Made by a program: the position numbers and the translations under genes. DNA of 64,000 bases from an uncultured Oscillospiraceae bacterium (GTDB lineage Bacteria > Bacillota > Clostridia > Oscillospirales > Oscillospiraceae). How positions within the stretch are numbered: position 1 is the first letter of the stretch; each line of letters starts with the position of its first letter. The notes below the pieces were generated by a model. The model had not been told where the DNA came from. It saw only the letters and a program-made list of their open reading frames with translations, and searched no databases. Of the stretch, positions 1 to 64,000 are shown one piece after another. The stretch spans positions 11,916 through 75,915 of the forward strand of contig CAKTNN010000006.1 in the NCBI GenBank assembly GCA_934589065.1, written 5' to 3'.

Positions 1-3
1 AAA

Positions 4-1452
4 TCAGGGCCGCTTTCGCAAATACAGGGCCAGAGTGACGGCTACCAGAAGCACGGGGGCCAGAACGAGAATCCAGGGCGTTTCCGGCTGAGCGGGGGCA
101 TCGGGCGACATCGGAAGGCCGGCGGCTTCTGTCTGGGTTTCCTTGCCGGCCTGCTCCAATCGCGCCTGTTCTTCCTGCCGGAGCTGCTCCGCCAGCTGTT
201 CCTGAGCTTCCTGCCGTGCCAGGGCTTCCTGCTGGGCGTAGGGGGTAAGAGACTCAAAAAAATCCGTCTTTTCTGCGTCCGGCCCCACGGTGCTGCGCCA
301 AAGCCCGTAATTGCAGGGGCTGTATTTGGGGATATCCGCCGCCCGGTCTATGCCGGACATATACCAGGCAAAGCCGGACTGCTGGCTTGCGTGGGCGGGA
401 AAGCCCAGCTGCTTGGTCACCTGAAAGGCGGTCAGTCCGCCAAAAGCGCTGAGGGGCTGATCCCAGTCCAGGGTGATTTGGTTCTCTTCGTATAGGTGCA
501 GGTATAGTTTGGGCGTCTGCCAGGGGCCGTATTGAGCGGCGGAGGCTTCAAACCGGCTGCCATCGGCAGCGGCATCCAAAGCCTGGGTCAAAAGGTCTGC
601 ATAAAGGCAATGGGCCCCGTGCCCATATTCGCCATTCAGGTCGTGCCCAAGGGCGACCAGGGGACGAAACCGGCGAAGCTGGGTGACCACAAATTCCAAA
701 AGGGTATCCTGGCTGACACCGGCCTGGGCGTATTGGTTGATGGCATCCTGCTCTCTGCGGGAGTAGTAGTCACCAAAGCTTCCAAACACGGGATAGTGCC
801 GCACCCCCACGGCCCACAGCCCATCCAGAGCCTCGTGGCAGCGGATGTTGGGGTCTTCGCTGAGATTCCGGTGGTTGGTCAGATACACAACCTGTACCCG
901 ATAGCCCAGCTGCCCGGCATAGTAGGGGAGCACACCTGCGAAAAACAGCTGCTCATCATCGGCGTGGGTGGAAAAGAGCACCAAATCGGCGCCGTTTTCC
1001 ACCGGTGGGAGCCACTGCTGCACCCAGCTGGGCAGAGGGCCGTCTTCCAGGAGGGTCAGCTCCAGCAGGGGAACGGGGCCGTTGTCAAAGTGAAAAGTGA
1101 CGGTTTCTGGCCTGTCGGGAAAAAGAGCCTGCAAGTCCACAAGGGTGTGGAGAAAGTTATCTGTGCCTGCGGTTTGCACTTCTCCGGTTTCCGCATTGGT
1201 AACGGTGAAAGGGCCGTATTCCGTATCAAAAATCAGGTAGGCATATCGGCAATCCTCGGGAAGGCGGAAGGTTATGCTGGCGTGATCCTGTCCTTTGGGG
1301 CCGTGCTTGGTATCGCCGTCAAACAGGGCGCTGAGCCGGGGAAAGCCCTGACTCTCGGTTACATAATCGGCGGCGCTGTCCATGTCTGCCCTTGCATACA
1401 TTGGAAGCAAAAACAGAAGCAGCGCGGATACAATTAGAATTCGTTTGACCAT
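4..1452 (-). CDS. Secreted PIG-L (LmbE-like) family deacetylase with C-terminal membrane anchor
   Basis: The 482-residue product starts with a signal peptide or N-terminal anchor (about residues 1-22, ending near MYARAD). The PIG-L family zinc motif is seen as HADDEQLF near residues 163-170, with a second metal-ligand motif HGAHC near residue 280. The family removes N-acetyl groups from N-acetylglucosamine-type sugars; the substrate here cannot be read from sequence. A Gln/Glu-rich linker (about 400-445) leads to a hydrophobic segment (about 459-477) followed by LRKRP, so the catalytic domain is probably displayed outside the cell and anchored at its C-terminus. It is a single gene. Its stop lies at the window edge but the frame is complete. 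Confidence 0.85.
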   Translation of the reverse strand: MVKRILIVSALLLFLLPMYARADMDSAADYVTESQGFPRLSALFDGDTKHGPKGQDHASITFRLPEDCRYAYLIFDTEYGPFTVTNAETGEVQTAGTDNFLHTLVDLQALFPDRPETVTFHFDNGPVPLLELTLLEDGPLPSWVQQWLPPVENGADLVLFSTHADDEQLFFAGVLPYYAGQLGYRVQVVYLTNHRNLSEDPNIRCHEALDGLWAVGVRHYPVFGSFGDYYSRREQDAINQYAQAGVSQDTLLEFVVTQLRRFRPLVALGHDLNGEYGHGAHCLYADLLTQALDAAADGSRFEASAAQYGPWQTPKLYLHLYEENQITLDWDQPLSAFGGLTAFQVTKQLGFPAHASQQSGFAWYMSGIDRAADIPKYSPCNYGLWRSTVGPDAEKTDFFESLTPYAQQEALARQEAQEQLAEQLRQEEQARLEQAGKETQTEAAGLPMSPDAPAQPETPWILVLAPVLLVAVTLALYLRKRP

Positions 1453-1524
1453 TGAAAACCTCCCTTTCCTGGAAAGTATTATATCCCGCCGGGGGAGAAA
1501 AGTAAAGCAGCCGGAAAAATAGGC

Positions 1525-1562
1525 AAAAAAACACCGGAAGCATTGGCTTCCGGTGCTTTTTA
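1525..1562 (-). terminator. Intrinsic terminator after the zinc-ribbon gene
   Basis: CACCGGAAGC and GCTTCCGGTG pair around a four-base loop. Read on the minus strand they are followed by a run of T. The hairpin lies between the zinc-ribbon gene and the PIG-L gene. Confidence 0.8.
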
Positions 1563-1569
1563 GAACAAA

Positions 1570-1848
1570 TTAGCCGTTGGCACGCATCTGAGCGAAGCAC
1601 TCGCTGCAGAATACGGGACGGTCGGACTTGGGCTGGAAGGGCACCTTAGCCTCGCCGCCGCAGCGTGCACAGGTAGCGGTGAAGAACTCACGGGGACCAC
1701 GAGCGTTGTTCTTGCGAGCGTCACGGCAGGCCTTGCAGCGCTGGGGCTCATTCTGGAAGCCGCGCTCTGCGTAGAACTCCTGCTCACCGGCGGTGAACAC
1801 GAACTCCTTGCCGCAATCCTTGCAAACTAAAGTCTTGTCTTCGTACAT
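1570..1848 (-). CDS. Small zinc-ribbon domain protein
   Basis: This 92-residue protein holds four CxxC knuckles: CKDC (residues 9-12), CKAC (38-41), CARC (60-63) and CSEC (81-84). They can form two zinc ribbons. The sequence matches the general pattern of the probable zinc-binding proteins widespread in Clostridia (MYEDKTLVCKDCGKEF type), whose function is unknown to me. The start is the only in-frame ATG near the ribosome-binding site, and the gene has its own sigma-A promoter. It may bind nucleic acid or ribosomes, but that is only inference from the fold. Confidence 0.8.
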   Translation of the reverse strand: MYEDKTLVCKDCGKEFVFTAGEQEFYAERGFQNEPQRCKACRDARKNNARGPREFFTATCARCGGEAKVPFQPKSDRPVFCSECFAQMRANG

Positions 1849-1922
1849 TTGGAAATACCTCTCTTCGGTTTTTTGCCCCGTGAAAATCTACCAGGAATGG
1901 TTGTAACGCAGGGTGAATAAAA

Positions 1923-1979
1923 TATGCGGCACTGACACACCGCATTTTGAATTATACACAAGGTGGGGCGTTTTGTCAA
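1923..1979 (-). promoter_or_regulatory. Sigma-A promoter and 5' hairpin of the zinc-ribbon gene
   Basis: On the minus strand TTGACA (1974-1979) and TATAAT (1951-1956) are separated by exactly 17 bases. Just downstream ATGCGG and CCGCAT form a hairpin (about 1923-1944) that would lie at the very 5' end of the transcript. It is probably a stabilising hairpin. Confidence 0.8.
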
Positions 1980-2078
1980 TCCTTTATAGAATTTTTTTCT
2001 CAACAATTTCAGTTTTATGCAATATTTCCATAGCCCTGCCAGAGAATTTGGTAAAAAGAACCAGGAAAACATTTCAGA

Positions 2079-3116
2079 CTAAATGGAGAAGGATGCCTGC
2101 CCCTCGTAGGGAATGTGCAGGTGATCGTAGGCAAGGGGAGTGACGCAGCGGCCCCGGGGGGTGCGGGTCAAAAAGCCCAGCTGCATTAGATAGGGCTCAT
2201 ACACGTCCTCCAGGGTAACGGCCTCTTCGCCAATGGTGGCAGCCAGCGTTTCCAGACCCACCGGGCCGCCGCCATAGTTGCGGATAATTGCGGTGAGCAT
2301 CCGCCGGTCAATTACATCCAGGCCCAGCTTGTCCACTTCCAGCCGCTGCAAAGCCAGGTCGGCAGCTTCCTTGGTGATGGTCCCGTCTCCCATGACCTGG
2401 GCAAAATCCCGCACCCGGCGTAAAAACCGGTTGGCAATTCTGGGGGTGCCCCGGCTGCGGGAGGCGATTTCCATAGCGCCCTCCGGCTCGATGGACATTC
2501 CCAGAATGGTTGCGGAACGGGTGACGATGGCAGCCAGCTCCTGGGGGGTATAGAGCTCCAGCCGCAGAGACACGCCAAACCGATCCCGCAGAGGGGCGGA
2601 CAGCTGGCCTGCCCGGGTGGTGGCGCCCACCAGGGTGAATTTCGGCAGATCCAGCCGGATGGAGTTGGCACTGGGGCCCTTGCCCACAATGATATCGATG
2701 GCGAAATCCTCCATGGCGGGGTAGAGAATTTCCTCAACCACCCGGTTCAGACGGTGAATTTCATCGATAAAAAGAATGTCTCCGGCATTCAGGTTGGTAA
2801 GCAGCGCCGCCAGATCCCCCGGCTTTTCAATAGCAGGGCCGGAGGTAATGCGGATGCCGGCGCCCATCTCGTTGGCAATGACCCCCGCCAGAGTGGTTTT
2901 GCCCAGGCCGGGAGGGCCGTAGAGCAGAACATGGTCCAGGGGCTCATTGCGCTGTCGGGCGGCTTCAATGTAAACGGACAGGTTTCCCTTGGCCTTTTCC
3001 TGACCGGTGTAGTCCGAGAGCATCTTCGGGCGCAGGCCGATTTCCCCTGCGTCCTGGGGGGTATAGGTAGGCAGAACCAGAGCATCCTCCGGCTCCTGAG
3101 AAAATTCCAGACTCAT
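2079..3116 (-). CDS. ruvB: Holliday junction branch migration ATPase RuvB
   Basis: RuvB is the hexameric AAA+ motor that drives branch migration of Holliday junctions together with RuvA. The 345-residue product has Walker [10 protein letters not shown] (67-75), Walker B FIDEIH (near 116-121), the sensor region GATTRAG and the RDRFG arginine-finger region, then the C-terminal winged helix ending in FLTRTPRGR. Length is normal for the family. It is the last gene of a ruvC-ruvA-ruvB operon read on the minus strand, 6 bases after ruvA. Confidence 0.98.
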
Positions 3117-3122
3117 GGGTCA

Positions 3123-3725
3123 TCATCCTTTCATAACCATGGCGCGCAAAGCGCGACGAACCATGTCTTCGGTACTGGCCTGGGGGTCCACACCCTTCAG
3201 GGCAAGGGAAATTTCTGCAGGGGAGTAGCCCAATTCCTGGAGGGCTGCAGTGGCAAGGGCCAGGTTGCTGCCCTGCTGCACGGGAGCGGCAACGGGCCCG
3301 CCGGAGAAATCCAGCTCCAGGCTGCTGCCGCCGATCTTATCCTTTAGCTCCAGAATAATCCGCTGAGCGATCTTCTTGCCCACGCCCTGGGCAGCGGTGA
3401 GCATCTTTTCGTCCCCGGTCATTACAGCCAGGGTGAAGTTCTGCGGGCCGCCGGCGGAAAGAATTGCCATAGCGGCCTTGGGCCCCACGCCGTTTACGGC
3501 GGTAAGGAGCTCGTAGCACTTTTGCTCTTCCCGGGAGGCAAAGCCGTAGAGCTCGTAGGCATCCTCCCGGATGGATTCGGTGATAAAAAGCTTGGCGGCG
3601 GTGTTCAGCTTCAGCTGGGCGGCGGTATAGGCGGTAACCCTACAGCCGTAGCCCACGCCGCCGCAGTCGATTACGGCAAGCCCCGGCTCCAGCACCGTGA
3701 CCGTACCGGACAGATAGTATAGCAT
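3123..3725 (-). CDS. ruvA: Holliday junction DNA helicase subunit RuvA
   Basis: RuvA is the tetrameric junction-binding subunit that loads RuvB. The start chosen (MLYYLSGTVTVLEPG) follows an AAGGAG site and gives 200 residues, the usual length; an upstream in-frame extension lacks family similarity. The N-terminal OB fold, the two helix-hairpin-helix motifs (around NGVGPKAAMAIL and GVGKKIAQRI) and a C-terminal RuvB-contacting domain are recognisable. It lies between ruvC and ruvB in one operon. Confidence 0.97.
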   Translation of the reverse strand: MLYYLSGTVTVLEPGLAVIDCGGVGYGCRVTAYTAAQLKLNTAAKLFITESIREDAYELYGFASREEQKCYELLTAVNGVGPKAAMAILSAGGPQNFTLAVMTGDEKMLTAAQGVGKKIAQRIILELKDKIGGSSLELDFSGGPVAAPVQQGSNLALATAALQELGYSPAEISLALKGVDPQASTEDMVRRALRAMVMKG

Positions 3726-3738
3726 AATTGTGTTCTCC

Positions 3739-4233
3739 TTATTTCTGGGCCATGGCAAGCAGGGAGGTGGAGGAGCGGGCGTGACACAGGGCGATTGCCA
3801 CCGCATCGGCGGCATCATCGGGCTTGGGCACGGCGGAAAGATGCAAAATCCGCTTGGTCATATCCATAACCTGGTGCTTGCTGGCATTGCCGTAGCCCAC
3901 TACGGCCTGCTTGACCTGCATGGGCTTATATTCAAAAACCGGAACATTTGCCTGCTGAATGGCAAGCAAAATAACCCCACGGGCCTGGGCTACCTTAATG
4001 CCGGTGGTGACGTTGTTGCCGAAGAAAAGCTCTTCGATCGCCACCGCCTCCGGCTTTGCCAAAAGCATCAGCTCCGTCATATTGTTGTAGATCTCTCCCA
4101 AGCGCCAGGAAAAATCCGTGTTGGGCGGGGTGGTAATTGCGCCGCAGCGGAGCAGCTGGCACACGCCCCTTTGGGCCTCGATCAGCCCAAAGCCGGTAAT
4201 TCCGTAGCCGGGATCAATGCCGAGAATCCGCAT
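3739..4233 (-). CDS. ruvC: Holliday junction resolvase RuvC
   Basis: RuvC cuts Holliday junctions symmetrically. The 164-residue product begins MRILGIDPGYG with catalytic Asp7, keeps the AIEELFFG glutamate and ends with the acidic PDDAADAVAIALCH motif, so the active site is complete. The ATG overlaps the stop codon of a 46-residue upstream ORF by one base (TAATG), implying translational coupling. A longer in-frame extension to 4422 was rejected because it runs through that small gene and has no family similarity. Confidence 0.97.
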   Translation of the reverse strand: MRILGIDPGYGITGFGLIEAQRGVCQLLRCGAITTPPNTDFSWRLGEIYNNMTELMLLAKPEAVAIEELFFGNNVTTGIKVAQARGVILLAIQQANVPVFEYKPMQVKQAVVGYGNASKHQVMDMTKRILHLSAVPKPDDAADAVAIALCHARSSTSLLAMAQK

Positions 4234-4373
4234 TACAGTCCACCCCGGCTGATGGCGATGATCTGATAGATGACAAACAGAATAAAAACCACCAGGCCGA
4301 TCCGGGCCAGCCAGACCTCTTTTGCGGGCCGGGGGGTATAACTGTCTTGCTTGTCCTGCTCTTCGTTTTCCAT
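4233..4373 (-). CDS. Small single-pass membrane protein coupled to ruvC
   Basis: This 46-residue ORF begins MENEEQDKQD, has a hydrophilic N-terminus rich in acidic residues, and one membrane segment (about residues 22-41, WLARIGLVVF to IAIS). It has a ribosome-binding site (GAGGTGAAGG) at good distance and sits directly behind the only clear promoter of the ruv operon. Its stop overlaps the ruvC start. I do not recognise a family, and no function can be stated from sequence. Confidence 0.65.
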   Translation of the reverse strand: MENEEQDKQDSYTPRPAKEVWLARIGLVVFILFVIYQIIAISRGGL

Positions 4374-4393
4374 ATACCTTCACCTCAAAGAAT

Positions 4394-4422
4394 ATCATAT
4401 CACATTCCCTTCCAAAAACCAA
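4394..4422 (-). promoter_or_regulatory. Probable promoter of the ruv operon
   Basis: On the minus strand TTGGTT (4417-4422) and TATGAT (4394-4399) are spaced by 17 bases, about 20 bases upstream of the 46-residue ORF start. The -35 box is weak. No LexA-type operator was recognised. Confidence 0.55.
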
Positions 4423-4600
4423 CTTCTTTTCGGGAAATTTTCAAACGAAAGTTCAGACAGACGCCGCTGCCTTCTGCCAAAAGGGGAATATCTTTCCCGG
4501 ATCGGGACATACTTCTCCCAGGAAACTCTGGGCGTGCCTGACAATTATGCCTGCATTTGGCGGATCGCAGGGATACCCCAGAAGAAAAGGCGGTGGGGCA

Positions 4601-5683
4601 ATGGAGGATTTTCAGTGCGGAACCCGGATTGCTGCGGGGGCCGGAGCGGTAAAGGTGCTGGGGGAATTTAAGGCCAGGCGGGTATTTGTGGTGGCGGACC
4701 CCTTCTTTTACCGGAACGGCATGGCCCAAAGGGTGGCAGAGGAGACCGGGGCAGGGGAAAAAGAATTCTTTACCGACATTCAGCCGGATCCTACGGTGGA
4801 GCTGGCGGCGGCGGGGACGGCGAAGCTAAAGGCCTTTGGGCCGGACTTACTGGTGGCCCTGGGGGGCGGCAGCGCCATGGACTGCGCCAAGGCCATGGCC
4901 TATTTCAGCCAGGGGAGCTTTCCTCTGGCGGCGATTCCCACCACCTCCGGCTCCGGGTCTGAGGTGACGGATTTTGCGGTGCTGACCCACGGAGATACCA
5001 AGTATCCCTTGGTCGATAAGCGGCTGCAGCCGGACCTGGCAATCCTGGACAGCGATTTTCTCCGGGAGCTGCCCCCCGGCCTCATTGCCGACACGGGCTT
5101 TGATGTGCTGACCCACGCGGTGGAGGGCTTTACCGCTACGGGGGCAGGCACGTTTACGGATATTTATGCCCAGGAGGCTTTTCGGGTGGCCTATGGCTGC
5201 CTGCCCGCCTCCTTTGCCGGACGCAGCGATGTGCGGCTGAAGCTGCATATCGCCGCCACCATGGCGGGAATATCCTTTTCCAGGGCAGGGCTGGGGCTGT
5301 GCCATGCCATGTCCCACAGCCTGGGGGGAAGATTCCATGTCCCCCACGGAAGGCTGAATGCCATTTTGCTCCCTGCGGTAATCGGCAGCAATGCCATCGG
5401 CTGCCAGAAAAAGTATGCCATGCTTGCCAGAGCGGCGGGAATGAGCGGCAGTGCCGATGCCGTCGCGGTCAGGAATCTGCGCAACGGTCTTGTGCGATTG
5501 CGCAGGGAGCTGAATCTGCCCCAAACCCTGACGGAGGCCGGGGTTGCCCCGGGAAAGGTGTGGAATGCCATGGAGGAGATTGTAAAGAGCGTTCTGGCAG
5601 ACCCCTGCTGTAAAACCAATCCCGTGCCGGTGGAGGATTTTCAGGTGCGGCGGATTTTGGAGGAGGTGACGGGTCATATCTGA
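4601..5683 (+). CDS. eutG: Iron-dependent alcohol dehydrogenase of the eut microcompartment (EutG)
   Basis: This enzyme reduces acetaldehyde to ethanol and recycles NADH inside the ethanolamine microcompartment. The 360-residue product has the group III alcohol dehydrogenase NAD motif ALGGGSAMDCAKAM, the PTTSGSGSEVT segment and the iron-binding region GLCHAMSHSLGGRFHVPHG. The ATG at 4601 is preceded by a purine-rich stretch (GGCGGTGGGG) and by no similarity further upstream. It is about 30 residues shorter than enterobacterial EutG. It is the first gene of the eut operon. No clear promoter was found in 4374-4600, which holds only two short hairpins. Confidence 0.88.
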   Translation: MEDFQCGTRIAAGAGAVKVLGEFKARRVFVVADPFFYRNGMAQRVAEETGAGEKEFFTDIQPDPTVELAAAGTAKLKAFGPDLLVALGGGSAMDCAKAMAYFSQGSFPLAAIPTTSGSGSEVTDFAVLTHGDTKYPLVDKRLQPDLAILDSDFLRELPPGLIADTGFDVLTHAVEGFTATGAGTFTDIYAQEAFRVAYGCLPASFAGRSDVRLKLHIAATMAGISFSRAGLGLCHAMSHSLGGRFHVPHGRLNAILLPAVIGSNAIGCQKKYAMLARAAGMSGSADAVAVRNLRNGLVRLRRELNLPQTLTEAGVAPGKVWNAMEEIVKSVLADPCCKTNPVPVEDFQVRRILEEVTGHI

Positions 5684-7016
5684 GCTTTTGAGCGTGGGTT
5701 TGGATGTGGGCACGACCTCCACCCAGCTGATCGTTTCCCGATTGACGGTTCAAAACCGGGCATCCTCCTTTGCGGTACCGGATATGACCATTGCGGACAG
5801 GCAGGTGCTGTACGAAAGCCCGGTGCATTTTACCCCCTTGCTGGATGAAAGCCATGTAGATGGGGACAAGCTGCGGGAGCTGGTGCTCCGGGAGTATGCC
5901 GCCGCAGGAATCACCCGGGATCGGGTGGATACCGGGGCAGTGATCGTCACGGGAGAAACCAGCCGGAAGGAAAATGCCCGGGCGGTAACGCAGGCCCTTT
6001 CGGATATCGCAGGAGACTTTGTGGTTGCCACCGCCGGCCCGGATTTGGAAAGCATCCTGGCGGCCCGGGGTTCCGGCGCGGTGGACTACAGCGAAAAAAC
6101 CGGGAAAACCCTGCTGCATTTTGACATCGGCGGCGGCACTGCCAACCTTGCCCTCATTGAAAAGGGAAAAATCACCGCAACGGGGTGCCTGAATGTGGGA
6201 GGACGCCTGGTAAAATTCCGGGAGGATGGAAGCATTTCCTATATTTCCCCGGTGCTAAGGGGGCTGTGGCAGGGAGAAGACGTGGAGGCGCTTTGCCACC
6301 GCCTGGCAAAGACTTTGCAGGCCGCAGCCGGGCTGGGGGAGGACCCCTGGCTGGAGAAACTGACCACCTCCGGTACGGCTTCCCTGCCCCTCAATAGGCC
6401 CGGAATGTCCGTTATCCCCTCCTTTTCCGGCGGCGTGGCGGACTGTATCCCCAATGCGTATCCCCCAAGGGCGTTCGGCGATATCGGCCCCACCCTTGGA
6501 AAATGTATCCGGGAGAGTAGGCTCTGTTCCGGGGAATACTACCTGGGGAAGCAAACCATCCGGGCAACGGTGATCGGGGCAGGCTGCCACAGCGCCATGC
6601 TCTCCGGCAGTACGGTATACAGCCAGAATGTTGCGTTTCCGCTGAAAAACCTCAGGGTGGTGCAGGTGGATGCCCGGGAGCAGGAAAACCTTTCCGGTGC
6701 GCTGCCGGAAAAGATTCGCGGACAGGAAGGGGCTTGGGTGCTGGCTCTGCCGGGATACAAAGCGCCGGACTATTCCTGCGTCTCCCGTTTGGCAGAGGAA
6801 ATTGGGAATGCCCTGGGTGGAAGCCCCATGCTTATCTGCCTGGAAGCGGACATGGCCCAGGCCCTGGGCCATGCTCTGGCTCTGCGGGCGGGAAGAAATG
6901 CCCCAATTCTCTGCATCGATCGGGTACATTTGCCCGAGGAAAGCTACCTGGATGTAGGCGCCCCGGTGGGGCCTGCCTTTCCGGTGGTGGTAAAGACCCT
7001 GGTTTTCGGGGCGTGA
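5676..7016 (+). CDS. eutA: Ethanolamine ammonia-lyase reactivating factor EutA
   Basis: EutA is an actin-fold ATPase that exchanges damaged adenosylcobalamin on the lyase. Phosphate-binding motifs DVGTTSTQL (near the N-terminus) and DIGGGTANLAL (about 150) are present. No ATG exists at the N-terminus. A TTG at 5688 gives 442 residues but lies 18 bases from the strong GGAGGAGGTGA site. An ATA at 5676 lies 9 bases from that site and gives MSELLSVGLDVGTT, closer to the family N-terminus; the coordinate given uses it. The start overlaps the eutG stop either way or nearly so. Confidence 0.9.
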   Translation: MSELLSVGLDVGTTSTQLIVSRLTVQNRASSFAVPDMTIADRQVLYESPVHFTPLLDESHVDGDKLRELVLREYAAAGITRDRVDTGAVIVTGETSRKENARAVTQALSDIAGDFVVATAGPDLESILAARGSGAVDYSEKTGKTLLHFDIGGGTANLALIEKGKITATGCLNVGGRLVKFREDGSISYISPVLRGLWQGEDVEALCHRLAKTLQAAAGLGEDPWLEKLTTSGTASLPLNRPGMSVIPSFSGGVADCIPNAYPPRAFGDIGPTLGKCIRESRLCSGEYYLGKQTIRATVIGAGCHSAMLSGSTVYSQNVAFPLKNLRVVQVDAREQENLSGALPEKIRGQEGAWVLALPGYKAPDYSCVSRLAEEIGNALGGSPMLICLEADMAQALGHALALRAGRNAPILCIDRVHLPEESYLDVGAPVGPAFPVVVKTLVFGA

Positions 7017-7031
7017 AGAAAGGATGAAACC

Positions 7032-7940
7032 ATGAATAAGCAGGAATTAACCGCCATGGTGGCGGAAATCCTGGCGGGGATGTCCCCGGAGCAGCCCCAG
7101 GTAAAGGGGGAGCATCCGGCAAGCTGCCCGGGGCCCCGGAGGGAACAGACGGACTGTGCCCCCGGAGACTTTGTGCCGGATGTGACAAAGCTGAATCTGC
7201 GCAAGCTCTATCTGACGGAGAATCCCCAGAACCGGGAGCGCTTTGCCGCCATGAAGCAGAAAACTCCGGCCCGCCTGGGCTGCGGCAAGGCCGGGGCCCG
7301 ATACAAAACACTGACCATGCTCCGTTTCCGGGCAGACCACGCCGCCGCTCAGGATACGGTATTCAGCCAGGTGCCGGAGGACTTTGCCGAGAAAAACGGG
7401 ATGCTTGCCGTGCAGACCCGGTGCCAGAGCAAAGACCAGTATCTGACGCGCCCGGATTTGGGCCGGAGCTTTGACGAAAAGAACCGGGAAATTCTCCGCA
7501 CCCGGCTGCCTCAAAAGCCCAGGGTGCAGCTGGTGGTGGGGGATGGCCTTTCCTCTGCGGCAATCCTTGCCAATGCGCCGGACTGCCTGGCTGCCATCCG
7601 GGACGGGCTGAAGCTTCGGGGCATTGACCCCGGAAAAACCGTGTTTGTCCGCTATTGCCGGGTGGGGGCGGGAGACGCCATCGGGGATGTGACCGGCGCG
7701 GAGGTCGTGTGTATGCTGGTGGGGGAACGTCCCGGATTGGTGACGGACAAGAGTATGTCCTGCTATATCACCTATGGGGCCCACACCGGCGTGCTGGAAT
7801 CCTGCCGGACGGTGGTCAGCAATATCCACGCCCAGGGAACCCCTGCGGTGGAGGCAGGGGCCCATATTGCAGGACTGCTGGAAACCATTTTGAAGAAAAA
7901 GGTTTCCGGCGTGGCCCTCTACGGGGAGGAAGGCGCATGA
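7032..7940 (+). CDS. eutC: Ethanolamine ammonia-lyase small subunit EutC
   Basis: EutC is the small subunit of adenosylcobalamin-dependent ethanolamine ammonia-lyase, which splits ethanolamine into acetaldehyde and ammonia. The 302-residue product shows the family segments VVGDGLSSAAI, FVRYCRVGAGDAIGD and GERPGL...YITYGAH. The N-terminus (MNKQELTAMVAEILAGM) looks like an amphipathic helix of the kind that targets cargo into microcompartments, followed by a Pro/Gly-rich linker to about residue 50. The gene overlaps eutL by four bases (ATGA). It is separated from eutB by three genes, whereas eutB and eutC are normally adjacent. Confidence 0.95.
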   Translation: MNKQELTAMVAEILAGMSPEQPQVKGEHPASCPGPRREQTDCAPGDFVPDVTKLNLRKLYLTENPQNRERFAAMKQKTPARLGCGKAGARYKTLTMLRFRADHAAAQDTVFSQVPEDFAEKNGMLAVQTRCQSKDQYLTRPDLGRSFDEKNREILRTRLPQKPRVQLVVGDGLSSAAILANAPDCLAAIRDGLKLRGIDPGKTVFVRYCRVGAGDAIGDVTGAEVVCMLVGERPGLVTDKSMSCYITYGAHTGVLESCRTVVSNIHAQGTPAVEAGAHIAGLLETILKKKVSGVALYGEEGA

Positions 7941-8554
7941 TTCCCGTTAAGGTTCTGGCGGTGCGGTATCTCCCCAATGCCAGCCCGGCGCTGCTGGAAA
8001 AGCTGCAAACGGACTGCCCAAGCCTTGCCATTCTTACCACGGACTGTGACGATGCCACCTATATCGCCCTGGATGAGGCAACCAAGGCGGCCCGGGCCAA
8101 GGTGGTCTTTGCCAGAAGCTTTTATGCAGGGGCAGCCAATGCATCTCAGCCATACGCGGGAGAGGTGATCGGTATTCTGGGGGCGGAGACACCGCCGGAT
8201 GCCGTGAGCGCTATGGATGCGGCCCTGAATGAGCTGGAGCGGGTGGGATTTGAAGCGTATCGGGGAGTCAGCTTTCTGGCCCATACCGTCAGCAGTGCCG
8301 GTTCTTTTCTGGCAGAGGAGGCAGGCGTCCCCATAGGAAGCGCCCTTGCCTACCTGATTGCACCGCCTCTGGAAAGCATTGTGGGGCTGGATGCAGCCAT
8401 GAAGGCGGCAGATGTGCGGCTGTGCAAATTCTACGACCCGCCTACCCAGACAAACTTCGGCGGCGGGCTTTTAACGGGCAGCCAGTCGGCCTGCAATGCC
8501 GCCTGCCAGGCTTTCCGGGAGGCCGTTATGGAAGTGGCAAATCAACCAAGATGA
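7937..8554 (+). CDS. eutL: Microcompartment shell protein EutL
   Basis: EutL is the tandem-BMC-domain trimeric shell protein with a gated pore. The 205-residue product has two BMC repeats (about residues 1-105 and 110-205) including [35 protein letters not shown] and the ending [15 protein letters not shown]. The start overlaps the eutC stop in an ATGA. It is slightly shorter than the approximately 217-residue enterobacterial homologue. Confidence 0.93.
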
Positions 8555-8582
8555 TTTTTGCATGATGAAAGGAAGTAACATT

Positions 8583-8888
8583 ATGGATACCAATTCTCTG
8601 GGAATGATCGAAACGAAGGGCCTGGTAGGGGCCATTGAAGCGGCGGATGCCATGGTCAAGTCTGCCAATGTGCAGCTGGTGGGCAAGGAGCAGGTAGGCG
8701 GCGGCCTGGTTACCGTGATGGTGCGCGGGGATGTGGGGGCCGTAAAGGCCGCCACCGATGCCGGGGCTGCCGCAGCGGAAAAGGTGGGAGAGCTGATTTC
8801 CGTCCACGTAATTGCCCGCCCCCATGTGGAGGTGGACAATATCCTGCCCAAGGCCCGCACCTCCGGTACTGCCGCTCAGGGAAAATAA
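8583..8888 (+). CDS. eutM: Microcompartment hexameric shell protein EutM
   Basis: This 101-residue single BMC-domain protein ([20 protein letters not shown], then [19 protein letters not shown]) forms the hexagonal facets of the compartment. It follows a good GAAAGGAAG ribosome-binding site. It is the only single-domain hexamer gene in the operon, so EutS- and EutK-type hexamers are missing here. The C-terminal tail ([12 protein letters not shown]) is short. Confidence 0.96.
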
Positions 8889-8891
8889 GGG

Positions 8892-9554
8892 ATGCTCTAT
8901 ACCCTGGAAAATGTCCGGGCCAACATCCGAACCCGGCAGGGCGGGCGGGTCTTCTTTCTGGGGCAGGAAGACACCCTGACAAGCGCTGCCCGGGACTACC
9001 TGAATGGGGAGCGGATCCCCATCCTGCCGGCGTCCCAGGCGAAAATTACCCGTTACCGGGGCCTGGACGGCTGCTATTACGAAGAAAAGCCGGAACACAT
9101 GACCCAGCTTACCGGGGAAATTCTGGTTCCGAAGACCCATCCGCGGATTCTCTTTCGGGGCAAATTGGATGCGTTGCAGAGTGAACTCATCCTTCTTGCC
9201 CTGGAGGAGCCGGGCCTTGGAAAGGAGTGCGGGGAAATGCTGGAATTTGTCCGGCAGATTCTGAAAAGCGAGGTGCTGGAAGAGCCCTTTCGGGAGGAAA
9301 AGCTTCTGGGGCTGACGCTGGACGAGATCCGCGTTTTCAGTCAGCAGCCCCAAAAATATTTGGGAAAGCCCCATTTTATGCCGGGGCCCCAGCATGGGCT
9401 GACCGTTGCACGGCTGAATGCGCTGCGAACCCAGGTGCGCCAGACAGAGCTGGCGGCGGCCCAGGCTTTTCCGGAACAGCGGCAGGACATTGTCCGGGGC
9501 CTGAACCGGCTCAGCAGCGCGGTGTATGTGCTCATGCTCAAATGCCAACATTAG
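8892..9554 (+). CDS. eutT: Corrinoid adenosyltransferase EutT
   Basis: EutT makes adenosylcobalamin for the lyase from cob(I)alamin and ATP. The 220-residue product aligns by eye with EutT from MTQLTGEILVPKTHPRILFRGKLD through EPFREEKLLGL, and NRLSSAVYVLMLK near the end. The enterobacterial HxxC/CCxxC metal-binding segment that normally precedes this region is not visible: only one Cys is found between residues 45 and 75. The protein is also about 45 residues shorter than Salmonella EutT. It starts 3 bases after eutM. Confidence 0.85.
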   Translation: MLYTLENVRANIRTRQGGRVFFLGQEDTLTSAARDYLNGERIPILPASQAKITRYRGLDGCYYEEKPEHMTQLTGEILVPKTHPRILFRGKLDALQSELILLALEEPGLGKECGEMLEFVRQILKSEVLEEPFREEKLLGLTLDEIRVFSQQPQKYLGKPHFMPGPQHGLTVARLNALRTQVRQTELAAAQAFPEQRQDIVRGLNRLSSAVYVLMLKCQH

Positions 9555-9583
9555 GCCCCCTAGGGCCGGGAGGAAGGACTGCT

Positions 9584-10948
9584 ATGAAACTCAAGACCAC
9601 CCTATTGGGGAAAACATACCAATTTCGGGACTTAAAACAGGTGCTTGCCAAGGCAAACGAAGAGAAAACCGGCGACCTCCTGGCAGGTCTGGGGGCGGAA
9701 AGCGCCCAGGAGCGGGTGGCTGCCAAGGTGGTGCTGGCTGGGGTGACCCTGGAGCAGCTGCGGGAAAACCCGGCGGTTCCTTATGAATCGGACGAGGTGA
9801 CCCGGATTATCCAGGACGACCTGAATATCCCCCAGTATGAAAAAATCAAGAGCTGGACAGTGTCTCAGCTTCGGGAGTATATCCTGGATGAAAATACCAC
9901 AGGGGCGGATATCTCCGTCCTCAGCCGGGGACTGACGGCGGAGATGGTGGCGGCGGTATGCAAGCTCATGGGAAACCTGGACCTCATTTACGCCGCCAAC
10001 AAAATCACTGTTACGGCCCACTGCAATACCACCATCGGCCTGCCCGGAACGCTGAGCTGCCGCCTGCAGCCCAACCACACCACCGATGACCCGGAGGGCA
10101 TTACGGCCTCTACCCTGGAAGGGCTGAGCTTCGGGGCGGGGGACGCGGTGATCGGCCTGAATCCCGTGACGGATTCCCCGGAGCAGGCAGGGAAAATCCT
10201 GCGCAGATTCCAGGAAATTAAAGAGCACTGGAATATTCCCACCCAAATCTGCGTACTGGCCCATGTGACCACCCAGATGAAGGCGGTGGAAAAGGGCGCG
10301 CCCTGTGACCTGATTTTTCAGTCCATTGCCGGAAGCCAGAAGGGAAACGAGGCCTTTGGCTTTACCGCGAAGACCCTGGAGGAGGCACGGGCCCTGATGC
10401 TCCAGCGGGGCACGGCAGAAGGGCCTAACGTTTTGTATTTTGAAACGGGGCAGGGGTCGGAGCTGTCCAGCTCTGCCCATTTTGATACCGACCAGGTGAC
10501 CATGGAGGCCAGGTGCTACGGCTTTGCCAAGCGCTATAGACCCTTCCTGGTAAACACCGTGGTGGGCTTTATCGGCCCGGAGTATCTCTACGATGCCCGC
10601 CAGGTCACCCGGGCGGGGCTTGAGGACCATTTTATGGGCAAGCTGACGGGAATCAGCATGGGCTGTGACTGCTGCTATACCAACCACATGAAGGCAGACC
10701 AGAACGATATTGAAAATCTGGCCTCCCTTCTGACCCTGGCTGGGTGCAACTATTTTATGGGCATCCCCCATGGGGACGATATTATGCTGAATTATCAGAC
10801 CACCGGTTTCCGGGAAACTGCGGCACTGCGGGAGATTACCGGAAAGACTGCCATCCCGGAATTCCAGCGCTGGCTGGAAAAAATGGGCTTTGTGGAAAAC
10901 GGTCACCTGACGGCAAAAGCCGGGGACGGCTCGTGCCTGCTGTATTGA
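9584..10948 (+). CDS. eutB: Ethanolamine ammonia-lyase large subunit EutB
   Basis: EutB is the catalytic TIM-barrel subunit that binds substrate and adenosylcobalamin. The 454-residue product has normal family length and contains the characteristic segments TIGLPGTLSCRLQPNHTTDD, IGLNPVTDS, YFETGQGSELSS and GCDCCYTNHMKADQND. The ATG at 9584 follows GGGAGGAAGG. The open frame continues upstream through eutT without family similarity, so the shorter start was chosen. It follows eutT, not eutC. Confidence 0.97.
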   Translation: MKLKTTLLGKTYQFRDLKQVLAKANEEKTGDLLAGLGAESAQERVAAKVVLAGVTLEQLRENPAVPYESDEVTRIIQDDLNIPQYEKIKSWTVSQLREYILDENTTGADISVLSRGLTAEMVAAVCKLMGNLDLIYAANKITVTAHCNTTIGLPGTLSCRLQPNHTTDDPEGITASTLEGLSFGAGDAVIGLNPVTDSPEQAGKILRRFQEIKEHWNIPTQICVLAHVTTQMKAVEKGAPCDLIFQSIAGSQKGNEAFGFTAKTLEEARALMLQRGTAEGPNVLYFETGQGSELSSSAHFDTDQVTMEARCYGFAKRYRPFLVNTVVGFIGPEYLYDARQVTRAGLEDHFMGKLTGISMGCDCCYTNHMKADQNDIENLASLLTLAGCNYFMGIPHGDDIMLNYQTTGFRETAALREITGKTAIPEFQRWLEKMGFVENGHLTAKAGDGSCLLY

Positions 10949-10974
10949 GGAAATCGGAAGGGAAGGAGAAAACC

Positions 10975-12405
10975 ATGATGGAATTGGATGAAGACCTTCT
11001 GGCCCGGCAGGAGGCCAGGGATTTGTGCCGCCGGGCAGGCAAAGCCCAGTCGGTGCTGGAAACCCTGCCCCAGGAAAAGCTGGATGCCATTGTAAAGGCT
11101 ATGGCGGCAGCCTTTGAGCCGGAGTGCGCCGCCTTGGCAAAACTGGCGGTGGAGGAGACGGGCTTCGGAAATACCCAGGATAAAACGGAAAAGAATCTGT
11201 TTGCCTGCCGGAAGGTTTTGCAGGCCATAGCCCCCATGAAAACCGTGGGCATTCTCAAGGAGGATGCCGAAAAACGGCTGTGGGAAATCGGTGTGCCGGT
11301 GGGGGTGATTGGGGCCATTGTGCCCAGCACCAATCCCACTTCCACCGTGTGCTACAAGGCGCTGATTGCCCTGAAGGCCGGCTGCGCCATTGTATTTTCG
11401 CCCCACCCGAAGGCGGCTCAGTGCACCCGCAGGGCGGCGGAGATTCTCGCCCGGGCGGCCCAGGCGGCAGGGGCGCCGGATGGGGCGATCGGCTGCCTGA
11501 CGAAAAACAAAATGGCGGGAACTCAGGAGCTGATGTCCGCACCGGAGGTGCGCCTATTGCTGGCAACCGGCGGCCCGGGTATGGTTCGGGCGGCCTATTC
11601 CTCCGGCAAGCCTGCCATTGGGGTAGGGGCAGGCAATGGCCCTGCCTATATCCACTCTACGGCGGACGTCAGCAGGGCCATTGGGGATATTGTACGCTCC
11701 AAGACCTTTGACAACGGTACGGTCTGTGCCTCCGAGCAGAGCGTCATTGTGGAAAAAAGCATGGAAAAAGCGGTGCTTTCCGAGGCAGAAAGGCAGGGCA
11801 TTTACCTGATGCCCAAGGAGCAGGCAGGGGCCCTTGCCAGGCTTTTGTTTCAGCCCAACGGGAAGCTGAATCCCCAGGTGGTGGGGAAAACCGCCATTTA
11901 TCTTGCGGAAAAGGCGGGCTTTTCCGTGCCGAAGGATACCAAGGTATTGATGGCGCGGGAACAGGAGGCCGGGCCCACCCGGCCCTATTCCATGGAAAAG
12001 CTGTGTCCGGTGCTGGCCTTTTTTGTTATGGACAGCGAGGATGAGGTGCTTGCCAAGGCTGTGGAGGTGCTGCGTCACGAGGGCAGCGGGCACACCTTTG
12101 CCATGCACGCCCGGGACGGGGAGGCGATCCGGCGGTTTGCAAAGTGCATTCCCGTGTCTCGCTTCCTGGTCAATGCCCCGGCAGCTCTGGGAGGAATCGG
12201 AGCGGAAAGTGCCCTTTTCCCCGCCCTGACCCTGGGCTGCGGCGCAGTGGGCGGCAGCAGCTCTTCCAATAATATTTCGCCCCTGGATCTCATCAACATT
12301 CGCCGGGTGGCCTGGGGAAATGGGGATACGCCCCAGGTTTTGCAAGCTCCTGACAGTGAACTGGTGGAACTGCTGACCCAGAAGATATTGGAACGATTGG
12401 GGTGA
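10975..12405 (+). CDS. eutE: CoA-acylating acetaldehyde dehydrogenase EutE
   Basis: EutE oxidises acetaldehyde to acetyl-CoA with NAD+. The 476-residue product has the aldehyde dehydrogenase segments GAIVPSTNPTST, VFSPHPKA, LLATGGPGMV and the catalytic cysteine in NGTVCASEQSVIV. The start follows AAGGAG by 6 bases. The N-terminal encapsulation helix seen in enterobacterial EutE is not obvious: the sequence enters the dehydrogenase fold almost at once. It sits 26 bases after eutB. Confidence 0.94.
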   Translation: MMELDEDLLARQEARDLCRRAGKAQSVLETLPQEKLDAIVKAMAAAFEPECAALAKLAVEETGFGNTQDKTEKNLFACRKVLQAIAPMKTVGILKEDAEKRLWEIGVPVGVIGAIVPSTNPTSTVCYKALIALKAGCAIVFSPHPKAAQCTRRAAEILARAAQAAGAPDGAIGCLTKNKMAGTQELMSAPEVRLLLATGGPGMVRAAYSSGKPAIGVGAGNGPAYIHSTADVSRAIGDIVRSKTFDNGTVCASEQSVIVEKSMEKAVLSEAERQGIYLMPKEQAGALARLLFQPNGKLNPQVVGKTAIYLAEKAGFSVPKDTKVLMAREQEAGPTRPYSMEKLCPVLAFFVMDSEDEVLAKAVEVLRHEGSGHTFAMHARDGEAIRRFAKCIPVSRFLVNAPAALGGIGAESALFPALTLGCGAVGGSSSSNNISPLDLINIRRVAWGNGDTPQVLQAPDSELVELLTQKILERLG

Positions 12406-12473
12406 CAAATCAGAAGATGTGCCCCGTTTATGCACCTTTTGGGACGATTTTGCCCACTTGAGGAGGAAGAAAC

Positions 12474-13073
12474 ATGGATGTAAGCAAGCTGACAGACGCT
12501 GTTTGCAGTCAGCTTTTTATAGAGCTGGAAGCCTCCGGGCGGCATGTGCATTTAACAAAGGAGCAGGCCCAAACGCTCTTTGGGCACGGCTTAACACCGG
12601 AGCGCCTCTTGAGCCAGCCGGGGCAGTTTCTGGCCCGGGAGCGGGCGACTGTCCGGGGGCCCAAGGGAGAATTCCGGGATGTAGCGGTGCTGGGGCCGGA
12701 ACGGAAGGAGGCCCAGGTGGAAATATCCATGACGGATGCACGCGCCTTGGGCATTCCGGCCCCGGTCCGGCTCTCCGGGAAGGTAGCCGATACGCCCGGC
12801 GCGGTGCTCTCCGGGCCCCTGGGGAAAGTGCAGCTGAATCAGGGCGTGATCGTTGCCAAACGGCACATTCACCTGACACCGGAATCCGCCGCAAATTTTG
12901 GTGTGGAGGACGGACAGGCGGTAAAGCTCAAAACCTTTACCCGGCGGCCTTTGATTTTTGAAGATGTGGTGGTGCGGGTCAGCGATCAATTCGCCCCCTA
13001 TGCGCACCTGGACTATGACGAGGCCAATGCCTGCGGCTTTCAAAAGGGAGACTTGGGGAGGATATTGCCATGA
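12474..13073 (+). CDS. pduL: Phosphate propanoyl/acetyltransferase of PduL type
   Basis: This enzyme converts acetyl-CoA to acetyl phosphate and recycles CoA in the compartment. The 199-residue product has the paired zinc-binding motifs SGRHVHLT (about 22-29) and KRHIHLTPESA (about 124-134) of PduL, two beta-barrel halves, and the ending DEANACGF. PduL replaces EutD here. The N-terminus (MDVSKLTDAVCSQLF) may be a short encapsulation helix. A strong GAGGAGGAAG site precedes the ATG. Confidence 0.93.
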   Translation: MDVSKLTDAVCSQLFIELEASGRHVHLTKEQAQTLFGHGLTPERLLSQPGQFLARERATVRGPKGEFRDVAVLGPERKEAQVEISMTDARALGIPAPVRLSGKVADTPGAVLSGPLGKVQLNQGVIVAKRHIHLTPESAANFGVEDGQAVKLKTFTRRPLIFEDVVVRVSDQFAPYAHLDYDEANACGFQKGDLGRILP

Positions 13074-13465
13074 CGGCGCTGCTGATCGGAAAAGAGCCTG
13101 GGGCGGCCCTGGGCTATACCTATGTCCGGGAGCCGCCCTACGATGCGGTGGTTATCGGCTCTTTAAGCCTGGGGGAGCTGCTGCGGTTTCGGGAGGAACG
13201 GGTGCTGAGCGCCCTGGCCCAGGGAAAAACGGTATATCTTTACACCCCGGGGCTGCCTCAGAGTGAAAAGAACCGGGCGCTCTCCGGCAGCCTGACGGCG
13301 GCCCAACGGGAGCTGAAAAACTGGGGCGTGCTTTTTACCGACGGTGGCAGAAAACGGCTCATCACCGCCGAGGAAGCCCGGGCCATGCGGGCCCAGGGCA
13401 AGCGCCCCACATCGGCATCCGTGCTGACGCCGCTGGCAAAGGAAATATTGGAGGGATCGGATTGA
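13070..13465 (+). CDS. Uncharacterised microcompartment-operon protein (TIGR02536-like)
   Basis: The 131-residue product is soluble, with a repeated glycine-free alpha/beta look: VVIGSLSLGELL, KTVYLYTPGLP and a C-terminal ITAEEARAM segment. It resembles the small putative ethanolamine-utilisation proteins found beside eutN in Firmicutes, based on position and overall sequence; the role is unknown to me. It overlaps pduL by four bases and eutN by four, so the three are translationally linked. Confidence 0.6.
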   Translation: MTALLIGKEPGAALGYTYVREPPYDAVVIGSLSLGELLRFREERVLSALAQGKTVYLYTPGLPQSEKNRALSGSLTAAQRELKNWGVLFTDGGRKRLITAEEARAMRAQGKRPTSASVLTPLAKEILEGSD

Positions 13466-13701
13466 AAATCGGAAATGTGGTGGGCTCTATTTGGGCTACC
13501 CGAAAGGCCCAGTGCCTGCAGGGGCAGACCTTCCTGGTGGTGCGTTCCGGCAGCGAAGAGCTGGTGGCGGCAGACCAGGTGGGGGCAGGCCCGGGAGACC
13601 AGGTACTGCTGGCTACGGGCACAGTGGCATCCCGCTACTGTATGGATGCCCCGGTGGACGCTGCGGTGGTGGCGATACTGGACAGCGGGAAGGGAGAATA
13701 A
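13462..13701 (+). CDS. eutN: Microcompartment pentameric vertex protein EutN
   Basis: EutN/CcmL proteins cap the vertices of the shell. The 79-residue product shows IGNVVGSIWATRK and the characteristic ending GTVASRYCMDAPVDAAVVAILD. It starts with TTG, overlapping the preceding stop (TTGA), and its own stop overlaps the eutH start (TAATG). Confidence 0.93.
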   Translation: MKIGNVVGSIWATRKAQCLQGQTFLVVRSGSEELVAADQVGAGPGDQVLLATGTVASRYCMDAPVDAAVVAILDSGKGE

Positions 13702-14792
13702 TGTCATTTGATGCCGTACTCATTGCCCTGATGGCAGTGTTTGCTCTGCTGGGGGGCCTGGATCGCATTCTGGGCAGCCGGTTTGGCCTGGGGCAGCGAT
13801 TTGAAGAGGGCATTCTGGCAATGGGCTCCCTGGCCCTGGCAATGGTGGGAATCGTCTGCCTGGCACCGGTGCTGGCGGCGGTATTAAAGCCCGTGGTTGT
13901 GCCCCTTTACGGCGCGCTGGGGGCAGACCCGGCTATGTTTGCCGGAACCATTCTGGCCTGCGATATGGGCGGCGGGGCGCTGGCCCGGGAGCTTGCCCAG
14001 TCCCCCCAGGCGGCAGGGCTGGGAGGGGTGATTACCGGCTCTATGCTGGGGGCAACCATTGTGTTTACCATCCCGGTGGCAATGGGAATTCTCCGGGAGG
14101 AAGACCGGCCTGCCATGGCAAAGGGGATCCTTTGCGGTATTGTGGCAATCCCCTTTGGGGTGCTGCTGGGAGGGCTCACAGCCGGATATGCCCTTTCTCT
14201 GGTGCTGCGCAATCTGATTCCCATTGTGCTGATTGCGCTGCTCATCGCCCTGGGGCTGTGGCGGGCGGAACGGGCTATGGTATTGGCCTTTACGGTCTTC
14301 GGGAAAATCGTTGTGGCGGTGGTGACCCTGGGGCTCAGCGCTGCCATCGTGGAAACCCTGACGGGCTTTGTGCTGATTCCGGGGCTTGCCCCCATTGAAG
14401 AGGGATTCCAAACGGTGGGCACCATTGCCATTGTTCTGGCAGGCGCGTTTCCCCTGGTATATGTGCTGACAAGGCTTTTGCAAAAGCCGCTGATGGGGGT
14501 GGGGACACTTTTGGGCATCAACGGTGTGGCGGCAGGGGGGCTGGTTGCCAGCCTTGCCAACTCTATTGCCACTTTCGGCATGGTAAAGGATATGGACGAA
14601 CGGGGAAAGGTTGTAAACATTGCCTTTGCCGTGCCTGCGGCCTTTGTGTTTGGCGACCATCTGGGCTTTGCCGCCGGTTTTGCGCCGGAGCTGCTGCCTG
14701 CCATGATTGTGGGCAAGCTCTCCGGGGGAATCTTTGCCGTGGTGTTCGCGCTGCTTCTGACGAAAGGTGAAGCGTCCCTAAAATCGGCCTGA
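13701..14792 (+). CDS. eutH: Ethanolamine permease EutH
   Basis: EutH imports ethanolamine. The 363-residue, strongly hydrophobic product has about ten membrane segments and family stretches such as CDMGGGALARELAQ, ITGSMLGATIVFTIP and GDHLGFAAGF. The start overlaps the eutN stop by one base. It is the last gene of the operon; no strong terminator hairpin follows before the metG promoter at 14824, so some read-through into the T-box leader is possible. Confidence 0.94.
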   Translation: MSFDAVLIALMAVFALLGGLDRILGSRFGLGQRFEEGILAMGSLALAMVGIVCLAPVLAAVLKPVVVPLYGALGADPAMFAGTILACDMGGGALARELAQSPQAAGLGGVITGSMLGATIVFTIPVAMGILREEDRPAMAKGILCGIVAIPFGVLLGGLTAGYALSLVLRNLIPIVLIALLIALGLWRAERAMVLAFTVFGKIVVAVVTLGLSAAIVETLTGFVLIPGLAPIEEGFQTVGTIAIVLAGAFPLVYVLTRLLQKPLMGVGTLLGINGVAAGGLVASLANSIATFGMVKDMDERGKVVNIAFAVPAAFVFGDHLGFAAGFAPELLPAMIVGKLSGGIFAVVFALLLTKGEASLKSA

Positions 14793-14823
14793 GGGAAGAA
14801 TCCGGGATATGCGTAGAAACCCC

Positions 14824-14853
14824 TTGACAAAGGCCGTTATTACAGGTTATAAT
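14824..14853 (+). promoter_or_regulatory. metG promoter
   Basis: TTGACA (14824-14829) and TATAAT (14848-14853) are separated by 18 bases and lie directly upstream of the T-box leader. Confidence 0.85.
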
Positions 14854-14859
14854 GTCCAG

Positions 14860-15090
14860 TAATACCGGCTGTGATGGGAAGAGTACGCCTGAAAACCGCA
14901 AAGAGAGCCCCGTAAGGTGGGAGGGGGCGCGGGCAAGCAGGGCCGAACATGGTCCCGGAGCCGAGGGGTCGATAGGTAGGCCCTTCCGGGTGCGCCCGTT
15001 AAAGCGCGTTTGAGGCAGGGAGCAATTCCTGTGAATCAAGGTGGTATCGCGTCAATTCTTGTCGCCCTTGGGTTATCCAAGGGCGATTTT
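14860..15090 (+). promoter_or_regulatory. Methionine T-box riboswitch upstream of metG
   Basis: The leader begins with the GATGGGAAGAGTA region, followed by AGAGAGCCCCG and GGTGGGAGGGGGCG of stem I. The specifier region GAACATGGTCC carries the Met codon ATG at 14949-14951. The antiterminator bulge appears as AAGGTGGTATCGCG (about 15038-15051), where the family usually reads TGGTACCGCG. The competing terminator is TCGCCCTTGG/CCAAGGGCGA followed by T (15062-15090). Uncharged initiator or elongator tRNA-Met should favour read-through into metG. Confidence 0.93.
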
Positions 15091-15112
15091 CTATTTTAGA
15101 GGAGGAATCACT

Positions 15113-17071
15113 ATGTGTAATGCCTGCAAAGGAAAATTCTACATTACCACACCCATCTACTATCCTTCCGACAAGCTCCACATCGGGCACACCTACTGCA
15201 CGGTGGCAACCGATGCCATGGCCCGCTACAAGCGGCTCCAGGGCTACGATGTGATGTTCCTGACGGGAACGGACGAGCACGGTCAGAAGATCGAGGATAA
15301 GGCCACTGCCGCAGGGGTTACCCCCCAGCAGTTTGTGGACAACATCGTAGAGGGCCCCGGGGGCGTGCTGGACCTGTGGAAGCTGATGAACATCTCCTAC
15401 GACCGGTTCATCCGCACCACCGATGACTACCATGTGGAGGCCATCCAGAAAGTCTTCAAGAAGATGCACGACAATGGGGACATCTACAAGGGAACCTACA
15501 AGGGTAAATACTGCAAGCCCTGCGAAAGCTTCTGGACCGAGAGCCAGCTGGTGGACGGCAAGTGTCCCGACTGCGGCAGAGAGGTGCAGGATGCGGAGGA
15601 GGAGGCCTATTTCTTCCGCCTGAGCAAGTACGCAAGCCGGGTGCAGGATCTGCTGGAAAACACCGATTTCCTGGAGCCCCGGAGCCGGGTCAACGAAATG
15701 GTGAACAACTTCATTAAGCCCGGCCTGGAAGACCTGTGCGTTTCCCGCACCAGCTTTACCTGGGGCGTGCCGGTGGACTTTGACCCGGGCCACGTGGTGT
15801 ATGTGTGGATCGATGCCCTCTTTAACTACATGACCGCCCTGGGCTTTGAAAATGACCGGTATCACGATCTGGAAAAGTTCTGGCCTGCGGATGTCCACTT
15901 TGTGGGCAAGGAGATTGTCCGTTTCCACTCCATTATCTGGCCTGCAATGCTCATGAGCCTGAACCTGCCTCTGCCCAAAAAGGTATTCGGTCACGGCTGG
16001 CTGCTCTTAGACGGCGGCAAGATGAGCAAGTCCAAGGGCAATGTGGTGGATCCCTACGTCCTGGCCCAGCGCTTCGGCGTGGATGCCCTGCGGTTCTTCC
16101 TGCTGCGCACCTTCCCCTTTGGCTCTGACGGCAACTTCTCCAATGAGTCCTTGATTTCCACCATCAATGTGGATTTGGCAAATGACCTGGGCAATCTGGT
16201 CAGCCGTACCGTTGCCATGGCCCAGAAGTATTTTGGAGCGCACCTGCCTGCCCAGCAGCAGGAGGACGCAGAAAAGGATGCCGAGCTTGTGGCAATGGCC
16301 TCCTCTCTGCGGGATAAGTACGAAGAGCAAATGGAAAAGTTTGCCTTCCAGAATGCTCTGGGAGAAATCTTTAAGGTCATCTCCCGGGCCAATAAGTATA
16401 TCGATGAGAATGCACCCTGGGTGCTTGCCAAGGATGAGGCCCAGAAGCCCAGACTGGCAAAAGTGCTCTATAACCTTCTGGAAACCGTCCGGATCTGCGC
16501 AGGCCTGCTGCAGCCCTTTATGCCCGATACCGCAGCGGAAATCGGCAAGCGCCTGGGCGGCGCCGACCTGACCTGGGATACCCTGAATGTCTTCGGGACG
16601 CTGGATAAAGAGGCTGCCACCGTGGCAGGCCCTGCTCTGTTCCCCAGAATCGACATGGAAAAGGAACTGGCAGAGCTGGAGAAGCTGAATAAACCCGCCG
16701 TTCCGGCCCTGGAAATTGAGCCCTACACCGAGGAAAGCGTGGATTTCGATACCTTCTGCAAAAATGAGCTCCGGGCCGTAAAGGTTAAGGCCTGCGAGAC
16801 GGTGAAGAAGAGCGACAAGCTGCTGCAATTCACCCTGGATGACGGCACCGGAACGGATCGCCAGATTCTCTCCGGCATTGCCAAGTACTATAAGCCCGAG
16901 GAGCTGGTTGGGAAGACCCTGGTTGCCATCACCAATCTGCCCCCCAGAAAGATGATGGGCAGAGTTTCCTCCGGTATGCTTCTGAGTGCTGTGCACAAGG
17001 AGCAGGGAGAGGAAAAGCTGAACCTTGTGATGCTCTCCGACAGCATCCCCGCCGGCGCAAAGCTGTGCTGA
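15113..17071 (+). CDS. metG: Methionyl-tRNA synthetase
   Basis: This enzyme charges tRNA-Met. The 652-residue product has the HIGH motif (KLHIGHTY, about residue 22), a zinc knuckle (CKPCESF...CPDCGRE), the KMSKS loop (about 303-307) and a C-terminal EMAP/tRNA-binding domain from DFDTFCKNELRAVKV. Length matches clostridial MetG with the appended dimerisation domain. AGAGGAGGA precedes the ATG. Expression is controlled by the T-box upstream. Confidence 0.98.
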   Translation: MCNACKGKFYITTPIYYPSDKLHIGHTYCTVATDAMARYKRLQGYDVMFLTGTDEHGQKIEDKATAAGVTPQQFVDNIVEGPGGVLDLWKLMNISYDRFIRTTDDYHVEAIQKVFKKMHDNGDIYKGTYKGKYCKPCESFWTESQLVDGKCPDCGREVQDAEEEAYFFRLSKYASRVQDLLENTDFLEPRSRVNEMVNNFIKPGLEDLCVSRTSFTWGVPVDFDPGHVVYVWIDALFNYMTALGFENDRYHDLEKFWPADVHFVGKEIVRFHSIIWPAMLMSLNLPLPKKVFGHGWLLLDGGKMSKSKGNVVDPYVLAQRFGVDALRFFLLRTFPFGSDGNFSNESLISTINVDLANDLGNLVSRTVAMAQKYFGAHLPAQQQEDAEKDAELVAMASSLRDKYEEQMEKFAFQNALGEIFKVISRANKYIDENAPWVLAKDEAQKPRLAKVLYNLLETVRICAGLLQPFMPDTAAEIGKRLGGADLTWDTLNVFGTLDKEAATVAGPALFPRIDMEKELAELEKLNKPAVPALEIEPYTEESVDFDTFCKNELRAVKVKACETVKKSDKLLQFTLDDGTGTDRQILSGIAKYYKPEELVGKTLVAITNLPPRKMMGRVSSGMLLSAVHKEQGEEKLNLVMLSDSIPAGAKLC

Positions 17072-17092
17072 TACAGAAAAATTAAAGAGAAA

Positions 17093-17125
17093 AGCCCACC
17101 GTGTTCACCCACGGTGGGCTTTTTA
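17093..17125. terminator. Bidirectional terminator between metG and the ABC exporter
   Basis: AAAGCCCACCGTG and CACGGTGGGCTTT pair around a short loop, with T-runs on both strands. It can end metG from the left and the ABC exporter operon from the right. Confidence 0.9.
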
Positions 17126-17129
17126 GGGC

Positions 17130-19028
17130 TTATTCCAGTTCAAATGCACCGGTGTAGAGCTGATAGTAGGTTCCCTTCTGGGCAATCAGATCATCGTGGG
17201 TGCCCCGCTCGATGATCCGTCCGTGATCCAGCACCATGATGCAGTCGGAATTGCGGACGGTGGACAGGCGGTGGGCGATGACGAATACCGTCCGGCCCTT
17301 CATCAGAGCGTCCATACCCGCCTGAACCAGGGATTCCGTGTGGGTATCGATGGAGGAGGTTGCCTCGTCCAGAATCATTACCGGGGGATCGGCGACTGCC
17401 GCCCGGGCAATGGCAATCAGCTGCCGCTGGCCCTGGGAAAGGCTTGCACCGTTGGCGGTGAGCATGGTGTTGTAGCCGTCCGGCAGACGGGTGATGAAAT
17501 CGTCGGCGTTCGCCAGCTTGGCGGCGTGGATGCAATCTTCATCGGTGGCATCCAGCTTGCCGTAACGGATGTTGTCCATAACGGTTCCCGTAAACAGGTT
17601 GGTCTCCTGGAGCACCACGCCCAGGGAGCGGCGCAGATCGGGCTTGCAGATCTTGTTCACATTGATGCCGTCGTAGCGAATTTTGCCATCGGCGATGTCA
17701 TAGAACCGGTTAATGAGGTTTGTAATGGTGGTCTTGCCTGCGCCGGTAGCGCCAACAAAGGCAATTTTCTGACCGGGATGGGCATATAGCGTCACATCGT
17801 GGAGCACGGTCTTCTCCGGAACATAGCCAAAGTCTACGTGTTCCATGGTGATGTCGCCCTTGAGCTCGGTGTAGCTCACCGTTCCGTCAGCCTGATGGGG
17901 ATGCCGCCAGGCCCAGTGACCGGTGTGCTCCGGGCACTCATGGACGGTGCCGTCTGCATCGATTTTGGCATTGACCAGGGTCACATAACCCTCGTCCTCC
18001 TCGGGCTCCTCGTCCATCAGGTCGAAGATGCGCTCTGCGCCTGCCAGAGCCATCACAATGGCGTTGATCTGGCTGGAAATCTGAGAGATGGGCATATTGA
18101 AGCTGCGGGAGAGCACCATAAAGGCCATCAGGCTGCCCAGGGTCAGAAGCCGACCGTCGGACTTGATGCACAGCAGGCCGCCGAAGATTGCCAGTATGGC
18201 ATACTGCACATAGCCCAGATTGTTGTTGATGGGGCCCAGCATATTGGAGAATTTACCGGCGTTAAAGGCGTTGGCCCGGAGCTCTTCGTTCAGCTTATCG
18301 AAGTCCTCCTTGCAGACCTCCTCGTGATTGAAGATTTTTACCACCTTCTGACCGGAGATCATCTCTTCAATATAGCCGTTTACGGCGCCCAGGGATTTCT
18401 GCTGACCGATGAAGTAACCGGCGGATTTTCCAGCCAGCACCTTGGTCACATAAATCACCGCGCCAACGGTAAAGACCATAACAATGGTCAGAATCCAGGA
18501 GGTATCGATCAGGTTCCACAGCACCACAATCAGGGTCATGATGGAAGAGACGCACTGGGGCAGGCTCTGGGAAATCACCTGACGCAGGGTATCGATATCA
18601 CTGGTGTAGCGGGACATAATGTCACCGGCGGCGTGGCTGTCGAAATACCGCAGGGGCAAGCGCTGCATATTGGAAAACAGGTTATCCCGGATGGCTTTCT
18701 GAACGCCCTGGGTGACACCCACCATCAGGTAGTTATAGAGGAATGCGGCAACTGCACCCACAGCAAAGATGCAGGCCATTTTCATCAGGTAGCTGAGCAG
18801 GGGGCTAAAATCGGTGGAGCCGCTCTCCACCATGGGCAGAATATAGTCATCTACCAGAGGGCCCAGGGCCCGGCTGCCCTGGGCCTGGGCAATGGAGGCA
18901 AGAAGAATGCACACCAGAACAAAAATCAGGGTGGGTGCATAAGGCTTCAGGTAGCTCATGAGCCGCAGCAGGGTCTGCTTGGGATTTTTGGCTTTGCGGC
19001 CGTCGCCGCGCATTCTGACAGGAGGCAT
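17130..19028 (-). CDS. ABC exporter half-transporter, subunit with canonical ATPase site
   Basis: The 632-residue product has six membrane segments (about residues 30-330) then an ATPase domain with Walker A GATGAGKTT, signature SLSQGQRQ, Walker B VMILDEATSS with the catalytic Glu, and switch His in IAHRLST. A 40-residue insertion precedes the Walker A strand. With the upstream 581-residue protein it forms a heterodimeric exporter. The start overlaps the partner's stop by one base (TAATG). The substrate (drug, peptide or lipid) is not evident; the linked MarR suggests a toxic compound. Confidence 0.9.
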   Translation of the reverse strand: MPPVRMRGDGRKAKNPKQTLLRLMSYLKPYAPTLIFVLVCILLASIAQAQGSRALGPLVDDYILPMVESGSTDFSPLLSYLMKMACIFAVGAVAAFLYNYLMVGVTQGVQKAIRDNLFSNMQRLPLRYFDSHAAGDIMSRYTSDIDTLRQVISQSLPQCVSSIMTLIVVLWNLIDTSWILTIVMVFTVGAVIYVTKVLAGKSAGYFIGQQKSLGAVNGYIEEMISGQKVVKIFNHEEVCKEDFDKLNEELRANAFNAGKFSNMLGPINNNLGYVQYAILAIFGGLLCIKSDGRLLTLGSLMAFMVLSRSFNMPISQISSQINAIVMALAGAERIFDLMDEEPEEDEGYVTLVNAKIDADGTVHECPEHTGHWAWRHPHQADGTVSYTELKGDITMEHVDFGYVPEKTVLHDVTLYAHPGQKIAFVGATGAGKTTITNLINRFYDIADGKIRYDGINVNKICKPDLRRSLGVVLQETNLFTGTVMDNIRYGKLDATDEDCIHAAKLANADDFITRLPDGYNTMLTANGASLSQGQRQLIAIARAAVADPPVMILDEATSSIDTHTESLVQAGMDALMKGRTVFVIAHRLSTVRNSDCIMVLDHGRIIERGTHDDLIAQKGTYYQLYTGAFELE

Positions 19029-20773
19029 TATTCCGCACTTCCTTTCTGCTGAGATTCATAGATGCCCCGATAGAAATCGGATTCCTTCATCAGGGTTTCG
19101 TGGTCGCCAACGCAGGCAACCTTGCCGTTTTCCATAACCAGGATGATGTCTGCATCCTGGATGGAGGAGATACGCTGGGCAATGATCAGCTTGGTGGTTC
19201 CGGGGATCTCTTCCCGGAAGGCCTTGCGAATCATGGCGTCGGTATGGGTGTCCACTGCGGAGGTGGAGTCATCCAAAATAAGGATTTTGGGCTTTTTCAG
19301 CAGGGCCCGGGCAATGCACAGACGCTGCTTCTGTCCGCCGGATACGTTGGAGCCGCCCTGCTCGATGTGGGTATTGTACCCATCGGGGAAGGAACGGATA
19401 AATTCATCGGCGCAGGCAAGGGTACAGGCGTGAACCATTTCTTCGTCGGTGGCCTGGGCGTTGCCCCAGCGGAGGTTATCCTTGATGGAGCCGGAGAACA
19501 GGGTGTTCTTTTGCAGCACCATGGCAACATTGTCCCGGAGGACTTCCAGGCCGTAGTCCTTAACATCTACGCCGCCGACCTTTACGGTGCCCTCGGTGGC
19601 GTCATACAGCCGGGGAATCAGCTGCACCAGGGTGGTCTTGGAGGAGCCGGTGCTGCCCAGGATGCCGACGGTTGCGCCGGAGGGGATGTGCAGGTTTACT
19701 TCCTTCAGCGCCCGGTGCTTGGCCTTGGCGGAGTAGCGGAAGGAGACGTTCTCAAAGTCGATGGAGCCGTCCTTTACGTCCGTTACAGGATCCTGGGGGG
19801 AAACCAGGCTGGGCTCCTCTTCCAGAATCTCGTAGCACCGGCGCATGGGAGCCCGGGCCATAATGGACATGACAAACACGGCGGAGAGCATCATCAGGCT
19901 GGTGAGAATCTGGGTGGTGTAGGTAAACATGGAGCTCAGCTCGCCGGTGGTCAGGCCCATGGCGGCATTGTTGCCGGAGGCAACCACCAGGTGCGCGCCC
20001 ACCCAGGAGATAGTGAGGATGCACACGTATACGCAAATCTGCATTGCCGGGGCATTGACGGCAAGGATGTGCTCAGCCTTGCTGAAATCTCTGTAGATGG
20101 CCTGGGAAATGGCGGTGAACTTATCCACTTCCTTGTCCTCCCGGACAAAGCTCTTAACCACCCGGATACCGTGGACATTTTCCTGAACCACGTTGTTGAG
20201 CTTATCGTAGGTCTGGAAGACCCGGTCGAAGATTTTGAAGACCATGGGCACAATACCAAGAAGCACCAGGGCCAGAATGGGAATGGCAACAAAGTAAACG
20301 GTGCTCAGCTTGGGGCTGATCCGCAGGGAAGAGGCCATGGCAAGAATCAGCATAATGGGGCAGCGCACCGCCATACGAATGCTCATCTGGAATGCCATCT
20401 GCAAATTGGCAACATCGGAGGTCAGCCGGGTGACGATGGAAGCTGAGGAGAATTTGTCGATGTTGGCAAAGCTGTACTCCTGCACCCGGTAATACATATC
20501 GTGGCGCAGATTCTTGGCAAAGCCCGTGGCGGCCTTAGAGGCATAAGTGGCGGACAGAACGCCAAAGAACAGGGAAACCACGGCGCACAGCATCAGCAGC
20601 AGGGCCTTTTCCACCACGACGTTCATGTTTTTGGCGGCGATGCCGTAGTCGTACAGGTCTGCCATCACCAGGGGGATGGAAACCTCCATGGCAACCTCAC
20701 CGATCATCGCCAGGGGACTGACCAGGGCCGTCCACTTGTACTCCCGGAGACACCGGGCAAGTCGTTTGATCAT
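19028..20773 (-). CDS. ABC exporter half-transporter, subunit with degenerate catalytic residues
   Basis: The 581-residue product has six membrane segments and an ATPase domain with Walker A GSTGSSKTT and signature NVSGGQKQR. The catalytic Glu after Walker B is Asp (ILILDDSTSAVD) and the switch His is Gln (IIAQRISS). This is the pattern of the degenerate half in heterodimeric ABC exporters, in which only one ATP site hydrolyses efficiently. It overlaps marR by four bases and precedes the partner gene. Confidence 0.9.
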   Translation of the reverse strand: MIKRLARCLREYKWTALVSPLAMIGEVAMEVSIPLVMADLYDYGIAAKNMNVVVEKALLLMLCAVVSLFFGVLSATYASKAATGFAKNLRHDMYYRVQEYSFANIDKFSSASIVTRLTSDVANLQMAFQMSIRMAVRCPIMLILAMASSLRISPKLSTVYFVAIPILALVLLGIVPMVFKIFDRVFQTYDKLNNVVQENVHGIRVVKSFVREDKEVDKFTAISQAIYRDFSKAEHILAVNAPAMQICVYVCILTISWVGAHLVVASGNNAAMGLTTGELSSMFTYTTQILTSLMMLSAVFVMSIMARAPMRRCYEILEEEPSLVSPQDPVTDVKDGSIDFENVSFRYSAKAKHRALKEVNLHIPSGATVGILGSTGSSKTTLVQLIPRLYDATEGTVKVGGVDVKDYGLEVLRDNVAMVLQKNTLFSGSIKDNLRWGNAQATDEEMVHACTLACADEFIRSFPDGYNTHIEQGGSNVSGGQKQRLCIARALLKKPKILILDDSTSAVDTHTDAMIRKAFREEIPGTTKLIIAQRISSIQDADIILVMENGKVACVGDHETLMKESDFYRGIYESQQKGSAE

Positions 20774-21219
20774 TTGGTTAATTCCTCCTTTGGAATGGTA
20801 AAATCCGGGGATACATTGTGCATGGCCCGGAGAAGATAGCTGCGGAACTGGGCGCTTTCCTCTGGGGTAAAGCCCTGCAAAAGTGTGGCATCACTCTGAC
20901 GGATAACCTCCAGCATGGTTTCCGTGCATTGCTTCCCCTTGGGAAGAAGATAAACAAGCTTTCTGCGCCGATCCGCAGGATCAGAATCCAGCCGGACAAA
21001 GCCCTTCTTTTCCATCCGGGCCAAAAGCCCCGATATGGTAGGGTGGGTCAGCTGGAAAACCTCCTCCATGTCTTTTACACAGGGAATCTGGGAGCAGTGG
21101 GCCAGGTAGCCCAGTATATGCCCCTGAGAGAAGGTCAGCTCCATGCCGGACAGGGCCTGGTTCATGCTCTGACCCAGGGCACAGCTGATCGTCCGGAATA
21201 TGCGACCATAGCCGATCAA
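20770..21219 (-). CDS. MarR-family transcriptional regulator
   Basis: The 149-residue product has a winged helix-turn-helix (about residues 45-110: HPTISGLLARMEKKGFVRL, then the RRRKLVYLLPKG wing). It is first in an operon with the two ABC exporter genes and overlaps the first by four bases, so it is most likely their regulator and its own. A palindromic candidate operator lies just upstream. Confidence 0.92.
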   Translation of the reverse strand: MIGYGRIFRTISCALGQSMNQALSGMELTFSQGHILGYLAHCSQIPCVKDMEEVFQLTHPTISGLLARMEKKGFVRLDSDPADRRRKLVYLLPKGKQCTETMLEVIRQSDATLLQGFTPEESAQFRSYLLRAMHNVSPDFTIPKEELTK

Positions 21220-21241
21220 GAAATCCCTCCTTACAAATTAA

Positions 21242-21286
21242 GTAGCAAGCTACGCAATATTCTACCACGATTTTCTGAAATTGCAA
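21242..21286 (-). promoter_or_regulatory. Promoter and candidate MarR operator
   Basis: On the minus strand TTGCAA (21281-21286) and TAGAAT (21259-21264) have 16-base spacing. GTAGC and GCTAC (21242-21253) form a palindrome directly after the -10 box, the position expected for a repressor site. Confidence 0.65.
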
Positions 21287-21373
21287 GGGGTTTTGGATAT
21301 TTAACAAATCATTCAAAATTTGCGGGCAACACCGGACAATTGCAAAAAATTGCTGCGTATTTTGCACAAAAAA

Positions 21374-21403
21374 TCCTCCTTCTGATGAAAATCGGAAGGA
21401 GGA
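21374..21403 (-). terminator. Terminator after the GtrA-like gene
   Basis: TCCTCCTTC and GAAGGAGGA pair; on the minus strand the stem is followed by a T-rich run. Confidence 0.75.
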
Positions 21404-21445
21404 CAGTATAATCACCTTGTTATGGAATACGCCGGAACAATAGGC

Positions 21446-21853
21446 TTATGCCTTTTCCTTTCCGGCGGTATCGATGGAGGCACCGAAGACAAAGAAGCGC
21501 TGATACAGAAATTCCGTGGTGAAATTCAGCAGCATATTGATCACCGTCACCAGGTATTCATTCCACAGCAGCCTGGAGGCCAGGAAATTACCCAGCAGGG
21601 TGGACAAGGGGGTGAATACGGCGTAGTATGCAGCCACCTTTGCCATAGCCACCGGCACATTGGCGGCGGACTGGAAGGTGAACTTCCGGTTCAGGGTGAA
21701 GTTCCACAGCACGCTCAGGCACAGGGCAATCAGGTAGCAGGGCCAGTAGGGCAGGCCGGTAAACTCGTTGAGCAGGGCGAAAGCGCCCATTTCAATGAGT
21801 CCGGCACTGATGGAGAAAAACGTGAATTTGAGAACACGCAGAAATTCTTTCAT
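21446..21853 (-). CDS. GtrA-family small membrane protein
   Basis: The 135-residue product has four membrane segments and the GtrA signature pattern (LKFTFFSISAG, then LNEFTGLPYWPCYLIAL and LNRKFTFQ). GtrA-like proteins are thought to flip or help transfer lipid-linked sugars for cell-surface polysaccharides. A good AGGAGGT site lies 9 bases from the ATG. No glycosyltransferase is adjacent. Confidence 0.88.
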   Translation of the reverse strand: MKEFLRVLKFTFFSISAGLIEMGAFALLNEFTGLPYWPCYLIALCLSVLWNFTLNRKFTFQSAANVPVAMAKVAAYYAVFTPLSTLLGNFLASRLLWNEYLVTVINMLLNFTTEFLYQRFFVFGASIDTAGKEKA

Positions 21854-21878
21854 GGATCATACCTCCTAAAACGTAAAT

Positions 21879-21913
21879 CCCCCGGCCCGCAAATCGCTTT
21901 GAGGAACCGGGGG
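21879..21913 (-). terminator. Terminator-like hairpin after the lipoprotein gene
   Basis: CCCCCGG and CCGGGGG pair around a 21-base loop between the lipoprotein and gtrA-like genes. The T-run after it is short, so it may only reduce read-through. Confidence 0.5.
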
Positions 21914-21926
21914 AAAGAAAATTTGC

Positions 21927-22715
21927 TTACTTTACGGTGACGGAGGTCACATGGGGCTGCAGGCCATTGTACCAGTACAGGAAGCCCTCTACATCGATCT
22001 TGTCGCCAACTTTCAGGCCGGCTACGGTCTGATATACGTCGGTCTCTTCGCCGCACAGGTAGCTCTCTACGGTGAAGGTGTAGGTTGCGGAGCCGTCGGA
22101 AACGTTGAAGTAAAGGTCGCAATTGTCGCCGGCCTTGCCGGAGCCATCATAGTTATACAGGAAGGCGGAGCCCTTGTCATCGGCGGCAACAACTTCCAGA
22201 TCCTTGATCTGAACCTTCTGGTTCTGGGAATCAATCAGGTTGGTGGCAGCCAGAGTGCCGGTGATGTCGGTGGCGGGAGCAATATAGGAGCCGTCCAGAA
22301 TTTCAAAGGTGGCGTCTACAATCTCCACTTCGCCGGACCACTCGGACTTAAAGCCGTTGACCCGGATATGGGTGCCTTCCACCAGCTTGGCGGCATCCTC
22401 TTCGGAGCACTCCATGTTGTACAGGAAGTAAGCGCCGTCCTGGCTCTGGGCGTAAACGGTGATCTTGTTGTCCCACCAGGACTGATGGGCCTGCACGTAG
22501 GTTTCGACGCACACGGGGGTATCTACCGGTGCGGCGGCATACTCTTCGTAGGTCATGCTATCTGCTTCGGGAGCCTCGGTAGCGGCCTCAGTTGCTTCGG
22601 TAGTGGGGGCCTCGGTAGTGGCCTCAGTGGTAGCGGGGGCCTCGGCTTTGTTGCCGCAGCCGGCAAAGGCAGCCAGCATAGAAAGTGCCAGCAGCAGGGC
22701 GATGAACTTTTTCAT
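21927..22715 (-). CDS. Putative lipoprotein with threonine-rich linker
   Basis: The 262-residue product begins with a lipoprotein signal peptide (lipobox AFAGC, residues 16-20). A low-complexity Thr/Glu/Ala linker with repeated TTEA-type units (about 27-52) spaces the domain from the membrane. Two similar beta-rich, OB-like halves follow (about 75-150 and 155-262), with VEGTHIRVNGF and LKVGDKIDVEGF as corresponding segments; this duplication suggests nucleic-acid- or ligand-binding OB folds. I do not know a function. The ATG at 22715 follows AAGGAGA; a longer frame to 22775 adds nothing recognisable. Confidence 0.75.
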   Translation of the reverse strand: MKKFIALLLALSMLAAFAGCGNKAEAPATTEATTEAPTTEATEAATEAPEADSMTYEEYAAAPVDTPVCVETYVQAHQSWWDNKITVYAQSQDGAYFLYNMECSEEDAAKLVEGTHIRVNGFKSEWSGEVEIVDATFEILDGSYIAPATDITGTLAATNLIDSQNQKVQIKDLEVVAADDKGSAFLYNYDGSGKAGDNCDLYFNVSDGSATYTFTVESYLCGEETDVYQTVAGLKVGDKIDVEGFLYWYNGLQPHVTSVTVK

Positions 22716-22736
22716 TTTCAATCTCCTTAAAAATTG

Positions 22737-22754
22737 GGAAGCGGAATTGCTTCC
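22737..22754. terminator. Weak terminator between the importer operon and the lipoprotein gene
   Basis: GGAAGC and GCTTCC pair around a 6-base loop, with T-rich sequence following on both strands. The stem is short. Confidence 0.4.
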
Positions 22755-22806
22755 TTTTGATTTGCGCTTCTGCACCGCTTCATTATACCGGGTTCGTCCG
22801 GAAAAA

Positions 22807-24408
22807 TCAATGACTTCCTTTGCTTTTTGCCCTGCTTTTCCGCTTTTCCCCCAAAAAGGCCAGAAGAATGCCTACCCAGGCAACGAGAAGCCCCGCCAGA
22901 AGGGCCTTGGATGCGCCCGGCAGAGGGCCAAGACTGGCCTGCCCCGGAGTGATGGCAATGCTGTCCAGCCGGTACAGGGCGCTGACGTTGGCATAGATGG
23001 CCTCCAGCCCCTCCGGGGAGGTATCCTGCTTCCGGCGGACGGCCTTGGCGGTGTCCTCAATCAGCTGTCCCGCCGCCAGACGCACCGAGGCAGAGCCGTT
23101 GAACACGGGGGTGACAAAGGTGTTTTCCAGATTGTCCAGCAGCAGCCGGGAGGCGTCAATCTTTATGGAGTAGTGGGTATCCTCATCCTCTCCGCTGCGG
23201 GAAAGATAGTCTATGTATTCGGGGCTCTGCTGGGCATCCAGGGTCACGGGGACATAGCCCTCCGTTTCCGCGTAGCCAATCTGCGCAGAGTTTGTCAGCA
23301 GGTACTGGGCAAAAAGCCAGGATGCCAGTACCTCCTGGCTGTCCGCCTTTTGGAACAGGCATACGGAAGGGCCCTGGGAGATCATTTTGGGATTTTCGGG
23401 ATCATACTGGGGGATGGGCATTACCACCGTTTCAAACTCCACCAGGGCATCCTCACTGATGTCCAGCAGCGGGGCATGGGAGCCCACCCAGGTTGCACCG
23501 GCGGTGGAATCGATGGCAAAAATGCACTGCCCTGCATTGAAGAAGTTGGCAGGGTAGCTGGAAATCTTAAAGGTGGAGAAAGCCCCGCTCTTTACATGGC
23601 CTGCAATTTCACTGAGGATTTCTTTGGTGGTATCGTTCCACAGTTCCACCGTGCCGTCTGACCGGGAGTAGGGGGCGTCCAGCTGGGCAAGGCTTTGAAT
23701 CATCATGTTGTCCGTGGACTTGTAGATGAAGGGAATCAGCACCTTTTGCCCGTTTACTTTGTAAGTTCCGTCCGGATTCTGCTCCATGGCCTTTTCGCTC
23801 ACCTGCCAGATAAAGTCCCAGGTAAGGGTATCCGGCAGGGTAAAGCCCAGCTTTTCCACATAGTCCTTGTTGACGTAGCAGGCTTCCGTAGAGCGCATAT
23901 AGGGCAGCGCCACCAGATTGGAACCAATGACGCACTCGGAAAGAAACTGGGGGACGATTTCCGTGGGCCCTTGGTAGCGCAGCTCTGTGCCGGAAAGACC
24001 GAATCGGGAATCCGTCAGGAAACTGTCCAGGGGAACCACCGTGTTTTCACCCGTCAGGTAGGTGGCAATGTGGTCGGGATAGGTGATGCACACATTGGGG
24101 GTGGTATCCGTTGCGATGTTGGTAATGACATCGTTGTAGATCCGGGTATAGTCGGTATACAGCCGCATATTTACGGTGATGTTGGGGTACAGCTTTTCAA
24201 AATCCCGGATGGCCTGCTCATAAACGGCGGTCTGCCGCTTGTTGGTATCGTTCTTGGCCCAAAAGGTGACGGTGTAGTTTTTGGTGGTATCAAAGCTTTC
24301 CGGCACGGGGTAGCTGTCTGGGCCGGAGGCAGTTTCCTCTGCCAGATGCCCATGGCAGCCGGTAAGCAGCAGCAGGGCGCAAAGGAGCAGCGCAAAGCAT
24401 TTTTTCAT
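22807..24408 (-). CDS. Carbohydrate ABC transporter substrate-binding protein with C-terminal membrane segment
   Basis: The 533-residue family 1 binding protein has a lipobox (LLTGC, about residues 14-18) and the usual two-lobed fold (FWAKNDTNKRQTAVYEQAIRDF, then YPDHIATYL). It captures a sugar or related solute for the two permeases encoded just upstream. Unusually, about 90 residues follow the binding-protein core and end in a hydrophobic helix (about 502-522) and a basic tail (GEKRKSRAKSKG), so the protein may be tethered at both ends. The start overlaps the permease stop by four bases. The exact substrate is unknown. Confidence 0.85.
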   Translation of the reverse strand: MKKCFALLLCALLLLTGCHGHLAEETASGPDSYPVPESFDTTKNYTVTFWAKNDTNKRQTAVYEQAIRDFEKLYPNITVNMRLYTDYTRIYNDVITNIATDTTPNVCITYPDHIATYLTGENTVVPLDSFLTDSRFGLSGTELRYQGPTEIVPQFLSECVIGSNLVALPYMRSTEACYVNKDYVEKLGFTLPDTLTWDFIWQVSEKAMEQNPDGTYKVNGQKVLIPFIYKSTDNMMIQSLAQLDAPYSRSDGTVELWNDTTKEILSEIAGHVKSGAFSTFKISSYPANFFNAGQCIFAIDSTAGATWVGSHAPLLDISEDALVEFETVVMPIPQYDPENPKMISQGPSVCLFQKADSQEVLASWLFAQYLLTNSAQIGYAETEGYVPVTLDAQQSPEYIDYLSRSGEDEDTHYSIKIDASRLLLDNLENTFVTPVFNGSASVRLAAGQLIEDTAKAVRRKQDTSPEGLEAIYANVSALYRLDSIAITPGQASLGPLPGASKALLAGLLVAWVGILLAFLGEKRKSRAKSKGSH

Positions 24409-25268
24409 CCCTTGGTACCTCCTCTGGCAACCCCTGCCATGATCTTCTTTCGGAAAATCAGGAACAGGATGATCAGCGGCAGGCTGATCATCACCACGGT
24501 AGCCATCATGGCGGGGATATTTTCCCGACCAAAGCCGTTTTCCCGGATTTCCTGGATGCCTACGGATACCAGAAAATAGTTCTGGTCATCGGTGATGAGC
24601 CTGGGCCACACAAAGCTGTTCCAGCACTCAATCACCTTTAAAATGGTGATGGTCACAATGGTGGGCTGGCATATTGGAATCATAACCTTCCACAGGTACT
24701 TAAAGTCGGAGGTGCCGTCTACCTTGGCAGCGTAGTACAGCTCGTCCGGAACCTGGGAGAAGTTTTCCTTTAACAGATAGATGTAGAATACCGAGGTCAC
24801 CGAGGGGAGAATCAGTCCCAAAAAGGTATTGCGCAGGTTGAGATCCGTTACGGTGACAAAATTGGTAATCACCACCAGCTCGGTGGGGATCATCATCAGG
24901 GAGAGAAATGCGGTGAAAATCAGGTTTTTCCCCCGGAATTGCAGCCGGGAAAAGGCAAAGGCCGCCAGTACCGTCACAAAAAGCATCAGAGTGGTGGTGA
25001 TGACGGTAAAGACAAAGGTATTCAGAAAATATCTGCCCAGGGGAACCTGGGAAAAGGCGCTGCCATAGTTTTCCAGGGTGGGGTGCAGGGTAAAAAGCTT
25101 GGGGATATACTCGCTATTGTAGCTGCCGTAGCTTTTTACGGAGGTCAGGAGCATCCAGTAGAAGGGAAAAAGCACGATAAGCGCCCAAAGGGTGAGAATG
25201 AGGCCTACGCCTGCTTTGCGCAAGACTCTCCGGCGCCTGGCCTCGGTTTCGATTTTTTCGTAATCCAT
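24405..25268 (-). CDS. Carbohydrate ABC transporter permease, MalG type
   Basis: The 287-residue product has six membrane segments and the EAA-type loop DELYYAAKVDGTSDFKYLWKV that contacts the ATPase. It pairs with the MalF-type permease encoded upstream. Stop overlaps the binding-protein start. Confidence 0.92.
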   Translation of the reverse strand: MDYEKIETEARRRRVLRKAGVGLILTLWALIVLFPFYWMLLTSVKSYGSYNSEYIPKLFTLHPTLENYGSAFSQVPLGRYFLNTFVFTVITTTLMLFVTVLAAFAFSRLQFRGKNLIFTAFLSLMMIPTELVVITNFVTVTDLNLRNTFLGLILPSVTSVFYIYLLKENFSQVPDELYYAAKVDGTSDFKYLWKVMIPICQPTIVTITILKVIECWNSFVWPRLITDDQNYFLVSVGIQEIRENGFGRENIPAMMATVVMISLPLIILFLIFRKKIMAGVARGGTKG

Positions 25269-25292
25269 TGGGAAGTACCTCTTTAAAAAGTC

Positions 25293-26186
25293 TTACACAT
25301 AGTGGACGTGCTTTTTGCTCACCAAAAGATTGATGCAGGTGATGGTCAGCACAATGGCAAACAGCACGATGGCGGCGGCAGAGGCGTAGGAAGGGTATCC
25401 GCCGGATCGCCCATAGAGCATATCGTATACATAGCCCACAATGGTGTTCATTCCTGCGGCGTTGAGATCAATGCCGAAAAGGGCCACCGCATCAGAGTAG
25501 GCCTTAAACGCGCCAATAAAGCCGGTAATTACCAGGTAAAACAGGCTGGGGGAGATCATGGGCAGGGTAATGCGCCAGAAAATCCGGCTCCGGGAGGTGC
25601 CGTCTATCCGGGCGGCGTTCCGATACTGCTCGTTGACCGATGCCAGAGCGCTGGTGAGAATCAGAATCTTAAAGGGCATGACAATCCAGATGGTGTACAG
25701 GCACAGCACCAGCATCTTGGCCCAGTAGGGCCCGGAGAGAAAATCCACACTGGCAAAGCCCAGGGCATTCAGAAGCAGATTCATAAAGCCGTCGGAATAG
25801 GGCGTCTTTTTGAAGAGAATCATAAAAACCAGACCCACTGCCAGGGTGTTTGTCACGTAGGGCAGGAAGAAAACGGTCTGGAAAAAGTCCCGCAGCTTCT
25901 TTATGGAGCTCAGGCAAAGGGAAATCACCAGAGAAAGACCTGTGGAAAGGGGCACGGTGATGATTACCAGCAGGAAGGTATTCTTGAGGGCCTGGAGAAA
26001 GAAGGGATCTCGCAGGACATACCGGTAGTTGTAGATACCAAGACCGGTGTAGGTCTGGGAGGCAAAATTGTAGTTTTCCTGAAAGGAGTACGCAAATACA
26101 TCGATCAGGGGATACACAAGAAAAATGCCCAGAAACAGAAAGGCCGGCAGCAAATAAAGGTAGCCTTTGGGATTATGCTTTTCCAT
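25293..26186 (-). CDS. Carbohydrate ABC transporter permease, MalF type
   Basis: The 297-residue product has six membrane segments and the EAA loop NEQYRNAARIDGTSRSRIFW. Its start overlaps the end of the ATPase gene by 14 bases, so the two are probably translated together. A 24-base gap separates it from the second permease. Confidence 0.92.
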   Translation of the reverse strand: MEKHNPKGYLYLLPAFLFLGIFLVYPLIDVFAYSFQENYNFASQTYTGLGIYNYRYVLRDPFFLQALKNTFLLVIITVPLSTGLSLVISLCLSSIKKLRDFFQTVFFLPYVTNTLAVGLVFMILFKKTPYSDGFMNLLLNALGFASVDFLSGPYWAKMLVLCLYTIWIVMPFKILILTSALASVNEQYRNAARIDGTSRSRIFWRITLPMISPSLFYLVITGFIGAFKAYSDAVALFGIDLNAAGMNTIVGYVYDMLYGRSGGYPSYASAAAIVLFAIVLTITCINLLVSKKHVHYV

Positions 26187-27282
26187 GGGTGTCCCTCCTC
26201 AGCCGGTTGCCCGCTGCGTCAAACAGCAGCACCTTTCCGGGCTTCAGGTGGAAGCGCACGGTTTCCGGATGGCTCTGGGCAGTGCCGTCGGACTGGATAA
26301 TGGCCCGCAGGGTTTCCGTCTGGCAGGCACTGTTCCGGCACACGATGCTTACGTCCCGGCCCATGATCTCCACCCGCTCCAGCTTGCAGGAGAGCTCCCC
26401 TGCATCACTTGGCTGAAAGCCCTCCGGACGGATGCCGACGGTAACGGTCTGGTCTGCAATGCCTGGGACAGACAGCACGGCCTCCTGCCCGATATAGAGC
26501 ATTTCGCCCTGCACCCGCCCGTCAAACAGATTAATGGGCGGCGTGCCCAGAAATTTTGCAACGAAAAGGTTGCTGGGGTCATCGTAAACCTGCTGGGGCT
26601 TTCCCGTCTGCTGCACCACGCCCTCCTTCATCACCACGATCTGGTCGGAAATGCTCATGGCCTCCTCCTGGTCGTGGGTGACGAAGACGGTGGTAATGCC
26701 GGTTTCCCGCTGGATGCGGCGGATCTCCTCCCGGGTTTGCAGCCGCAGACGGGCATCCAGGTTGGAAAGGGGCTCGTCCAGCAGCAGAACGCTGGGCATT
26801 TTTACAAGAGCCCGGGCAATGGCAACCCGCTGCTGCTGACCGCCGGAGAGCTCGCTGGGCTTGCGGTCCAACAGGCCCTCAATCTGCACCAGCCGGGCGG
26901 CCTCTACGGCGCGGTTATGGATTTCTTCCTTGCTGGGGCGCTCCTTCCCCTTGAGATTTTCCAGGGGGAAACGGATGTTTTGCAGCACGGTCATGTGGGG
27001 ATACAGGGCATAGTTCTGGAAAACCAGGCCCACCTTGCGGTTTTCCGTAGGCAGCTCCGTCACATCTTGATCGCCGAAAAGAATGCGCCCGGAGGTGGGG
27101 GCCTGCAGACCGCAGATCATATATAGGGTTGTGCTCTTTCCGCAGCCGGAGGGGCCCAACAGTCCAATCAGCTGCCCGTCGGGAATGACAAAGCTGAAGT
27201 GGTCTACGGCAGTTACCTCGCTGCCGGATTTTTTGTTGCGGCTCGGAAATATCTTGGTCAGGTTATCCAGGGTGACTTTCAT
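26173..27282 (-). CDS. Carbohydrate ABC transporter ATPase, MsmK/UgpC type
   Basis: The 369-residue ATPase has Walker A GPSGCGKST, signature LSGGQQQR, Walker B VLLLDEPLSNLD and a C-terminal TOBE regulatory domain (about 235-369). The ATG at 27282 was chosen because it follows AAGGATGG and gives the usual MKVTLDNLTK start. It is first in the operon ATPase, permease, permease, binding protein. A promoter with TTGACT/TATAAT lies upstream. Confidence 0.92.
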   Translation of the reverse strand: MKVTLDNLTKIFPSRNKKSGSEVTAVDHFSFVIPDGQLIGLLGPSGCGKSTTLYMICGLQAPTSGRILFGDQDVTELPTENRKVGLVFQNYALYPHMTVLQNIRFPLENLKGKERPSKEEIHNRAVEAARLVQIEGLLDRKPSELSGGQQQRVAIARALVKMPSVLLLDEPLSNLDARLRLQTREEIRRIQRETGITTVFVTHDQEEAMSISDQIVVMKEGVVQQTGKPQQVYDDPSNLFVAKFLGTPPINLFDGRVQGEMLYIGQEAVLSVPGIADQTVTVGIRPEGFQPSDAGELSCKLERVEIMGRDVSIVCRNSACQTETLRAIIQSDGTAQSHPETVRFHLKPGKVLLFDAAGNRLRRDTHGKA

Positions 27283-27313
27283 AGCATCCCATCCTTTTTC
27301 TGTCATAAGGCCT

Positions 27314-27343
27314 ATTATATTCCCTCAAGGGGGATGGAGTCAA
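27314..27343 (-). promoter_or_regulatory. Promoter of the carbohydrate ABC operon
   Basis: On the minus strand TTGACT (27338-27343) and TATAAT (27314-27319) have 18-base spacing, 32 bases upstream of the ATPase start. Confidence 0.75.
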
Positions 27344-27410
27344 CCGCAATTGAAAAAAATCCCTCTGCGCTGAAGAAAAAGAGAAAATACGGTAAAAAAG
27401 CCTTTCAATA

Positions 27411-27653
27411 GCCTCGCAGAGTTTGGCGGCGTAAGCCGACAAATAAAATCAAATCATTTTCTGTCGGGGCGTGTACCTGACAGAAAATACATCTCAGGCT
27501 GTAAGTCTAGCGCCGCAGCGCTGTGCAGAGCGCAACCGCCGTAGGCGGCTCTTAGCGCGTCGCAGTGCGAGTTGTTCGCCTACGGCGAACAAGGAGTGCG
27601 CGCAGCAGACTGCAAAAGAAATGTCGGAAAAGCCCGTAAGGGATTTTTCGACA
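27411..27653 (+). repeat. Structured intergenic repeat, copy A (long form)
   Basis: This 243-base segment matches copy B at 59470-59654. The first 96 bases differ at three positions and the last 89 at several; copy A has 58 extra bases (27507-27564). Internal pairings: ATTTTCTGTC with GACAGAAAAT; TTGTTCGCC with GGCGAACAA around a TAC loop; AGCGC/GCGCT and CCGCC/GGCGG inside the extra part; and a terminal stem TGTCGGAAAA/TTTTTCGACA. It lies between two minus-strand operons and holds no convincing gene. AAAAAATCCCTCTGC occurs on both sides (27354-27368 and 27657-27671). Confidence 0.85.
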
Positions 27654-27663
27654 CTTAAAAAAT

Positions 27664-27687
27664 CCCTCTGCCCCGAAGGGCAGAGGG
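27664..27687. terminator. Terminator after the PTS operon
   Basis: CCCTCTGCCC and GGGCAGAGGG form a perfect 10-bp stem with loop CGAA, flanked by A-rich and T-rich runs so that it can act on the minus strand after the EIIC gene. A partial copy of its left arm is found at 27361-27368, on the other side of repeat copy A. Confidence 0.85.
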
Positions 27688-27719
27688 AAAAGAAACAGGA
27701 ACAATCAGGGAGGGCGTAT

Positions 27720-28988
27720 TTAGGCGATAAGCTTGGCGATAAGGCCTTCCACAATGCCCCACAGGGAGAAGTCCTGACCACCGTAAACCAGCATCCAGCT
27801 CTGGATGGTGTTGTTGAAGAAGTAAGCACCGAAGCCTACCAGCAGCACCATAACAATGCCGTTGACAATGGAAGCGATGATGCAGCCACGAACGCCGCCG
27901 TAAGCATTGGCAACGATGGCAGCACAGCCGCCTTCAAAGAAGCAGGTGAAGGCCAGAGGAATAACCACGGTGGGGAACACGTTCAGAGCGGTGCAGACCA
28001 GGATGGTCACAACGGAAGCAGCCAGGCCGCAGATGAAGCCGATGATCAGAGCGTTGGGAGCAACGTTGAAGATCACGGGGCAGTCCAGAGCGGGGATAGC
28101 ACCGGGAACAACCTTGGTAGCAATGCCCTGGAAAGCGGGAACGATCTCAGCAATCAGCATACGGACACCCAGCAGCATAACGGTAACGCCCATGCCGAAG
28201 GTGATGGTCTTGGTGAAGTAGTAAGTGAAGGCACGGTCGTAGCCCAGAACCTCGGCGGGATTGTAGCCGTTGATTCTCAGCAGCAGAGCCATGACCAGGT
28301 AGGTAAGCAGAATGACGATGGAGCCGGTGATGGAAACCTCACGCAGGAAGTTGAGTCCCTGGGGGAACTTCAGGTCTTCGGTGGACTGCTTGGGGTCGCC
28401 GGTAACCTTGGCAACGCCGGCAGCAATCAGAGACAGAGTGGTTGTGGGGTGAGCGATGGAGAAGGAATCGGTGCCGGTAACCTTCTTAACCAGGGGATGC
28501 ATCAGGTTGGGGGCAACGATCATGTAAACAGCGGTAAAGATGGCAGCCAGGATAATGAGCTTTGCGCCGCTCAGACCGGCATCTACACCGGCAGCAATGA
28601 ATACGTAGGGGAACCAGTACAGCATGTGACCGGTCAGGAACACAGTCTTGTACTTGGTGAAGCGGGCAAACAGCAGGTTGATGGCAAAGCCGATGATCAT
28701 AACAATGCCGATCTCGGTGCCGTACAGGCCGCCGATATCCACAGAGGTGGAAGGAATGGCCTTGGGCATAATGGTGCTGAAAGCAGTACCTACGTCGGTA
28801 ACGGTACCGGACACGATGCTGACGCCCTGGTTCAGAACAAAGTAACCAATGGCGGTCATAAAGGTGCCGCGGATAACCTCAGATGCGGACTTCTTCTGGA
28901 GCAGCAGGCCAACCAGTGCAATCAGGGAAATAAAAATGGCGCCCTGTCCGAAGATCTCTTTGACAATAAAGTCAAGAACAGCGTTCAT
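27720..28988 (-). CDS. PTS transporter subunit EIIC, ascorbate (UlaA/SgaT) type
   Basis: The 422-residue membrane protein has about ten to eleven helices and the UlaA/SgaT pattern (NQGVSIVSGTVTDVG, GFAINLLFARFTKYK, GHMLYWFPYVF, GCIIASIVNG). It transports and, with EIIA and EIIB, phosphorylates its substrate; L-ascorbate is the known substrate of characterised relatives, but other sugars are possible. It is third in the operon EIIA-EIIB-EIIC. It lacks nearby ascorbate-degrading enzymes. Confidence 0.92.
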   Translation of the reverse strand: MNAVLDFIVKEIFGQGAIFISLIALVGLLLQKKSASEVIRGTFMTAIGYFVLNQGVSIVSGTVTDVGTAFSTIMPKAIPSTSVDIGGLYGTEIGIVMIIGFAINLLFARFTKYKTVFLTGHMLYWFPYVFIAAGVDAGLSGAKLIILAAIFTAVYMIVAPNLMHPLVKKVTGTDSFSIAHPTTTLSLIAAGVAKVTGDPKQSTEDLKFPQGLNFLREVSITGSIVILLTYLVMALLLRINGYNPAEVLGYDRAFTYYFTKTITFGMGVTVMLLGVRMLIAEIVPAFQGIATKVVPGAIPALDCPVIFNVAPNALIIGFICGLAASVVTILVCTALNVFPTVVIPLAFTCFFEGGCAAIVANAYGGVRGCIIASIVNGIVMVLLVGFGAYFFNNTIQSWMLVYGGQDFSLWGIVEGLIAKLIA

Positions 28989-29029
28989 ACAATTACCTCC
29001 TAGTTAATTTTTACCGGAACCCGGCAGAA

Positions 29030-29320
29030 TTACTTGTTCAGCGAATCAAAGTAAGCCAGAACCTTCTGTTCCACTTCCTTGTCATCCATAAAGTTGTTTA
29101 CGATGACAACGGGAACGGAGGCCCGATCCTTGATCCGCGCGCCCAACTCGGCGGAAATGAAGATAACATCGCAGTCGGCGGAGCAGCAAGTGCCGACATC
29201 ACCGCAGAAGGTGCGGGCCTTCAGACCGTGTGCCTTCAGCACATTGTCGATCTTGATCCGCAGAAACAGCGAAGAGCCGCAGCCAAAGCCGCAGACAGCT
29301 TGAATTTTGATTTCTCCCAT
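29030..29320 (-). CDS. PTS transporter subunit EIIB, ascorbate type
   Basis: The 96-residue cytoplasmic subunit carries the phosphorylatable Cys10 in VCGFGCGSSLFL and the following Rossmann-like beta/alpha pattern (DVIFISAELG, VPVVIVNNF). It receives phosphate from the EIIA encoded upstream and passes it to the sugar at EIIC. Confidence 0.92.
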   Translation of the reverse strand: MGEIKIQAVCGFGCGSSLFLRIKIDNVLKAHGLKARTFCGDVGTCCSADCDVIFISAELGARIKDRASVPVVIVNNFMDDKEVEQKVLAYFDSLNK

Positions 29321-29402
29321 GTTTTTGTTCCTCTTTTCGCAGTATCATATATTTCGCGCATTCCGCACGGAATACCAGTTGTTATGGCTGGGGAAAAGAA
29401 CA

Positions 29403-29834
29403 TCATCCCAGGATGGATGCCATTTCCTCAACGGTTTGTGCCTGGGCCAGCTTTTCCATCACGCCGTCGCCGCACAGCACCTCTGCAACGTTCTGCAGGG
29501 CACGTACATGACTTTCCCGGTCGATGCAGGCAACGCACAGGATCAGGTTTACAGGGTCGTTGGGGCTGCCGAAGGATACGGGCTCAGCCAGGGTAATGAG
29601 GGCCAGATCTTCCTTGTGCACGGCAGGGGAAGGAGCGGCGTGGGCAATGGCAAAACCGGGCATGATCACCATGTAGGGCCCCAATTCTTTCACCGCCTGG
29701 ATCATGGACTGGGTATACTCGTGGGTGATGCTCCCGGCCTCCTCCAGAACACTGCCTGCCAGCGTGATTGCCTCTTGCCAATCTTTGGCGTGAAGACCCA
29801 CACGCATCTTTTCTTTTTCAATGATGCAACCCAT
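29403..29834 (-). CDS. PTS transporter subunit EIIA, mannitol/fructose (EIIA-2) fold
   Basis: The 143-residue product has the EIIA-2 active-site region PGFAIAHAAPSPAV with the phosphorylated His. The start at MGCIIEKEK lies 9 bases after AAGGAGG; two upstream in-frame ATGs are too close to or before that site. It is first in the PTS operon and divergent from the GntR gene. Confidence 0.9.
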   Translation of the reverse strand: MGCIIEKEKMRVGLHAKDWQEAITLAGSVLEEAGSITHEYTQSMIQAVKELGPYMVIMPGFAIAHAAPSPAVHKEDLALITLAEPVSFGSPNDPVNLILCVACIDRESHVRALQNVAEVLCGDGVMEKLAQAQTVEEMASILG

Positions 29835-29911
29835 GGGAAACATCCTCCTTAAGTAATGCATCGGACGGTGGAGAACTGCTGCCGATTTGACAGTTTGGAA
29901 ATCTCCTCGTC

Positions 29912-29959
29912 ACTGTTTGTTCACAGTATACCACTTGTTTTATTTTTTTTCAAGTACTT
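29912..29959 (-). promoter_or_regulatory. PTS operon promoter with palindromic operator
   Basis: On the minus strand TTGAAA and TATACT (29925-29930) are spaced by 17 bases. ACTGT and ACAGT (29912-29916 and 29923-29927, six-base centre) form a palindrome overlapping the -10 box, a good site for repression by the divergently encoded GntR protein. Confidence 0.6.
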
Positions 29960-30001
29960 TGTACATTTTTCTAATATTTTTCTCTGGGGCGGGAAATGTT
30001 A

Positions 30002-30030
30002 TTGAAATTTTCCAACATGTATGCTATAAT
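30002..30030 (+). promoter_or_regulatory. Promoter of the GntR-SIS-HPr operon
   Basis: TTGAAA (30002-30007) and TATAAT (30025-30030) have 17-base spacing, about 65 bases upstream of the GntR start. Confidence 0.8.
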
Positions 30031-30097
30031 CTAAACCAGATAAGGACAGATTGCTGATACCGCTTGTTATAATTTGTGCAGCGAAAGAAGGGGTCGT

Positions 30098-30850
30098 GTG
30101 GAAGAATCCGAAAAACGGGAGCCCAAATATGCCCTGCTTGTGCAGCATTTGACGGAGCTTATTCAGGAGATTTCCGTCCAGGAGGATACCTGCCTGCCCT
30201 CGGAACGGGAGCTGTGCGAGCGATACGGCGTCAGCCGGATCACTGTTCGCCGGGCCCTTTCAGAGCTGGAAAGCGCAGGGCAGATCTATCGCGTCCAGGG
30301 AAAGGGCGCTTTTGTCCGCAGTCAAAAGCTTTCCGGTAAGCTTTCCTCTCTTACGAGCCTGACGGAGGATATGCAGGATATTAATATTTCCTGCGGTTCC
30401 CGCATCCTGGTGCTGGAGACGATCCCGGCGGGGGCGAAGGTGGCAAAAAAACTCCGCATTGAAGAGAATACCCCGGTGGTTATGCTCAAGCGTCTGCGCC
30501 TGGCAGGCGGCAGCCCCCTGGCGATTGAAACCTGCTATCTGCACCCAAACCATGGGCCGGTGGTCAGCCGGTATATTGCGGATGATGTATCCCTTTATGC
30601 CGTCCTTCGGGAAAAATGCGGGGTAGACCCCGTGTATGCAGAGCAGAGCCTGGAAATTGGGCTCCTGCAGCCCTGGGAGCAGCGAATGCTGGGGGAAAAC
30701 ACACCGGTTTATGCCATGTTTACGGTTCGACTGGCCTTTGATGCCGACCACAACCCCATAGAGTATGTGGAAGGAAAATACCGGGGCGACCGCTACTCCT
30801 ATCATATCAGTATGGCGAACCAGCACATTACCGCACGCCAAAAAAATTGA
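30098..30850 (+). CDS. GntR-family (HutC/UTRA) transcriptional regulator
   Basis: The 250-residue product has an N-terminal winged helix (LPSERELCERYGVSRITVRRALSEL, about residues 32-60) and a C-terminal UTRA ligand domain (about 100-245, ending IEYVEGKYRGDRYSY). UTRA domains usually bind a phosphosugar. The GTG at 30098 is chosen because AAAGAAGGGG precedes it; a TTG at 30074 would add eight residues. It likely regulates the divergent PTS operon. Confidence 0.88.
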   Translation: MEESEKREPKYALLVQHLTELIQEISVQEDTCLPSERELCERYGVSRITVRRALSELESAGQIYRVQGKGAFVRSQKLSGKLSSLTSLTEDMQDINISCGSRILVLETIPAGAKVAKKLRIEENTPVVMLKRLRLAGGSPLAIETCYLHPNHGPVVSRYIADDVSLYAVLREKCGVDPVYAEQSLEIGLLQPWEQRMLGENTPVYAMFTVRLAFDADHNPIEYVEGKYRGDRYSYHISMANQHITARQKN

Positions 30851-30905
30851 CCGGCAGAGACCGAAACCGGGGAAGGATTCTTTCCCATATTTGGAGGTTA
30901 GTCTT

Positions 30906-31637
30906 ATGTATTATCAGATGTATCGGAAAAATGTGGAAGAAACACTGGATGCCATCTTTACAAAGGAGACGGATGGCCTGGAGAAGGCGGGGCAGATGCT
31001 TGCCCAGGTTCTGGAAAACGACGGGCTATTGTATGTATTCGGCTGCGGTCACTCCCACATGCTGGCAGAAGAGCTCTTCTACCGAGCAGGAGGCCTTGCG
31101 CCGGTTTATCCCATTTTTGAAACCGCCGCTATGCTCCATGAGGGAGCTGCCAAGTCCAGCCAGATCGAGCGGATGAGCGGCTACGCACAGCACGTGATTG
31201 CCCGCTACCCCATTGGGCCCAAGGACTGTTTGCTGATTGCCTCCACCTCCGGCATCAATCCCTTCGGCATGGAAATGGCCCAGCTGGCGAGAGAACGGGG
31301 GGCCAAGGTCATTGGTATCTCCTCCGGCGCTTACGTGACCCAGCCTTCCCGCCAGAAGGACGGACTCCATTTGCCGGATTTCTGCGATATTTGCATTGAT
31401 AACCATGTGCCCCTGGGAGATGCCACGGTAACGGTATGTGCCGACGGCACAAAGGCGGGCCCGGTATCCACCATTGCCACCCTGGCGATCGCCAATTCCC
31501 TGGTGCTGGATGCCTGCGAGATTATGAAGTCCCACGGTGTGGAGCCTAAGGTGTTCCACAGCGGAAACTGCCCCGGCGCAGACGGATACAATGCGGCGCT
31601 TCTGAAAGAGTATATGCCCAGAGTTCGCCACCTGTAA
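30906..31637 (+). CDS. SIS-domain phosphosugar-binding protein (UPF0309-like)
   Basis: The 243-residue product has a SIS fold (FGCGHSHMLAEELFYRAGG, STSGINPFGMEMAQLARERGAKVIGISS). SIS proteins isomerise or bind phosphosugars. Its place between a PTS regulator and an HPr gene suggests that it acts on the phosphorylated product of the neighbouring PTS. The ATG follows GGAGG. The exact reaction is not known to me. Confidence 0.85.
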   Translation: MYYQMYRKNVEETLDAIFTKETDGLEKAGQMLAQVLENDGLLYVFGCGHSHMLAEELFYRAGGLAPVYPIFETAAMLHEGAAKSSQIERMSGYAQHVIARYPIGPKDCLLIASTSGINPFGMEMAQLARERGAKVIGISSGAYVTQPSRQKDGLHLPDFCDICIDNHVPLGDATVTVCADGTKAGPVSTIATLAIANSLVLDACEIMKSHGVEPKVFHSGNCPGADGYNAALLKEYMPRVRHL

Positions 31638-31661
31638 ATATTTTATTGGAGGAAACCGATT

Positions 31662-31931
31662 ATGAAAGAAGTTAAAACCACCGTCGTCAATCCCAATGGC
31701 ATTCACGCCCGCCCCGCCTCCTTCTTTGTAAACGAGGCAAAGAAGTACCAGAGCAAGATCATGGTTGAAAACCTGAGCTCCGGCAAGGCCAAGGATGCCA
31801 AACAGATCCTGGGTGTTATGAGCCTGGGCATGACCAAGGGCACCGAGATTCGCCTCACCGCCGAAGGGCCCGACGAGGAAGAAGCCATCGCCGGTATGCT
31901 GCACCTGGTAGAGTCCGGCTGCGGAGAATAA
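31662..31931 (+). CDS. HPr-family phosphocarrier protein lacking the regulatory serine
   Basis: The 89-residue product keeps the phosphate-accepting His15 in NPNGIHARPAS and the GVMSLG strand. The position of Ser46 in Firmicutes HPr, the HPr-kinase target, is Gln48 here (DAKQILG). It can therefore carry PTS phosphate but should not take part in CcpA-type catabolite repression. It is last in the gntR operon and may serve the linked PTS. Confidence 0.93.
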   Translation: MKEVKTTVVNPNGIHARPASFFVNEAKKYQSKIMVENLSSGKAKDAKQILGVMSLGMTKGTEIRLTAEGPDEEEAIAGMLHLVESGCGE

Positions 31932-31943
31932 TTGCAAAGTTTT

Positions 31944-31992
31944 TGGGGCTGTCTCCTGCGGCATTTGCCGCAAAGGAGACAGCCCCCTTTTG
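31944..31992 (+). terminator. Terminator after the HPr gene
   Basis: GGGGCTGTCTCCT and AGGAGACAGCCCC form a 13-bp stem with a GC-rich loop, followed by CTTTT. Confidence 0.9.
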
Positions 31993-31997
31993 CTGAT

Positions 31998-32026
31998 TTG
32001 ACATCCGCTTTTCTGCTGGGTATAAT
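31998..32026 (+). promoter_or_regulatory. Promoter of the RNA methyltransferase operon
   Basis: TTGACA (31998-32003) and TATAAT (32021-32026) are separated by exactly 17 bases. Confidence 0.85.
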
Positions 32027-32075
32027 GGTGCAAAACAGAAACGCCAGACATTTATCTGCATAGACAGGAGAAGCC

Positions 32076-32882
32076 ATGATTCAATTTACGGAAATAACGG
32101 AATTTGAGGCCCCGGAGCTGGATGTATTTGCCCGGCTGACAGAGGCGCAGCTATTGAACCGTTTTGAGCCCAAGAAGGGGATGCTCATTGCAGAGAGCCC
32201 GAAGGTGATTGAGCGGGCGCTGGATGCCGGGTGCGTGCCGGTTTCCCTGCTTGTGGAGCGGGGGCACTGCAACGAGGAGGCCCAGAGGGCCATTGCGCGG
32301 TGCGGCGATGTGCCGGTGTACACCGCCAGCATGGACATCCTCACCAAGCTAACGGGCTTTCAGCTTACCAGGGGGATGCTCTGTGCCATGCTGCGGCCCA
32401 AGCAGCCCGCTCCTTTGGAGATTCTGGCTGCCTCCCGCCGGGTGGCGGTGCTGGAAAACGTGATGAACCCCACCAATGTGGGGGCGATTTTCCGCAGTGC
32501 CGCTGCCCTGGGGATGGATGGGGTGCTTTTGACCTCCGGCTGCACGGATCCGCTGTATCGCCGCAGTGCCCGGGTGAGCATGGGCACGGTATTCCAGGTG
32601 CCCTGGGCGTATCTGCCGGAGCACTGGCAGGAAATGCTGAGGCAGCAGGGTTTTTCCACTGCGGCAATGGCCCTGACGGACAATTCCCTGTCCATTGAAG
32701 ACCCGATTCTGCGTCAGCAGGAGCGCCTGGCGGTGGTGCTGGGCACGGAGGGAGACGGCCTGGCTGCATCCACCATTGCGGCCTGCGACTATACGGTAAA
32801 GATTCCCATGTACCATGGGGTGGATTCCCTGAATGTGGCGGCAGCCAGTGCCGTAGCCTTCTGGGAGCTGCGGGCCCGGTAA
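32076..32882 (+). CDS. TrmH/SpoU-family RNA 2'-O-methyltransferase
   Basis: The 268-residue product has the SPOUT motifs NPTNVGAIFRSAAALG (motif 1), LGTEGDGL (motif 2) and IPMYHGVDSLNVAAASAVAFWE (motif 3), preceded by an N-terminal substrate-binding domain. The enzyme methylates ribose in rRNA or tRNA; the precise target cannot be read from the sequence. It starts an operon of three genes with short gaps. Confidence 0.93.
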   Translation: MIQFTEITEFEAPELDVFARLTEAQLLNRFEPKKGMLIAESPKVIERALDAGCVPVSLLVERGHCNEEAQRAIARCGDVPVYTASMDILTKLTGFQLTRGMLCAMLRPKQPAPLEILAASRRVAVLENVMNPTNVGAIFRSAAALGMDGVLLTSGCTDPLYRRSARVSMGTVFQVPWAYLPEHWQEMLRQQGFSTAAMALTDNSLSIEDPILRQQERLAVVLGTEGDGLAASTIAACDYTVKIPMYHGVDSLNVAAASAVAFWELRAR

Positions 32883-32891
32883 GGAGACGCT

Positions 32892-33740
32892 ATGCTGTGT
32901 GACTGTCATATCCATGGAGTGCTGGACGGGAAGGATTGGCGCGCCGCCATTGCCCGCCACCGGGAAAAACCGGAAGACGGCGTCCTGCGGGAAATGCTCC
33001 AAACCTATAAAGACCTGGGCTTTACCTACCTCCGGGACGGGGGCGACCGCTGGGGCGTGGGAAAGCGGGCAAAGGAATTGGCGCCCGACTACGGCATTAC
33101 CTATCGCACCCCCTGCGCGCCGCTGTGCAAGGCGGGGCACTACGGGAGTTTTATTGGGAAAAAGTTTACTTCCTTCCAGGAATACCGGGAGCTTATGGAA
33201 GAAAACAGAAAAAACGGGGCAGATTTTGTAAAAATCATGATTTCCGGCCTGATGGATTTTGACCGCTTCGGCGTCCTGACAGAGCCGGGGCTTCCTGAGG
33301 AAGAAATCCGGGAGCTCATCCATATCGCCCATGAGGAGGGCTTTGCCGTAATGGCCCATGCCAATGGCGCACAGACGGTGCTTGCCGCTGCGCGCGGGGG
33401 AGTGGATTCCGTTGAGCATGGGGCATACCTGGGGGAAGAAGCACTGGCAGCCATGAAAGAGGCCGGTACGGTGTGGGTCCCGACCCTCTCCGCCGTGGGC
33501 AATCTGCGGGGAACGGGCAGATTCCGGGAAGAAGCCGTGGCGCAAATTCTGTCTTCCGCCCAGGAAAATGTAAGGCGCTTTGCCGCCATGGGCGGGCTCT
33601 TAGCTCCCGGGACGGATGCAGGGGCCTGGGCGGTACCCCACGGCAGCCTGACGGAATATGCCCTTATGAAGCAAACCCTGGGGGATTCGGCGGAAGCCCT
33701 GCTGGAGCGGGGCATTGCCGCCATTCGGGAGAAATTTTAA
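32892..33740 (+). CDS. Amidohydrolase-family metal-dependent hydrolase
   Basis: The 282-residue product has the amidohydrolase HxH motif (CDCHIHGVLDG, about residues 3-13), a carboxylated-Lys candidate in DFVKIMISG, later metal ligands in VMAHANG and VEHGAYL, and the catalytic Asp in LAPGTDAGAW. It lies 9 bases after the methyltransferase gene. Substrate unknown; the family includes imidazolonepropionase- and prolidase-like enzymes. Confidence 0.85.
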   Translation: MLCDCHIHGVLDGKDWRAAIARHREKPEDGVLREMLQTYKDLGFTYLRDGGDRWGVGKRAKELAPDYGITYRTPCAPLCKAGHYGSFIGKKFTSFQEYRELMEENRKNGADFVKIMISGLMDFDRFGVLTEPGLPEEEIRELIHIAHEEGFAVMAHANGAQTVLAAARGGVDSVEHGAYLGEEALAAMKEAGTVWVPTLSAVGNLRGTGRFREEAVAQILSSAQENVRRFAAMGGLLAPGTDAGAWAVPHGSLTEYALMKQTLGDSAEALLERGIAAIREKF

Positions 33741-33741
33741 T

Positions 33742-34308
33742 ATGGAAACAAAACTTGTCAGAAGCCGCCGGAAAACGCTTTCCCTGCGGATTACTCCGGA
33801 GGGCAATTTGGAAATCCGGGCGCCGATGGGGATGCCCGCCCGGGAAATTGAAGCCTTTGTAACGGAAAAAGCCCGGTGGATCGAAATCCATCGGGCTCAG
33901 GTATTGCGGGATTTTGCCCAGGGCCGGCAGGCGCCTCTGGAGGAAGAGGCAATCCGGGAGCTGAAACGGCAGACCAAAGAAAAAATAACCCCCATGCTGG
34001 CGTTTCACGCCCGGCGCATGGGGGTTAGCTACGGTAGTGTGACGGTGCGCTGCCAGCAGACCCGCTGGGGCAGCTGCTCCGGGGCGGGAAATCTCAATTT
34101 CAACTGTCTGCTGGCATTGGCCCCGGATAACGTCATGGAGTATGTTGCGGTGCATGAGCTTGCCCACCGAAAGCAAATGAATCACTCTGCCGCCTTCTGG
34201 CAGGAGGTGGCACGGGAATTCCCGGGCTATGCCCAGGCACGGGCCTGGCTCAAGCAAAACGGCGGTGGACTCTTGGCAAGAGCCCGCCAGGGAAAAGATC
34301 GGGGCTGA
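33742..34308 (+). CDS. YgjP-like (DUF45) zinc metallopeptidase
   Basis: The 188-residue product contains the zinc motif HELAHRKQMNHS (about 137-148) and the characteristic TRWGSCSGAGNLNFN segment. Members resemble SprT and WLM proteases. The ATG directly follows the amidohydrolase stop. The physiological substrate is unknown. Confidence 0.88.
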   Translation: METKLVRSRRKTLSLRITPEGNLEIRAPMGMPAREIEAFVTEKARWIEIHRAQVLRDFAQGRQAPLEEEAIRELKRQTKEKITPMLAFHARRMGVSYGSVTVRCQQTRWGSCSGAGNLNFNCLLALAPDNVMEYVAVHELAHRKQMNHSAAFWQEVAREFPGYAQARAWLKQNGGGLLARARQGKDRG

Positions 34309-35376
34309 CTATTTCAGCCTGGTTTCCAGCACTTCTCCCGTTTTTTCGTTCCGCACGATGGTGGCGGTGGCAACGTAGGACATGACCCCGTCCTCCGATA
34401 CGGCCTTTGCCTTGGATTTGGACAGACCGCGGATGGTTTCCAGATCCTGGTCGTAGCCTGCAAGGGCTTCTTCGTCCACGGTGTAAACCGCTACGGTGTA
34501 GGTGGTTTCATCGGAGAGGAACTTTTTGTAGGCGCTTTCTATGGTGGTAACCGTGGTGTCCGGATCCATATCCTCCTGAGAGGCCAGGATCTTAGTCATA
34601 TCCGTATTCTTTTCGTAACGCTCTTCGGCGGTGTATTTTGCGGAAAGGGAAGTGGTCTTGTAGTAGTAATTCAGGTATCCGAAGATGCACCCAACGCCGA
34701 TAACAAACAGGGCAACAAGACCAAGCACCTGCTTTTTCGTAAAACGCAGCTCATTTTTTGCATCGCTGCCGGTGTAGGTCAGGCCCAGGCGGCAGGTGAT
34801 GGGCAGCATGACGGACAGGAACAGGGCCAGCAGGAAGGACTCAATGGGGAACATCAGGATGTTTTTCACGATTCCGGGCAGAGCCATCAGGAAGGTATAC
34901 TGCTTGCCGCCCATGTAGATGGAGTAGTACCACATCATAATGGGGGTTTGCAGCAGTACGTTTATCGCCAGGTTGATGGTAAACCGGCTGAGCATGACCC
35001 GCCCAGTGTTTACCTTAGCCCGGTAGAGGAACAGGGCGAACACCACGGAGCCTGCAACCTCGGTCAGCACAAAAGGCAGAAAATACACCCCGTCAGGCCG
35101 GATGATGTAGCCCAGGATATCGGTAATTACGGCGCAGATCGCGGCAACCACCGGGCCAAAGACCATGGCGCCCAAAGCATTGACAAAGTATGCCGTATTG
35201 ATCCGCAGCGCCGGGGTGATGGGAATGGAAATCTGCTTCATCACCAGCCGGAGGGCAATCATCAGGGCTGCAAATACCAGTGTGTGGGTATCGGTCAGCT
35301 CTGCGGCGGCATCGTGCCAATAGGCCTTGGAAAAGGGATGGGGATAGAGTGTTGTGGATTTTTGTTTGTGGGACAT
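34309..35376 (-). CDS. folT: ECF transporter S component FolT with extra C-terminal domain
   Basis: The N-terminal part (about residues 25-235) is a six-helix ECF substrate-binding component with the FolT-like stretch RINTAYFVNALGAMVFGPVVAA. A THF riboswitch directly upstream identifies the substrate as a folate. Known FolT proteins end near 180 residues, but this one continues with another membrane helix (about 240-258) and a hydrophilic domain of about 100 residues (from KTTSLSAKYTAEE to the end), probably outside the cell. The ATG at 35376 follows AAGGAGG. The ECF ATPases must be encoded elsewhere. Confidence 0.88.
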   Translation of the reverse strand: MSHKQKSTTLYPHPFSKAYWHDAAAELTDTHTLVFAALMIALRLVMKQISIPITPALRINTAYFVNALGAMVFGPVVAAICAVITDILGYIIRPDGVYFLPFVLTEVAGSVVFALFLYRAKVNTGRVMLSRFTINLAINVLLQTPIMMWYYSIYMGGKQYTFLMALPGIVKNILMFPIESFLLALFLSVMLPITCRLGLTYTGSDAKNELRFTKKQVLGLVALFVIGVGCIFGYLNYYYKTTSLSAKYTAEERYEKNTDMTKILASQEDMDPDTTVTTIESAYKKFLSDETTYTVAVYTVDEEALAGYDQDLETIRGLSKSKAKAVSEDGVMSYVATATIVRNEKTGEVLETRLK

Positions 35377-35422
35377 AAAATAACCTCCTTTTTTGCAGCA
35401 GCCGAATGACCCATAACAAGGC

Positions 35423-35456
35423 AAAAGAAAACCCAACGGACATACTTCCGTTGGGG
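35423..35456 (-). terminator. Intrinsic terminator in the folT leader
   Basis: CCCAACGGA and TCCGTTGGG pair around a short loop; on the minus strand the stem is followed by TTTTCTTTTG. It lies between the THF aptamer and the folT start and is the likely expression switch. Confidence 0.85.
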
Positions 35457-35539
35457 AGTGATATTGCCGAGCTTGCCGTAGGCCCTTACCGGTTGCCTAA
35501 CCGAGCATCGTTGCTTCATAAAGGAGGAGTGCCCCAATA

Positions 35540-35645
35540 TGGCGCAGCGGGTGCGGTGATCCCATCGCGGGCGCATAGCCCTTCGTCTGTCACACAACTC
35601 CCCATTCTGACAGCACTTCACGCGGGATCTCCTACTCTGTTCGTC
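35540..35645 (-). promoter_or_regulatory. Tetrahydrofolate (THF) riboswitch upstream of folT
   Basis: Reading the minus strand, the conserved blocks occur in order: AGAGTAGGAGATC, CCGCGTGAAGTG, GAATGGGGAGTTGTGTGACAG, CGAAGGGC, CGCGATGGGATCACC and GCACCCGCTG. This is the arrangement of the folT-associated THF aptamer (GCGTTAAGTG and GAATGGGATG blocks). High folate should favour the downstream terminator and stop import. Confidence 0.92.
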
Positions 35646-35821
35646 ATCAGTATACATGTGCTTTTACAAAAAGTAAAGAAAAATTTTCCTGTTTTCCTAT
35701 TTTTTTATTTTTACGTTCCGTAAAAGGAATTTGGGAAGTTTCACACCAAGGTTTGTTTCGCGGGCTTTCCCCACAGCGGCAGGGTAGAATAGAACTATCT
35801 TTTACCGGGGGAGGAAGGGCA

Positions 35822-36628
35822 ATGCAGTGCCAGAAGCTGAAAACCTATATGGAGACCGGGAGGGTGGTTTTCCTGCCCGTTCGGGGGATAAAGCCCAATC
35901 CGATGCAGCCGCGAAAGGTGTTTAGGCCGGAGGCGCTGGATGAACTGTGCGAATCCATCCGGCAGCATGGCGTGCTGCAGCCCCTGTCCGTGCGCCGCAG
36001 TCAGGGGGGCTACGAGCTCATTGCCGGAGAGCGGCGGCTGCGGGCTGCCACCCAGGCGGGGCTGACGGAGGTGCCCTGCATCATTTTGCAGATGGATGAC
36101 CGGGAGTCGGGGATTGCGGCAATGGTGGAAAACTTGCAGCGGCAGGATCTGGATTTTGTGGAGGAGGCCATGGGCATTGCGGGGTTGATGCGGGCCCAGG
36201 GGCTCAGCCAGGAGCAGACGGCGCGGCTGCTGGGGAAAAGCCAGAGTGCCGTTGCCAACAAGCTGCGGCTACTAAAGCACGGGGAGCGGGTGCTTTCGGC
36301 GCTGCGGGAGGCAGGGCTCACGGAGCGCCATGCCAGGGCCTTGCTGCGGCTGCCCGGGGAAGCGGAAAAAATGGAGGCAATCGGGGAAATATCCCGGCTG
36401 GGGCTCAGTGTCGCGGCATCGGAAAAGTACATCGAAACCCTCCTTTCGGATCGCGCGCCCCGCAGGCGTCAGACAAATATCGGAAGCTTTCTCAACGGCC
36501 TTACGGATGCTCTGGCAAAAATGCAGCAGTCGGGAATTCCGGCAATTACGGAGCGCAGGGAAACGGAAAGCCAAATTGTTTTGACAATTACCATTCCCAA
36601 AGAGAGCCAAAAGCAAAAAAAGCCTTGA
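35822..36628 (+). CDS. ParB/Noc-family DNA-binding protein
   Basis: The 268-residue product has the CTP-binding GERRLRAATQAG box, the ENLQRQDLDFVEEA segment, a helix-turn-helix in the KSQSAVANKLRLLKHG region and a C-terminal dimer domain. The ANKLRLLK segment resembles nucleoid-occlusion protein Noc more than ParB. No parA lies next to it. Noc in other Firmicutes is near the origin; that is not demonstrated here. The ATG follows GGGGGAGGAAGG. Confidence 0.88.
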   Translation: MQCQKLKTYMETGRVVFLPVRGIKPNPMQPRKVFRPEALDELCESIRQHGVLQPLSVRRSQGGYELIAGERRLRAATQAGLTEVPCIILQMDDRESGIAAMVENLQRQDLDFVEEAMGIAGLMRAQGLSQEQTARLLGKSQSAVANKLRLLKHGERVLSALREAGLTERHARALLRLPGEAEKMEAIGEISRLGLSVAASEKYIETLLSDRAPRRRQTNIGSFLNGLTDALAKMQQSGIPAITERRETESQIVLTITIPKESQKQKKP

Positions 36629-36716
36629 CATACCGGCGCTTTTTGCGCATAATACAGATTAGATAAAAAGGCAGATTTTGCCGCTTTTGTCGAAAAATAA
36701 CAAGGGAGAACAGAGT

Positions 36717-38270
36717 ATGAAAAGCACCTGGACAAAGCGGATTGTGACGACGGTCGTCATAGTTCTGATCCTGGTTGTCGCGGCAGGAGCGTTTTTTACA
36801 TTAGACCGGTTTGTGATTGTGGAGGGCCACCTTTATAAGCGGAACGAGCCGGCGCTGGATCTGCGGGAGCGGGAGGTTACCTGCACCGCATACGATAAGC
36901 TGAAGGAAAAGCTTCCCGGCTGCACCATCTTGTGGAATGTCCCCTTCCAGGGAGCTACTTATCAGAGCTTTACCGAAGAGCTGACGGTTACACAGCTGAG
37001 CCAGGAGGACGTGGTGCAGCTGGACTATTTCCCCCAGCTGCAGGTGGTGAACGCCATGGACTGCAAGGACTACGATGCCCTGCTTGCCCTGAAGGAGCGG
37101 CGGCCCAACTGCCGGGTGAACTACCGGGTGGAGATTGGCGGCGTGATGTACAGCTGCAACACCGTTTCCCTGACCCTGACGGAATTCAGCCAGGAGGATG
37201 CTTCCCGGCTGCAGTACCTTACCAAGCTGCAAAAAATCGATGCCAGCGGCTGCACGGAATATGGCCTGCTGCTAAAGCTGAAGCAGGAGCATCCGGAGTG
37301 GAATATCAGCTTCCGGATGATGGTCGGCACCCAGGAGTGCACCACGGAGCAGACGGCGATCCAGGCGGACAATGCTACCTATGAGCAGCTGCAGGGCGCA
37401 ATGGCGGTAATGCCCAAACTGCGCACCGTGGAGCTGCAAAATCCCCAGGCAACGGCCCAGGAGCTATTGCAGCTTCGCCAGGACTACCCCGATGTGGAGC
37501 TTCACTGGTCGCTGGTGTTCGGTGATACGGTGATTCCGGAGGACGCGGAGGAAGTGGATATTTCCGGCGTCCAGGTGGAAAGCGTGGAACAGGCAAAGGC
37601 TTATGCGGCAATGTTCCCCAATATTACCAAGCTCATCATGACCGACTGCGGTCTGGACAACGAGACGATGGCCCAGTTCCGGGAAGAGATGCGGGACGCA
37701 TATAAAGTGGTTTGGACGGTGTACCTTGGCTCCATTGCCAAGGCCCGGACGGATGATGTGAAGTTTATGCCCCTGACCCAGGGAGACGGCTATTTCCGGG
37801 ACTGGAACGCAGTGGATATCAAATACTGCGAAGATATGGTAGCCATCGATATCGGGCACTCCCGGGTGCGGAATATCGACTGGGTGGCCTATATGCCCCA
37901 CCTGAAATACCTGATTCTGGCGGATACGGACGTGCGCAGGCTGGACGGCATTGAAAACTGCAAGGAGCTTGTGTGGCTGGAGCTGAGCTGGTGCGCCATC
38001 GAGTCCTACGAGCCTCTGGTTGGCTGCACGGCGCTGGAGGATCTGAACCTGAGCCGCACCTTTGCGGATCCGGAGCCTCTCTACCAGATGACCTGGCTGA
38101 AAAACCTTTGGGTTATGGAGCGAGGGGACGCAGTCACCTACCAGCTGACCCAGGCCCTGCCGGATACCCACGTGGTGGGCGGAGCACACGATGCCATCAG
38201 CTACGGCTGGCGAAAGCTGCCCAACTACTTCAAGATGCGCGACGCGCTGGATATGTACTACATGGATTGA
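36717..38270 (+). CDS. Membrane-anchored repeat protein with leucine-rich-repeat-like C-terminus
   Basis: The 517-residue product has one N-terminal membrane helix (about residues 8-27), then four or five imperfect units of about 65-75 residues, each with a conserved block such as LKEKLPGCTILWNVPF, LKERRPNCRVNYRVEI, LKQEHPEWNISFRMMV and LRQDYPDVELHWSLVF. From about residue 365 a short leucine-rich-repeat stretch follows (LKYLILADTDVRRLDGIENCKELVWLELS). It is probably extracellular. The function is unknown. It may be co-transcribed with the ParB-like gene, 88 bases upstream. Confidence 0.7.
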   Translation: MKSTWTKRIVTTVVIVLILVVAAGAFFTLDRFVIVEGHLYKRNEPALDLREREVTCTAYDKLKEKLPGCTILWNVPFQGATYQSFTEELTVTQLSQEDVVQLDYFPQLQVVNAMDCKDYDALLALKERRPNCRVNYRVEIGGVMYSCNTVSLTLTEFSQEDASRLQYLTKLQKIDASGCTEYGLLLKLKQEHPEWNISFRMMVGTQECTTEQTAIQADNATYEQLQGAMAVMPKLRTVELQNPQATAQELLQLRQDYPDVELHWSLVFGDTVIPEDAEEVDISGVQVESVEQAKAYAAMFPNITKLIMTDCGLDNETMAQFREEMRDAYKVVWTVYLGSIAKARTDDVKFMPLTQGDGYFRDWNAVDIKYCEDMVAIDIGHSRVRNIDWVAYMPHLKYLILADTDVRRLDGIENCKELVWLELSWCAIESYEPLVGCTALEDLNLSRTFADPEPLYQMTWLKNLWVMERGDAVTYQLTQALPDTHVVGGAHDAISYGWRKLPNYFKMRDALDMYYMD

Positions 38271-38347
38271 TTCGGCATAGAGATTTCCTGACCGGAATGG
38301 CTGCTATGGTTGGGAATCCTCGAAGAAAAGCCGATGCTGAAAAGAAT

Positions 38348-38410
38348 ATGCTCCCTTTATGCTTTACGGTGCCTGCCTGTTCACCGCATTTCATAAAGGG
38401 AGCATTTTTG
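38348..38410 (+). terminator. Terminator after the repeat protein gene
   Basis: ATGCTCCCTTTATG and CATAAAGGGAGCAT form a 14-bp stem with a 30-base loop, followed by TTTTTG on the plus strand. Confidence 0.75.
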
Positions 38411-38504
38411 CGCGATTTTTCATACTGCCACTTTGGCTGCTGTAGGATCCCTGCGCCTGCAGCCTGGGCCGCCCGGAAGAAGGCAGCCAGAGAGCGGCGG
38501 GGAT

Positions 38505-39653
38505 TTACCGGTCAAACTGGGGTTCGGAACACACAAGAGAGCCATCCTCCGGATTCCTGGAGAAACGCTTCAGGAAGGGCCAAGCCAAATCCATCATGTT
38601 GACGGGCTCGAAGTGGGGCATGTCTTCAATGAAAACATAGCGTATGCTGTCGATACCCTCCGCATCGGTGTAGTCCAGACAGTAATGCTTTTTGCCTGCC
38701 CATTCCCAGACCTTGGAGCGCTGGGCTTTCATGCCAATGCGCTTTTCGGCGGGGGTGCCCTGAGCCTGTACATAGACCCGATTCTCCTCTGCGGAATAGT
38801 AGGGGATATGATTTATCCGGAAAATCCGGTTAATCCAGCGCATTTTTCCTTCAGCGCAAAGCAGCTTTTCGATGAAGGGAGAGGTTGGATGATCCAGGGG
38901 ATTGGTGCTGTAGAAGGGAGTGTGATTGCCCTTGTCGGACAGACATCCCACTGCAATCATAGGCATTTTGTATTTTTCGGCGTTTACGATTTCCTTTTCG
39001 TCATCAATCAGGTTAAAGGGAACGCCTGCCCCGATGAGCATGCCGGCGAAGATTTCCGGATGCCGCAGGCATACCCGGACGGAGCGGTCGCTGCCGGCAG
39101 AGTACCCGGTGGCATAGACTCTGGAGCGATCTACAGGGTAGTGCGCCACCAGATAGTTGTAAAGATTCATGATGGGCTCGGCATCGTGATCCTCCGGCAT
39201 AGCCAGGATGAATTCTTCCTCGGCAGCTTTCCGGGCATAACCGGTGGATTCAGCCAGAAAAATGGGCTCGCCGGAGAATTCACCGGCGTCACCGCCGTGC
39301 AGGCCAAATACCAGGGGGTATTTCCGGTTGGCGTTTTCCGGCAGCTCCGAGGAAACGGGAGTAAAAATAGTCCACATATTCCATTTTTGGGGGCCGCCGC
39401 AAACCATTTTCTTTTTCAGTCCCTTTTTTCTCCAATATTCCAGAACCTTGGGATCCATGGGATCAGTGCTCAGGAAAAAAGGCTCCATTCCATCGATGAT
39501 TTTTTGACCGTACTCGCTGCAAATCAACCGGTTTACGTCAAAGCTTTTATTGCCGGAAAAAATCAGTCCTTCTTTCAGGGTGTGCGGCTGCCGATCCTGC
39601 TCCTTTGGGGCAACCAAAGTGTCCCATCTGCGGTCGTATGCTGTTGCGTCCAT
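38505..39653 (-). CDS. Alpha/beta hydrolase (esterase, PHB-depolymerase/feruloyl-esterase-like)
   Basis: The 382-residue product has an oxyanion region (YPLVFGLHGGDAGEF) and nucleophile elbow GYSAGSD (near residue 180), then a likely His in MPHFEP close to the C-terminus. No signal peptide is visible, so it should be cytoplasmic. It is divergent from the peptide-type ABC operon, which suggests that it hydrolyses an ester or amide taken up by that transporter. The substrate is not known. Confidence 0.8.
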   Translation of the reverse strand: MDATAYDRRWDTLVAPKEQDRQPHTLKEGLIFSGNKSFDVNRLICSEYGQKIIDGMEPFFLSTDPMDPKVLEYWRKKGLKKKMVCGGPQKWNMWTIFTPVSSELPENANRKYPLVFGLHGGDAGEFSGEPIFLAESTGYARKAAEEEFILAMPEDHDAEPIMNLYNYLVAHYPVDRSRVYATGYSAGSDRSVRVCLRHPEIFAGMLIGAGVPFNLIDDEKEIVNAEKYKMPMIAVGCLSDKGNHTPFYSTNPLDHPTSPFIEKLLCAEGKMRWINRIFRINHIPYYSAEENRVYVQAQGTPAEKRIGMKAQRSKVWEWAGKKHYCLDYTDAEGIDSIRYVFIEDMPHFEPVNMMDLAWPFLKRFSRNPEDGSLVCSEPQFDR

Positions 39654-39683
39654 GTATGAATCCTCCGTTCGTTTTGTCGGTTA

Positions 39684-39762
39684 TGCAATAAAATTGCATT
39701 AATGTGTGAGAAAGTATTGAACGAGCCATCCATACAATAACATAAATGTGTGAGAAATGTCA
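39684..39762 (-). promoter_or_regulatory. Regulatory region of the esterase gene
   Basis: Two identical 13-mers AATGTGTGAGAAA (39701-39713 and 39745-39757) are spaced 44 bases apart, about four helical turns. A palindrome TGCAAT-AAA-ATTGCA (39684-39698) lies closer to the gene. On the minus strand TTGACA at about 39757-39762 and TATTGT about 18 bases on form a plausible promoter that overlaps one of the repeats. Confidence 0.5.
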
Positions 39763-39799
39763 ATAAAAATCCTGCTTGATTTTTAATTATTTTGCATAC

Positions 39800-39850
39800 T
39801 TGACAAAAAACGATGAATGCTATATAAATGAAGCAAGGCAAACGATTGCC
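39800..39850 (+). promoter_or_regulatory. Promoter and LacI-type operator of the peptide-type ABC operon
   Basis: TTGACA (39800-39805) and TATAAA (39823-39828) have 17-base spacing. GGCAAACGATTGCC (39837-39850) is a LacI-family-type palindrome placed at the expected transcription start. The LacI gene at the end of the same operon is the obvious candidate to bind it. Confidence 0.75.
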
Positions 39851-39879
39851 TAACAAAACCAAATTATAGGAGGATAAAA

Positions 39880-41502
39880 ATGAAACGGAAACTAGTTTGC
39901 TGCCTGCTTTGTGCAGCAATGTTGCTGGGCCTGCTTGCCGGCTGTGGCAGCAAGACCGAAACGAACACTACCCCTGCCAACAATGAAGGACAGTCCAGCA
40001 ACGGATCCGACAACTCTGCGGCTGCACCTCAAGGAAAGACAAACCTGCGTGTTGCCGTGAACATGGACGCTCCCGGCTTTGATCCTTACACTTCCGGCTA
40101 CAATATTTCTTCCGCGCTCATCTGCCGGAATGTGTATGAAACCCTTCTGAATCTGGATGCTGCAGGCAATCTGTATGCCGGTTTGGCGACTGACTGGCAG
40201 TGGGGTGCAGACAATATGTCTGTCATCCTGACGCTGCGTCAGGGTGTCAAGTTTACCAATGGAGAAGATCTCAATGCGGATGTGGTAATTTTCTCCCTTC
40301 GGGATTACAGGGGCAAGACCGCTGTGGGCGGCGAGGGTGAATCCCTGTTTGACTTCGACAATATGAAGAAGCTGGACGATTACAAGGTAGAAATTCCGCT
40401 TAAGCGCGCCGGCTCCGATGCCTTTATTACCCTGACCGACCAGATGTACTCCATTTGCTCCAAGAAGGCTGCTGAGGAGCTGGGGGATGACTACCCCAAC
40501 AACCCCGTTGGCACCGGCCCGTTCAAGTTCGTCTCTTTCACCTCCGGTGTTGGCACCAAGATGGAGGCCAATGAGGACTACTGGGGCGGCGCACCTGCCA
40601 TTAAAACCGTAGAAACCGTTCTCATTGCCGAAGGATCTCAGGCCGAGATTGAGCTGGAAAATGGAAACATTGACTGGGTTACCGGCCCTGATACGATGGA
40701 TATCTCCCGCATTCAGAGCGGCTCTGTTTCCGGCCTGAAGACCATGGAGCTGCCCTCCGCACTGGTAAAGAATCTCTGGTTCAACTTCCGCAGTGAGCCC
40801 ATGCGGGATGTCAACGTGCGTAAAGCCATCAGCTGCGCCATTGACAAGGAAGCCATTATTGCCGTTGCTTACGGCGGCTCCGCCACTGTTGCCAACCAGA
40901 AGATTGCCAATAACAACGGTGCATACGATCCTTCCTACGATGAGAATCCGATGTATCCTTACGATATTGAGCTGGCAAAGGAATACCTGTCCAAGTCTGC
41001 ATATCCCAATGGCCTGAAGTTGACCATTTACTCCGATACGACCCCCACGGAGGTTCATATCCTGGAGTGCGTAAAGAATGACCTTTCCAAGATCGGTATT
41101 GATGTCGAGATTTTTAATCTGGACAGCAATGTTGCCGTACCCACTTTGATTGCCGGTGAAGAGGACGATATGTATGCCGCCATTGGCTGCACCTCCGTCG
41201 GTTATGCTCCCGGATACCTGAAGAACTGCAGCCCCGACATGGTTCCCAACTGGGGCGCATGGACTCTGGTGGAGTGTGACGAAGCAATTAACGATCTGTA
41301 TGTTAAGTCTTTGGCTACTACCGATGTGGACGAGTGCAACCGCCTGGTCAAGGAAGCCATTCGTCTGGAGATGGAGAACGCCATGGCTGTGCCGATGTGC
41401 TACCCCATCAACTACATGACCTGCAGCGAAAAGCTTCAGGGTGTGACCATCAACGGCGGCAACTGCACGTTCCTGCTGGCAGATGCCTACTTTGACGCTT
41501 GA
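39880..41502 (+). CDS. Peptide/nickel-type ABC transporter substrate-binding lipoprotein
   Basis: The 540-residue product has a lipobox (LLAGC, about residues 19-23), a Ser/Asn-rich linker and the solute-binding family 5 fold (VAVNMDAPGFDPYTSGY, LRQGVKFTNGEDLNADVVIFS, VRKAISCAIDKEAI). Family members bind oligopeptides but also other small molecules. It is first in a transporter operon under a LacI-type operator. A strong hairpin directly after the gene may keep this part of the mRNA more abundant. Confidence 0.9.
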   Translation: MKRKLVCCLLCAAMLLGLLAGCGSKTETNTTPANNEGQSSNGSDNSAAAPQGKTNLRVAVNMDAPGFDPYTSGYNISSALICRNVYETLLNLDAAGNLYAGLATDWQWGADNMSVILTLRQGVKFTNGEDLNADVVIFSLRDYRGKTAVGGEGESLFDFDNMKKLDDYKVEIPLKRAGSDAFITLTDQMYSICSKKAAEELGDDYPNNPVGTGPFKFVSFTSGVGTKMEANEDYWGGAPAIKTVETVLIAEGSQAEIELENGNIDWVTGPDTMDISRIQSGSVSGLKTMELPSALVKNLWFNFRSEPMRDVNVRKAISCAIDKEAIIAVAYGGSATVANQKIANNNGAYDPSYDENPMYPYDIELAKEYLSKSAYPNGLKLTIYSDTTPTEVHILECVKNDLSKIGIDVEIFNLDSNVAVPTLIAGEEDDMYAAIGCTSVGYAPGYLKNCSPDMVPNWGAWTLVECDEAINDLYVKSLATTDVDECNRLVKEAIRLEMENAMAVPMCYPINYMTCSEKLQGVTINGGNCTFLLADAYFDA

Positions 41503-41525
41503 TACGACTCCTGCATAATTTCTGC

Positions 41526-41555
41526 TTGTGCTGTGGGGAAAACCCCACAGCACAA
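41526..41555 (+). other. Intercistronic hairpin after the binding-protein gene
   Basis: TTGTGCTGTGGGG and CCCCACAGCACAA form a perfect 13-bp stem with an AAAA loop. No T-run follows, so it is more likely an mRNA-stabilising hairpin than a terminator. Confidence 0.65.
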
Positions 41556-41605
41556 ATCTTCAAAAGACTGTAGAGCAGTGTTAAACACACATGATAGGAG
41601 ACAAT

Positions 41606-42580
41606 ATGACTAGGTACATCTTAAAGAGAATCGGAATGATGGTCTTCGTCATTTTTGGCGTTCTCCTGTTCATCTTTGTCCTTTTGTATCTGACCCCGGG
41701 CGACCCTGCACGGCAGGTTTTGGGGCTCACTGCAACGGATGAGCAGATTGAAGCGCAGAGGCACATTATGGGCCTTGATCAACCGTTTTTTAAACAATTC
41801 GGCGATTATCTGTATAACCTGATTTTCCGGTTTGACATGGGCACGTCCTATAAAACAAACCTGAGCGTCATGGATGAAATCGCAAAGCGCGTCCCCGTAA
41901 CGCTGCTGATCGGACTGCTGGGCGTTTTGCTGAGTCTGCTGATCGGTATTCCGCTGGGCATCCTCTCGGCGGTGAAGCAGTATAGTCTGGTGGATAATGC
42001 GGCGAATGTATTTGCGGTCATCTTTACATCCATGCCGTCGTTTTGGTTCGCACTGGAGCTGTCTCTGGTGTTTGCCTGGCGGCTGAAGGTATTGCCTGCT
42101 ACCGGTTTTGATGGCTTTAAGTCCATTATTCTTCCGGCGGTGACCTTGGGACTTGGCGGTGCGGCTGCCAATTTCCGTATGTCCCGCTCCACGGTTCTGG
42201 ATGAAATCCGGAAGGACTATGTACGGACAGCCCGGGCCAAGGGCACCAAAGAAAGCAGAGTGATCATACATCACGCGGTTAAAAATGCAATGATCCCCAT
42301 TATCACCCAGGTCGGCAATGGTATCGGCGGCATCCTGGGCGGCGCTGTGGTTGTGGAAAATGTGTTTTCCATCCCCGGCATGGGAACTTACCTCCTGGGA
42401 GCAATCAACGCACGGGACTACCCCATCATTCGGGGCGGTGTGCTGGTGATCTGCGTGTTTGTATCCCTGTGCAATCTGTTGACGGATATCTGTTCTGCCT
42501 ATATTGATCCCAGAATCAAGTCCTATTACAAGAAAATGGGTGGAAAATCCAAGAAGAAAAAGGTGGGGGAGGCAGCATGA
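41606..42580 (+). CDS. Peptide-type ABC transporter permease, DppB type
   Basis: The 324-residue product has six membrane segments, an N-terminal helix (MTRYILKRIGMMVF), the LTPGDPARQVLG segment typical of DppB and the EAA loop RTARAKGTKESRVIIHHAV. The start follows ATAGGAGAC. It overlaps the next permease by four bases. Confidence 0.92.
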   Translation: MTRYILKRIGMMVFVIFGVLLFIFVLLYLTPGDPARQVLGLTATDEQIEAQRHIMGLDQPFFKQFGDYLYNLIFRFDMGTSYKTNLSVMDEIAKRVPVTLLIGLLGVLLSLLIGIPLGILSAVKQYSLVDNAANVFAVIFTSMPSFWFALELSLVFAWRLKVLPATGFDGFKSIILPAVTLGLGGAAANFRMSRSTVLDEIRKDYVRTARAKGTKESRVIIHHAVKNAMIPIITQVGNGIGGILGGAVVVENVFSIPGMGTYLLGAINARDYPIIRGGVLVICVFVSLCNLLTDICSAYIDPRIKSYYKKMGGKSKKKKVGEAA

Positions 42581-43440
42581 AAAGCAAGAAACACGTTGAC
42601 ACAGACCTAACCAGATTCTGGAGAAGGTATCGCCGCAATCGGCTGGCAGTATTCGGACTGTGCTTTCTGTGTGTTTTAACGCTCTGCGCGGTGTTTGCCA
42701 ACGTAATTGCACCGGAGGGTTACGATGTACAGAATTACAGGATTCAGTTCACCAAGCCCAACTGGGAGCACCTGATGGGAACGGATTACCTGGGGCGGGA
42801 CAATCTGGTGCGTATGATTTACGGCGCCAGGATCTCCCTGTCCATTGGAGTGAGCACTACGGTGCTCGGTACTGCCATTGCAGTATTCATTGGAATGATG
42901 GCGGGCTTTTATGGTGGAAAGGCCGATAATGTCCTGATGCGGATCATGGATGTCTTCCTGTCCATTCCCTCCATTCTGCTGTCCATTGTGCTGGCAGCCG
43001 TTTTTGGCGGCGGCGTAGTCTCCATGATTTTTGCGTTGTCCCTGGGCGCAATCCCCGGGGTCTCCCGGTTGGTTCGGGCTATGGTAATCTCCGAGCGGGA
43101 CAAAGAATACATCGAGGTTGCCAGAACCTCCAGAGCAAGCGATTTTCGGATTATGTTCCGGTACATTCTACCCAACATCTCCTCTTCGCTCATTGTCCTG
43201 TTTACCATGGGCGTGGCTGGCGGCATCCTGAATGCTTCCACCCTGAGCTTTTTGGGGCTGGGCGCTCAGGCCCCCATGCCGGAATGGGGAAAAATGCTCT
43301 CTGAAGGACGCAACTACATCCGGGACTACCCATATTTGGTGCTGGCGCCGGGCATGGTGATCATGCTTACCGTTTTCTCCCTGAATATGATCGGTGATGG
43401 CCTGCGGGATGCATTGGATCCCCGCCTGAAAGGTAGGTAA
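42577..43440 (+). CDS. Peptide-type ABC transporter permease, DppC type
   Basis: The 287-residue product shows the DppC pattern HLMGTDYLGRDNLVRMIYGARISL and the EAA loop EVARTSRASDFRIMFRYILP. It pairs with the DppB-type permease upstream. Confidence 0.92.
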   Translation: MKSKKHVDTDLTRFWRRYRRNRLAVFGLCFLCVLTLCAVFANVIAPEGYDVQNYRIQFTKPNWEHLMGTDYLGRDNLVRMIYGARISLSIGVSTTVLGTAIAVFIGMMAGFYGGKADNVLMRIMDVFLSIPSILLSIVLAAVFGGGVVSMIFALSLGAIPGVSRLVRAMVISERDKEYIEVARTSRASDFRIMFRYILPNISSSLIVLFTMGVAGGILNASTLSFLGLGAQAPMPEWGKMLSEGRNYIRDYPYLVLAPGMVIMLTVFSLNMIGDGLRDALDPRLKGR

Positions 43441-43443
43441 GCT

Positions 43444-44430
43444 ATGGAACAAAAGGAAACGATTCTTTCAATTCGGAATTTGTCGGTGAATTACGGCAGC
43501 GAGGAAGGCGATGTTGAGGCGGTTCGGGATGTGAGCTTTGACTTGCAGCGGGGAAAGACCATCGGCCTGGTAGGCGAAACCGGCGCAGGAAAAACCACCA
43601 TTGCGCTGGCTATTATGGGCCTGCTGCCGGAGCCTCCTGCGAAGGTCATCTCCGGGGAGATGGAATATAAGGGCATGGATATTCTCCGGATGCCCCACAA
43701 AAAACGCATCAGCCTGCGGGGAAGCCAGATGTCCATGATTTTTCAGGATCCCATGACTTCCTTAAACCCCATTGAAACCGTGGGGAGCCAGATAACCGAG
43801 GCAATTTTGAACCATAATAAAATCAGCCGGGCAGAGGCGCGGATGCGGGCGGTGGAAAAGCTGGAGATGGTAGGCATTCCGGGGGAACGTTTTGACGAAT
43901 ATCCCCACCAGTTTTCCGGCGGCATGAAGCAGCGCATCGTCATTGCCATAGCTCTGGCCTGTAACCCGGAGCTATTGATTGCGGATGAACCCACCACGGC
44001 GTTGGACGTAACCATTCAGGCGCAAATTTTGCAGCTGATCAACAAACTGAAAAAAGAGCAAAACACTTCCAATATTATGATTACCCACGATTTGGGCGTT
44101 ATTGCCATGATGTGTGATGAGGTGGCGGTGGTATATGCAGGCCAGATCATTGAAAAAGGCACACTGCAGCAAATCTTCAAGCACCCGGCGCATCCCTATA
44201 CGATTGGACTTTTTCGAGCGCTTCCGGACATCAACAGCCAAGGAAAGCACCGTCTGGAACCCATTAAGGGCTTGATGCCGGATCCTACGAAACTGCCGAA
44301 GGGCTGTGCATTTGCGCCCAGATGCTCCAAATGCTGCGAAGAATGCAAACAGCATGGGGTAGAGCTGAAGGACATCGGTGACGGTCACTTGGTGCGCTGC
44401 CTATTTCACGTGGAAGGGTTAAAACTATGA
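43444..44430 (+). CDS. Peptide-type ABC transporter ATPase, DppD type
   Basis: The 328-residue ATPase has Walker A GETGAGKTT, signature FSGGMKQR, Walker B LLIADEPTTALD and the C-terminal oligopeptide-transporter domain with a Cys cluster (CAFAPRCSKCCEECKQHG) that in relatives can hold an iron-sulfur cluster. It overlaps the DppF-type gene by four bases. Confidence 0.92.
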   Translation: MEQKETILSIRNLSVNYGSEEGDVEAVRDVSFDLQRGKTIGLVGETGAGKTTIALAIMGLLPEPPAKVISGEMEYKGMDILRMPHKKRISLRGSQMSMIFQDPMTSLNPIETVGSQITEAILNHNKISRAEARMRAVEKLEMVGIPGERFDEYPHQFSGGMKQRIVIAIALACNPELLIADEPTTALDVTIQAQILQLINKLKKEQNTSNIMITHDLGVIAMMCDEVAVVYAGQIIEKGTLQQIFKHPAHPYTIGLFRALPDINSQGKHRLEPIKGLMPDPTKLPKGCAFAPRCSKCCEECKQHGVELKDIGDGHLVRCLFHVEGLKL

Positions 44431-45374
44431 GTACAATACTTGAAGTAAAGCACCTGAAAAAATATTTTGAAACCAAAGCGGGGCTGCTTCACGCGGTGGA
44501 TGATGTTTCCTTTACCGTTGAAAAGGGGGAAACTCTGGGCGTTGTGGGCGAGTCCGGCTGCGGCAAGTCTACTCTGGGGAGAACCATCCAGCATTTGCTG
44601 GATGCTACCGAGGGTACGATTCTTTTCAAGGGCAGGGATGTTACCCATCTATCCAAGAAGGAAACCCGGGATTTTATGAAGGAAGTGCAGATGATCTTCC
44701 AGGATCCTTACTCTTCTCTGAATCCTCGTATGACGGTAAAACAGATTATAATGGAGCCTCTGCTGATCGATGGCATGAAGAAAAGAGAAGCGGAAGAAAA
44801 GGTCCGGGAAATGATGAAAACGGTTGGATTGGACGGGCGCTTTGAAAATGCCTACCCAAACGAACTGGACGGCGGACGCCGCCAGAGAATCGGCATCGCC
44901 CGTGCCTTGATTCTGAAGCCGGACTTTATCATCTGCGATGAGCCGGTTTCCGCACTGGATGTATCCATTCAGGCACAGATTCTGAACCTGATGCAGGATT
45001 TGCAAGAGCAGATGGGTCTGACCTATATCTTCGTTACCCATGATCTGTCTGTCGTGAAGCATATCTCCGACAAGATCGCCGTGATGTATCTGGGGAACCT
45101 GGTGGAGTATTCCGAAACGGAGGAACTGTTTGCCAATCCTACCCATCCTTATACCCGGGCGCTGCTGGCATCCGTTCCTACCATCGATCTGGACAAGGCT
45201 CAGAAAATCCAGACCATTGCCGGAGAAATTACATCCCCTATCAACCCAAAGCCAGGCTGCCGGTTTGCAGCTCGCTGCCCCTATGCCACGGAGGCGTGCC
45301 ATGTCAGTCAGCCCAAGATGCATGAGGTAAGAACAAATCATTTTGTTGCCTGCCATCTCCTTGACAAAAAATAA
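44427..45374 (+). CDS. Peptide-type ABC transporter ATPase, DppF type
   Basis: The 315-residue ATPase has Walker A GESGCGKST, Walker B FIICDEPVSALD and the C-terminal Cys motif CRFAARCPYATEAC. The signature reads LDGGRRQRI instead of LSGGQ, a variant I have seen reported in this subfamily. It is the partner of the DppD-type ATPase. Confidence 0.92.
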   Translation: MSTILEVKHLKKYFETKAGLLHAVDDVSFTVEKGETLGVVGESGCGKSTLGRTIQHLLDATEGTILFKGRDVTHLSKKETRDFMKEVQMIFQDPYSSLNPRMTVKQIIMEPLLIDGMKKREAEEKVREMMKTVGLDGRFENAYPNELDGGRRQRIGIARALILKPDFIICDEPVSALDVSIQAQILNLMQDLQEQMGLTYIFVTHDLSVVKHISDKIAVMYLGNLVEYSETEELFANPTHPYTRALLASVPTIDLDKAQKIQTIAGEITSPINPKPGCRFAARCPYATEACHVSQPKMHEVRTNHFVACHLLDKK

Positions 45375-45387
45375 GAAGGTGGGTATT

Positions 45388-46560
45388 ATGAAAACAAAAT
45401 CAATTTGGAATCGCAACTATATCCTGGTCCTCTTGTGCAATATTCTGACGGCGTTTAGCTTTCATATTCTGACACCCACCATTCCCAAATATGTACTGGC
45501 TCTGGGCGGCGGAGTGGAGCTGGCGGGATTTGCCGCAACGGCTTTTTCTATTACGGCGATTCTTACCCGTCCTTTTGCGGGCTATTACATCAATATCAAG
45601 CGAAAAAAGGTTATCATGATTTCGGCACTTTGCATTGTAGCCGTCTCTGTCCTGGGTTATGCCCTGAGCAGCAGCGTGGCGATGATTCTTCTGTTTCGGC
45701 TGCTGCACGGTATTGGCTGGGGCATGGTAACCACATCAACCAGCACGGTGCTTGTGGCCTCCATCCAGGAGGATCAGATTGGCAGAGGAATCGGCCTGTT
45801 TGGCATTGCTTCTTCCCTGGCTTCCGTCTTTGCACCAAATTTGGGCCTGCAGCTGATTGATCACGTGGGCTATCGCTGTATGTTCCTGATTTCCTTTGCC
45901 TTGGCGGTGGTGGGTTGTCTGATGAGCTTTGGAGTGGATGAAAGTGCCATGCGAAAGTCCAAAGCACCTGAGGGAAAGATGAAGCTGCTGGATTGCTTGT
46001 TTGCCAGAGAAGCGGCTGTTCCTGCCGTCGTGATCCTGTGTGTCGGTGTGGGCATGGCAAGCATTACGAATTTTATTGCCATCTATGCGGAAAGCTTGGC
46101 GGTTTCCGGAATTGGATACTATTTCACCGTTGCCGGAGCTGTGATGCTGGTAATGCGGCCGCTGTTTGGACGGCTGTCGGACAGCCGGTATAGCCGAACC
46201 ATTGTGTTCGTTTCTCTGGCGGGGTTCAGCATGGTGTTTCTCACCCTGGGATTGGCACGGACGCTGCCGATGTTCCTGGTAGCAGCTGTACTGTACGGAA
46301 CGTTTTATGGGGCGCTGTGTCCTATTCTACAGACATGGTGTGTGAAATCGGTGGATGTATCCAAAAGCGGTACAGCGAACAGCACCTACTATACGGCGCT
46401 GGACATTGGCCAGGCACTGGGCGCTTCTGCAGCCGGGGTGTTGTCGGTGCGCTTAAGCTACAGCAATATGTATTTTACCGTTATGATTCCCCAACTCCTT
46501 GCCATTGTTCTGGTGGCTATCGTGACGGTGCGGGAAAGAACAGAGAAAAACAGTTGTTGA
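45388..46560 (+). CDS. Major facilitator superfamily transporter
   Basis: The 390-residue product has about twelve membrane helices and the MFS loop motif RPFAGYYINIKRKKVI. The ATG at 45388 follows AAGAAGGTGGG; the reading frame opens inside the preceding gene. It is co-transcribed with the ABC importer, so it may export a product or import a related compound. Confidence 0.88.
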   Translation: MKTKSIWNRNYILVLLCNILTAFSFHILTPTIPKYVLALGGGVELAGFAATAFSITAILTRPFAGYYINIKRKKVIMISALCIVAVSVLGYALSSSVAMILLFRLLHGIGWGMVTTSTSTVLVASIQEDQIGRGIGLFGIASSLASVFAPNLGLQLIDHVGYRCMFLISFALAVVGCLMSFGVDESAMRKSKAPEGKMKLLDCLFAREAAVPAVVILCVGVGMASITNFIAIYAESLAVSGIGYYFTVAGAVMLVMRPLFGRLSDSRYSRTIVFVSLAGFSMVFLTLGLARTLPMFLVAAVLYGTFYGALCPILQTWCVKSVDVSKSGTANSTYYTALDIGQALGASAAGVLSVRLSYSNMYFTVMIPQLLAIVLVAIVTVRERTEKNSC

Positions 46561-46581
46561 TTTGCAGTCCGGAGGAATTCT

Positions 46582-47589
46582 ATGGAAAAAATCACCATCC
46601 GACATATCGCGGAAGCGGTAGGTGTCTCTACCAGTACGGTTTCCAGAATCATCAATGGAAAGGGAAAATATTCGGAGGAAACAAAACAGGCGGTGTGGAG
46701 CGCGATTTCCACCATGGGGTATTCGCCAAATTTGATGGCCCAAACCCTTCGCTCCAACACCAGCTCTATGGTGGGAATTATGATTTCCAAGCAGTCTTCG
46801 CAGTATTTTTCCAATCTGTGTGATTGCATCGTCCACGAGGTGATGCAGGCGGGGTATACCCCTCTTGTGTGTGTTACCTTGTATGATGAGGAGATCGAAG
46901 CTGCCTACTGCCGTACGCTGGCATCGCTGAGTGCCGGTGCAGTGGTCTATCTCTTTAAGGAGACTCCGGTGAAAACTGGGGGAGAGAACATACCTGCCAT
47001 CTTTGTGGGAACTGCTCCAACAGAATCGGAGGGGGCTGCAAAAATCCTCTTTGATGTGGTTGGGGGAGCAAAACTGGCAACGGATGAGTTGATTCGTTCC
47101 GGATGCCGCCGTATCCTTTATTTCAAATCCTCGCGGTTTCGCGACGGTCATTTGGGACGCTATTTGGGTTATCAGCAGTCCCTCTGGGAGAATGGATTGA
47201 CGGCGGAGGAGGAACTGAATGTAGTTGTCGGCAGTGGAGAAGAGCATTCCGTTACCGAGACATTGGAAAACCTGATGCACAGAAATATTCCCTTTGACGG
47301 GATTTTTGCAAATACCATGACAAATGCTGTGGAGGCAGCCAATTGCCTGCGCAAGCATGGACTCCGTGTCCCGGAGGATGTCAAGGTGATCTCTTTGCAG
47401 AATAGCCCTCTGGCGGAAATGGTCAGTCCTACGATCTCTGCCATTGAGATGGATGCACAACAGACCTGCCAGTTTGTGGTGGAAGCGCTGAACCAAATTA
47501 TCCGGCAGCGCGACACCCAGTGTGGTACAACCCGGATTCCCGCTGTGCTTTTTGCCCGGGAGAGTACCCAGATGGGGGAAGCGGAATAA
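46582..47589 (+). CDS. LacI-family transcriptional regulator
   Basis: The 335-residue product has the N-terminal helix-turn-helix (ITIRHIAEAVGVSTSTVSRIINGKGKYSEET), the hinge and a periplasmic-binding-protein-like effector domain (SSMVGIMISKQSSQYF; DGIFANTMTNAVEAANCL). It is last in the transporter operon, and a matching operator lies at the operon promoter. Confidence 0.92.
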   Translation: MEKITIRHIAEAVGVSTSTVSRIINGKGKYSEETKQAVWSAISTMGYSPNLMAQTLRSNTSSMVGIMISKQSSQYFSNLCDCIVHEVMQAGYTPLVCVTLYDEEIEAAYCRTLASLSAGAVVYLFKETPVKTGGENIPAIFVGTAPTESEGAAKILFDVVGGAKLATDELIRSGCRRILYFKSSRFRDGHLGRYLGYQQSLWENGLTAEEELNVVVGSGEEHSVTETLENLMHRNIPFDGIFANTMTNAVEAANCLRKHGLRVPEDVKVISLQNSPLAEMVSPTISAIEMDAQQTCQFVVEALNQIIRQRDTQCGTTRIPAVLFARESTQMGEAE

Positions 47590-47620
47590 TCAGACGGTAT
47601 CCGGATGACCGAAGAAAACG

Positions 47621-47658
47621 GGGAGTGCCACTATTTTCACGGTGGCGCTCCCTTTTCC
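47621..47658 (+). terminator. Terminator of the peptide-type ABC/LacI operon
   Basis: GGGAGTGCCAC and GTGGCGCTCCC pair with one G-T pair, followed by TTTTCCTT. Confidence 0.85.
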
Positions 47659-47687
47659 TTGACGGGCAAATCCTTCTGCAATATAAT
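47659..47687 (+). promoter_or_regulatory. Promoter of the acyltransferase gene
   Basis: TTGACG (47659-47664) and TATAAT (47682-47687) have 17-base spacing and follow the preceding terminator immediately. Confidence 0.8.
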
Positions 47688-47713
47688 GGTAAGAAACAAA
47701 AGGGGGTGAGGGC

Positions 47714-48721
47714 GTGAGCGCCGGGAAGCGGATCGACTGGGCAGACATGGCAAAGGGATACGGAATCCTTGCCATTATGGTTTCCCATGTGTTTACAGGC
47801 CATCCGGTCTCCCAGTGGCTGTTTACCTTTCACGTGCCCCTGTTTTTCTTTTTGTCCGGTTTTTTATTCCGGGAGGGGAAACCCCTAAAGAGCTTCCTAA
47901 AGGGCAAGCTGCGCCGGATGCTGATTCCCTATTTCGCCCTGGCGCTGCCGATTATCCCGGCAGAGGCGGCAATGAGCGTGCCCAGAGCCCGGTTTTGGAG
48001 CCGGGTGCTGGAGCTTGCCGGACAGGTGGTGATTCAGAGAAGGCTGTGGCCGATCTGGTTTTTGGCCTGCCTGTTTTTGCTGGAGCTGATGGGCTATGTG
48101 CTCATTCGATTTGCGAAAAAAGAGTGGCTTCTGGCGCTTCTGGCGGTGATTATGGGCGCGATCGGCGTAAGGTATGCCCAGTTGGGAGGGCCGGCCCTGC
48201 CCTGGAATCTGGATGCCTGCTTTTCGGTAATGCCCTTTTTTATGGCGGGGTATCTTCTGAAAAAGCGGGAAACCAAGCTGGAGGGCCTTTTGACCGGCTG
48301 GAAAAAAGGCGCGCTGTTTCTGCTGCTGGCCCTGGGAAATCTGGGCTTTGGCTGGCAGAGTATCTGCGGGGAAGTGCCGGTGCTGAATGTGTTTGCAAAC
48401 CGGTATGGCATTGCGCCACTTTCTTATCTGTCCGCTTTTTGCGGCATTGGGGCGGTGATCCTGGTGGCAAAGCAGTGGAAATGGAAGCCGATTTGCTACC
48501 TGGGGGAAAACAGCCTTATCTATTTTGTGTGGCACCAGACCCCGGTCATTACGGCAATTTACTATTTTTTTCCCAGGCTGGGGATTCCTATGGAGAATTA
48601 CCCTTCGACCCTTGTCATGCTGGGAGAAAAGGGGCTGGAGCTTCTGCTGATTCTCGGCGTTTTGACTCTGTGCAATGAGTGCCTGCTCCGCTCCAGGCTC
48701 AAATGGGTGCTGGGCAGGTAA
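47714..48721 (+). CDS. Acyltransferase-3 family membrane protein
   Basis: The 335-residue product has about ten membrane segments and the acyltransferase-3 start (RIDWADMAKGYGILAIMVSHVFTG with the conserved His). Relatives O-acetylate cell-surface sugars or peptidoglycan. It starts with GTG after AAGGGGGTGAGG. No signal is seen for a specific substrate. Confidence 0.85.
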   Translation: MSAGKRIDWADMAKGYGILAIMVSHVFTGHPVSQWLFTFHVPLFFFLSGFLFREGKPLKSFLKGKLRRMLIPYFALALPIIPAEAAMSVPRARFWSRVLELAGQVVIQRRLWPIWFLACLFLLELMGYVLIRFAKKEWLLALLAVIMGAIGVRYAQLGGPALPWNLDACFSVMPFFMAGYLLKKRETKLEGLLTGWKKGALFLLLALGNLGFGWQSICGEVPVLNVFANRYGIAPLSYLSAFCGIGAVILVAKQWKWKPICYLGENSLIYFVWHQTPVITAIYYFFPRLGIPMENYPSTLVMLGEKGLELLLILGVLTLCNECLLRSRLKWVLGR

Positions 48722-48796
48722 GAGGCTGCACCCGCACTGCCTTTAAAATGTGCAACCGTCACAAATCCGGTGCTTCTTTTTTGTGAAGCCTTCCCG

Positions 48797-48825
48797 TTGC
48801 CGGGAGGGGAAAATCGTGGTATAGT
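48797..48825 (+). promoter_or_regulatory. Orphan promoter of a candidate RNA gene
   Basis: TTGCCG (48797-48802) and TATAGT (48820-48825) have 17-base spacing but no following gene with a ribosome-binding site. Confidence 0.6.
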
Positions 48826-48831
48826 CAAAAT

Positions 48832-49049
48832 ACAAAAAGGAAATACAGAAAACTGGGCAGGGCGGCGAAAACCTCCGTTTTAAATAGAGTTCATGGTTGA
48901 CTTTCAAAATGCACTGTATCACGGAGACAGGATCTTTCCAGCACCGCCGCCCCCAAATCCGCAGAAAGAGAGGTTAACCACAGATGTTAGATAATAAGAG
49001 TGCAGAGAAATGACCCCTGACGGTGTATCGGAAACCGTCAGGGGTCATT
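48832..49049 (+). ncRNA. Candidate structured non-coding RNA of unknown family
   Basis: About 218 bases lie between the orphan promoter and a strong terminator (49011-49047). GGGCGGCG (48860-48867) pairs with CGCCGCCC (48945-48952), and CTCCGT (48873-48878) with ACGGAG (48921-48926), suggesting a closed multi-stem domain. I do not recognise the family; 6S, SRP, tmRNA and RNase P RNA features are not seen. A 33-codon ATG frame at 48893-48994 (starting MVDFQNALYHGD, stop TAA) overlaps the structure but has no clear ribosome-binding site. Confidence 0.5.
49011..49047. terminator. Terminator between the candidate RNA and the membrane cluster
   Basis: TGACCCCTGACGGT and ACCGTCAGGGGTCA form a 14-bp stem. 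A T-rich run follows on the plus strand, a weaker one on the minus strand, so it can act for both directions. Confidence 0.85.
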
Positions 49050-49054
49050 TCTTT

Positions 49055-50770
49055 TTATGCTTTGCTCCACAATCTGTGGGCGGTTACGGCAAACACAAAG
49101 GGCCCGCCGCAAAAGATGCAATAGCTGTAGCGAAATTCGGAAAAAACTGGGGTGGCAATCAGCAGGGTCAGAATCACAGCCAGATAGGGGACGGTGAGAA
49201 AAACGCCGACTTTGTCCCTGCGCTGCAGGGCGGCAAAGCAGCACAGAATCATCAGCCAGACAAAGAGCCCAATGCTCACCAGTGGCTGCAGAAGCGGGCT
49301 GCTTTCAAACAGCTGGGCGTAGCCGGAAAACAGAGCCCGTGCCGATTCTACCGGGGCGGAAATGGAGATTCCCAGACCGTTTTCGTATGGGGCGGGGAAA
49401 CGCCAGTAGGCATAGCCTCCGTTCCAGTAGCCTCTGGTCTGGTTCACCCAGGCCTGAATGTATTTTAGAGGATACCGCAAGCCCAGCTGTAGATACAGCT
49501 TTATGTATGCGCCTTCCTGCCCTGCAAAGGGCCGGGAATCCACCAGGGCCTTTACAGGGTCGGAGATATAGGGGAGAAACGCCTCTTTCACGGCATCCAA
49601 ATCCACGCATTGCTCCAATAGGGCAGTCTGCTCTTCTGTAAGGGGGCACTCGTCCACAATCACCTGGGCAACCTGCTGCAAAGGAATGGACAGAGATTCC
49701 GTGATCCTGGGCTGAGGGATGTTTCTCATTTTCAGAACCGGCCCCGTAAGCAAGTAGGCTGCCGCTGCCACGGCGCACAGCGCCCAGAGCAGCTTTTTTT
49801 CCTTTTCCCGGAAGAAAAAGAAAAATACCACCAGGCAGACGGCAAAGGCAAACAGCCCGTTGCTCCGCAGCAGGCACATCAGCCCGGCAAACAGGAGCAT
49901 GGCGGCCCGGTTTTGCCTGGGGTGGCTGCCTATGGCGTAGAATGTCCTAAAAAAGCTGACGGTGAACCCGGTGACGGAGGCTGCAAAGAATACATCCTTC
50001 CACATCGCAAAGCTGTAAAAAATGTGGTAGGGCATCAGTAGGTAGAAAAGAAACAGACCAACTGTCAGTCCCTTTTTCCCGGTGGATGCAAAAAGTGTTT
50101 CGATGCAGTAGGCAAAGCAGCCGGTCATTGCCAGAATGGAAATCTGGCTGTATAGCCCCACTGCCCGGTTGAGATCGTGAAAGAGCGCCAGCCCCAGCCG
50201 GAGAATCAGGGCAACGAGCTGGGTATCGTAAAAGGGATGATGGTTGTTGTAGGGCTGCAATCCCAGTATCTGGCTGAGCTGGTTTACACTGTCATAAGTC
50301 AGTACGCCGGGGTAGTAGCAGGTGTAAAACACCAGGCAATACACGCAGAAAAGGCAGCCCCAGGCAATAAGTCCCACCCGCGCACCGGAGACGGAAACAT
50401 GAAAGCGGACATGGGAGCTGCCGGCGGCAGCGGTCAGATACAGGAGAATCTCCCGGAAAACCACAAAGCCGGTGCATAGCAGCGCCAAGGCCAACAGAAG
50501 CATTTTGGGGGAACAGGGGCGGATAGAACCGGAGGCGGGGTCAAACAGGGCGGCATTTGCCAGGTAGACCATACCGGAAAAGCCCAGGGCAAACAGGCAG
50601 ACCCATCCCCGGGAGCCGGATTTCAGGCAAGGAGCCGCCCGGTGACGGTTGCAGCCGCAGCAGGCAAGGCTTGCTGCGGCTGTCAGTAGGTAGATAACAT
50701 AATAGCTGTCTGTGCTGTGCAGAAGCAGGCACCAGCTCAGGGCGCACACAGGGACGAGAACCATGCTCAT
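49055..50770 (-). CDS. Large polytopic membrane protein (DUF6020-like, glycosyltransferase C fold)
   Basis: The 571-residue product has about twelve to thirteen membrane helices, with a hydrophilic loop near residue 385-490 (ECPLTEEQTALLEQCVDLD) and a YPGVLTYDSVNQLSQILG segment after the third or fourth helix. This motif and layout resemble GT-C lipid-dependent glycosyltransferases annotated as DUF6020. It is third in an operon with a polytopic protein and a glycosyltransferase. The role in surface polysaccharide or glycolipid synthesis is inferred. Confidence 0.65.
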   Translation of the reverse strand: MSMVLVPVCALSWCLLLHSTDSYYVIYLLTAAASLACCGCNRHRAAPCLKSGSRGWVCLFALGFSGMVYLANAALFDPASGSIRPCSPKMLLLALALLCTGFVVFREILLYLTAAAGSSHVRFHVSVSGARVGLIAWGCLFCVYCLVFYTCYYPGVLTYDSVNQLSQILGLQPYNNHHPFYDTQLVALILRLGLALFHDLNRAVGLYSQISILAMTGCFAYCIETLFASTGKKGLTVGLFLFYLLMPYHIFYSFAMWKDVFFAASVTGFTVSFFRTFYAIGSHPRQNRAAMLLFAGLMCLLRSNGLFAFAVCLVVFFFFFREKEKKLLWALCAVAAAAYLLTGPVLKMRNIPQPRITESLSIPLQQVAQVIVDECPLTEEQTALLEQCVDLDAVKEAFLPYISDPVKALVDSRPFAGQEGAYIKLYLQLGLRYPLKYIQAWVNQTRGYWNGGYAYWRFPAPYENGLGISISAPVESARALFSGYAQLFESSPLLQPLVSIGLFVWLMILCCFAALQRRDKVGVFLTVPYLAVILTLLIATPVFSEFRYSYCIFCGGPFVFAVTAHRLWSKA

Positions 50771-50773
50771 AGC

Positions 50774-51727
50774 TTAGTCCTCGGAGCTTTGGGCCTGCTT
50801 TTCCCGCTGCTGGGAACTTGCCTGGATCAGCGCCATTTCAAAGTCCTGCCGGTTCTGCTGCCGGATGGTTTCCAGAATCAGACCGGAAAACAGGGACTGC
50901 AGGGAGGCAACCACCGTAAAGCCGCAGACGATCAGCGTGGGGAAATTGGGAACCAGGCCGGTAAGGGCGTAGGTGCGCAGTACCGGAACAAAGAAGATAG
51001 CCGACAGAAGGAACAGAATCAGGCTGATGATCCCGAAAAAGCCCAGGGGCTTATAAACCCGGTAAAGCCGGGCAATGGTGCGCAGAACCTTAAAGCCATC
51101 GGAATAGGTGTTCAGCTTGGAAACACTGCCCTCGGGACGGTCCCGGTAATCAATAATTACATTTTCCAGGTGCATATTGTTTATGACGGCATGAATGCTC
51201 ATTTCCGTTTCGATTTCAAAGCCTTTGGAGATAATGGGGAAGGTTTTCACAAACTGGTAGCTAAAGGCCCGGTAGCCCGTCATGATGTCCTTGATGTTGT
51301 TGCGGAACAGCAGCTGAATGCTGCTGCGAACCAGTCGGTTGCCCAGATTGTGGAAGGGGCGGGTATTCTCCGTGAAGTAGGTGGAGGAAAGCCGATCCCC
51401 CACCACCATATCGGCCTGGCGATTCAGCACCAGCTCTGCCATTTCCCGGGCGTTTTCGGCAGGATAGGTGTCGTCCCCGTCTGCCATGATGTAGCACTGG
51501 GCATCGATCTCCCGGAACATCCGGCGGATGACGTTGCCCTTGCCCTGCATATACTCGTTGCGTACCACGGCACCGGCCTTGGCTGCCAGCTCCGCAGTCC
51601 GGTCGGTAGAATTGTTATTGTACACATACACGGTGGCCTCCGGCAGTACCCGCCGGAAATCGGAAACGACCTTTTCAACGGTTTTTTCTTCGTTGTAGCA
51701 GGGAATCAGAACTGCAATTTTATCCAT
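50774..51727 (-). CDS. Family 2 glycosyltransferase with C-terminal membrane helices (dolichyl-phosphate-mannose synthase-like)
   Basis: The 317-residue product has a GT-A fold (KIAVLIPCYNEEKTVEKVV at the start; metal-binding ADGDDTYPAENA near 90) and two C-terminal membrane helices (about 228-250 and 262-285). Relatives transfer sugars to polyprenyl phosphate. The start overlaps the upstream gene by eight bases. The 3-base gap to the DUF6020-like gene indicates an operon. Confidence 0.88.
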   Translation of the reverse strand: MDKIAVLIPCYNEEKTVEKVVSDFRRVLPEATVYVYNNNSTDRTAELAAKAGAVVRNEYMQGKGNVIRRMFREIDAQCYIMADGDDTYPAENAREMAELVLNRQADMVVGDRLSSTYFTENTRPFHNLGNRLVRSSIQLLFRNNIKDIMTGYRAFSYQFVKTFPIISKGFEIETEMSIHAVINNMHLENVIIDYRDRPEGSVSKLNTYSDGFKVLRTIARLYRVYKPLGFFGIISLILFLLSAIFFVPVLRTYALTGLVPNFPTLIVCGFTVVASLQSLFSGLILETIRQQNRQDFEMALIQASSQQREKQAQSSED

Positions 51728-53003
51728 TTTCGGTTCCTCCGTTTTGAATCAGTGAAAAGCTAACAAAGCTTGAAAGCGCCATGATGGTAATGGAAAGGTT
51801 GCGGTGGGTCATCCAGTAGTGGACGCCGGAGTGGTTTTTCAGAACAAAATACCAAGCAAAGGGGATAAGCGCGACACCCAGAAATGCAGCCAGATTGCTT
51901 TGCACCGGTCTGAATCGGTAACCCTTGACCAGGATCAGGTATCCAACCAGAATCACCAGCCCCAGAAGCAGAAGAAGCCCAGCAGCATTGCAGTAGACCC
52001 CGATGTTTTTCAGGAGGATATCGCCATAGGTAAAGGTGCTGCCGCCCTCAGCGGAAACGGTCTGAGCCCCGGTGCGGTATTGCACCTTTTCCACGGCGTC
52101 GGCCAGAATGTTTTGCCCGGTAAGCAGGGAGCCTGCCAGCCATTTGCCACCCCACATTCCGCCGTAGCCGGTGCCCCAGGAAAAACCGGCGGCGATGGTA
52201 TAGGCAAGCTTTTCTTTGCTACGTCCCTCCCGAAGGGCTAAGCCCAGAATCAGGCAAATGCCCAGAGCCGCAGGGGGATAGGTGAGAAAATCAAAGAATG
52301 CGGTGGCGATTCCCAACCAGAGGTACAAAAGCCAGCCATCCCGCTTGCGGTACAGCCCAAATTGCAGCTGGAGAATGCAGGCGATCAAGGTCAGAAGATA
52401 GATGCTGGAATACTGAAAGCTCAGGGCAGTGGACAGAGGGTTCAGGGATAGAATGGCAATCCCCAGGGGAATGACCAAGCGTAGGCCAGCCTTCCGGTAT
52501 GCCAGAATCAGTAAGCTCAGAGCAAGCCCCCATTGGAGCACCATGTTGAACATCCGTATGTCCGAAAGGTTAAAAAACAGCAGCAGAGGCTTCAGGAAAA
52601 GCAGATACCCATGCCAGTAGCGACCGTAGGTGGTAATCTCTCCGTTCCGGGCTCCATACACATAATTGATAAGGGCGTCCCCGGGGTTCAGGTCGGCATT
52701 GGGGAAGATCATCCGGGGATTCAGCATGGCATCCCGCAGTTTATTTCCGGTTCCTTCAAATACAGCGGTCTGCATCATGATATTGTCGGTATATTCGTCA
52801 AGCCGCGCGCCGGGATAGCCGGGAGCCCAGTTGAAGCTGCTGCCCTCGGACGTAATGGATTCATATCCTTCGGAAAGGTTTGTGAGCATTCTGCCGGTGG
52901 GGAGGGCGTAAACGCAGGTCATCAGCACACAGCCGGCCAAAATGGCGGCTGCAATACTGGCAAATGCCATAAATAGAACAGTCAGTACGTTTTTGGAACG
53001 CAA
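51720..53003 (-). CDS. Polytopic membrane protein of unknown function
   Basis: The 427-residue product has about nine to ten membrane helices after an N-terminal helix (LFMAFASIAAAILAG), and a large loop (about 40-130) with ITSEGSSFNWAPGYPGARLDEY. It is first in the operon with the GT2 and DUF6020-like genes. It is probably another lipid-linked sugar transferase or flippase, but I do not recognise the family. Confidence 0.7.
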   Translation of the reverse strand: MRSKNVLTVLFMAFASIAAAILAGCVLMTCVYALPTGRMLTNLSEGYESITSEGSSFNWAPGYPGARLDEYTDNIMMQTAVFEGTGNKLRDAMLNPRMIFPNADLNPGDALINYVYGARNGEITTYGRYWHGYLLFLKPLLLFFNLSDIRMFNMVLQWGLALSLLILAYRKAGLRLVIPLGIAILSLNPLSTALSFQYSSIYLLTLIACILQLQFGLYRKRDGWLLYLWLGIATAFFDFLTYPPAALGICLILGLALREGRSKEKLAYTIAAGFSWGTGYGGMWGGKWLAGSLLTGQNILADAVEKVQYRTGAQTVSAEGGSTFTYGDILLKNIGVYCNAAGLLLLLGLVILVGYLILVKGYRFRPVQSNLAAFLGVALIPFAWYFVLKNHSGVHYWMTHRNLSITIMALSSFVSFSLIQNGGTENG

Positions 53004-53088
53004 AAAAATCAGTTCCTTTCTATGGAGAACTCAAATCCATTGTATCACAGAAAAAGGCTTGCTTCCAGGGAAAACACGAAAAATCACC

Positions 53089-53589
53089 CTATTTTTTCTT
53101 AACGGCCGTTAAAATGCAGCCAAAGTACCCCTGCTGTTTTAGGTATTGGGGCAGACAGCCCCCGTAAAAATCAGGGGAAACGGAATTTGTATAGGTGTTG
53201 TACCCAACAAAGCCCTGGGGCGTTGCCTGGAGAGCCACAAAATGCGCACCCATCCGCAGCCCCCTGCGCCAGTAGTAAAACAAAATGGCGGCATCTGCCT
53301 GACGGGCGAGGCCATCAAACCGGCTTACATCGGAGGAGATTGTCACGGGATAGCCCCATTTTTTCAGCAGCAGGGCAGGCCCCAGGCAGGTTGTCCCGGC
53401 ATTGCCGTGGATAAGGGGCAGCTGCTTTTCCAGGGCACGGATCAGATATTCCGGTTCCGGCTGCTCTCCCAAAAGAAGCAGAGCGTTATACAGGGCAATC
53501 CAGCCGCAGCCTGTTTTTGCAGAGGCGCGGAGGCCGTAGCGCCACTGTTCCGGCGGAATGCGGGTTTGGTTCACAATGGGCTCAGCCAT
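53089..53589 (-). CDS. Papain-like cysteine protease candidate (C39-like fold)
   Basis: The 166-residue product has a plausible catalytic Cys in KTGCGWIALYNALLLL (about 30-45) and a later His in MGAHFVALQ with an Asn in GYNTYTNS, the order expected for a C39-like peptidase. No signal peptide is seen. The start at 53589 overlaps the end of the upstream C_GCAxxG_C_C gene and follows GAGGAG. The product is a protease candidate, not proven; it may instead bind a peptide. Confidence 0.55.
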   Translation of the reverse strand: MAEPIVNQTRIPPEQWRYGLRASAKTGCGWIALYNALLLLGEQPEPEYLIRALEKQLPLIHGNAGTTCLGPALLLKKWGYPVTISSDVSRFDGLARQADAAILFYYWRRGLRMGAHFVALQATPQGFVGYNTYTNSVSPDFYGGCLPQYLKQQGYFGCILTAVKKK

Positions 53590-54034
53590 GGAGGGGATGC
53601 TCCTCAATAAATTGATCCAGGATTCCGGCGGCAGCGGCAACCATGCGGGCGCAGGGCCGAACCTTGTAAAATTCGGCGGTTCGGGGCGTGGGATTGGGGT
53701 CGGAAGGGGGATTTTTCAGAATCTCCCGGCAAACGATGCTGCCGCAGCTTTCCCGGAACTGTCCCGCCAGGGCCTGAACGTTTTGGTAGTGCGCCTTTTT
53801 GACGGTGTCGTTACCCGGCTCGCTGTAGCCATAGAGCAGCCCCAAGACGATCATCATGCCGCTGACCGCGCCGCAGACCTCCCGCAGCCGCCCAATGCCG
53901 CCGCCGAAGGAGGAAGCCAGCCGTGCGGAAAATTCCTCACTGAGTCCCGTCACATCGCAAAAGGCAACGGTAATTGACTGGGCGCAGTTATAGCCCCGGC
54001 AGAAGAGCTCTGATGCATATTCTCTGTGATCCAT
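53582..54034 (-). CDS. C_GCAxxG_C_C family protein
   Basis: The 150-residue product carries the family cysteine pattern: YNCAQSI near residue 19, SSFGGGIGRLREVCGAVSGM (about 43-62), CGSIVC (about 95-100) and CARM near the C-terminus. Such proteins are thought to bind a metal or redox cofactor, but the role is unproven. The start at 54034 follows AAGGAGCATC. It overlaps the protease-like gene downstream by eight bases. Confidence 0.88.
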   Translation of the reverse strand: MDHREYASELFCRGYNCAQSITVAFCDVTGLSEEFSARLASSFGGGIGRLREVCGAVSGMMIVLGLLYGYSEPGNDTVKKAHYQNVQALAGQFRESCGSIVCREILKNPPSDPNPTPRTAEFYKVRPCARMVAAAAGILDQFIEEHPLHG

Positions 54035-54097
54035 GCTGATGCTCCTTTTTCTTTTCATTATAGCATACTGCACACAAGGTTGCAAGAAAGGAAAAAA

Positions 54098-54166
54098 GGC
54101 TGCTAAAAAACGCAGTCCATTTCATCCGCCTTGGGCGGGGTCAAAAGAAAACGTTTTTTAGCAGCC
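54098..54166. terminator. Long inverted repeat after the nucleobase permease gene
   Basis: GGCTGCTAAAAAACG (54098-54112) and CGTTTTTTAGCAGCC (54152-54166) are perfect complements around a 39-base interior that itself holds CCGCC/GGCGG. On the minus strand the stem is followed by TTTTTTCC, so it can terminate the permease mRNA. Confidence 0.65.
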
Positions 54167-54180
54167 CTGGAAAATAGGCG

Positions 54181-55551
54181 TTACTTCTGAGCGCGGCTGC
54201 CGAAGTTTACAACGGCGGTATCGCCCTGCTCGTTGGTGCCGAACTCATAGTCCTTGCCGGGGAGAACGGCGTTCATCAGAATGCCGACCAGAGCGGCAAC
54301 AGCCAGACCGGACAGGCTGATGGTCACAGAACCAAGAGGAATCTGGATGGAGCCGGCATAGCTGACGCCCACTGCCAGACCCATGATCATGGCGGCAATC
54401 AGCACGTTGCGGCTCTTGGTGAAGTCAACCTGGTTCTCCACCACATTGCGCACGCCCACGGCGGAGATCATGCCGTACAGCACCAGGCTGACGCCGCCCA
54501 TGGTGGCAGCGGGCATGGCAACAATCAGAGCGGAGAACTTGGGGCAGAAGGACAGGATGATGGCAAACACGGCAGCCATCCGCACGACCTTGGGATCGTA
54601 AACCTTGCTCAGTGCCAGCACACCGGTGTTTTCGCCGTAGGTGGTGTTTGCGGGAGCGCCGAAGAGAGAAGCCAGAGTGGTAGCCAGACCGTCACCAACC
54701 AGGGTGCGGTGCAGGCCGGGGTCGGCAACGAAGTTCTTGCCAACGGTGGAGGAGATGGCGCAGATATCACCCACGTGCTCCATCATGGTTGCCAGGGAGA
54801 TGGGCATGATGGTCACAATGGCGGTTACCAGCAGGCCGGTATCCAGGCTGCTGCCGAAGACGGAAAATGCGGTCTTCTCCCAAACGATGGGCAGGCCGAT
54901 CCAGTCGGCCTGGCTGACCAGAGAAACCAGGTTTTCCCGGGATGCCGGGTCAATGATCATGGAGAAGACATAAGAGCCGACAACGCCCAGCAGAATGGGG
55001 ACGATTTTCACCATGCCCTTGCCCCAGATGTTGCAGCCAACCACAATCAGGATTGCCACCAGTGCCACCCACCAGTTGGATGCACAGTTGGTAACGGCGG
55101 AACCGGACAGGCTCAGGCCGATGCAGATGATGATGGGGCCGGTTACGATGGGCGGGAAATAACGCATGACCTTCCGGGCGCCGAACTGCTTAAACAGAAG
55201 TGCCATGACGAGGTACACAAGACCGGCGCAGGCCACACCGAAGCAGGCGTAGGGAAGCAGCGCGTTACCGTTGTCGCCGCCCAGAGCACGGATGGCATTG
55301 TAGCCGCCGATGAAGGCGAAGGAGGAACCCAGGAATGCGGGAACCTTGCGACCGGTGATCAGATGGAACAGGAGGGTGCCCAGACCTGCAAACAGCAGGG
55401 CGTTGGCGACGTCCAAGCCGGTCAGAGCGGGAACCAGCACGGTGGCGCCGAACATGGCGAACAGGTGCTGAACGCCCAGCAAAAGCTGCTTGGGCACAGC
55501 CAGGGTAGAGGCATCGTACACGACATCGTTATTCGTTTCGGGAGCTGCCAT
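54181..55551 (-). CDS. Uracil/xanthine permease of the NCS2 (UraA) family
   Basis: The 456-residue product has about fourteen membrane segments and family motifs GVQHLFAMFGATVLVP, ENTGVLALSKVY, and the QxH-type helix LLFHLITGRKVPAFLGSSFAFIGG. It imports a nucleobase such as uracil or xanthine. Its leader on the minus strand holds two hairpins (55605-55647 and 55690-55723), suggesting attenuation, but no PyrR or purine-riboswitch motif was found. Confidence 0.9.
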   Translation of the reverse strand: MAAPETNNDVVYDASTLAVPKQLLLGVQHLFAMFGATVLVPALTGLDVANALLFAGLGTLLFHLITGRKVPAFLGSSFAFIGGYNAIRALGGDNGNALLPYACFGVACAGLVYLVMALLFKQFGARKVMRYFPPIVTGPIIICIGLSLSGSAVTNCASNWWVALVAILIVVGCNIWGKGMVKIVPILLGVVGSYVFSMIIDPASRENLVSLVSQADWIGLPIVWEKTAFSVFGSSLDTGLLVTAIVTIMPISLATMMEHVGDICAISSTVGKNFVADPGLHRTLVGDGLATTLASLFGAPANTTYGENTGVLALSKVYDPKVVRMAAVFAIILSFCPKFSALIVAMPAATMGGVSLVLYGMISAVGVRNVVENQVDFTKSRNVLIAAMIMGLAVGVSYAGSIQIPLGSVTISLSGLAVAALVGILMNAVLPGKDYEFGTNEQGDTAVVNFGSRAQK

Positions 55552-55604
55552 AGAAAAAACATCCTTTCTCTACTGTGGAGCCGCCCGGGGTTGCCGCGGC
55601 AGCC

Positions 55605-55728
55605 GGAAAAGCACTCTATATAATAAATAGTGTGCTTTTCCGGCATTGCAGACATACGAGGGAAGCTCCGGTTTCCACAAAGAAAAAGGGGACTGTAAAA
55701 CCCTAAAGTTTCTACAGCCCCCTTTTCC
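55605..55728 (-). promoter_or_regulatory. Leader hairpins upstream of the nucleobase permease
   Basis: Two stems lie in the leader. One (55605-55647) pairs GCCGGAAAAGCAC with GTGCTTTTCCGGC around a 17-base AT-rich loop. The other (about 55690-55723) pairs GGGGACTGTAAAAC with GTTTCTACAGCCCC with a bulged A and is followed by T-runs on both strands. They could form an attenuator, but the mechanism is not known. Confidence 0.5.
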
Positions 55729-55739
55729 GTAATCGATCT

Positions 55740-56239
55740 GTGTCAGTATACCCCGCAGAATGTCAAAATGCAAGAGAAAAATGAAATAATTGCATCCAAA
55801 ATGTGAACGTCCAAAAACCGCGGTTTTTGTGTATGTTGATCATTTGCAAATATTAATCTGAAAATGCTGCGCAACTTTGCGGTGAAATGTGGGACAAGCA
55901 GCGGGCCGTACTTGCGGTATATGCACAACCGGTTTTTGAACCTTGCACAATGCCGTAAATCTTGCAAAAGACCGCAAATAAAAAATACACCCCAGGAGTC
56001 TGCTTAAATTGTAGAAAACACCGACTGAAAAGCTTACACAACTGTGCAAAATGCCGAACAGAAAACGCAAAAATACGGAAAAACCTGTATAATTACGGAT
56101 TTGAATACAAAAAGGCCGAAAACAATTGTCCGCGCAGCAAAAAATCCTGCAATTCCACTATTGCAAAAATGCAAAACCTGTGGTATCATACGTCCATAAA
56201 GTTTTTGGAATAGCCAAAGACAAAGAGGAGGAAATCATC
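55740..56239 (+). other. AT-rich intergenic region with repeated GCAA-type motifs
   Basis: No credible gene lies here. The motif GCAAAA-n-CCG recurs (TTGCACAATGCCG at 55943, CTTGCAAAAGACCG at 55961, GTGCAAAATGCCG at 56044, CGCAAAAATACGG at 56066), in two pairs 18-22 bases apart. A promoter, TTGCAA (56161-56166) and TATCAT (56184-56189) with 17-base spacing, leads into the TAXI gene. Confidence 0.5.
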
Positions 56240-57208
56240 ATGAAGAAAATGAAGAAGCTGTTTACCCTGGCATTGACTGCTGCCTTGACGCTTTCTCTTG
56301 CCGCCTGCGGCGGGGCCTCCGCTGCAAAGATGACCATGGGCACCGGCGGTTCTGCCGGAACCTATTATGGCTACGGCGGCGTGCTGGGCCAGTACATTAA
56401 GAATAAGGCCGGAATCGATGTGACCGTAGTTGCCACCGACGGCTCCAAGGCCAATATCCAGGGCATTGCCGCCGGTGACTATCAGCTGGGCACCGTTCAG
56501 TCCGATGTTATGGCCTATGCCTGGCAGGGCACCCGCGCCTTTGAGTCCACCGGCAAGATCGATTCTTTCCGGGTGGTTGCCGGATTGTATGCAGAGTCCG
56601 TGCAGCTGGTGACCATGGATCCCGCCATTAAAAGCGTTGCCGATTTGAAGGGCAGAAGCGTTTCCATCGGTGCTCCCGGCTCCGGCGTTTACTTCAACGC
56701 AATGGATGTCCTCTCCGCCGCCGGCCTGTCCGAGTCCGATATCAACGCACAGTATCAGAGCTTCTCCGACAGTACTGATGCCCTGAAGGACGGCAAGATC
56801 GATGCAGCCTTTATCGTTGCCGGTGCACCCACTCCCGCCATTACCGAGCTGTGCACCACCAACTCCGCTTACCTGGTTCCCATTGACGGCGCGGTTGCCG
56901 ATGCCATGATGGCTGAGTGCCCCTTCTATACCACTTATGTGATCCCCGCCGGTACGTATCCCGGACAGGATTCCGATGTGACCACCGTTACCGTTAAGGC
57001 TACCCTGATCGTATCCGCCAGCGCTTCCGAGGATGATGTTTACAACCTGACCAAGGCCATCTTCGACAACGCAGCCGATATCGCCAAGGAAAACGGCAAG
57101 GGCGCAGAGCTGAGCATTGAAAACGCTACCTCCGGCATGACCGCTCCCTTCCACAAGGGCGCTGCCAAGTATTTCGCAGAAAAGGGCGTTACTGTAGACG
57201 CACAGTAA
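56240..57208 (+). CDS. TAXI-family TRAP transporter substrate-binding lipoprotein
   Basis: The 322-residue product has a lipobox (LSLAAC, about residues 17-22) and the TAXI pattern (MGTGGSAGTYYGYGGVL, GIAAGDYQLGTVQSDV, SVSIGAPGSGVYFNAMDVL). It binds a substrate, probably a dicarboxylate, glutamate or similar solute, and feeds the fused TRAP permease downstream. The ATG at 56240 follows AGAGGAGGA. Confidence 0.93.
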   Translation: MKKMKKLFTLALTAALTLSLAACGGASAAKMTMGTGGSAGTYYGYGGVLGQYIKNKAGIDVTVVATDGSKANIQGIAAGDYQLGTVQSDVMAYAWQGTRAFESTGKIDSFRVVAGLYAESVQLVTMDPAIKSVADLKGRSVSIGAPGSGVYFNAMDVLSAAGLSESDINAQYQSFSDSTDALKDGKIDAAFIVAGAPTPAITELCTTNSAYLVPIDGAVADAMMAECPFYTTYVIPAGTYPGQDSDVTTVTVKATLIVSASASEDDVYNLTKAIFDNAADIAKENGKGAELSIENATSGMTAPFHKGAAKYFAEKGVTVDAQ

Positions 57209-57214
57209 GCTGTC

Positions 57215-57295
57215 ATCTCTCCCGCCCCTCTTTATGAGGGGCGGGAAGAGAGAAACGCTGAAGAAATCGCCTGGATGGACGACTTCTTCAGCGCT
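57215..57295 (+). other. Two intercistronic hairpins between TAXI and TRAP permease genes
   Basis: CTCTCCCGCCCCTC pairs with GAGGGGCGGGAAGAG (57217-57250); then CGCTGAAGAA pairs with TTCTTCAGCG (about 57256-57293). Neither is followed by a clean T-run, so they may stabilise the upstream mRNA or partly terminate to give more binding protein than permease. Confidence 0.6.
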
Positions 57296-57325
57296 TCCAA
57301 TTATTACCGGATAAGGGAGGAACCC

Positions 57326-59275
57326 ATGATGAGCCTTTTTAAGAAAAAAGCAAAAGTAGAGGAGCCAATGGATCTGGATTCCGTTATGAAAAAATACGAC
57401 CAGGAGTCCAATGTCCGAATCTGGGAAGGAAAGCCCCGGATTGCGGTCAATGTGATCCTGGCAACCTTTTCTCTGTTTTGCCTGTACGTTACCCTCTTTA
57501 CCAGCTGGCTGGAAGAGCTGCGGCTGACTACCTTCGTTGCCTGGATCGTTTTTCTGGGCTTCCTGGTGTTCCCGGCAAAGAAGAGCCACCAAAGGGTAAA
57601 CCACATTCCCTGGTATGACATTGTTATGATGGTTCTGGGTACCGGGGCATTTTTATACTACTCCTTCAATGCCATCACCATTATTCAGCAGGGAAGCATT
57701 TTCCAGCCCTATCAGATTATCATCGGCGTTGTGGGCATCCTTGCTCTGGCGGAGGTTTGCCGCAGAAGCGTGGGCCTGCCCATTCTGATTGTTGCCGGGT
57801 GCTTTTTGGTGTATGCCCTGACGGCGGGGCTGTCAAACCCCTCTTTGTGGGGCAAGCTCAACTACACCATCCGTTACCTGTTCTACGGTAAGGAGGGCGT
57901 GCTGTCCACTCCCATTAACGTCTGCTCCAAGTTTATCGTGGTGTTCATCGTCTTCGGCGCGTTCCTGGAGCGCACCGGCATTGCGGATTACTTCATCCAG
58001 ATGTCCAACGGACTGGTGGGCCGGTTCTCCGGCGGTCCCGCCAAGGTGGCGGTGGTAGCCAGCGCTCTGGAGGGCGTTGTCTCCGGCTCTTCCGTGGCGA
58101 ATACCGTGGGCTCCGGAGCCGTAACCATTCCGCTGATGAAAAAGGCGGGCTACAAGCCGGAGTTTGCCGGGGCTGCGGAAGCCGCCGCCTCTACCGGCGG
58201 CCAGATCATGCCCCCCATCATGGGTGCTGCCGCTTTCCTGATGGCGGACTATGTCCAGCTCCCCTACGGTCAGATCGCGCTGAAGGCGGTGCTGCCTGCG
58301 CTGCTGTACTTTACCGGTATTTTCATCTCCGTCCACCTGGAGGCCAAAAAGGTTGGGCTGAAGGGCCTGCCTAAGGAAGAATTGCCGAAGCTGAAGCCTC
58401 TGCTGAAAAAGAGCTATCTGCTGCTTCCTCTGGTGCTGCTCATCTACCTGGTCAGCACCAGCCAGAAGAGCATTCAGTACGCTGCGGCTCTGTCCATCGT
58501 TGCCTGTATCGTGGTCACCCTCTTTAGCGCCGAGACTCGCATCACCCCCATGCGGCTGCTGGAAGCTTTGGCAGCCGGTGGCCAGGGCTCCATCACCGTG
58601 GCGGCGGCCTGCGGCATTGCAGGCATTATTGCCGGAACCATCACCATGACGGGCCTTGCCAATGTGATCATCAACGCCATTGTGGTTCTGGCGGGCAACA
58701 GCGTTTTGGTTGCTCTGTTCCTGACCATGCTGTGCTGCATCGTTTTGGGCATGGGCGTGCCTACCACCGCGACCTACTGCATCATGGCTGCCACCTGCGC
58801 CCCGATTCTGGTTCGTATGGGCGTACCCCTGGTGGCTGCCCACTTCTTCGTATTCTATTTTGGCATCGTGGCAGATCTGACCCCGCCGGTGGCTCTGGCC
58901 GCCTATGCCGGTGCTGCCATTGCCCAGGCAAACCCTATGAAAACCGCTTTGGAATCCACAAAACTGGCTATTGGCGCGTTCATCGTGCCCTATGCCTTTG
59001 CCCTTAGCCCCTCCATGCTGCTCATCGACACCAACGCGGTAGAGGTGATCCTGATCGTCATCACCTCCCTGATTGGCATTGCGTCCGTCTCTGCGGCGTT
59101 GGAAGGCTACATCATGGGCTCTCTTAACTGGCTCCAGCGTGGGCTGATGCTGGTAGGCGGCCTGATGATGATCTATCCCGGCACAACCACAGACTTTGTG
59201 GGCATTATCCTCAGCGGCGCAGTGGTTGTTATGAAGGTAATTGAAAACAAAAAGGCCAGCGTAAAAACGGCTTGA
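57326..59275 (+). CDS. TRAP transporter permease, fused 4TM/12TM type
   Basis: The 649-residue product fuses the small and large TRAP membrane subunits: about four helices in residues 30-170, then about twelve in the remainder with the large-subunit motif GSSVANTVGSGAVTIPLMKKAGY and TGGQIMPPIMGAAAF. It uses a sodium or proton gradient to import the solute captured by the TAXI protein. The start follows AAGGGAGGAA; an earlier in-frame ATG at 57275 falls inside a hairpin. Confidence 0.92.
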   Translation: MMSLFKKKAKVEEPMDLDSVMKKYDQESNVRIWEGKPRIAVNVILATFSLFCLYVTLFTSWLEELRLTTFVAWIVFLGFLVFPAKKSHQRVNHIPWYDIVMMVLGTGAFLYYSFNAITIIQQGSIFQPYQIIIGVVGILALAEVCRRSVGLPILIVAGCFLVYALTAGLSNPSLWGKLNYTIRYLFYGKEGVLSTPINVCSKFIVVFIVFGAFLERTGIADYFIQMSNGLVGRFSGGPAKVAVVASALEGVVSGSSVANTVGSGAVTIPLMKKAGYKPEFAGAAEAAASTGGQIMPPIMGAAAFLMADYVQLPYGQIALKAVLPALLYFTGIFISVHLEAKKVGLKGLPKEELPKLKPLLKKSYLLLPLVLLIYLVSTSQKSIQYAAALSIVACIVVTLFSAETRITPMRLLEALAAGGQGSITVAAACGIAGIIAGTITMTGLANVIINAIVVLAGNSVLVALFLTMLCCIVLGMGVPTTATYCIMAATCAPILVRMGVPLVAAHFFVFYFGIVADLTPPVALAAYAGAAIAQANPMKTALESTKLAIGAFIVPYAFALSPSMLLIDTNAVEVILIVITSLIGIASVSAALEGYIMGSLNWLQRGLMLVGGLMMIYPGTTTDFVGIILSGAVVVMKVIENKKASVKTA

Positions 59276-59282
59276 CGAAACA

Positions 59283-59309
59283 CCCCCTCCGGCTTTTCCC
59301 GGAGGGGGA
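59283..59309 (+). terminator. Terminator after the TRAP permease
   Basis: CCCCCTCCGG and CCGGAGGGGG pair around a four- to five-base loop; a short T-containing stretch follows. Confidence 0.7.
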
Positions 59310-59420
59310 TGCTTGTTCTTCCGGTGTAAGCGGCAGGAAGGGTGACTTTTCGGGAGAATCTGCTATACTATACTCAATTTTTGTCCTCAAAAAATAGGAC
59401 GATAGATGGAAGCTAAAACA

Positions 59421-59454
59421 GAAATACCGGCAGCCTTGTGCTGCCGGTATTTTG
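59421..59454. terminator. Terminator-like hairpin, left copy of a 34-base direct repeat
   Basis: AATACCGGCAG and CTGCCGGTATT form a stem around a five-base loop. The identical 34 bases recur at 59661-59694, on the other side of repeat copy B. Confidence 0.85.
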
Positions 59455-59469
59455 TAGCTTGTCAAAAAA

Positions 59470-59654
59470 GCCTCGCAGAGTTTGGCGGCGCAAGCCGACA
59501 AATAAAATTAAATCATTTTCTGTCGGGGCGTGTACCTGACAGAAAATACATTTCAGGCTGTAAGTGTGCGAGTTGTTCGCCGTAGGCGAACAAGGAGTGC
59601 GCGCAGCAGACTGCAGAAAATTTGTCGAAAAAGCCCGTAAGGGGTTTTTCGACA
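59470..59654 (+). repeat. Structured intergenic repeat, copy B (short form)
   Basis: This 185-base segment matches copy A at 27411-27653 without the 58-base insert. It has ATTTTCTGTC/GACAGAAAAT, TTGTTCGCC/GGCGAACAA around a GTA loop (TAC in copy A), and a terminal stem TGTCGAAAAA/TTTTTCGACA. It lies between two convergent genes. It is flanked on both sides by an identical 34-base terminator-like sequence. Confidence 0.85.
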
Positions 59655-59660
59655 GCCTGA

Positions 59661-59694
59661 GAAATACCGGCAGCCTTGTGCTGCCGGTATTTTG
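59661..59694. terminator. Terminator-like hairpin, right copy of a 34-base direct repeat
   Basis: Identical to 59421-59454. It directly precedes the stop of the convergent zinc-finger gene and can serve as its terminator on the minus strand. Confidence 0.85.
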
Positions 59695-59699
59695 GACGA

Positions 59700-59957
59700 T
59701 TATAGGGAGCTTTTGCTGCATTCCGCCAGAAATGCCTGCTTCCACTCCGGAAAGTCCGGGGAGGGATCCTTTGCACGCCGATTCCATTGGACCAGGTGCA
59801 GCTCATAAAGCTCTCGTTCTCCGGCGAGGACATCCTGCCGAATCCGTTCCGCCAGCTCGTTGCATTCGGAGCAAAGGCGAACCTGGCAATTCCCGTTTTT
59901 TTGGGTATAGAACATATCAAATAACTTTTTGGTTTTTCCGCAGCAGTCACATTTCAT
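59700..59957 (-). CDS. Small zinc-finger-like protein
   Basis: The 85-residue product starts MKCDCCGKTKKLFDMF and has two Cys pairs (CDCC at residues 3-6 and CSEC near 31-34), followed by a charged helical tail. The start at 59957 lies 9 bases after AAGGAGG; other in-frame ATGs are too close to or far from that site. The function is unknown. Confidence 0.65.
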   Translation of the reverse strand: MKCDCCGKTKKLFDMFYTQKNGNCQVRLCSECNELAERIRQDVLAGERELYELHLVQWNRRAKDPSPDFPEWKQAFLAECSKSSL

Positions 59958-60026
59958 AGGCATTGCCCTCCTTTTTGCCATCATAGCACAGAAACGGACA
60001 ATTTGCAATCGGCGATTCCGGCAAAA

Positions 60027-60056
60027 AAATGCCCCTCCGAAAAATTCGGAGGGGCA
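60027..60056 (-). terminator. Terminator after tsf
   Basis: GTGCCCCTCCGAA and TTCGGAGGGGCA form a stable stem followed by a T-run on the minus strand. Confidence 0.9.
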
Positions 60057-60075
60057 CTTGCTTGTAAGGGAAAAC

Positions 60076-61005
60076 TTACTTTGCAGCACCGGCAATCTGG
60101 GCGGCGACTTCTGCGGCGAAGTCATCAGCCTTCTTTTCAATGCCTTCGCCCTTCACATAGTGAATGGCGTCTACAAAGGTCACCTTGCCGCCCAGCTTCT
60201 TGGCGGCATCGGCAATGTAGCCTTCCACGCTGCCCTGGAACAGGTCAGAGCGGACGAACTCCTGCTGCAGCAGGCAGTTATCCTTGAAGAAAGCGTTCAT
60301 CTTGCCGGCAGCGATCTTTTCCTTGACCTGAGCGGGCTTGGAAGCCATCTTGGGATCGTTGTCCATCAGAGCAACCTGAACCTGCAGCTCGTGGTCTACG
60401 TCAGCCTGGGGAACCAGGGACTTATCCCAGTACTTGGGGTTCATAGCGGCAATCTGCATAGCAACGTTCTTGCCGATTTCGGTGGCATCGATGCCGCCTT
60501 CCACAGCCAGATTCACCAGAACGCCGTGGGTGCCGCCTGCATGAACGTAGGCAACGGAGGTGTTCTCGGGGAAGCGGGCAAACCGGCGGATCTGCATATT
60601 CTCACCGATGGACATAACCTTCTCCTGCATGATCTCGGTAACGGTCAGGTTGGAGTCGGGGTAGGTGCAAGCCTTCAGAGCTTCCACATCGGCGGGGTTC
60701 TGCTTGGCAACGACCACAGCCAGGTTCTTTACCAGATCCATAAAGGCATCGGTCTTGGCGGCAAAGTCGGTCTCGGAGTTCACCTCGATCACGACGCCCA
60801 CACCGTCAACCACGGTAGCGAAGGCAACGCCCTCGGCAGCAACGCGGTCAGCCTTCTTGGCAGCTTTAGCCAGGCCCTTTTCACGGAGCCAGTCTACAGC
60901 CTTGTCCATGTCGCCATCGGTAGCCTGAAGGGCCTTCTTGCAGTCCATCATGCCAACGTTGGTCATTTCACGCAGCTTCTTAACATCCTGAGCGGTAAAA
61001 GCCAT
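60076..61005 (-). CDS. tsf: Elongation factor Ts
   Basis: EF-Ts exchanges GDP on EF-Tu. The 309-residue product has the family N-terminus (VKKLREMTNVGMMDCKKAL) and the NSETDFAAK segment. Length is normal. It is co-transcribed with rpsB, 27 bases upstream. Confidence 0.98.
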   Translation of the reverse strand: MAFTAQDVKKLREMTNVGMMDCKKALQATDGDMDKAVDWLREKGLAKAAKKADRVAAEGVAFATVVDGVGVVIEVNSETDFAAKTDAFMDLVKNLAVVVAKQNPADVEALKACTYPDSNLTVTEIMQEKVMSIGENMQIRRFARFPENTSVAYVHAGGTHGVLVNLAVEGGIDATEIGKNVAMQIAAMNPKYWDKSLVPQADVDHELQVQVALMDNDPKMASKPAQVKEKIAAGKMNAFFKDNCLLQQEFVRSDLFQGSVEGYIADAAKKLGGKVTFVDAIHYVKGEGIEKKADDFAAEVAAQIAGAAK

Positions 61006-61032
61006 TTTGGTATCCTCCTAAATCTTTACGGA

Positions 61033-61767
61033 TTATTCAGCAGCTTCGGCAGCGGGGGCAGCGGCTTCTTCAGCAGCTACGTCCTCACCCTGACGGCCCT
61101 CGATGGCAGCGTTTGCCATGGCGGCGGCGATCAGGCGGATAGCGCGGATAGCGTCATCGTTGCCGGGGATCACGTAGTCGATCTCGTCGGGGTCGCAGTT
61201 GGTATCCACGATTGCCACGATGGGGATGTTCAGCTTGCGGGCCTCAGCAATGGCGTTGCGCTCCTTGCGGGGGTCAACAATGAACAGAGCCGCGGGCAGC
61301 TTCTTCATTTCCTTAACGCCGCCCAGGTACTTTTCCAGCTTTTCGATTTCGGCCTGATGCTTGATAACTTCCTTCTTGGGCAGCATTGCGAAGGTGCCGT
61401 CCTCTTCCATCTTTCTCAGCTGAGCCAGACGGTCGATACGGGTACGCATGGTGCGGAAGTTGGTCAGCATACCGCCCAGCCAACGGGCGTTGACGTAGTA
61501 ACCGCCGCAGCGGGCAGCCTCTTCCTTGATGGCGTCCTGGGCCTGCTTCTTGGTGCCCACGAACAGGATGTTGCCGCCGTTGGCAGAGGTGTCGCGGACG
61601 AAGTTGTAAGCCTCTTCCAGCTTCTTAACGGTCTTCTGCAGGTCAATGATATAGATACCATTGCGCTCGGTGTAGATGTAGGGGGCCATTTTGGGGTTCC
61701 AACGACGGGTCTGGTGACCGAAGTGAACGCCTGCCTCCAGCAGTTGCTTCATAGATACGACAGCCAT
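61033..61767 (-). CDS. rpsB: 30S ribosomal protein S2
   Basis: The 244-residue product has the S2 motifs ([69 protein letters not shown]). An Ala/Glu-rich tail ends the protein. A strong promoter lies about 135-160 bases upstream, leaving a leader that could carry autoregulation. Confidence 0.98.
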
Positions 61768-61901
61768 TTTTACAGTTCTCCTTTTGTTTTTTCCTCCACC
61801 CCGATCATCCCGCTGTGCCCGCCCTTTTTACGGGGTACGGGGGCATCCGGTCCCCGGGTGTGTGGTTTTTATAAGCTATGGGCGCAAACCCACGCCGGAA
61901 T

Positions 61902-61930
61902 ATTATACCCAAAAGGAGAAAATATTGCAA
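61902..61930 (-). promoter_or_regulatory. Promoter of the rpsB-tsf operon
   Basis: On the minus strand TTGCAA (61925-61930) and TATAAT (61902-61907) have exactly 17-base spacing. The leader of about 130 bases to rpsB is GC-rich and may be structured. Confidence 0.85.
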
Positions 61931-62001
61931 GAAGTTTTTTCGGAAAAGGGAAGAAAATTTCCGCTTTTTTGGATTCCGGTTTTGTGGAATGCATACAAGT
62001 T

Positions 62002-62283
62002 CTACAGCGGAAATTTTCCCTTGGGTCTGGGAACCCGGCAGTCGTGGGGCTTGATGTCCACAAGGACAATATCGGGCCCAACTTTTTTGACGCAGCTCCA
62101 GGGAATCACATAGTCGTCCTTCCGCCCGGCGACGCCCATAAATTTGCAGGGCCCCGGAACCACGATGGCGGCAATGATTCCCTCCGGCACTTCTGCAACA
62201 ATATCGGAAATAAAGCCCAGCCGTTCCCCGTTGCAGACGCAGATAACCTCTTTGCATTGCAGCTGGGTAAATTTTACACCCAT
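62002..62283 (-). CDS. YlmC/YmxH-family sporulation protein (PRC-barrel)
   Basis: The 93-residue product has the PRC-barrel pattern seen in YlmC/YmxH proteins (KEVICVCNGERLGFISDI; DDYVIPWSCVKKVGPDIVLVD). Homologues lie next to sigG in Firmicutes, as here. The precise function is not well defined. Confidence 0.88.
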   Translation of the reverse strand: MGVKFTQLQCKEVICVCNGERLGFISDIVAEVPEGIIAAIVVPGPCKFMGVAGRKDDYVIPWSCVKKVGPDIVLVDIKPHDCRVPRPKGKFPL

Positions 62284-62326
62284 AGACCATCCCCTCCGTG
62301 GGGAATGTATGCCGGTTTCGTGCAGG

Positions 62327-63112
62327 CTATGACGGCATTACACTGACGGATCGGCGCATGGCGCTGATTGCCCCCTTCTCCAGCCGGGATACCTGGGCCT
62401 GGGAGATGCCCAAACGGCTGGCAACCTCCATTTGGGTTTTGCCGCTGTAAAACCGCAGGGTCAGAATTTCCTTTTCCCGGGAGCTGAGGGCGCGGAAGGC
62501 ACTGGCAAGGGTGATGTGCTCCATCCAGTTGCCTTCCGTATTCCGGGTGTCCTGCACCTGATCCATCACCGTCAGCGGGTCGCCGCCGTCGGTATACACA
62601 CTGTCATACAGGCTGACGGGGGCACATACCGCGTCCAGAGCCTGGCTGACCTCCTGCCGGGGCAGCTCCAAGGCCTTGGCGATTTCCTCCAGAGACGGCT
62701 CCCGCCCCAGCTGGGCGGTAAGGCTTTCCTTACACTGGAGCACCCGATAGGCAACGTCCCGTATGCTCCGGGATACCCGGATGGCGCTGTTGTCCCGCAG
62801 ATACCGGCGCACCTCTCCGGCAATCATGGGAACGCCGTAGGTGGAGAACTTCACCTGCTTACTGGGGTCAAAATTCATGACGGCCTTCATAAGGCCGATG
62901 CAGCCCACCTGAAACAGGTCGTCCGGGCTTTCTCCCCGTTTGTCAAAACGCTGGATGACGGACAGCACCAGACGGAGATTCCCTTCGATCAGCCGGTCTC
63001 TGGCGGCAATGTCTCCGTTTCGGGTGCGGATCAGCAGCGAGTGGGTCTCCTCCGGGCTGAGCACCTGGAGCTGCGCGGTGCTGACGCCGCAGATATCTAC
63101 TTTTCCCTGCAT
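62327..63112 (-). CDS. sigG: Forespore sigma factor SigG
   Basis: Sigma-G directs late forespore gene expression. The 261-residue product has region 2 (LFQVGCIGLMKAVMNFDPSKQVKFSTYGVPMI), region 3 and region 4 with the helix-turn-helix (TQMEVASRLGISQAQVSRLEK). The start at MQGKVDIC follows GGAGG at good spacing; a longer open frame to 63361 lacks family similarity. The locus marks the organism as a spore former. Confidence 0.96.
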   Translation of the reverse strand: MQGKVDICGVSTAQLQVLSPEETHSLLIRTRNGDIAARDRLIEGNLRLVLSVIQRFDKRGESPDDLFQVGCIGLMKAVMNFDPSKQVKFSTYGVPMIAGEVRRYLRDNSAIRVSRSIRDVAYRVLQCKESLTAQLGREPSLEEIAKALELPRQEVSQALDAVCAPVSLYDSVYTDGGDPLTVMDQVQDTRNTEGNWMEHITLASAFRALSSREKEILTLRFYSGKTQMEVASRLGISQAQVSRLEKGAISAMRRSVSVMPS

Positions 63113-63413
63113 TTGATTTCCTCCTGGCAGAAAAGATGGCAGAGGCTGGGAGCGCTTAGGCCCAGTATTTCCCGGGAAAGGGAAAATGATACCCGAGAAA
63201 AATTGGAGGATGTTACAAAAATTTTTTCCGCCGGGCGAAAAATGGGGAAGCCGTTTCAAATAGACGGGAAGGAATCGAAACCTTTTGCCCTTCGTTTTCC
63301 AGGTTGCGCTTTTCCTGCCTGCCGGGGGACGTGTTCGCCATTGACGGATGACTGACCGCACCTTACGTTGTTTTTACACAGGCGCCGCCCAATGGGCCCG
63401 CCGGGAAAAAGAC

Positions 63414-63472
63414 TGTGGAAACAATTGAGTTTTCCACATTATCCACAGGTTTTTCCACAGAAGTTTTCCACA
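63414..63472. promoter_or_regulatory. Cluster of DnaA-box-like sites
   Basis: One perfect box TTATCCACA (63439-63447) is accompanied by three TTTTCCACA copies (63430-63438, 63451-63459 and 63464-63472) and a reverse-strand GTTTCCACA (63414-63422), all within 59 bases. Each differs from the consensus by one or two bases. Confidence 0.7.
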
Positions 63473-63666
63473 GCCCGGAAAGGGTGTGAAAAAACACGGG
63501 AGGATTACATAACATTTTCGGGACTTGGGAGCCTTTTTCCACTTTTTGGGTCAATGGTCATTTTGCCATAGTTAAAATTTTTGTGAAAAATGAAGGCCTT
63601 GACAAGCCTGCAAAAACGGGAGCGGAGGGAAAAACCTTTCTTGTTAAGATTTTTTTCAAAAAAGGG

Positions 63667-63695
63667 TTGATTTTACTTTTATTTTCCGCTATAAT
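63667..63695 (+). promoter_or_regulatory. rpsT promoter
   Basis: TTGATT (63667-63672) and TATAAT (63690-63695) have 17-base spacing, 40 bases upstream of the rpsT start. Confidence 0.8.
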
Positions 63696-63735
63696 ACTGG
63701 ACTGTATGAAATACTGGCGTGAGGAGGTGTAATCC

Positions 63736-63999
63736 ATGCCCAACATCAAGTCCTCTAAGAAGGATGTCATTTCTTCCAAGATTGCTTACGAGAAGAATAA
63801 GGCTGACAAGTCCGCTCTGAAGACCAACCTGAAGAAGTTCGAGGCTGCTGTGGAAGGCGGTGACAAGGCCGCTGCCCAGGAAGCCTACACTGTTGCTGTT
63901 CAGTCCGTGGACAAGGCTGTTGGCAAGGGTCTTCTGCACAAGAACAACGCTGCCCGGAAGAAGAGCAGCATGACCCTGAAGCTGAACAAGCTGGCCTGA
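63736..63999 (+). CDS. rpsT: 30S ribosomal protein S20
   Basis: The 87-residue basic protein has the S20 pattern (MPNIKSSKKDVISSKIAYEK; VDKAVGKGLLHKNNAARKKSSM). It follows GAGGAGGTG. The stop lies one base before the window end. It is monocistronic as far as can be seen. Confidence 0.97.
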   Translation: MPNIKSSKKDVISSKIAYEKNKADKSALKTNLKKFEAAVEGGDKAAAQEAYTVAVQSVDKAVGKGLLHKNNAARKKSSMTLKLNKLA

Positions 64000-64000
64000 G

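Follow-up and report, generated by a model that had tools for sequence, protein, structure and literature searches.

A folded intergenic repeat of Oscillospiraceae, probably a MITE with IS1182-type ends that duplicates terminator hairpins

What kind of element is the repeat that stands twice, 32 kb apart, in the window, by which we mean the whole 64,000-nt stretch of Oscillospiraceae DNA that was analyzed? A sequence-only reading had described the two copies as structured and intergenic, with modular length variants, and could not match them to a known element. We asked how the repeat is bounded, how widely it occurs, what may move it and why its interior folds as it does.

Copies in the window and across the family

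Alignment and a repeat search agreed on both structured copies, which comprise 27407-27506 plus 27565-27653 (copy A) and 59466-59565 plus 59566-59654 (copy B) and are 96% identical over the left part (100 nt) and 90% identical over the right part (89 nt). Their folding z-scores against dinucleotide shuffles were -6.3 and -8.5, respectively, and the 58-base insert with hairpins of its own that had been reported for copy A was recovered (Table 1). In the window a covariance model of the repeat family, R1, gave strong matches to these two copies alone, at 157.8 and 119.4 bits; a score of 17.7 bits, next in rank, belongs to the reverse strand of copy B. The complete unit proved longer than first described, and around copy B it is flanked by perfect 35-nt direct repeats, each a palindrome that begins AGAAATACCGGCAGCC. 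Copy A has the same terminator-element-terminator layout in decayed form, its left terminator being a 22-nt relic, and its right terminator lies 3' of a PTS EIIC gene (27720-28988, minus strand; gene call and Pfam). No Pfam match was found for the ORF at 59700-60140, next to copy B. The ORFs that overlap copy B cross its ends and look spurious, and the element has no transposase gene.

Table 1. Coordinates of the two copies, their parts and their flanking terminators in the window
Feature	Positions	Strand	Basis
Host terminator palindrome, left duplicate, copy B	59420-59454		Arms 59422-59434 and 59440-59452 fully complementary
Left terminal inverted repeat (TIR), TAGCTTGTCAAAAAAGCC	59455-59472	+	Imperfect complement of 59641-59659, by inspection
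Complete element, copy B	59455-59659	+	205 nt, bounded by duplication
Mini-stem CTC-GCA-GAG, conserved	59472-59480	+	A3 columns 3-5 and 10-12
Hairpin A	59481-59502	+	Helix 2; 99.2% of cells paired, both-sided change in 5/7 pairs
Hairpin B, 13 bp, 7-nt loop	59515-59547	+	Helix 3; 99.3% paired
Stem C enclosing hairpin D	59554-59613	+	Helices 4-6; 95.7-99.6% paired
Right-end hairpin of element, T-rich arm, terminator-like	59623-59654	+	Arms 93% complementary
Right TIR (reverse complement CAGGCTGTCGAAAAACCCC)	59641-59659	-	Sequence
Host terminator, right duplicate, copy B	59660-59694		3' of minus-strand ORF 59700-60140
Decayed left terminator relic, copy A	27354-27375		Duplication score 16; 2 mismatches against 27657-27678
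Copy A, left end degraded	27411-27653	+	R1 119.4 bits over 27411-27615
58-nt insert of copy A, own hairpins	27507-27564	+	Between stem C 5' arm and hairpin D
Right-end hairpin of copy A	27622-27653	+	Sequence; paired in predicted fold
Right host terminator, copy A	27657-27688		Inverted repeat 27663-27673 / 27678-27688

The repeat is absent from the known Rfam families, as had been supposed: nothing over the element reached gathering, group II introns included, and the best nearby score was 22.5 bits against a gathering threshold of 55. A group II intron or any other Rfam RNA was rejected, all scores being below threshold. The sole Rfam match at gathering in the window is a THF riboswitch (RF01831, 84.7 bits, 35543-35641, minus strand). 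No published description of the repeat family was found in the open-licence literature searched.

A collection with one genome per species (84,980 species) has 27 stretches that contain an exact match to the 21 bases at the heart of hairpin B. RGIG5575, a sheep-colon Oscillospiraceae MAG, accounts for 23 of the 27, and the remainder lie in Oscillibacter ER4, Pseudoflavonifractor MSJ-30, the Oscillibacter MAG RGIG7329 and the MAG RGIG5428, whose two copies look identical to two of those in RGIG5575. When these five related genomes were searched with R1 (E<=0.01), as the earlier reading had proposed, three of them gave 63 (ER4), 40 (RGIG5575) and 11 (MSJ-30) matches; RGIG7329 had 3, all weak, and RGIG5428 had 2, the weakest matches overall being partly reverse-strand or decayed. 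The count of two describes the window, not the repeat family. The prospect that only two copies exist is thereby contradicted, and the prospect of a known MITE came half true, in that the repeat is probably a MITE, of a family for which we found no description. In another genus the element measures ~204 nt (query 790-993), near the 205 nt of copy B.

R1 was positive in 142 of 250 Oscillospiraceae genomes, in a search that scored 12 candidates per genome under stricter filters, and in 4 of 391 Clostridia genomes (E<=1e-5), of which three had already counted as positives of the family sample and the remaining one has a score of 37.7 bits. Given this class sample, and the E. coli records, in which no blastn match was found, the element looks largely confined to Oscillospiraceae. 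Thirty element places lie on one 861-kb replicon, and Vescimonas fastidiosa has 14 copies in 148 kb made up of stretches chosen around known matches. A phage collection contained 2 records with the element and a plasmid collection 1. Copies in phage-labelled MT836333.1 (6598-6797) and in the viral-labelled contig L028 (11563-11754), the latter with a terminator duplication, may be host fragments. At L316:16927-17106 (NZ_AP023416.1) an element copy is overlapped by an annotated gene for a hypothetical protein, which was probably miscalled.

Flanking terminators and insertion sites

Direct duplication of the left and right flanks was scored on a test set of 95 matches, 91 of them distinct and 90 with enough flank. 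A score of at least 14 was reached at 44 of the 90 loci, both window copies included, and the other 46 showed no duplication; none of 2000 mismatched controls, with left and right flanks taken from different loci, reached that score. V. fastidiosa, which lay outside the test set and was examined later, showed the duplication in 6 of 14 copies against 0 of 2000 controls. The matched duplications are 17-37 nt long, locus-specific in sequence and palindromic where complete. Most start ~15 nt to the left of a GCCTCG motif and ~41 nt to the right of the core, and the element ends are imperfect inverted repeats of ~17 nt, of the form CAGnnTGTCnAAAAA, which vary by lineage. The left TIR motif of copy B recurs at the left ends of copies in other genomes and of IS1182-family ISs, and its right TIR motif at the right ends of copies elsewhere.

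Left and right terminators might also be alike because they pair together as one closing stem, rather than through duplication on insertion. The palindromes are able to pair across the element, and compensatory differences are seen at L008 and L024; however, at L010, L018, L116 and copy B the loops and unpaired flanks are identical too, autonomous ISs of ~1.5 kb carry the same flanks, and a second terminator copy is missing at the 46 loci mentioned above. We regard a closing stem as very improbable.

Two further observations concern the flanks. At L091, L157 and L349 the duplicated terminators have mutually inverted loops (TTTTT versus AAAAA, AACT versus AGTT), which suggests that small inversions of hairpins have occurred. 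At five RGIG5575 loci (L002, L004, L011, L016 and L026) the left and right terminators come from different loci, in matching sets, which reflects either recombination between copies or a chimeric assembly.

The positions of the copies relative to genes, a map that had been called for, were read from annotated genes in V. fastidiosa, where all 14 copies lie 3' of at least one gene. Seven stand between convergent genes, seven between co-directional genes and none between divergent genes, in a gene table that is incomplete and from which one 60-codon hypothetical CDS overlapping an element was set aside. At 6 of the 7 co-directional loci the gene that ends at the element stands on its right. A count of orientation based on ORFs was not used, because spurious ORFs touch the element.

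Comparison with relatives bears on how single copies arrived. At the gene junction of the ER4 copy C79:14673, none of 8 relatives has an R1 match (best 14.2 bits, partial). The aligned blocks are 4-113 nt apart in seven of them as opposed to 192-209 nt in ER4; the eighth (G214, L301) keeps just one terminator-like hairpin, the homologue of the left hairpin in the ER4 copy, with the rest gone, and in ER4 the remaining element follows directly behind this hairpin. This pair fits either an insertion into ER4 at the foot of a terminator or a loss from G214, and a readable target duplication was not found at this site. At the site of one RGIG5575 copy, the relative G477 has no duplicated terminator, and G447 and G450 have inserts that R1 does not match, flanked by terminators that are duplicates or near-duplicates, the G450 insert having ends of the element's form (AGCTTGTCAAAAAG / TCAGACTGTCGATAACC). 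Because G447 and G450 hold other inserts at this site, one spot has seemingly been hit repeatedly by different elements. Loci L258 and L256 (G450, G447), and also L257, contain other small elements between duplicated or near-duplicated terminators, and several unrelated MITEs may share IS1182-type ends. For empty sites, no close relative of the window was found among 400 genomes (best 79% over the flank), and in the genus of G130 the best flank match, 73%, was too diverged.

Proposed IS1182-family partners and known mobile elements

In ER4, an IS of 1569 bp with the ends CAGTCTGTCAAAAAAG and CAGTCTGTCGAGGAAC stands between perfect copies of a 29-bp terminator palindrome. This IS and the element copies L049, L052 and L153 start at the left with the same 16 nt, and the 488-aa transposase of the IS matches the NCBIfam IS1182 equivalog at 393.8 bits (cut-off 270). 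Element-like ends combined with a terminator duplication are found in the ER4 IS (genome G002) and in the ISs of G428 (25 bp with 1 mismatch, the transposase frame being interrupted by one TAG), G071 (flanking palindrome duplicated with an inverted loop) and G122 (perfect 31-bp palindrome duplication). Direct repeats in the IS1182 family range from 0 to 60 bp (ISfinder figure). Among 22 IS1182 loci from the family search, end pairs matching those of the element were present at 5 of 14 in element-positive genomes (G002, G016, G071, G122 and G076) and at 0 of 8 in element-negative genomes; a sixth listed pair, in G079, is unlike the element ends. Two further IS loci, in G428 and G426, are with and without the end pair, respectively, and no flanking duplication was found at the G016 and G076 loci, where the ends match.

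Presence of an IS1182 transposase did not follow presence of the element (28 of 142 positives, 25 of 108 negatives; p = 0.53), nor did matches over the cut-off (16 positives against 8 negatives, p = 0.39) or PF13751 (2 of 12 positives, 3 of 8 negatives). When the ER4 transposase was used as the query, 8 of 28 known positives gave a match, in four cases to a short fragment; a match was also obtained in 1 of 20 negatives, and none in G447 or G450, two genomes of unknown element status. The genome tally by itself lends no support to a link, and in our reading the MITEs persist while their transposases are gained and lost.

Because its ends and target habit match those of IS1182-family ISs, we assign the repeat to the MITEs: it is probably a non-autonomous element of Oscillospiraceae, ~200 nt long, with IS1182-type ends, moved in trans and duplicating terminator hairpins. 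The earlier statement that it matches no known element holds for the interior and fails for the ends and the target habit, which are those of IS1182-family ISs of related bacteria. Seen directly at the sequence level are dispersed copies at differing sites, terminator duplication, IS-like ends and one copy absent from syntenic relatives; an IS1182-type transposase as the mover is what we infer. On inspection, the element has just its terminal 10-16 nt in common with the ER4 IS, which speaks against an origin from that IS by internal deletion.

In the mechanism that we propose, an IS1182-type transposase, acting in trans, would insert the element at the base of a rho-independent terminator hairpin, each strand being cut at one foot of the hairpin, which may be extruded. 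Gap filling would then copy the whole palindrome and leave the order terminator, element, terminator. The doubling of the hairpin is what suggests cuts on opposite strands, one per foot, and insertion would be nearly harmless because a terminator remains on both sides. Such a scheme, read from many loci, suggests a way in which terminators can serve a mobile element as safe harbours, with the target recognized by shape, the hairpin copied and a stop signal kept on each side.

According to the available portions of PMC5678879 and PMC4923244, the staphylococcal elements IS1272 and TnSha1 target stem-loops, several of them confirmed transcription terminators, with no primary sequence preference, and the break occurs at the stem base, the stem-loop being deleted or replaced with no duplication; blunt cuts were deduced for them (PMC4923244, in part). 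The present element resembles them in its hairpin target habit, and the transposase of its ER4 partner belongs to the same IS1182 family. Whereas the stem-loop is lost in those accounts, here the hairpin is duplicated whole, and unlike IS1272 and TnSha1 the element has no transposase and has a conserved fold. The contrast with the hairpin-destroying IS1272 makes the cut geometry of IS1182-type enzymes testable. Read as a MITE, the repeat is a new family with a mobilizer of known kind and a target duplication unlike that published for IS1272.

Bacterial MITEs, as portrayed in part of PMC10969869, are likewise short and non-coding, with TIRs, direct repeats, many intergenic copies and a transcript predicted to fold; the present element differs in having, besides the mini-stem, five helices that covary across a bacterial family. 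The direct repeats of QMITE2 in that account are 7-9 bp, whereas here a whole terminator is repeated. The pneumococcal repeats SPRITE, BOX and RUP are also structured and intergenic and insert into one another, and SPRITE is terminator-like; they are set apart by description alone, terminator duplication and IS1182-type ends going unmentioned in the portions of PMC10969869 and PMC3049150 consulted.

A REP-like element moved by a RAYT-type Y1 transposase would also be hairpin-rich, intergenic and high in copy number. REP and REPIN sequences with RAYT move in trans. They are abundant palindromic intergenic repeats, in the excerpts of PMC2817692 and PMC3116915. A Y1 match was obtained in 6 of 16 positives and 5 of 16 negatives, in a search that would miss a divergent Y1 enzyme below threshold. 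The other 10 positives gave no Y1 match, and the element, unlike REP and REPIN, has TIRs and a long target duplication, which makes such an origin extremely improbable.

Fold of the interior

RNAalifold predicted 40 pairs from 18 sequences, 22 of them with both sides changed. In the A3 alignment, 98.3% of cells are paired and 28 of 40 pairs change on both sides, as do 10 of the 13 pairs of hairpin B (helix 3), and the covariation score is 0.461, compared with 0.159 after shuffling and no more than 0.092 when the structure was slid; because A3 was fitted to the model it leans towards the fold, and its cells stand for sequences rather than events. The first pair of the mini-stem is CG in 80 rows, GC in 7, UA in 2 and GU in 1, and the unpaired stretches beside it are conserved. 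On the plus strand, 353 cells are G.T and 18 are A.C; with four mostly-G.T pairs excluded the cells are 49 G.T, 18 A.C and 44 other mismatches, and each of those four is G.T in between 61 and 88 of the 91 distinct sequences. The excess of G.T over A.C points to a single folded strand, the plus strand, whose fold shape is kept across the family while the sequence turns over. Covariation and loop inserts together bear out the description of a structured repeat with modular length variants, and the covariation test that had been suggested came out in its favour.

Within RGIG5575 (23 rows), most both-sided changes are inherited differences between two types of hairpin D, and the one-sided stem changes are 2 G.T, 5 A.C and 1 other, so filtering after insertion is not visible there. 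Small as these numbers are, they suggest that selection acts on source copies rather than on each locus. A tentative explanation, which we hold at somewhat under even chances, is that the fold is kept because source copies, and not each host locus, need folded ssDNA or RNA to propagate.

The fold could instead be a by-product of DNA hairpin turnover, by template switching and whole-hairpin replacement that correct the two arms together, with no selected structure. In line with such turnover, both-sided exceed one-sided standard-pair changes by 26:8 in RGIG5575 and 123:27 in ER4 (cells, not events), entire hairpins D differ among subfamilies, and duplicated terminators show loop inversions. Correction of this kind would, however, erase the four pairs that are so widely G.T, and the conserved unpaired stretches beside the mini-stem also speak against it. 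Divergence in RGIG5575 is lower in stems than at unpaired sites (0.033 versus 0.110), though hardly so in ER4 (0.21 versus 0.24), and we consider turnover as the whole explanation to be quite unlikely.

The copies in ER4 are the hardest to fit, and IS1182-type mobility does not account for them. The 21 copies tested are the top by score of 63 matches, a list that runs to 23.8 bits, and decayed copies were thereby left out. All 21 keep the fold and score at least 91 bits, a duplication was found at none, each is followed by a different hairpin, and by our reading of the sequences the right TIR is kept in at most 2 of 20. That the fold is kept in these copies without duplications and mostly without TIRs is the strongest reason to suppose that the core has a life apart from IS1182-like ends. 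The core may itself be mobile, as a structured nucleic acid with a single-strand fold that spreads through Oscillospiraceae and that IS1182-type ends captured in some of the lineages, a possible but rather doubtful reading; equally doubtful is its further part that in ER4 the core persists or moves without such ends, its loops receiving other small mobile modules. Were it true, transposition would need folded cargo, as RNA or ssDNA, besides the target hairpin.

These ER4 copies, kept in fold without duplications, mostly without TIRs and with a different hairpin behind each, would also suit a host-beneficial or trans-acting structured RNA gene, made up of core and terminator and spread by duplication, for which the IS1182-like ends are secondary. 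The conservation of wobble pairs on one strand, with or without the four G.T-rich pairs, fits such a gene, as does the tolerance of loop inserts, which known structured RNAs share. On the other hand, the left end has no apparent promoter-like sequence on inspection, and read-through from upstream would give the opposite strand at 6 of the 7 co-directional V. fastidiosa loci. Presence and copy number vary between species, the ER4 copy at C79:14673 is absent from all 8 relatives, and the stem mutations of young copies look unfiltered, in small numbers. We hold an RNA gene to be unlikely.

The MITE that we favour would contain a covarying fold like that of a functional RNA, at dozens of copies in some common gut bacteria, and it may influence termination and genome rearrangement. 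In searches for structured RNAs, covariation alone could mislabel the element as a riboswitch or sRNA.

Inserts are found in the loops of several copies. Several diverged copies among the ER4 loci L326-L331 have a module of ~110 nt (TCACCGTCG...TTTCCA) within the hairpin B loop, and the module is present elsewhere as well (L332, L333); another module lies inside hairpin A at L327, L330 and L331. In Pseudoflavonifractor MSJ-30 (L043:795-1573) the loop of hairpin B is split by ~630 bp, which include, on the other strand, a possible gene for a membrane protein of 134 aa.
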